IMG/VR virus record: IMGVR_UViG_3300034105_000238
Location: 1-20,697 of that record
Length of the DNA: 20,697 bases
Direction: 5' to 3' (one strand)
Source: a virus
In this document: piece after piece, positions 1 to 20,697 of the stretch
Layout: each line of letters opens with the position of its first letter
How positions within the stretch are numbered: the first letter of the stretch is position 1
The notes under the pieces: model-generated
Seen by the model: the letters and a program-made list of their open reading frames with translations, nothing else
Databases searched by the model: none
Told to the model about the DNA's origin: nothing
Translations under genes and position numbers: made by a program

Positions 1-237
1 AGAAGTTATACAACTTCTGGCTCATATGTAGGAAACCAATATATGTTTCCAGTTCAAATGAGAGCTTCTCCAACAATGACTATTAGCGGAACATTTGTAG
101 TCACAAATTGTGGTCAACCTGTTTCATTAGGGGCAGATGGAAAGACATGGTCATTCCAAACACAGGCTTCTGCTACTGGCGCAATGGTTTTATATTCAAA
201 CAATTCTGGCTTAATGACTTTTTCAGCGGAGTTATAA
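1..237 (+). CDS. Tail fibre protein, C-terminal fragment (5' end outside window)
   Basis: The frame is open from the first base and stops at 235-237, so only the last 78 residues are seen. The piece reads like the distal domain of a phage tail fibre: Gly/Ser/Thr-rich beta-type sequence with the phrase FPVQMRASPT. The complete fibre at 1197-2276 has the matching FPTTMRSSPT in its own C-terminus, and both proteins end in an E-L dipeptide (SAEL here, TSEL there), so the two look like paralogues. The next gene starts directly after the stop codon (ATG at 238) and is itself a paralogue of the gene following the third fibre. This supports a duplicated fibre-plus-small-gene module. The role inferred is receptor binding at the virion surface. 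No catalytic motif is visible. Confidence 0.72.
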   Translation, partial: RSYTTSGSYVGNQYMFPVQMRASPTMTISGTFVVTNCGQPVSLGADGKTWSFQTQASATGAMVLYSNNSGLMTFSAEL

Positions 238-390
238 ATGTACAAATTAACACAGTATCAAAATGTATTGCGACTATCTGACAACGCAATGATTCCATTC
301 GACCCCGCCAACACAGACTACCAAGCCTACCTTGCATGGCTTGCAGAGGGCAACCAACCACTTCCCGCAGATGAAGGAGAACAACAATGA
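238..390 (+). CDS. Small fibre-associated protein (paralogue of 2279-2473)
   Basis: This 50-residue gene starts immediately after the fibre stop codon and ends in an ATGA overlap with the next fibre. It shares [18 protein letters not shown] and the following YLxWLAEGN with the 64-residue protein at 2279-2473. Such short proteins ending in a D-Y-x-x-Y-L-x-W-L-x-x-G segment are common directly behind phage fibre genes. A fibre assembly or chaperone-like role is often suspected, but I cannot show it from sequence. The conserved core and its repeated placement behind two fibres argue strongly that it is a real gene despite its size. No membrane segment or signal peptide is seen. Confidence 0.75.
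301..332 (+). repeat. 32-bp direct repeat, copy 1 (partner 2363-2394)
   Basis: A 32-base stretch beginning GACCCCGCCAACACAGACTA is identical to 2363-2394. A further 17 identical bases follow at 337-353 and 2399-2415. It encodes the [11 protein letters not shown] core of the two paralogous small proteins. Identity at synonymous sites and a higher GC than the surroundings suggest recent duplication or gene conversion. Confidence 0.9.
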
Positions 391-983
391 CTGTAACGAT
401 TAATGGAACATCTGGAGTTACATTTCCAGCAGGGGGTGTAGGCAATCCTACGGGTGCTGTTGTTGGAACAACTGATACCCAAACACTGACAAATAAAACA
501 ATTCAAGGCGGGGCTATTACCTCGGGAACTGCTGTTGCGTCTACTAGCGGAACAAGCATTGACTTTACTAGCATACCTAGTTGGGTAAAGCGTATCACTG
601 TGATGTTTAAAGGTGTTTCTACTAATGGAAGCAGTAATTGGCTTATTCGTCTTGGAACATCAGGCGGTATAGCATCTACTGGATATTTAGGTTCAGCGGG
701 TTATCTTGGGGCAAGTCCAGGTGGGGGTCGTAGTACAACGGGCTTTATTTTTCAAATTGGCGGTGGCGCTCAAATAATGAATGGGTCAATGATTATAAAT
801 TTACAAGATTCTGCGACAAATACTTGGGTGCAACAAGGAACTTTAGGTGACTCGTCTCAGGATTACATATTTTTTAGTGGCGGAAGCGCAGTTTTATCTG
901 GCGTTCTTGACCGCGTTCGTATCACAACTGTCAACGGCACAGACGCATTCGATGCTGGTTCAATCAACATCTTGTATGAGTAA
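387..983 (+). CDS. Short tail fibre / fibre-domain structural protein
   Basis: This is a 198-residue Gly/Ser/Thr-rich protein. Near its N-terminus (residues about 27-39) is the phrase [13 protein letters not shown], which recurs in many phage fibre and appendage proteins. The rest looks like an all-beta distal domain ending in a clear [19 protein letters not shown] segment. The start is well supported: AAGGAG at 374-379 lies seven bases before the ATG, and that ATG overlaps the upstream stop as ATGA. Because it is complete yet short, it may be a separate fibre subunit, or the distal half of a fibre whose stalk is encoded elsewhere. Its role in receptor binding is inferred from family resemblance and from its place between two other fibre genes. 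Confidence 0.7.
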
Positions 984-993
984 GGATTATAAT

Positions 994-1197
994 ATGACAC
1001 ATAAAATTGTAGTTAATGTTATTACAGGTATAGTTACTCAAGTAGAATATACAGCTGAAGAACAAGCAGTGCATGATTCAGCAGTAGCAGCACAGCAAGC
1101 ACTTGCAGAAGCACAAGCCTTAGCAGAGGCACAAGCACTTGCAGAAGCAGCACAACAAGTAGAATCAAAGCAAGTAGTGCAAGAGGAGAATACATAA
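994..1197 (+). CDS. Small Ala/Gln/Glu-rich helical protein of the fibre cluster
   Basis: The protein has 67 residues. The ATG at 994 is preferred because AAGGA at 982-986 stands at a suitable distance; the frame is open farther upstream, but only by overlapping the previous fibre. The N-terminus (MTHKIVVNVITGIVTQ, then EYTAEEQA) resembles small phage proteins that begin with an invariant short beta hairpin followed by T-A-E-E. The C-terminal half contains three near-perfect copies of ALAEAQ (1099-1152), with codons that differ between copies, and should form a long helix or coiled coil. The next fibre starts one base before the end of the stop codon (TAATG). A fibre assembly, trimerisation or connector role is possible; function is not known. 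Confidence 0.65.
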   Translation: MTHKIVVNVITGIVTQVEYTAEEQAVHDSAVAAQQALAEAQALAEAQALAEAAQQVESKQVVQEENT

Positions 1198-2276
1198 TGG
1201 CACTTACACAAGTAGACATAGGGCTACTAAATTCAAATGCCCAATATACGGGGTTTAAAAATCGTATTATTAATGGTGATATGCGGATTGATCAGCGGAA
1301 TGCGGGGGCGAGTGTTACTCCTAATGGTGTAGTTTATAACATTGATAGATTTTGGACTTTCAACACTCAAACTAGCAAATTTACAATCCAACAAAATGCT
1401 GGGTCTGTAACTCCACCAGTAGGATTTAAAAATTATTTAGGTGCTACTTCATCTTCTGCATATACTGTTATTTCTACTGACCAATTCTTTATTGCTCAAA
1501 CCATAGAAGGCTATAACATTGCTGATTTAGGTTGGGGTACTGCATCAGCCGCAACTGTTACTTTGTCATTTTGGGTGCGTAGTTCTTTAACTGGAACTTT
1601 TGCTGGTTCTATTCAAAATAATACCAATGCTCGTTCTTATGTATTTAGTTACACCATTTCATCTGCAAACACTTGGGAACAAAAATCAATAACTATTTCT
1701 GGAGATACATCTGGAACATGGGAAGCAACTAATAGTGGCGGTTTAATTACAATTTTTTCAATAGGGGCTGGTACAAATTTTAATGCTACTGCTAGTGCTT
1801 GGTCTGCTGGAAACTTTAAATCAGTCACAGGCGCAACCAGCGTAGTCGGAACTTCTGGAGCTACCTTTTATATTACAGGTGTTCAATTAGAAAAAGGCTC
1901 AACAGCAACTAGCTTTGATTACAGACCATATGGGACTGAATTGGCGCTTTGTCAGAGGTACTACGCAAAAATGACTGCTAATACAGGTGTATATACTGCA
2001 TTTGGAAGCGGCTTATTTTCTGCCGCAACTGGTGGAAATATATATATAAAATTTCCAACAACGATGCGTTCATCACCAACATTAAATCAAAGTAATTGCG
2101 CTTTAAGTGATACTATTACTACAAGCGCTATTACCGCAGTTAGCTCAACATTTGCAGGAACAGATAGTGCTTTTCAGCTATTTACAATTTCATCGGGTGG
2201 GACTCAATACAGACCAGCCGTGGTACTTGCAAACAATAATGCGGCAGCTTATATTGAATTAACTTCGGAACTATAA
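1197..2276 (+). CDS. Tail fibre protein with conserved FKNRIINGDMRIDQRN-type head and distal domain
   Basis: This is a complete 359-residue fibre. Residues about 17-40 carry YTGFKNRIINGDMRIDQRN, a well-known opening of phage fibre/tail proteins, followed by a beta-sandwich-like central part similar to carbohydrate-binding jelly rolls. Near residue 230 comes GVQLEKGSTATSFDYRPYG and then ELALCQRYYAK, another hallmark of this family. The last ~90 residues form a separate distal domain related to the C-terminus of the fragment at 1-237. GAGGAG at 1183-1188, eight bases upstream, supports the start. Direct role: probable host-surface binding. Context: it lies upstream of a small fibre-associated gene with a three-base gap. 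Confidence 0.82.
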   Translation: MALTQVDIGLLNSNAQYTGFKNRIINGDMRIDQRNAGASVTPNGVVYNIDRFWTFNTQTSKFTIQQNAGSVTPPVGFKNYLGATSSSAYTVISTDQFFIAQTIEGYNIADLGWGTASAATVTLSFWVRSSLTGTFAGSIQNNTNARSYVFSYTISSANTWEQKSITISGDTSGTWEATNSGGLITIFSIGAGTNFNATASAWSAGNFKSVTGATSVVGTSGATFYITGVQLEKGSTATSFDYRPYGTELALCQRYYAKMTANTGVYTAFGSGLFSAATGGNIYIKFPTTMRSSPTLNQSNCALSDTITTSAITAVSSTFAGTDSAFQLFTISSGGTQYRPAVVLANNNAAAYIELTSEL

Positions 2277-2278
2277 AA

Positions 2279-2473
2279 ATGTATCAGTTACATCCAAATA
2301 ATGCCTTAATGGGCGAATCTCAATCTGTACGCCGTTTAAGCGATGGCGCATCAATCCCATTTGACCCCGCCAACACAGACTACCAAGCCTACCTAAAGTG
2401 GCTTGCAGAGGGCAATACACCATTAGAGGCTTCGACTGAAGTCTCAGTACCCGCAGATGGAACACCATCATGA
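2279..2473 (+). CDS. Small fibre-associated protein (paralogue of 238-390)
   Basis: The protein has 64 residues. Its core ([18 protein letters not shown], then AYLKWLAEGNTP) is nearly identical to that of the 50-residue protein at 238-390. It differs by a longer N-terminus (MYQLHPNNALMGESQSVR) and an extended tail (LEASTEVSVPADGTPS). It follows a fibre gene, as its paralogue does, and ends in an ATGA overlap with the next gene. There is no strong Shine-Dalgarno sequence; a GGA lies about ten bases upstream, so translational coupling to the fibre is likely. The function is unknown; a fibre assembly factor is an inference from placement. Confidence 0.75.
   Translation: MYQLHPNNALMGESQSVRRLSDGASIPFDPANTDYQAYLKWLAEGNTPLEASTEVSVPADGTPS
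2363..2394 (+). repeat. 32-bp direct repeat, copy 2 (partner 301-332)
   Basis: Perfect copy of 301-332, inside the second small fibre-associated gene. The spacing between copies is 2062 bp, so homologous recombination between them would delete or duplicate exactly one set of fibre genes. Confidence 0.9.
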
Positions 2474-2679
2474 CTGAAGATACAATAACATTAACAGAAG
2501 CTAAATTAATGTCTCATGAACAAGTATGTGCAGAACGTTATACAGCTATCTCAACTAGTCTTCAAGCAGCAGGAACAAGGATGACTAAGATAGAATATCT
2601 CTTATATGGAGTTATGCTATGTGTATTACTTGGTCCAGGTACTGCAGCAGAATTTGTTAAACGTTTAATAGGAGCATGA
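2470..2679 (+). CDS. Small membrane protein with one C-terminal membrane segment, holin-accessory (XhlA-like) candidate
   Basis: The protein has 69 residues. An acidic/helical N-terminal half (HEQVCAERYTAISTSLQ) ends in TRMTKIEYLLYGVMLCVLLG, giving a single membrane segment at about residues 43-57. This architecture, a short coiled-coil-like stretch before one C-terminal membrane helix, resembles the haemolysin XhlA-like proteins found beside phage holins. It opens a run of membrane proteins that leads into the Rz/Rz1/endolysin genes, which supports a lysis role. The start overlaps the previous stop (ATGA at 2470-2473), and the end again shows an ATGA at 2676-2679. The exact role (holin, antiholin or accessory) cannot be told from sequence. 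Confidence 0.6.
   Translation: MTEDTITLTEAKLMSHEQVCAERYTAISTSLQAAGTRMTKIEYLLYGVMLCVLLGPGTAAEFVKRLIGA
2670..2674 (+). promoter_or_regulatory. Shine-Dalgarno sequence placed for an ATT rather than an ATG start
   Basis: AGGAG lies one base before the ATG at 2676, which is too close for efficient use. It lies six bases before an ATT at 2681, in the frame of the real downstream protein. No ATG, GTG or TTG occurs in that frame between the stop at 2669-2671 and the TTG at 2717. Confidence 0.4.
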
Positions 2680-2716
2680 AATTGATCCTATCAGCATCTG
2701 CCTTCTTGCAGCTGGC

Positions 2717-3367
2717 TTGGTTAAAAACATCCAAGCTGGTTGCGAGCTTTACAAACAAGCTAAAGAATCTTTTGTTGAGATCAAAAGAACTGCTGATGAG
2801 GTTGTTGCTATTGGTAAAGAAGTGCATGGCTTTTGGAATCAATTATTTGGGTTCTTTAATAGCAAACCTAAAACCCAAGTTTCAAAACCTACTGCTAAAA
2901 CTAAAAAATCAGACTATGTTGCTGTTGACGAAACTCAAGTCAAAGTTGACATCGTTAAAAATCTTACAGAGTTCTTCAAGCTCCAAGAACAGTTAGCAGC
3001 ACACATCAGGGAAGAGGAAGAGAAGTCAAAGAATGTCTATGATCCTGACCAGAACTTAATGGAGTCAGCACTTAACCGAGTAATGGCACAGCAAGAGATG
3101 GACAGTTTAGTTATTCAAATTAGAGAGTGCATGGTATATCAAAGCCCACCAGAAATGGGGGCGCTCTATTCTGAAGTGTTTAGTATGAGAGAAAAGATTG
3201 AAGAGGAGCAAACACAAGCAAGGCTAAAAGAAGAAGCTAAGAAGAGGCAGGAGCTATGGCAACAAAGGCAATTAGAAAAACAAACAAGAATAACAATAGC
3301 ATGGGTACTAGCAGTGATATTCCTAGCTGGATACCTCCACCTGTGGTTCCTGTATCTAACCCTTTAG
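2717..3367 (+). CDS. Coiled-coil protein with C-terminal membrane anchor; lysis-region protein, start uncertain
   Basis: From the TTG at 2717 this is a 216-residue protein. It is rich in Glu, Lys and Gln, with a long helical/coiled-coil middle (for example REEEEKSKNVYDPDQN and the ARLKEEAKKRQELWQQRQLE stretch). A C-terminal membrane helix, ITIAWVLAVIFLAGYLHLWF, follows at about residues 192-212. The same frame is open back to 2672 and encodes a sensible extra N-terminus (EIDPISICLLAAGLVKN) that lacks any standard start codon. The TTG has no Shine-Dalgarno sequence, whereas AGGAG at 2670-2674 is well spaced for an ATT at 2681. The true start is therefore probably upstream, or the gene carries an indel. 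Function is unknown; the tail anchor and neighbours suggest a membrane or lysis-associated role. Confidence 0.6.
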   Translation: MVKNIQAGCELYKQAKESFVEIKRTADEVVAIGKEVHGFWNQLFGFFNSKPKTQVSKPTAKTKKSDYVAVDETQVKVDIVKNLTEFFKLQEQLAAHIREEEEKSKNVYDPDQNLMESALNRVMAQQEMDSLVIQIRECMVYQSPPEMGALYSEVFSMREKIEEEQTQARLKEEAKKRQELWQQRQLEKQTRITIAWVLAVIFLAGYLHLWFLYLTL

Positions 3368-3372
3368 AGGAG
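3367..3372 (+). promoter_or_regulatory. Ribosome binding site deciding the start at 3379
   Basis: GAGGAG at 3367-3372 is followed by a six-base spacer and ATG at 3379. It begins within the stop codon of the upstream gene (3365-3367). This favours 3379 over the earlier in-frame ATGs at 3256 and 3301, which would lie inside the upstream gene. Confidence 0.7.
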
Positions 3373-3378
3373 TCACCA

Positions 3379-3555
3379 ATGTGGTATCTAGGATGGGTTG
3401 CTGCTGCTGTATTAGTTGCTATATTATTGCCTATAAATGCTATATTATTTTCCAGAGCATATGAAACAGAGCTTAGAGCTAAAGCAATATTGCAAAAGAC
3501 AGAACAAATACAAAAACAAATAGAACGTAAACAATCAAAATCAAAGGATGACTAA
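3379..3555 (+). CDS. Small N-terminally anchored membrane protein of the lysis region
   Basis: The protein has 58 residues and starts MWYLGWVAAAVLVAILLPIN, a membrane segment spanning about residues 4-25. A charged, helical cytoplasmic or periplasmic tail follows (AYETELRAKAILQKTEQIQ and a Lys/Gln-rich end). The 3379 start is chosen for its ideal ribosome binding site and because it avoids a 112-base overlap with the upstream gene; a longer form from 3256 would add 41 residues. It ends in a TAATG overlap with the next gene. The arrangement (N-terminal anchor plus short coiled coil) is like an inner-membrane spanin in miniature, but a true Rz lies downstream, so this may be a holin partner or regulator. 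The function is unknown. Confidence 0.62.
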   Translation: MWYLGWVAAAVLVAILLPINAILFSRAYETELRAKAILQKTEQIQKQIERKQSKSKDD

Positions 3556-3878
3556 TGAAACAGTTAGAAAAAGACTCAGTATATAATCAGTTTGATACTA
3601 ACAAAGATGGTGTTGTGAGTGACGATGAGTTATCTCGTTCTGAACGAATGATGATGATTGAAAACATGGATAAGATGGCTGATCAACAGCGTGTTATGGC
3701 ATGGTTTGCTTTAGGTTTACCTGTATTACTTACTCTTCTTTTTGGTTCTAGTTTATTTATGTTAGATAAAGTATCTGCATTAACAGGTTTATTAACTACT
3801 TATTGTGCGGGTATGACTACTATTGTTGTAGCATTTATGGCAGCTCAAGCATATACCAGAGGAAAGATGCACGAATAA
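3555..3878 (+). CDS. Two-membrane-span protein with EF-hand calcium-binding loop, holin candidate
   Basis: The protein has 107 residues. Residues 14-25 (DTNKDGVVSDDE) match the canonical 12-position EF-hand loop: Asp at 1, Asn at 3, Asp at 5, Gly at 6, Val at 8, Ser at 9 and Glu at 12. Two hydrophobic segments follow, at about 49-70 and 75-98, with a short connection, and the protein ends in a charged tail. Two spans, small size and a place just before Rz/Rz1 and the endolysin make it the best holin candidate in the window. A calcium-binding loop on a holin would be notable. AAGGA at 3544-3548 is well spaced. A single EF-hand loop could also be structural without binding calcium tightly. Confidence 0.65.
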   Translation: MKQLEKDSVYNQFDTNKDGVVSDDELSRSERMMMIENMDKMADQQRVMAWFALGLPVLLTLLFGSSLFMLDKVSALTGLLTTYCAGMTTIVVAFMAAQAYTRGKMHE

Positions 3879-4360
3879 TGAAGACAATATTAGCATGTAT
3901 TATAGCTATCTTAGTAGCCCTTGGATTAGGATACTGGAAGGGTAGCTATGATGCAGGAGTAGAGACAGCACTACAGGTATCTGCTGCAAATAATGTTGCC
4001 AGAGAAAAAGAAAAACAAATAGGTGAAGTAGCAGCAACATATGCTACTGTATTAAGAAAGAAAGAGAAAGATGCTGAAAAGAAAATTACTAATCTTCGTA
4101 TTGCCGTTGCTAATGGTGAACGCAAGTTGTTCATTCCTGTCACCACCAAAGCCTCCGACTGTAGTGTATCAACCACCTCAGATGCCTCCACTTCCAGTGG
4201 AAGTAACTCAGGAGAAACACGAGCCGAACTTAACGGACAGGTTGCTCAAGATCTTATCTCAATAGTTGCTGAAGGTGACAGCGTTATTCGTAAATTAAAT
4301 GTTTGTATCAGTCAATATAATGAAATTAAGGATAAATTAAATGACCCAGTTAAGCACTAA
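3878..4360 (+). CDS. Rz: Rz-like inner-membrane spanin
   Basis: The protein has 160 residues, starting at 3878 with a TAATG overlap with the upstream gene. The N-terminus MKTILACIIAILVALGLGYW is an uncleaved signal anchor. It is followed by a helical periplasmic region (VAREKEKQIGEVAATYATVL and RKKEKDAEKKITNLRIA). The C-terminus carries the phrase ETRAELNGQVAQDLISIVAE and then RKLNVCISQYNEI, which is characteristic of Rz lysis proteins (Bacteriophage lysis protein family). Rz spans the periplasm with its lipoprotein partner and fuses inner and outer membranes in the last step of lysis of a Gram-negative cell. The partner Rz1 is nested in another frame at 4071-4265. The 3' end overlaps the endolysin gene by 20 bases. 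Confidence 0.85.
   Translation: MKTILACIIAILVALGLGYWKGSYDAGVETALQVSAANNVAREKEKQIGEVAATYATVLRKKEKDAEKKITNLRIAVANGERKLFIPVTTKASDCSVSTTSDASTSSGSNSGETRAELNGQVAQDLISIVAEGDSVIRKLNVCISQYNEIKDKLNDPVKH
4071..4265 (+). CDS. Rz1: Rz1-like outer-membrane spanin lipoprotein, nested inside Rz
   Basis: The protein has 64 residues, read in the +1 frame relative to Rz and wholly contained within it. It begins MLKRKLLIFVLPLLMVNASC, a lipoprotein signal peptide with the acylated Cys at residue 20. The mature part is short and Pro-rich (PPKPPTVVYQPPQMPPLPVE), the usual composition of Rz1 proteins. The lipobox is imperfect, with Asn at position -3, but the overall design and nested position match the embedded Rz/Rz1 arrangement of phage lambda. 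It should be anchored in the outer membrane and bind the periplasmic tip of Rz. Purine-rich AGAAAG lies just upstream as a weak ribosome binding site. Confidence 0.85.
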   Translation: MLKRKLLIFVLPLLMVNASCSFLSPPKPPTVVYQPPQMPPLPVEVTQEKHEPNLTDRLLKILSQ

Positions 4361-4805
4361 CTTTTCTTTAAAAGAACTAACTAAATCAGAGACAGCTACA
4401 AGACTAGGTTTAAATAATACTCCTGACGATACTGCATTAACTAATTTAAAAACATTATGTGAAAAAGTATTACAACCAGTAAGAGATCATTATGGTAAAG
4501 TAACTGTTAACAGTGCTTATCGTTCACCTGAAGCTAATGCTGCTGTTGGTGGATCTAAAACATCAGATCATTGTAGAGGTATGGCTGCTGATATTGAAGT
4601 ATTAGGTGTAGCTAATAGCGACTTAGCCCAATACATTAAAGACAACTTTAAATTCACACAATTAATTCTTGAGTTCTATACTCAAGGTATTCCTGACTCA
4701 GGATGGGTACATGTATCATATGACCCTAATAACCTCAAATATGAATGTTTAACTGCTACAAAACAAAATGGTAAGACAGTCTACCTTAAGGGTTTACAGC
4801 CGTAG
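4341..4805 (+). CDS. Endolysin, M15-family peptidase
   Basis: The protein has 154 residues with the features of the peptidase M15 (M15_3, D-Ala-D-Ala carboxypeptidase/endopeptidase-like) fold. A substrate-loop-like VNSAYRSPEANAAVGG is followed by SDHCRGMAADIE, giving zinc ligands His77 and Asp84. A likely catalytic Glu111 (LILEF) and a third zinc ligand His124 (GWVHVSY) complete the site. It should cut peptide bonds in peptidoglycan cross-links. No signal peptide is present, so release through a holin is expected, in keeping with the membrane proteins upstream. AAGGA at 4328-4332, eight bases before the ATG, supports the start, which lies 20 bases inside the Rz gene. The length is typical of single-domain phage M15 endolysins. 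Confidence 0.9.
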   Translation: MTQLSTNFSLKELTKSETATRLGLNNTPDDTALTNLKTLCEKVLQPVRDHYGKVTVNSAYRSPEANAAVGGSKTSDHCRGMAADIEVLGVANSDLAQYIKDNFKFTQLILEFYTQGIPDSGWVHVSYDPNNLKYECLTATKQNGKTVYLKGLQP

Positions 4806-4824
4806 ACGACCCCTAATAGGAAGT
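4806..4824 (+). promoter_or_regulatory. T7-promoter-like sequence in the gap before the structural operon (tentative)
   Basis: The 41-base gap between the endolysin and the nozzle-like gene is among the few non-coding gaps. ACGACCCCTAATAGGAAG (4806-4823) matches the T7 promoter core ACGACTCACTATAGGGAG at 13 of 18 positions without gaps, including the GAC at -11 to -9 and the ATAGG around the start point. It contains CCTAATAGG, which recurs in the terminator at 20351-20386. It could be a phage promoter, a processing site or chance. The ribosome binding site of the next gene is AAAGGA at 4835-4840. Confidence 0.3.
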
Positions 4825-4846
4825 ACTCCATAATAAAGGACAATAC

Positions 4847-6385
4847 ATGGCAACTACGATAGAACAATTTGGCAGAGGCGGTTGGAACTCTGATATGCCA
4901 CCATTGATCTTACCACAAAATACATTTACAGATGTGTTAAATGTAAGGTTTGATGATGAGGCAATACAAGCAACTACGGGAGAAGCATTATACAAGACAG
5001 TATCTATTGCGCCTGACTATGGAATACATTGGAGAAGACCAGACCAAGGATATAATATCTTTGCTAAGAACGGTAATATTGTAAGGGTAGATGCTAGCGG
5101 TGGTCAGTCAGCTATGTTGCTTAGTAGTGATCCTGTATATGATAACAGTGATTGGCAAGGTACTTTATTTAATGGTGGCTTTGCTATTGTTATTAACAAT
5201 GGTACATCTACACCATTATATTGTTTATTTGGAAGCACTACCGCAGGTTCTTCATTCCAACCATTACCTAACTGGAATTATGTTCCTGGACTAGTAGTAA
5301 CAGCTAAAGTTATAAGAGCATTTAATTATTCTCTTGTAGCTGCTAACCTAACATTAGACCAAAGTGGAACAATTACTTATGCTCCTGGCACTATTAGAGT
5401 GTCTGTTCAGGCGGCTACTGGTTCTATACCTTCTGTATGGCAACCAGGATTAACAACAGATACCGCTGATGAATTTGATTTAAGTTCTACCTCACCTATT
5501 TTAGATATGCAAGAGCTTAGAGGTAGCATGTTTATATATTCCTCAGATAGTATTAATATCTTAACTATAGGAGCTACCACAAGAGTAGTACCCTATAGTA
5601 AATCTTATGGTATTCTTAATACAGATTGTGTTGTTGAGGTTGATGGTAAACATTTTGTTGTTGATCGTAATGACATTTATTATCATAATGGTTCTGGAGA
5701 TATTCAATCTATTGCTGACTTTAGAATTAAAAAGTATTTCTTTAGAAACCTTAATAAGAATGCTACTAATAAAGTACACATAATTAAGAATCCATTTTAT
5801 AAAGAAATATGGATTAACTTTCCTAAAGGAACATCTACTGTTTGTAATGAATCTATTATTTATAATTATAAAAATAATACATGGACTAAAAGAAAGTTAC
5901 CTGCAGCTACATATTTATTTAATGGCCCACAAAACATAGATAACGTATTTCAATACAGCAAAGAAGTATTATACATATGTACTAATTCTACACAGACACT
6001 TGTGACAGATGATAACTATCTAATGTGGACAGGCTCTGCATTAGCTCCTTTTGAATCTTATATTGAAAAGAAAAAGTTAAATACAGGTGATGTTTCAGGT
6101 AGTAGTGTAGTGACATCTATCTATCCTATCTTTGATAAAGTACCTATTGATGCTGATATTACTATTAGAGTATCAGGTCAAAACAATTATAATGATGATA
6201 TTGATTTATCTACAAATGAACCTAACATAACTACCTTAATGTTTCTTCCTAACGAACCAAGAGCACAAGGCTACAAGGTTGACCCAAGAACTTATGGTCG
6301 TGTTTTAAATTACAGAATAACTTCTTCAGATTACTGGAGACTAGCTACCATAGCGGTAGATGCTAAACCTCTAGACAGGAGATAA
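4847..6385 (+). CDS. Tail nozzle-like structural protein (T7 gp12-type position)
   Basis: The 512-residue protein opens with EQFGRGGWNSDMPPLILPQN and then DVLNVRFDDEAI and a Gly-containing turn. This general layout, a Gly-rich start, a Leu-Pro phrase and N-x-R-F leading into a polypeptide of many short beta strands, is shared by podovirus tail tubular/nozzle proteins and by P22 gp10-like stabilisation proteins. Strand-turn repeats with aromatic/Asp-Gly pairs (VDGKHFVVDRNDIYYHNGSG, IYNYKNNTWTKR) suggest a beta-propeller. It has no signal peptide. AAGGA at 4836-4840 with a six-base spacer supports the start. It begins the long virion/ejection operon, the place that nozzle genes hold before the internal virion proteins in T7-like phages. 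The exact family could not be confirmed. Confidence 0.62.
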   Translation: MATTIEQFGRGGWNSDMPPLILPQNTFTDVLNVRFDDEAIQATTGEALYKTVSIAPDYGIHWRRPDQGYNIFAKNGNIVRVDASGGQSAMLLSSDPVYDNSDWQGTLFNGGFAIVINNGTSTPLYCLFGSTTAGSSFQPLPNWNYVPGLVVTAKVIRAFNYSLVAANLTLDQSGTITYAPGTIRVSVQAATGSIPSVWQPGLTTDTADEFDLSSTSPILDMQELRGSMFIYSSDSINILTIGATTRVVPYSKSYGILNTDCVVEVDGKHFVVDRNDIYYHNGSGDIQSIADFRIKKYFFRNLNKNATNKVHIIKNPFYKEIWINFPKGTSTVCNESIIYNYKNNTWTKRKLPAATYLFNGPQNIDNVFQYSKEVLYICTNSTQTLVTDDNYLMWTGSALAPFESYIEKKKLNTGDVSGSSVVTSIYPIFDKVPIDADITIRVSGQNNYNDDIDLSTNEPNITTLMFLPNEPRAQGYKVDPRTYGRVLNYRITSSDYWRLATIAVDAKPLDRR

Positions 6386-6388
6386 TAT

Positions 6389-7648
6389 ATGATATTTCCA
6401 CCACCTATTACTGGTATGCCTGAGTTAGATGCTTATCTATCTCAGATATATATGGAAGGAACAGTATCTAACACAGATAACGTTGTTATTAACCCTGATA
6501 ATGGTCAGGTGTATAACCCAACTACAGGTATTGTTGTATCTTATTTGTATGAATACATACATATTAAATATGCTGATAATAACGTAGGTGCTGGTTTATC
6601 TGATTCACCAACAAATAAAGCTTATGTTGGTTTGTTTAATAGTGACTCGGTTACTGAATCAACTAATCCAGCAGACTATACTTGGTATATTGTTAATGGT
6701 GGCTTTGGTACAACTAACTTTTTATGGTATATTGTTAATGGTGGTAGACAATTTAACTACATTATTAGTCCAACATTACCCAATGCTCTTTATGTACAAG
6801 ATACAGGATCAGTAGTTGACTTAGATTTAGTATCTAGCTCTAATGGTTCTTCTGCAAGAATTGCTTATGCTGAAGCTACTATTGGTTCTTTAAGTTCATC
6901 ACCAGCATTTATTAATACATCAGGCTCTTCTAGTTATCCACCAACAAATACGTGGGGTGGTAGTGAGGTATGGGTAGGTAGTCCCCCAACATTATCTATT
7001 GGTCAGGCGTTGTATAGATCTGATGGTATATATAACCCAACAACAAACATTACTACATGGTATGTACCTTATGAAGCTGCATTAAGTGTAGGTTCATTAG
7101 AAGTTGTTAGCCCTATTATGGGTAATATATACAATGGTAGCGTAGTTAGATCAGGAACAACTATTAGCTCAGGTTTAGGTGTATCATTTGAGGATGATGG
7201 TTCATTTGCTTTAGGTGACTCAGCAAAGAGTATAGTGTTTGATGGAGCTGCTTTAACTTTAAATGGTGATTTAGTTAACACAAATAATTTAGCAACTAAT
7301 TCAGTAACAACTGCTGCAACTAATACTAATGTTTCTAATAATGCTGCTGTTACTTTATCTTTAACTGCAGGTGACACTGTATTTGCTAATGCTAATTGTG
7401 ATACAGAGTACCCAACAACTACAGTTAATACTACAAGGACATTTAGTATCTTTATTACTGGAGCAGCTACAGCTACCTTAAGTACAACCACTTCAGTAGT
7501 GTCACAAATAACATCAACAAACTATTTTACTTCGTCATCTACAAGTGGTATATATGTAGCACCATCTACAGGCTCCTATACTTTTACGGCTACATACAGT
7601 GCTGGTAGTGCTGGAACCTCAATACAAGCTATTGTTTTAAAGAGATAA
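6389..7648 (+). CDS. Fibre/tail-tip-like structural protein
   Basis: The protein has 419 residues. Residues about 52-138 (YLYEYIHIKYADN, then SDSPTNKAYVGLFNSDS and NPADYTWYIVNGGFGTTNF) form a domain I recognise from phage tail-tip and fibre proteins, often in aquatic phages. In that family a YxxGGFGTT...FLWY core is usual. The C-terminal half is very Thr/Ser/Asn-rich (for example TNTNVSNNAAVTLSLTAGDT) and ends in a probable beta-sandwich with GSYTFTATYSAGSAG. AGGAG at 6377-6381 with a seven-base spacer supports the start, three bases after the previous stop. It lies between the nozzle-like and gp13-like genes, so it is probably attached to the tail. A direct repeat (6683-6702 and 6725-6744) lies inside the conserved domain. 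Confidence 0.62.
   Translation: MIFPPPITGMPELDAYLSQIYMEGTVSNTDNVVINPDNGQVYNPTTGIVVSYLYEYIHIKYADNNVGAGLSDSPTNKAYVGLFNSDSVTESTNPADYTWYIVNGGFGTTNFLWYIVNGGRQFNYIISPTLPNALYVQDTGSVVDLDLVSSSNGSSARIAYAEATIGSLSSSPAFINTSGSSSYPPTNTWGGSEVWVGSPPTLSIGQALYRSDGIYNPTTNITTWYVPYEAALSVGSLEVVSPIMGNIYNGSVVRSGTTISSGLGVSFEDDGSFALGDSAKSIVFDGAALTLNGDLVNTNNLATNSVTTAATNTNVSNNAAVTLSLTAGDTVFANANCDTEYPTTTVNTTRTFSIFITGAATATLSTTTSVVSQITSTNYFTSSSTSGIYVAPSTGSYTFTATYSAGSAGTSIQAIVLKR
6683..6744 (+). repeat. 20-bp direct repeat pair within the fibre-like gene
   Basis: TGGTATATTGTTAATGGTGG occurs at 6683-6702 and again at 6725-6744, a spacing of 42 bases (14 codons, in frame). It gives the duplicated WYIVNGG phrase at residues 99-105 and 113-119. 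The exact DNA identity implies a recent duplication or selection for sequence. Confidence 0.9.
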
Positions 7649-7649
7649 T

Positions 7650-8084
7650 ATGAATATCAATATACTTCCACCAGAACAAGTGTTAACATACTGGCCTACT
7701 GTTTACCCATTCTTAGATAAAGCTTTAAGTTATGGGCAACATGAATCGTCTATGGTAGACTATATGAAAAAGATTCTTGATGAAAGAGCACAATGTTGGG
7801 TAGTTACTGATGAAAATAATTTTATTATTGGTGCTGGATTAACACAAATACTTAATTACGCACAATATAAAACACTTCATATTGTAGCTTTTTCAGGTAA
7901 TAATTTTGAAGAACAATCTAAAGTGTTTCCTACTGTGGAAAACTTTGCACGACAAATGGGATGTAAAGCTATTGAACAATGGGGAAGACCAGGGTGGGCA
8001 AAACAATTACCCAAGTATGTTCCTGGCTTTAAACAAGCATACGTAGTTATGAAAAAAGATTTAGAAGGAACATATAATGAGTAA
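7650..8084 (+). CDS. GNAT-like internal virion protein (T7 gp13-type)
   Basis: The 144-residue protein has the pattern of the GNAT acyltransferase fold as used in phage virion genes. An N-terminal helical part is followed by strands WVVTDENNFIIGAGLTQ (residues 50-66) and LHIVAFSG. A helix (FPTVENFARQMGCKAIEQ) leads to GRPGWAKQLPKYVPGFKQAY at residues 112-131, resembling the terminal G-R-x-G-W-x-x-x-L-x-x-x-G-F seen in this phage family. T7 gp13, which sits between nozzle and core proteins, also adopts this fold, and the gene order here matches. Whether it binds acetyl-CoA is doubtful, since a clear Q/R-x-x-G-x-G/A P-loop is not evident. Its last eight bases overlap the next gene. Confidence 0.65.
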   Translation: MNINILPPEQVLTYWPTVYPFLDKALSYGQHESSMVDYMKKILDERAQCWVVTDENNFIIGAGLTQILNYAQYKTLHIVAFSGNNFEEQSKVFPTVENFARQMGCKAIEQWGRPGWAKQLPKYVPGFKQAYVVMKKDLEGTYNE

Positions 8085-8769
8085 ATGGAAATTAGGAAAG
8101 ATTGTAAAACGTTATGGCGGTGGTGGTGGTGGAGGCGGTTCTAAAACAGTAGTCACTGAAAACATACCTGACTGGGCAAAACCAGCTATTCAAGATGTAC
8201 AAGCAGAAGCTAAATCTAAATATATATCAGGTCAACTTGATAACGTAGCTGGCGTATCTGGCTTACAAGGAAAAGCTTTTGGTATGGGTGATACCATACA
8301 ACAGACTGGTGCCGCTGGTTTAAGTACATTACAAGATCAAAGCTCTAGATTAACTAATATGGCTAAGACAGGTGGAGCTGAAGAACTCCAAGATGCTTTA
8401 GCTTTAGATATAGGTATGGGTGAAGCCAAGATTGGTCAAGACTATGGTGCATCAGGTACACTAGGTTCTTATAGACAAAACTTAGCATCAGCTACTGCTA
8501 AAGATGCTACTAAGGCTAAGTTTGCTCAACAAGTTATTCAGAATAAAGCTGCTGCTGAAGCTGCCTTAGGTACTAACGTTGGTGCTCAAGGGTCTGTAAC
8601 TTCAGGTACTGCATCTAAGTTAGCTGATTTAGGTGGACAACAAAGAAGTATTGAACAACAGATTCAAGATAAAGATTGGCAAAGTTTGCAACGATACGCT
8701 TCTACTGTGTATGGTAATCCTGCAAGACAGTCAGCACAAACAACTCAAACTGGTGGAGGTGGTAAATAA
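8077..8769 (+). CDS. Probable internal/ejection protein, poly-Gly N-terminus (gp14-like position)
   Basis: The protein has 230 residues. After a basic start (MSKWKLGKIVKRY) comes a run of eight Gly (residues 14-21), then a Gln/Ala/Gly/Ser-rich mostly helical body including ENIPDWAKPAIQDVQAEAKS near the N-terminus and SIEQQIQDKDWQSLQRYAS near the end. It finishes with another Gly run (TGGGGK). Proteins with IPDWAKPxxxxxx and low-complexity flanks sit at this point in several aquatic podovirus genomes. The position after the gp13-like gene suggests the counterpart of T7 gp14, a core protein ejected into the outer membrane. AGAAGGAA at 8063-8070 supports the start. No catalytic motif is present; the assignment is mainly positional. 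Confidence 0.55.
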   Translation: MSKWKLGKIVKRYGGGGGGGGSKTVVTENIPDWAKPAIQDVQAEAKSKYISGQLDNVAGVSGLQGKAFGMGDTIQQTGAAGLSTLQDQSSRLTNMAKTGGAEELQDALALDIGMGEAKIGQDYGASGTLGSYRQNLASATAKDATKAKFAQQVIQNKAAAEAALGTNVGAQGSVTSGTASKLADLGGQQRSIEQQIQDKDWQSLQRYASTVYGNPARQSAQTTQTGGGGK

Positions 8770-9299
8770 TGGCATATGATCCTTGGGATTGGGCAAACCA
8801 AACACAACAAACAACTCCTTTAGCTGCTCCACTATCAAACATTGTTACACCTATGCCAGCATCTAATGAACAAGGTGATCCTGGTCAAGTAATTACTTTA
8901 CCTCCTACTCAAGCCGAAAAAGATATGCAACAAATGCGTAGTATGGCTGTTAATAAAGGTACTGAAAAAGGTGCTGAGTATGCTTATGATAAATACAAAG
9001 GTATGCAAGCTGGCCCTATTGGTACTGGTGCTCCTGTAGTTGAACAAAGTGTTATGGCTTCTGCTCCAACAGTTGCTGCACCCGCAGGAACTATGGCGGG
9101 GATGGGTACAGGTGCTGCTGCTGAAGCCGCTACTGCTGCTGCTACCCAAGCTGCAACAGCTGCCCCTCTTTCTGCTACAGTTGGTGCTGCTGCTCCTGCC
9201 GCTGCTGGTGCTGCTGAAGCAGGTATGCTTGCAGGTATGGGACCAGTAGGTTGGGGCGTAGGCGCATTATTGTTAGCTAAATCAATGAATTGGATTTAA
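8769..9299 (+). CDS. Ala-rich small virion/ejection protein with hydrophobic C-terminus
   Basis: The protein has 176 residues. A polar N-terminal third (MAYDPWDWANQTQQTTPL) and a short charged helix (QAEKDMQQMRSMAVNKGTEK) lead into an extreme Ala/Gly/Met/Thr-rich region from about residue 95. The C-terminus is GMGPVGWGVGALLLAKSMNW, a glycine-zipper-like, potentially membrane-inserting segment. Similar proteins ending in G-P-x-G-W-x-x-G-x-x-x-L-A-K occur next to ejection proteins in aquatic phages. It starts on the last base of the preceding stop (TAATG). The membrane-active look fits a component of a transient ejection channel, which is inference. Its DNA has long GCT/GCA runs. Confidence 0.55.
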   Translation: MAYDPWDWANQTQQTTPLAAPLSNIVTPMPASNEQGDPGQVITLPPTQAEKDMQQMRSMAVNKGTEKGAEYAYDKYKGMQAGPIGTGAPVVEQSVMASAPTVAAPAGTMAGMGTGAAAEAATAAATQAATAAPLSATVGAAAPAAAGAAEAGMLAGMGPVGWGVGALLLAKSMNWI

Positions 9300-9301
9300 A
9301 A

Positions 9302-12300
9302 ATGGGACCATTATCTGCTAAACAACACAGAGAATATTTAAAGTTTTCTGCGCAAGAAGCCAGAGAAACAGCTAAGATGGAACGGGAAGAAGCCCGTAAA
9401 CAACAACTACATGAGATTAAACTTATAGAAGCTGCTGGTAAAGCTGGACAAACTTTAGGTCATAAAGAAGACGTTCACAAATTTAAAATGGGTACCTTAG
9501 GTGCTCCATTAAAAGCTAAAACACCTAACCCATTAGCAGGAACAGAACTATTTAAACGCGGTCAACATATGTTACCATTTCAAGTAGAAGATGCTGCTAA
9601 GGCTAGGAAAGCTGCTAAACAAAATACAGATACAGTACCTGCTATGTTAACTCCTGGCGAAGCTGTTATCCCTAAACCTGCTGCTCAAGACCCTAAAAAT
9701 AAACCTATCATTAAACGTATGGTTCAAGAAGGTAGAAAAGCTAACAGACGAGGATATGCTAATGGTACAGTTAATGTTAATGTAGATGCAGGTAGTTTAG
9801 AAAATACCGCAAGAGAGCTTGCTGATAAATATTTAGATAACGGTTATCGTGATGGCTCAATTAATATTGCTAACTCAGATGTTATTCCTAGTAGAGTACA
9901 ACAAGCTGCTGGATACAATGAGGGTACTATTCAAGTACCAGTACCATCATTAGCGTATGAGCATCCTGATGTTCCTGGATCTTCTTTTAAACACGGTACT
10001 GAAAGAGTGCCTAGCTTTAGTAGAGGTAGTTCAGCTAGCTATCATTATGAAGATGGTACCTTAGAAGTACCTACTGAAGAGATGTATGCTAAGGTAGTAG
10101 AGCAAGCTTTACCTAGTCCTATTGTTGAACAACCTCCAGTACCTGTAGTTGCTGTTGCACCAGTACAAAATGTTGTTGCTGGTCTTGATGTATCTCAAGT
10201 TGCACCTCAATCACGAACAGTAGCTGCTCCATTAAAAACTAAAAACGACTTGTATAGTGATGCATGGGTTAGAAGTAATGAAGCAGACCCTAAAGCTGGT
10301 ACATTATCTAAAAACCCAAATAGTTCTGCATTTGGTTTATATCAAATGACTGATGCTGCTTGGAAAGATGCTTATAAAATTAGTCCATCTTTAAAAGGCG
10401 AAGATATAACTAAGCCTGAAGTACAACAAGCAGCTAGAGATGCTTACAAACAATCTGTTGCTAATCAACTTAAAGCATATCGTATTGAACCTACAGAAGA
10501 AGCTATTGCTAAGGCTTGGGTTGTTGGCGCTAACGGCTATAGAAAAATCTTAAATAGTGATCCTGATGCTCCTTTAAGTTTAGACCCTAAAACAATTGCT
10601 ATTAATCCTAATTTACAAGGGTTAACTAATAAGCAATTTTTAGAAAGACCTAACCCTTATGCAAGGACACAAGTTGCTGTTGCTAAACTACCTTTGTCAC
10701 CCCGTGATATCGCTATTGCTAAACAAGATTTAGCTACTTCAACTAACCCCAGAGTTAGAGCGCAAGCTGAAGCTACTTTAAAACAAGCACAAGTACCACC
10801 TCCTACTAGAGCAAGTGTTCTTCAAGAAAGTCAACCACCTAGTGTTGAAATTAATAAATTACCAGTTTCTGAAGTTGTTCCTAAACCCAGTAGATCAGCA
10901 TCTGGTAAATTAGTAGACATGAGACCACGTGATGAAGTTGGTGAGCTGTTAGTTCCTGTACCACGTACTATGGCAGAAGCTAATCCTCCTGTTGTTATTC
11001 CTGATAATATGAGAAACTTAGAAGTTACTTCTCCAGGGTCTAGACAACAAACAATAGAAGAAGCTAATCCTCCTGTTGTTATTCCTGAAAGCATGAAAGA
11101 TCTTGAAGGCCCAGTTGATGTCTTACCAGAAGAAAAGAATAAAATTATTTCTCTCTTTACTAAAGACAATGAAGAAGCTATTAAAAACGAAGTAGAAGTT
11201 ATTGATAGGCAGCCTGATTGGGTTAATCCAGAAGAAAAGAAAACTGCGTTAGTTAAATTTATTGAAAGCATTTACGGTCCAACGGGAATGTTTAATGAAA
11301 AAGATTTAACTAGATTTGCTGTTGTTGCTGCTGGTGGATTATTAACTGGTGGTTCTGTAAACGGTTCTTTTAAATATGCTGCTCGTGATACACTACAAAC
11401 TGCTGATGCTAGACGTGCTGCTGAAGCTGCTCAAGCATCTAAAGTAGATTCAGAAAATCGAGCTTATAGACGCCAAAAGGAATTAAAAGAAATTGAATTA
11501 GGTGTTACTAATGTTAAAGAAAGACAAAAGGAAACTAAAGCTTACTTTAATAAAACAGTTGATGACTACGAAAGAGAAGGTAGATTAACTCCTGCAAATG
11601 CAACTTTGTTACGCAAAGCAATATACAATGGTAACTATAGTGCAGTTGAAAAAGCGTTAGACGATCCTGGTACTTATGGTACTGATCTCTTTAAAGCAGG
11701 TGTTCCACAAGGCGCTAAACCAGTAACTATTGTAGAAGAAGGTTACACTACAGGTAGACCTGCTTATAAAGATGAAAGTGGTAATTATACTGTATTTGAT
11801 ACTGATGAAAAAGGAATTAAAGTACCTAGAGTGATTAGCAGTAAAAATCAAAGAGAGGTAGGCGATACTACTAATATACAATCACAAAATGAAAATCGTT
11901 TTAAAGATAATCTTTTAGCTAGCCAATACTTTAGACAAGATAAAGAGACAGGTGCAACTCCTTTTGATTTATCTTCTCAAGAAGTAATTTCTCAATTAAA
12001 CGTTTGGCAACAAGAGCAAAGACGTTTAGGTTTACCAGATGATTACACTAGGTTTAGCGATCAAATAAATGATGGTTTAAACAGAGCACTTAAGTCTGGA
12101 GAAAAGAAACCTAACATTACTAAGATGTTGCATTTAGCTACTATTAATACTTCGGTATTAACTGATGAAAATAAAATGACTGTTAATAACAATCAACTTG
12201 ATTCTAAGCTTAATGGTAAATCAATTCCTACTTCTAAGATTGGTGAAATGGTTGAAGATGTCCGTAAACATAATTCTCCAAAAGAAAAATATAAGAATAG

Positions 12301-12526
12301 AGTAGATGAGTATAAAGCTCAATCAAATTCTTCTATGAAGTTTTTAGATAAAGTGTCTACAGAATATGAGCAAATGAAACAAGAAGAAGGTTTTACACCA
12401 AATGCTTTAGCTGAAAAAGCTAGAACTAAAAAGGTAGATGACAAACTAATTAATAAAATTAGAGAAGCACCTAACTCTTATTGGGCATTAATGTATTATA
12501 GAATGGCAGTGCCAATTAAAGATTAA
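9302..12526 (+). CDS. Large ejection protein with lytic transglycosylase-like domain (gp15/gp16-type)
   Basis: The protein has 1074 residues from the ATG at 9302; a TTG at 9290 would add four residues but would overlap the previous gene. The N-terminal ~60 residues are charged helix. Residues about 111-124 carry TVPAMLTPGEAVIP, a phrase typical of large phage tail/virion proteins, followed by five degenerate Y-x-x-G-[TS] units (residues 152-255). Residues ~317-430 look like a soluble lytic transglycosylase domain: probable catalytic Glu327, then SSAFGLYQMTDAAW (341-354) and a helical remainder with AWVVGANGY. The central part contains a 30-bp duplicated phrase (EANPPVVIP). The rest is helical and charged. 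It probably opens a hole in the peptidoglycan during DNA injection. In T7 this domain is on gp16; here it is on the preceding protein. Confidence 0.7.
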   Translation: MGPLSAKQHREYLKFSAQEARETAKMEREEARKQQLHEIKLIEAAGKAGQTLGHKEDVHKFKMGTLGAPLKAKTPNPLAGTELFKRGQHMLPFQVEDAAKARKAAKQNTDTVPAMLTPGEAVIPKPAAQDPKNKPIIKRMVQEGRKANRRGYANGTVNVNVDAGSLENTARELADKYLDNGYRDGSINIANSDVIPSRVQQAAGYNEGTIQVPVPSLAYEHPDVPGSSFKHGTERVPSFSRGSSASYHYEDGTLEVPTEEMYAKVVEQALPSPIVEQPPVPVVAVAPVQNVVAGLDVSQVAPQSRTVAAPLKTKNDLYSDAWVRSNEADPKAGTLSKNPNSSAFGLYQMTDAAWKDAYKISPSLKGEDITKPEVQQAARDAYKQSVANQLKAYRIEPTEEAIAKAWVVGANGYRKILNSDPDAPLSLDPKTIAINPNLQGLTNKQFLERPNPYARTQVAVAKLPLSPRDIAIAKQDLATSTNPRVRAQAEATLKQAQVPPPTRASVLQESQPPSVEINKLPVSEVVPKPSRSASGKLVDMRPRDEVGELLVPVPRTMAEANPPVVIPDNMRNLEVTSPGSRQQTIEEANPPVVIPESMKDLEGPVDVLPEEKNKIISLFTKDNEEAIKNEVEVIDRQPDWVNPEEKKTALVKFIESIYGPTGMFNEKDLTRFAVVAAGGLLTGGSVNGSFKYAARDTLQTADARRAAEAAQASKVDSENRAYRRQKELKEIELGVTNVKERQKETKAYFNKTVDDYEREGRLTPANATLLRKAIYNGNYSAVEKALDDPGTYGTDLFKAGVPQGAKPVTIVEEGYTTGRPAYKDESGNYTVFDTDEKGIKVPRVISSKNQREVGDTTNIQSQNENRFKDNLLASQYFRQDKETGATPFDLSSQEVISQLNVWQQEQRRLGLPDDYTRFSDQINDGLNRALKSGEKKPNITKMLHLATINTSVLTDENKMTVNNNQLDSKLNGKSIPTSKIGEMVEDVRKHNSPKEKYKNRVDEYKAQSNSSMKFLDKVSTEYEQMKQEEGFTPNALAEKARTKKVDDKLINKIREAPNSYWALMYYRMAVPIKD
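10975..11088 (+). repeat. 30-bp direct repeat pair in the ejection-protein gene
   Basis: A 30-base stretch starting AGAAGCTAATCCTCCTGTTG occurs at 10975-11004 and 11059-11088, 84 bases apart (28 codons, in frame). It encodes EANPPVVIP twice, first followed by DNMRNLE and then by ESMKDLE, so the unit is a 28-residue tandem repeat with diverging edges in a Pro-rich linker. Confidence 0.9.
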
Positions 12527-12538
12527 TAAGGATAACAA

Positions 12539-15500
12539 ATGGCTAACATACCTTTATCGATTGCTGAAAAAGAATTTACTTTATCAGATGAAAACGGAAA
12601 AGAATTACCTGTAACATTACATGATGCAGATACCGCTTATACAAAGAAGGGTGTTAGACAACGTTTTGTAGGCATTGATGCTGCAGAAACCCCTAAGATA
12701 ACCCCCGTAGGGGGGTTTTCTGCAGGGTCTACGCTAGGTATTGCTCAGACAGAAGCCACTGCTCAAATTATTCGTGACTACGGATTTAATAAAAGAGTTG
12801 TTGTAGGCAAAGAAAGTTTTGGTGGAGATTTAATTGATCTTGAGAATGCACAAGGGGAAAGACTAAGTTCTTTTTTAACTAAAAATAGAATAGTACAACC
12901 TAGTGCAAACACAAGTGACGCAGATATGGTTAAACGTTCATGGCAAATGTTTCAAGATGCTATGAATACTTCTGATGTAGAAACTCCAATTCAAAAATCA
13001 AGACGTATTGTTGACTCTGTATTATCAGAAGGAACTATTGTAGGTAAGCCACAAGCTGATACTATTGAACAGTACCAAGATTACAAGTCAGCAACAAGCA
13101 ATTTAGGTTTAGCACAACAAGAAGCAAACATTCAAGCATTAAAAACTAGATTGTTATCCCCTAAAATTAATGAATTACAAAGACAAGAATTAACTCGTAA
13201 GTTATCTTCTGCTATGGATTTTTACCAAGCAAACCTTAATGCACCAAAAGATCTTTATAGAAGCTCCCTTGAAGGGGTTAACTTTAAAGGTCCATATGGT
13301 GTGCAAGGTGAAATGGAAAGATCATGGGACATTGGTATGCTTAATGTATCTAATTCTGCTGCTAATATTCTTGACTACATTGGTAACGTAACAGGCTCTA
13401 AAGAGCTTGAGTATGATGCTAAAGGTATGCTTAAGAAAAATGAAAGAGCAAAAAGATTAGTTGATACTAGGGCTGGTGATGTAGATATAACTGGTGGTAC
13501 TACCACTAGTCTTGATGATGTTGAAAAAGATTTCTCTAAAATATTTAGATTTATTGGTTCATCAACATTGCAATATGGCCCTCAAATGGGTGTAATGATT
13601 GCTGGATCTGTTACAGGTGGTGCTGCTGGTTTTGCTTTAGGTGGCCCTACTGGTGCTGCTGTTGGTTCTAGTATTGTACCTATGGCAATGGGTATTGGTG
13701 ATGTATATGGTGAAATGCCTGATGACGAAAAAGACCCATTAGCTGCTGCTGCAATTGGTAGTGTTGTTGGTATTATAGATAAACTTGGTTTACCAAAAGG
13801 TGCTATTAGAGGTGTAGACTTATTAACTAAAGCAGGTATTAGTAGTACTGCAACAAAGATTGCTGCTGCTAAAGGAATATCTGTTGATGAAGCTACTAAG
13901 CTATTACACAAAGAAGTATTACAATTAGGTAAAGACTATGCTATAGTTGCTAAGAGTGTTGCTGTAAATCAACTTAAAGGAAAAGAAAACTTAGCTAATT
14001 TGTTATTACAAATAACTAAAAATTCAGGTAAAGAATCTGCAACAGAAGCATTACAAGAAGCAATTCAATATGCTGGTGTTAGGGGTACAACTTCACTTGA
14101 CTTTGATTATAATGAATTGTATAATAGAACTAAAGAGGCTGCTGTAGTTGGTGGTTTATTAGGTGCTCAAGTTGGTACTCCAAGTGCTATGATGGACAGG
14201 TCTAATTTTAATTACCAGCTTAATATGCTTGCAGGAGTTGAAACAAAACCTTTAACTTCAAATGCTATGATGGAACAAGAAGAAATTAAACGTCATGGTA
14301 AAAAATTAAATGATGTAGAGTTAGCTGCTAAATTACGTAGCTATGCTGTTCCAGGTAGCACACCCCTTCCTTATTTAGATTTGTTAATTACTCCAGGAAC
14401 TAAACCAATTAGTCTTGCAGGAAGTTTTAAAGATCTTTTAATTAATGGTGGTTTGTTTTCTTCTGTTAGAGACAATGTATTAAGCCCATTTCTTAAATTC
14501 CAAGGTGGTCGGGAGATAGCTGGTTTGTTTGATGCAAGCTCTGTTAGGGGTGTTTATTCAGGCATGTCTGCTTTTAAACGTATACACAATATAGCTAACA
14601 GTGTTATGAATTCTTTTATGGTTGACTCTGATAAAAGAAGTTTATTTGGAACTACTAATAACAAAGATATAGGAACAAGGGTTCTTAACTCTTACACAAG
14701 TAATACAAATGACCCTGCATCTTTAGCTTATCGTCAAACATTAGACCAAATGGGTGAAGACTTAGCTAATCAATTAGATGACTTAGGAATAAATACTGGG
14801 TGGTCTTCTATTGATATTAGAAAACCAGATTATTTTTTAAAGAATCAATTAGTAGATCCTAATTTAGTTAGAGCTAATGTAACTGAGTTTATAGATACTA
14901 TTGAAAACAATTACAAGTCAAAAGGCATTACTACTTTAGGAACAATAAATAAAACTTATTTAAAAGATTTAGCAGACAGAATAACTGACAATTTAACCTA
15001 CAAAGAAATGAAAGAGTTAGCTGACCTAGGTATGTTAGATAATCCTGTATTAAATAAATTTAGATCTAAAGATGTAGAGCATAATGCTGTTAGAATGATT
15101 GAGATGATTTCAAGATCAGCAGTTAAGAACACTATCTTTGGTGCTAATGGGGAAGTAGTAGGTAATGGCATTAAAAAGATGTTAGATAGTAATGAGATTA
15201 CTGCAGAAGAAGCTTCAGAATTAGCGATGCATGTTAAAGAATTGATTGCTGGTTTTGATGGTACTCTTAATAGACCTAAGTCTCCTTTAATTAAAGGTGC
15301 AACAGAGAACTTAACTTTTGCTACTACAATGGTATACATGGATACATCTTTGTTTGCAAACTTATCTGAAATAGTTTATGGTGCTTTAGGATTATCTAAA
15401 GCAAACATTGTTAAATACTTTGGTTTAATTGCTAAAGAATTTGCTTCAGATGTTGCTGCTAAGTTTACTCAAGTAGGTAGTAAAATTTCAGGGGGTTTAA

Positions 15501-16513
15501 TTCCTTCTATAGAAGAAAAACAATTATCTAAAAATATATCTTTGTTACAATTAACAGGTCAATCTGGTAAAATGAATGACATTGCGTTTAATGTTGGTGC
15601 TAATATTACTAGCCAATCTAAACGTAATATGAGCAAATTAATGTTCAAGTTTAACTTAGTAGAGTCAGCAACTAATGCTGCTAGAGCTGCAAGAGGTGCT
15701 ATTGCTTGTGATGAAATTAATAATATGATTAGTATTATTGCAGAGTCACCTAACAATAACGATGCAACTAGATGGGCAAGAGATAGGTTAAGCTACTATA
15801 GAATGGACCCAGATGAGCTAGTTAATATTTATAATAGTGTAGGTGCTATATCATTAGATAAATTAGAATCAATATCTCCAGGTGATCCTATATTTAATAA
15901 GTTATCTGAACAATTAAACAATGGTATCACAAACTTTATTGATGAATTCTCTTCAAGACCAGAGCCAGGATCTACTGCTAAGATATTTGATGACCATAGG
16001 TTTGCTTTAATAACTCAATTCCAAAAGTTTACTTGGCATTTTACATCTAACGTTATCCCTCAATTATGGGGTATGTATATTAAACGTGGTAAGCCTGAGT
16101 ATACTTACTCTGCTTTCTCTTTAATGATTCTAGCCTTTGCAACAGCATATGCAGGATTATATCTTAAGAGTATGCTTAGAGGTGAAGAAGAAGAAGATGA
16201 TGAAAAGAAACTAACTAAGAGATTAGGACAAGCTGCTAGTTACGCTTCTAGCTCTGCACAAATAGATATGCTTAATAAAATAAGCAGTGCAACAGAAACA
16301 AGAGCTGATGGGTCTCTCAAGACTAACCCATTCAAAACCTTATTAAGTCAATCACCATCACTAAACTTAGGTTATAGTTCTGGTAAAGATGCTTATAAGA
16401 TCGCTACCGAGGAAGGCCAAGCCGATTTAAAGGCAAAGTCTAACTTGATCCGTAGAGTTCCTGTGTTTGGGGAAATCCCAGCAATTAGGAACATGTATGA
16501 AAAGGAAAAATAA
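12539..16513 (+). CDS. Giant ejection protein (gp16-like) with N-terminal staphylococcal-nuclease-like domain
   Basis: The protein has 1324 residues. AAGGA at 12528-12532 supports the start. Residues ~25-125 resemble the staphylococcal/thermonuclease (SNase) fold: D29-A-D31-T32 matches D-G-D-T, and R42-x4-D47-x2-E50 matches SNase R35, D40 and E43 in exact spacing. ESFGGDLIDLEN (92-103) aligns with the D-x-x-G-R region but has Gly where the second catalytic Arg should be. A Gly/Ala-rich hydrophobic stretch at about 350-390 (VMIAGSVTGGAAGFALGGPT), ESATEALQEAIQYAG at about 499-513, and a C-terminal membrane helix at about 1190-1212 (before an acidic EEEEDDEKK) suit a protein that crosses or lines membranes, like T7 gp16. 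The remainder is unassigned. Nuclease activity is not established. Confidence 0.65.
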   Translation: MANIPLSIAEKEFTLSDENGKELPVTLHDADTAYTKKGVRQRFVGIDAAETPKITPVGGFSAGSTLGIAQTEATAQIIRDYGFNKRVVVGKESFGGDLIDLENAQGERLSSFLTKNRIVQPSANTSDADMVKRSWQMFQDAMNTSDVETPIQKSRRIVDSVLSEGTIVGKPQADTIEQYQDYKSATSNLGLAQQEANIQALKTRLLSPKINELQRQELTRKLSSAMDFYQANLNAPKDLYRSSLEGVNFKGPYGVQGEMERSWDIGMLNVSNSAANILDYIGNVTGSKELEYDAKGMLKKNERAKRLVDTRAGDVDITGGTTTSLDDVEKDFSKIFRFIGSSTLQYGPQMGVMIAGSVTGGAAGFALGGPTGAAVGSSIVPMAMGIGDVYGEMPDDEKDPLAAAAIGSVVGIIDKLGLPKGAIRGVDLLTKAGISSTATKIAAAKGISVDEATKLLHKEVLQLGKDYAIVAKSVAVNQLKGKENLANLLLQITKNSGKESATEALQEAIQYAGVRGTTSLDFDYNELYNRTKEAAVVGGLLGAQVGTPSAMMDRSNFNYQLNMLAGVETKPLTSNAMMEQEEIKRHGKKLNDVELAAKLRSYAVPGSTPLPYLDLLITPGTKPISLAGSFKDLLINGGLFSSVRDNVLSPFLKFQGGREIAGLFDASSVRGVYSGMSAFKRIHNIANSVMNSFMVDSDKRSLFGTTNNKDIGTRVLNSYTSNTNDPASLAYRQTLDQMGEDLANQLDDLGINTGWSSIDIRKPDYFLKNQLVDPNLVRANVTEFIDTIENNYKSKGITTLGTINKTYLKDLADRITDNLTYKEMKELADLGMLDNPVLNKFRSKDVEHNAVRMIEMISRSAVKNTIFGANGEVVGNGIKKMLDSNEITAEEASELAMHVKELIAGFDGTLNRPKSPLIKGATENLTFATTMVYMDTSLFANLSEIVYGALGLSKANIVKYFGLIAKEFASDVAAKFTQVGSKISGGLIPSIEEKQLSKNISLLQLTGQSGKMNDIAFNVGANITSQSKRNMSKLMFKFNLVESATNAARAARGAIACDEINNMISIIAESPNNNDATRWARDRLSYYRMDPDELVNIYNSVGAISLDKLESISPGDPIFNKLSEQLNNGITNFIDEFSSRPEPGSTAKIFDDHRFALITQFQKFTWHFTSNVIPQLWGMYIKRGKPEYTYSAFSLMILAFATAYAGLYLKSMLRGEEEEDDEKKLTKRLGQAASYASSSAQIDMLNKISSATETRADGSLKTNPFKTLLSQSPSLNLGYSSGKDAYKIATEEGQADLKAKSNLIRRVPVFGEIPAIRNMYEKEK
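12681..12725 (+). repeat. 45-bp GC-rich palindrome with terminator-like hairpin inside the coding region
   Basis: Outer arms CTGCAGAAA (12681-12689) and TTTCTGCAG (12717-12725) are perfect inverse complements. Between them AACCCCC (12700-12706) pairs with GGGGGTT (12711-12717) around a GTAG loop, and TTTT follows. An alternative pairing uses CCCCTA (12690-12695) with TAGGGG (12708-12713). The codons include Glu50 of the nuclease-like domain. The hairpin has the form of an intrinsic terminator, with a short T run. Confidence 0.8.
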
Positions 16514-19500
16514 ATGGCATTATCTAAGTTTAGACCTTCAGCAGGTCCACTATCAGGCGCTAATGTAGAACCTGCTTTAGTACCAGAGTCAGTTCAAGAA
16601 CAAATTGAAACTAATCCTATACCTCAATCAATGAGGTTAGTCCAGCCAGGCATTGGTGCTACTGCTCTTAATAGAGCGCCATTAGAACCAGGAGCAGTAC
16701 CAAGATCAGAGTTAACTCAATTACCAGAGTATACTGTACAAGATGTAGCAACTGATAATGAGTTTGGTCCTACAGATTTAACTGCGGAAACTATTCCTGT
16801 AGATGCTACACAACAAATGGTTGATGTAGAAGAACAAGCTTTTAAATATGCTGAACCTACTATTGCACCTGACTTCTCTAGTCCTGATAACGCTTATGCA
16901 ACTATGCAAACAGCTATTGAGGATTTAGGTCCAACGTACCAAGCCTTTAATGTAGCAGATCAAAAGAGTATTAAGTTTAAAGATGATGAAGGTTCAGAAG
17001 CTATTGCTGTATCAAACTATGCAAATGCTTTTGCAAAACCCTTACTTAACGAAGAAGGTATTTGGGCTAATGAAACTTTAGCTAACATGACAGAGAGTAG
17101 TCTAGGTATTAATGCTCAGAATGCTAATGCTCTTGGTGGAGCTTTAATGCTTACTGCTGTTAGCGCATTAAGTGATGTTCAGAAAAGAAAATACAAACAA
17201 TTTATTGAAGATAAAAAATCTGGAATGATTGAAGGGGAATATGATACTTACATTGGTAAGAACTTATCAGCTTCTTCTGAAGATATAGGTGCTGACTTCC
17301 AAGAGGTAGTTGCTGCAAGTAACAATGCACCTACAGAACAACCTGTTATGCAAGGGTTTGTTGCAGATATCCAAGATAAGTTAGGTAAAAACTTTTCTCA
17401 GCCTAATACTCCTGGCGGTAGATATGCACCCAGAAATGTACCAAGAGAAGTAGCTCAGGCGCATGCTTATCAGATGTACAAAGATGGTTACTATGTTATT
17501 AAAAAAGATAAGTATGGAACTTACTATCCTATTCTTACTAGCAAAGGTGAAGAGTTAGTATCTGATGTACGCCATATGGCATCTGTATATGATGTAAAAT
17601 TACGTCATATGAATATTAATGAACCATTAATTCTTTCTCAAAGTAACCCTGCTGTTAACAATGCTTTAGCGGGTAAAGGTTCTCAATACATTTCTAAAGA
17701 TGGTAGAGTCTTAGATGGTAAGATGAACATTATTGATGCAGCTATTAATATGCTTAATGCCGTACCAGTAAGAATTAACGTTGGAGCAGCTAGCGTTCTT
17801 GCTCAAATGGCAAGTGATGCTTTTCCAATAAACCCTGAAACAGGTTTAGAAATGGGAACCGCAAGGTTCACTGAGAATGGTGCTTATATTCAAGATAACA
17901 GCACAATGTTTTCTAATGCTCCTTTTAATTATAGCAATGAAACAATGGTAATACCTAATGCTTATTCTAATAGTGTGTTTGCTAAAACAATGGCAGACTT
18001 ATCTTTAGATAAAGTAAAAGAAAAAGTAAAAGAATTAGTTGAAGATAATGTATCTCCAGGAGAGATAAGTGCTATTGTATCTGACATTAATGAAAAGAAA
18101 ATAACTCAGGTGTACAAACATATTAACCAATATATTGGTGGTAATGTATCAAGAGGTAACAGATTTAATTTATTAAAGCGATCTGACTCTACTAATCGTA
18201 TGTTTCCAATGGCAACAGATATTAACGTAACTAACCATTCAGGAACTATTAGACCTGCTACAGAGTTTGGTGTTAAGTATTCTGCAACTGTACCTATGGG
18301 TATGGGTAACACAGTACTACGTGCAAAGGATTTAAGTAAACGAGTGTTTGTTGATGCTGTAAAAGGTAAGACAGGTATTAGTTTAGGTGTAGCTGTTAAT
18401 GATGCTTTGTGGTCATTACCTAAATCAGATCGAGTATTGCTAGATGCTTATTACCAGATAGCAAAAATAGCTGATGACTTTGGATTGTTAAAAATAGATG
18501 GTAACAGACCTACACCACATGATTTTATTATGGCACTTGACAGAGACACTTTTGAAAAGGTAGCTTCATATGGTAGCGTTTTTAAATCTTGGACTGAAGG
18601 AAATCTTCCTACAAGTAATAGTGTTGCTAACTTACCTCCAGCATTTAACAACGAACTAAGTAAATTCTTTGCTAAGAAAGAATGGGGACCAAGAATGTCT
18701 AATGCTATGATGGCTAAAGATATTCTAGATGCTTCTAAGAATGGTGGTGTTGTTCAATTAGCTGCTACTATTGAGACAGATGCTTCTCAATCTAATGCTG
18801 CTATTATTTCTTTGTTAATTGGTGACTTAAAAATTGCTAACATTTTAGGTATGTACCTTGGTCCTGATGAAGCGTTTGCTCAAGACAGAGAGACATACAA
18901 AGACCTTCGTGGATTAGTAACATCTAGCTTAGATGAAGATATTGATTTAACTATGACTGGTCCTGATGAGCAAATCAAAAAGGCAGCTATAAGTAAATTC
19001 TTAAATGAAGCTCGTGTTATTCATGGAAGTGCTTTTGATAAGATGTATGCAAGAGGTATTGTTGTTGCTGGTTTGTATGGTAAACATGCTGAGTATATGT
19101 TTACTGAAGTTGAAAACATGTTAGCATCTATTGGTTTAAGTGATAAGCTAGACAAAGTAGAATCATTGTATGACTCTAGACAAGAAATGTTAGAAGATGT
19201 TTCATCTATATATGCAACATCTATGAAGAAACATTTAGCTAATCTTCAAGGCTGGCAAAAAATAACTTCATCTATTGCTTCTTTAAAAGCAGCATTTAAT
19301 GGTTCTACAGAAGTAAAATCTTTTGGTAACACAACTGTTGAACTTGGAACTAGTTATGCTACCCTATTAGATGACGAATCTAATACTGTTAAAAAGATTT
19401 TAGGATTACCTGAAGAACTAGGTTCTATGTCTGGTATGGCTAACAACCTAAGTGCTACAGGTGATGTTCAAAAACCTTTAGCAGACATTCGTTCTATGAA

Positions 19501-20341
19501 AGCTAGATTAGAAGAAGTTAATTTAAATATTGATGATGTATTAGATCAGATATATACTTATGCTTTTCCAGGAGATAAAGCACGTAAGGCAATGCCTGTT
19601 GTGTTGATTCAATCAGGTGATGCATACGAGATGGCTTCATCTTATATTTATGCTAATCAGAAAAATAAAGATGATGAGCCTTTGAATATGTTAGGTATTC
19701 ATGATGCTCAGATTACAGCACCTGGTTCTACATTGTTAATGTATAACGCTTACAATAATATTTCTACTTATATATTAGCAAAAGAAGGTAGACCTCTATT
19801 ACAATCTTTAAAAGAATCTTATAATGAAGATTATAAGAATGCTATGGCTGACATTAAAAAAGCTGGTAAAGCAAACATAGGCACTCTTGGTAAATACAAG
19901 TCAATGGGTGGTTACTTTGATAAGATATATGTTGGATCTCACTTTATTCCTAGAGATGTAAAGAGAGGTAGACCTGATTTAAACCCAGAGTATACTAAAG
20001 TATCTAAAGAATACAATGACAAAGTATTAGATTTAGCTATGACATTTGGATGGAAACCTCCAACTAAACGTAATAAAGATGATAGATCAAACCTAATGGT
20101 TACTCCAAGAGAGTTTGAATTACTATCTAGACTACTTGAAATACATAATGGATGGGCTGCAAAAGGAGAATCTACTTTCCCAGAGTTAGATGCTATTGCC
20201 TCTAAATATAAACAAAAAACTAAAATGAATTTCAATTATGCAAATCGTAATCTAAAGAAATATAATAATTTCTTAGGTGCAAATGATGTAATAGTTGATC
20301 AAATGAAATCTAATAAAAACTTTATTGTTAACTCTAAGTAA
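16514..20341 (+). CDS. Single-subunit (T7/N4-type) RNA polymerase, probably virion-packaged
   Basis: The protein has 1275 residues and starts directly after the stop of the ejection protein, with AAAGGA at 16501-16506. Four motifs of phage single-subunit RNA polymerases appear in order. First, D558-S-T-N561-R562 matches D-x-x-G-R. Second, motif A TDASQSNAAIISLLIGD has catalytic Asp756 (T7 D-G-S-C-S-G). Third, motif B is K843-x3-R847-x7-Y855-G856, against T7 R627-x3-K631-x7-Y639-G640. Fourth, motif C GIHDAQITAPGS has His1063 and catalytic Asp1064 (T7 H-D-S). A-to-B spacing is 91 residues (94 in T7). A family A DNA polymerase fits less well: no ELR after motif A, no FG in motif B, no HDE. The first ~150 residues are Pro-rich and flexible. 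N4 packages such an enzyme; packaging here is inferred from location. Confidence 0.72.
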   Translation: MALSKFRPSAGPLSGANVEPALVPESVQEQIETNPIPQSMRLVQPGIGATALNRAPLEPGAVPRSELTQLPEYTVQDVATDNEFGPTDLTAETIPVDATQQMVDVEEQAFKYAEPTIAPDFSSPDNAYATMQTAIEDLGPTYQAFNVADQKSIKFKDDEGSEAIAVSNYANAFAKPLLNEEGIWANETLANMTESSLGINAQNANALGGALMLTAVSALSDVQKRKYKQFIEDKKSGMIEGEYDTYIGKNLSASSEDIGADFQEVVAASNNAPTEQPVMQGFVADIQDKLGKNFSQPNTPGGRYAPRNVPREVAQAHAYQMYKDGYYVIKKDKYGTYYPILTSKGEELVSDVRHMASVYDVKLRHMNINEPLILSQSNPAVNNALAGKGSQYISKDGRVLDGKMNIIDAAINMLNAVPVRINVGAASVLAQMASDAFPINPETGLEMGTARFTENGAYIQDNSTMFSNAPFNYSNETMVIPNAYSNSVFAKTMADLSLDKVKEKVKELVEDNVSPGEISAIVSDINEKKITQVYKHINQYIGGNVSRGNRFNLLKRSDSTNRMFPMATDINVTNHSGTIRPATEFGVKYSATVPMGMGNTVLRAKDLSKRVFVDAVKGKTGISLGVAVNDALWSLPKSDRVLLDAYYQIAKIADDFGLLKIDGNRPTPHDFIMALDRDTFEKVASYGSVFKSWTEGNLPTSNSVANLPPAFNNELSKFFAKKEWGPRMSNAMMAKDILDASKNGGVVQLAATIETDASQSNAAIISLLIGDLKIANILGMYLGPDEAFAQDRETYKDLRGLVTSSLDEDIDLTMTGPDEQIKKAAISKFLNEARVIHGSAFDKMYARGIVVAGLYGKHAEYMFTEVENMLASIGLSDKLDKVESLYDSRQEMLEDVSSIYATSMKKHLANLQGWQKITSSIASLKAAFNGSTEVKSFGNTTVELGTSYATLLDDESNTVKKILGLPEELGSMSGMANNLSATGDVQKPLADIRSMKARLEEVNLNIDDVLDQIYTYAFPGDKARKAMPVVLIQSGDAYEMASSYIYANQKNKDDEPLNMLGIHDAQITAPGSTLLMYNAYNNISTYILAKEGRPLLQSLKESYNEDYKNAMADIKKAGKANIGTLGKYKSMGGYFDKIYVGSHFIPRDVKRGRPDLNPEYTKVSKEYNDKVLDLAMTFGWKPPTKRNKDDRSNLMVTPREFELLSRLLEIHNGWAAKGESTFPELDAIASKYKQKTKMNFNYANRNLKKYNNFLGANDVIVDQMKSNKNFIVNSK

Positions 20342-20350
20342 ACAAATTAA

Positions 20351-20386
20351 AAACCCCTACTAGGAATAATCCTAATAGGGGTTTTT
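20351..20386 (+). terminator. Strong bidirectional intrinsic terminator
   Basis: AAACCCCTACTAGGA (20351-20365), an ATAA loop (20366-20369) and TCCTAATAGGGGTTT (20370-20384) form a near-perfect stem with one internal mismatch, followed by a T run and flanked by A on the other side. It lies ten bases after the + strand operon and directly at the stop of the convergent - strand gene, so it should stop transcription from both sides. Each arm contains CCTANTAGG. Confidence 0.92.
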
Positions 20387-20638
20387 TTATTTCTTAATAC
20401 TTTCTGCGCCTTTAACAGCATCAGCATAATGCTTATCAGCAATACTTCGGGCTTGTCCTTCTGAGTAACCTGCCTTTAATAAGTCACTTACATTCTCTTG
20501 CCTAATAGCTTGTCTTAAAGCTTCATTAATAGAAGGGGTGTATGCTAATGAACTATCAATACCATATCGGTGGCATAGCTCAAGGTCATCAGTGTCACCA
20601 CCCATTTGAGCGTCATAGTTATAGTTCTTCTGGTTCAT
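20387..20638 (-). CDS. Small protein of unknown function, convergent to the virion operon
   Basis: The protein has 83 residues on the minus strand. On that strand AGAGGAG lies a few bases before the ATG (GAGGAG at 20645-20650), an excellent ribosome binding site. The start also overlaps the stop of an upstream minus-strand gene as ATGA. The sequence has CHRYGIDSSLAYTPSINEAL in its middle and ENVSDLLKAGYSEGQARSIA toward the end, and looks helical, with no membrane segment and no recognised catalytic motif. The L-x-x-A-G-Y-S-E-x-Q-A-x-x-I-A phrase resembles short UBA-like three-helix turns, but I would not assign it. It shares the terminator at 20351-20386 with the virion operon. The function is unknown. 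Confidence 0.7.
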   Translation of the reverse strand: MNQKNYNYDAQMGGDTDDLELCHRYGIDSSLAYTPSINEALRQAIRQENVSDLLKAGYSEGQARSIADKHYADAVKGAESIKK

Positions 20639-20697
20639 TTAATACTCCTCTTTAAAGTAGCTTTAATCATCCAATGTAGTTTAGATAATGCTACCAT
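20635..20697 (-). CDS. C-terminal fragment or short peptide upstream of the minus-strand gene (cut by window edge)
   Basis: On the minus strand the frame is open from the window edge and reads MVALSKLHWMIKATLKRSIK before a TGA that overlaps the next ATG (ATGA). It may be the end of a longer gene or a 20-residue leader peptide, and the first visible codon happens to be ATG. The basic, amphipathic character and the overlap support translation. No function can be given. Confidence 0.4.
   Translation of the reverse strand: MVALSKLHWMIKATLKRSIK

Follow-up and report, generated by a model that had tools for sequence, protein, structure and literature searches.

The window, by which we mean the whole 20,697-base stretch analysed (positions 1 to 20,697 of virus record IMGVR_UViG_3300034105_000238), carries three consecutive giant genes in its right half, all on the plus strand. 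The first (9290-12526) encodes a 1078-aa protein that is probably a murein-hydrolase-bearing ejection protein, as judged from the SLT and GH108 domains of its homologues. The second (12539-16513, with an ATG start) encodes a 1324-aa giant protein of virion or ejection type, P0001, whose translation starts MANIPLSIAEKEFTLSDENGKELPVTLHDADTAYTKKGVRQRFVGIDAAETPKITPVGGFSAGSTLGIAQ and which carries the staphylococcal-nuclease (SNase) domain described here. The third (16514-20341) encodes a 1275-aa protein, the third of the probable ejection set by homology and by gene order in Roseobacter phage CRP-7; it is homologous to the CRP-7 protein encoded 3' of gp34 (E 5e-50), and the giant proteins follow the same order in that phage. 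CRP-7 is a short-tailed podovirus whose describing paper makes no mention of a nuclease (PMC6918029). Just past the third giant gene, at 20349-20386, lies a 17-pair hairpin with T-runs that is likely the terminator of the block.

Residues 247-416 of the 1324-aa protein match PHROG 6958, 'virion structural protein' (E 4.3e-11), and through the relative L023 the core of the protein reaches a virion structural protein of Pseudomonas phage KPP25 (E 9e-6), to which its C-terminal part is related, and more weakly the virion protein of phage tf (E 0.03). A structural-block gene of KPP25 (L053:3772-4944) is labelled 'photosystem II D1', which is implausible there and probably a mis-annotation. Along most of its sequence the upstream giant protein has homologous counterparts in L001 (61%) and L019 (34%). 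Its homologues carry recognizable cell-wall enzymes, an SLT transglycosylase domain in the L001 copy (E 5.5e-9) and GH108 in those of L019 (E 3.6e-16) and L021 (E 4.3e-15), so that among close relatives this segment is exchanged, SLT versus GH108, while the remainder stays homologous. No family match was obtained for the corresponding segment of the window's own protein (about residues 320-430, GLYQ-type) or of the L022 protein.

Podoviral ejection sets typically have murein hydrolases in giant virion proteins, as in T7 gp16, and the known roles of ejection proteins in short-tailed phages are cell-wall cutting and channel forming. In relatives the murein hydrolase of the neighbouring giant protein is interchangeable, which supports reading the 1324-aa protein as an ejection protein. 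A profile search of PDB sequences found no match to the solved T7-type ejection proteins, a class that diverges fast. The features expected of such a protein are present: it is a giant encoded in the structural block, its gene adjoins that of a murein-hydrolase virion protein, and it has homology to virion proteins. From these sequence relationships we consider it probably an injected podoviral ejection-type virion protein of this marine phage. The proposal in the preliminary description that the nuclease-like domain heads a giant ejection protein is thus supported indirectly by the virion-protein PHROG, the virion homologues and the adjoining giant protein.

The SNase-fold domain spans approximately residues 11-122 (12569-12904, plus strand), as delimited by an AlphaFold2 model, VIA-align and hhalign; the preliminary description had located it at 12611-12910, and the true span is slightly wider on the 5' side. 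The motif region of the 12539-16513 translation reads ...VTLHDADTAYTKKGVRQRFVGIDAAETPK... and within it D29-A30-D31-T32 (12623-12634) corresponds, by invariance and by alignment to DGDT, to the Ca2+ site D19-G20-D21-T22 of SNase. The family-invariant R42 (12662-12664) aligns with the first catalytic arginine, R35, and D47-A-A-E50 (12677-12688) corresponds to D40 and E43, E50 being invariant and D47 giving way to Asn only in L021 and L022. All equivalents of the Ca2+ ligands D21, D40 and E43, with D19/T22, are therefore there, and D-x-D-T is followed by R-x4-D-x2-E at the exact spacing that had been reported. Shuffling the 1324-aa protein 20000 times never produced the strict motif, D[GA]DT-x(5-25)-R-x2-G-x-D-x2-E, and produced a looser version 13 times.

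At the position of the second catalytic arginine, R87 of SNase, the window carries Gly96 (GGA, 12824-12826), which profile-profile comparison aligns with the arginine of YGR, as the preliminary description had supposed. The domain has a net charge of -1 and a pI of 5.8, not strongly DNA-binding values, and genuine phage SNases are often acidic too, so that net charge does not discriminate between a DNA-binding and an inert domain. Within the coding region of the domain, at 12702-12714, lies a strong terminator-like hairpin (CCCCC-GTA-GGGGG followed by GTTTT; -16.7 kcal/mol, z -3.4); as L001 lacks it owing to the codon change P56K, the hairpin is probably incidental.

The window domain alone has no meaningful match in Pfam, PHROGs, NCBIfam, PADLOC or PDB sequences and hence does not reach the Pfam gathering score for PF00565; its homology to SNases is visible only through relatives and profiles. 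We aligned 12 family members and compared the alignment by hhalign with eight genuine SNases (five from bacterial phages, two from haloviruses and one from a Bacillus plasmid), which gave a probability of 97.2 and an E-value, for this one single comparison, of 3.2e-11. The best of 20 column-shuffled controls reached E 0.064 and the reversed alignment 0.11, and with the catalytic columns masked E was still 5.9e-4. In the aligned columns DADT falls on DGDT, the R, D and E of the SNases are matched by R42, D47 and E50, and Tyr-Gly-Arg is matched by Phe-Gly-Gly96. Among the homologues, the L023 domain matches PF00565 best (E 0.0088, or 1.3e-4 in a one-genome search), its score of 16.9 bits, or 17.7 in the genome search, lying below the cut-off of 21, and residues 37-149 of CRP-7 gp34 match the thermonuclease NucI model (E 0.0095). 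Searched as a profile, the domain alignment retrieved chance matches only from the PDB sequences. With the Pfam model, no second, free SNase was detected in the whole records of ten related viruses, some of them fragments, the sole match being the L023 copy below the cut-off.

The AlphaFold2 model of the window domain, built on 12 sequences, has a mean pLDDT of 79.1 and the element order E-E-E-E-H-E-E-H. When it was compared with the PDB by Foldseek, the best 14 matches were SND1/Tudor-SN and S. nuclease (E from 0.019, TM up to about 0.49). VIA-align gave a best Z of 8.3, to S. nuclease, over 106 residues at an rmsd of 3.8, and its best 50 matches were all S. nuclease (Z 7.8-8.3). The Arg-intact domain of L023, modelled separately, gave a Foldseek E of 1.5e-4 with all 50 matches listed being SNase, and a VIA-align Z of 9.1. 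The preliminary description had held that a model lacking the OB-fold nuclease core would speak against its assignment; the core was predicted, with SNases as the top matches, and on these models we take the SNase OB fold of the domain as established by prediction. The alignment to SNase structures implies that the Asp/Arg/Glu set would cluster in space.

In a viral structure library the window model was matched best by an entry exactly as long as CRP-7 gp34, 1368 aa (E 2.7e-10); nuclease homologues from phages and algal viruses ranked next. The BFVD entry A7KUR9_2 (965 aa) also matches the window model (E 0.021). PHROG 8809, a family of 2317 positions and of unknown function, gives weak matches to the domains of several relatives (E 0.03-0.11); its positions of about 1103-1205 weakly match the SNase domains of the CRP-7 group, including L002:19902-20459, the N-terminus of CRP-7 gp34. 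PHROG 8809 and A7KUR9_2 may be other giant phage proteins bearing an SNase domain.

A chance resemblance, in which a few motif residues happen to sit in an unrelated small beta domain, is highly improbable. It could draw on the silence of every family library toward the window sequence and on a TM-score to SNase of only about 0.45-0.48. Against it stand the profile-profile E-value, which survives masking of the catalytic columns, the choice of SNase as best fold for two separate models, and the matches of homologues to SNase or thermonuclease models across the whole domain. On the combined evidence of profiles and predicted structures, the window domain is a member of the SNase fold superfamily by descent, and the earlier designation of an SNase-like domain is upheld.

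Relatives of the 1324-aa protein were found in L001 (94%), L019 and L064 (about 60%), L025 (53%), L021, L022, L023, L026, L036, the CRP-7 group (L002 and L005-L009) and several fragments. The domain heads every relative whose N-terminus is present, amounting to 14 distinct sequences. The second arginine is kept in 12 of these, within DPYGR in the CRP-7 group and L026, YGR in L025 and L036, FGR in L023, YKR in L019 and L064, and GTR with a one-residue insertion in L021 and L022; glycine is found in the window and its 94% sister L001 only. Since the arginine is missing in this pair alone, we regard its loss as recent and lineage-specific. The tree pairs the window with L001 and nests the two beside L019 and L025, both Arg-bearing, as is L064, so that a single loss on the stem of the pair is the simplest account. 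L021 (4023-4430) and L022 (4744-5151) show a separate, second departure from the canonical active site, with Asn where SNase has D40.

Invariant in the 12-row alignments are D29, D31, T32, R42 and E50, plus G58, G63, K91 and G106, and the homologues that share the invariant catalytic positions are mostly only 25-45% identical. Between the window and L001, a single sequence pair, dN/dS is 0.174 for the domain and 0.112 for the remainder of the protein; the two differ at 12 sites within residues 1-130, all of them outside the catalytic positions. As far as sequence comparison tells, the domain is under purifying selection after the loss of the arginine and is not decaying freely. Next to Gly96 the window/L001 pair showed no basic residue of its own that might compensate for the loss, and a scan of genome contigs found no prophage copies. 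The SNase motif was not found in the distant virion homologues of Pseudomonas phages tf and KPP25, so that either the marine group gained the domain at the N-terminus or the others lost it.

In its fold, element order, D-x-D-T and R-x4-D-x2-E the window domain resembles staphylococcal nuclease/thermonuclease (PF00565), whose second arginine the relatives keep. It differs from PF00565 SNases in having Gly in place of that arginine, in falling below Pfam recognition and in a family-specific conserved stretch at about residues 51-64, TPKITPVGGFSAGS, and, unlike free or secreted SNase enzymes, it forms the N-terminus of a 1324-aa virion protein. CRP-7 gp34 (QBQ72827.1), annotated 'hypothetical protein' in GenBank, is a homologue along most of the sequence (about 27-30% identity); it likewise has an N-terminal SNase domain and the same giant proteins on either side, but its active site is complete, including DPYGR. 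The repeats of SND1/Tudor-SN, at the top of the Foldseek list, are also SNase folds with altered active sites, and show that such folds can serve without canonical catalysis; they belong, however, to a eukaryotic multidomain RNA-binding protein in an unrelated setting. T7-type internal virion proteins, tf gp51 and KPP25 ORF088 share with the window a giant virion protein, a murein-hydrolase-bearing partner and patches of core homology; the SNase motif, though, is missing from the homologues in tf and KPP25. In the literature searched, mostly without subscription journals, no precedent was found for an SNase or thermonuclease joined to ejection or internal virion proteins; an SNase domain heading a podoviral ejection-type protein is a combination apparently unreported there.

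In SNase, replacing either catalytic arginine lowers the rate by several orders of magnitude. Arg35 and Arg87 both act in catalysis by polarising the phosphate, and it is from Arg87 that the leaving oxygen is proposed to receive its proton (PMC8436206). The first of the two is present in the window domain as R42 and the second was looked for and is absent, and hence the domain is not a canonical SNase enzyme. Since the Ca2+ site and R42 are retained, the simplest view of the domain in this phage is that it probably descends from a nuclease and now serves as a Ca2+-dependent module for phosphate binding or structure. The fuller explanation that we favour, to which we give an even chance, is that this is a true SNase domain whose ancestor had a full active site, that it is packaged and expelled with the protein that bears it, and that in this phage hydrolysis is crippled while the domain is kept for phosphate binding or assembly. 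Counterpoints to it are that the window domain matches no SNase model in Pfam, PHROG or NCBIfam, that its best Foldseek E is 0.019, and that another residue, for example the invariant K91, may act in place of the arginine.

That last point leads to a rather unlikely alternative, namely that the domain is still an active though altered nuclease, relying on another basic residue or working weakly, and that it nicks host DNA, superinfecting DNA or the ends of the phage DNA. All Ca2+ ligands and the first arginine are intact, K91 lies five residues before the lost arginine, the domain is under purifying selection, and the whole arginine pair persists in 12 of the 14 homologous N-termini, all of which would fit such an enzyme. 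The catalytic part of both arginines, the cost of replacing either and the lack of a compensating basic residue specific to the pair near the site argue the other way. Unlikely, too, is a purely structural head without useful Ca2+ or DNA binding, in which the motif would be an ancestral remnant under folding constraint. Two lineages have each lost one catalytic residue, the arginine in the window and L001 and Asp47, now Asn, in L021 and L022, and the domain's dN/dS is slightly above that of the rest of the protein, as this would predict; the invariance of D29, D31, T32, R42 and E50 at such low identity nevertheless exceeds folding needs, and the tf and KPP25 virion homologues manage without the domain. 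The preliminary description had offered attack on host DNA, binding of the incoming genome and a dead structural module as possible functions; for this phage the first is weakened, and the last is weakened by the purifying selection.

Returning to the reading of a crippled nuclease retained for binding or assembly, we propose that the SNase domain was already present in the ancestor shared by the CRP-7-type ejection proteins, an ancestor that very probably had a full active site. As a family, these phages would probably inject a Ca2+-dependent nuclease or a DNA-binding domain. The 1324-aa protein would be a virion component that, in the manner of T7-type internal proteins, probably leaves the particle together with the genome, so that the domain would enter the periplasm or cytoplasm as infection starts. 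In most relatives it would probably be a working Ca2+-dependent nuclease, while in this phage and its 94% sister the change of the second arginine to glycine would probably have crippled hydrolysis. The Ca2+- and phosphate-binding residues and the fold appear to be selected for, most likely for binding DNA phosphates or for assembly of the ejection machinery. More tentatively, and with less than an even chance, a widespread group of marine podoviruses would inject a Ca2+-dependent SNase on its ejection apparatus and at least one lineage would have turned it into a dead DNA-binding module; as part of this suggestion, the injected SNase may be active in most members, for example against the DNA of the host or of competing phages before phage genes are expressed.

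The family offers natural Arg-intact and Arg-lost pairs, which makes the choice between cutting and mere holding of DNA directly testable; among its members the isolate CRP-7, where the protein is labelled 'hypothetical protein', has the intact form. That a nuclease domain fronts an ejection protein suggests that proteins delivered by injection may have a DNA-directed role, too, from the very outset of infection, and it raises the testable idea that some phages inject a nuclease together with their DNA.
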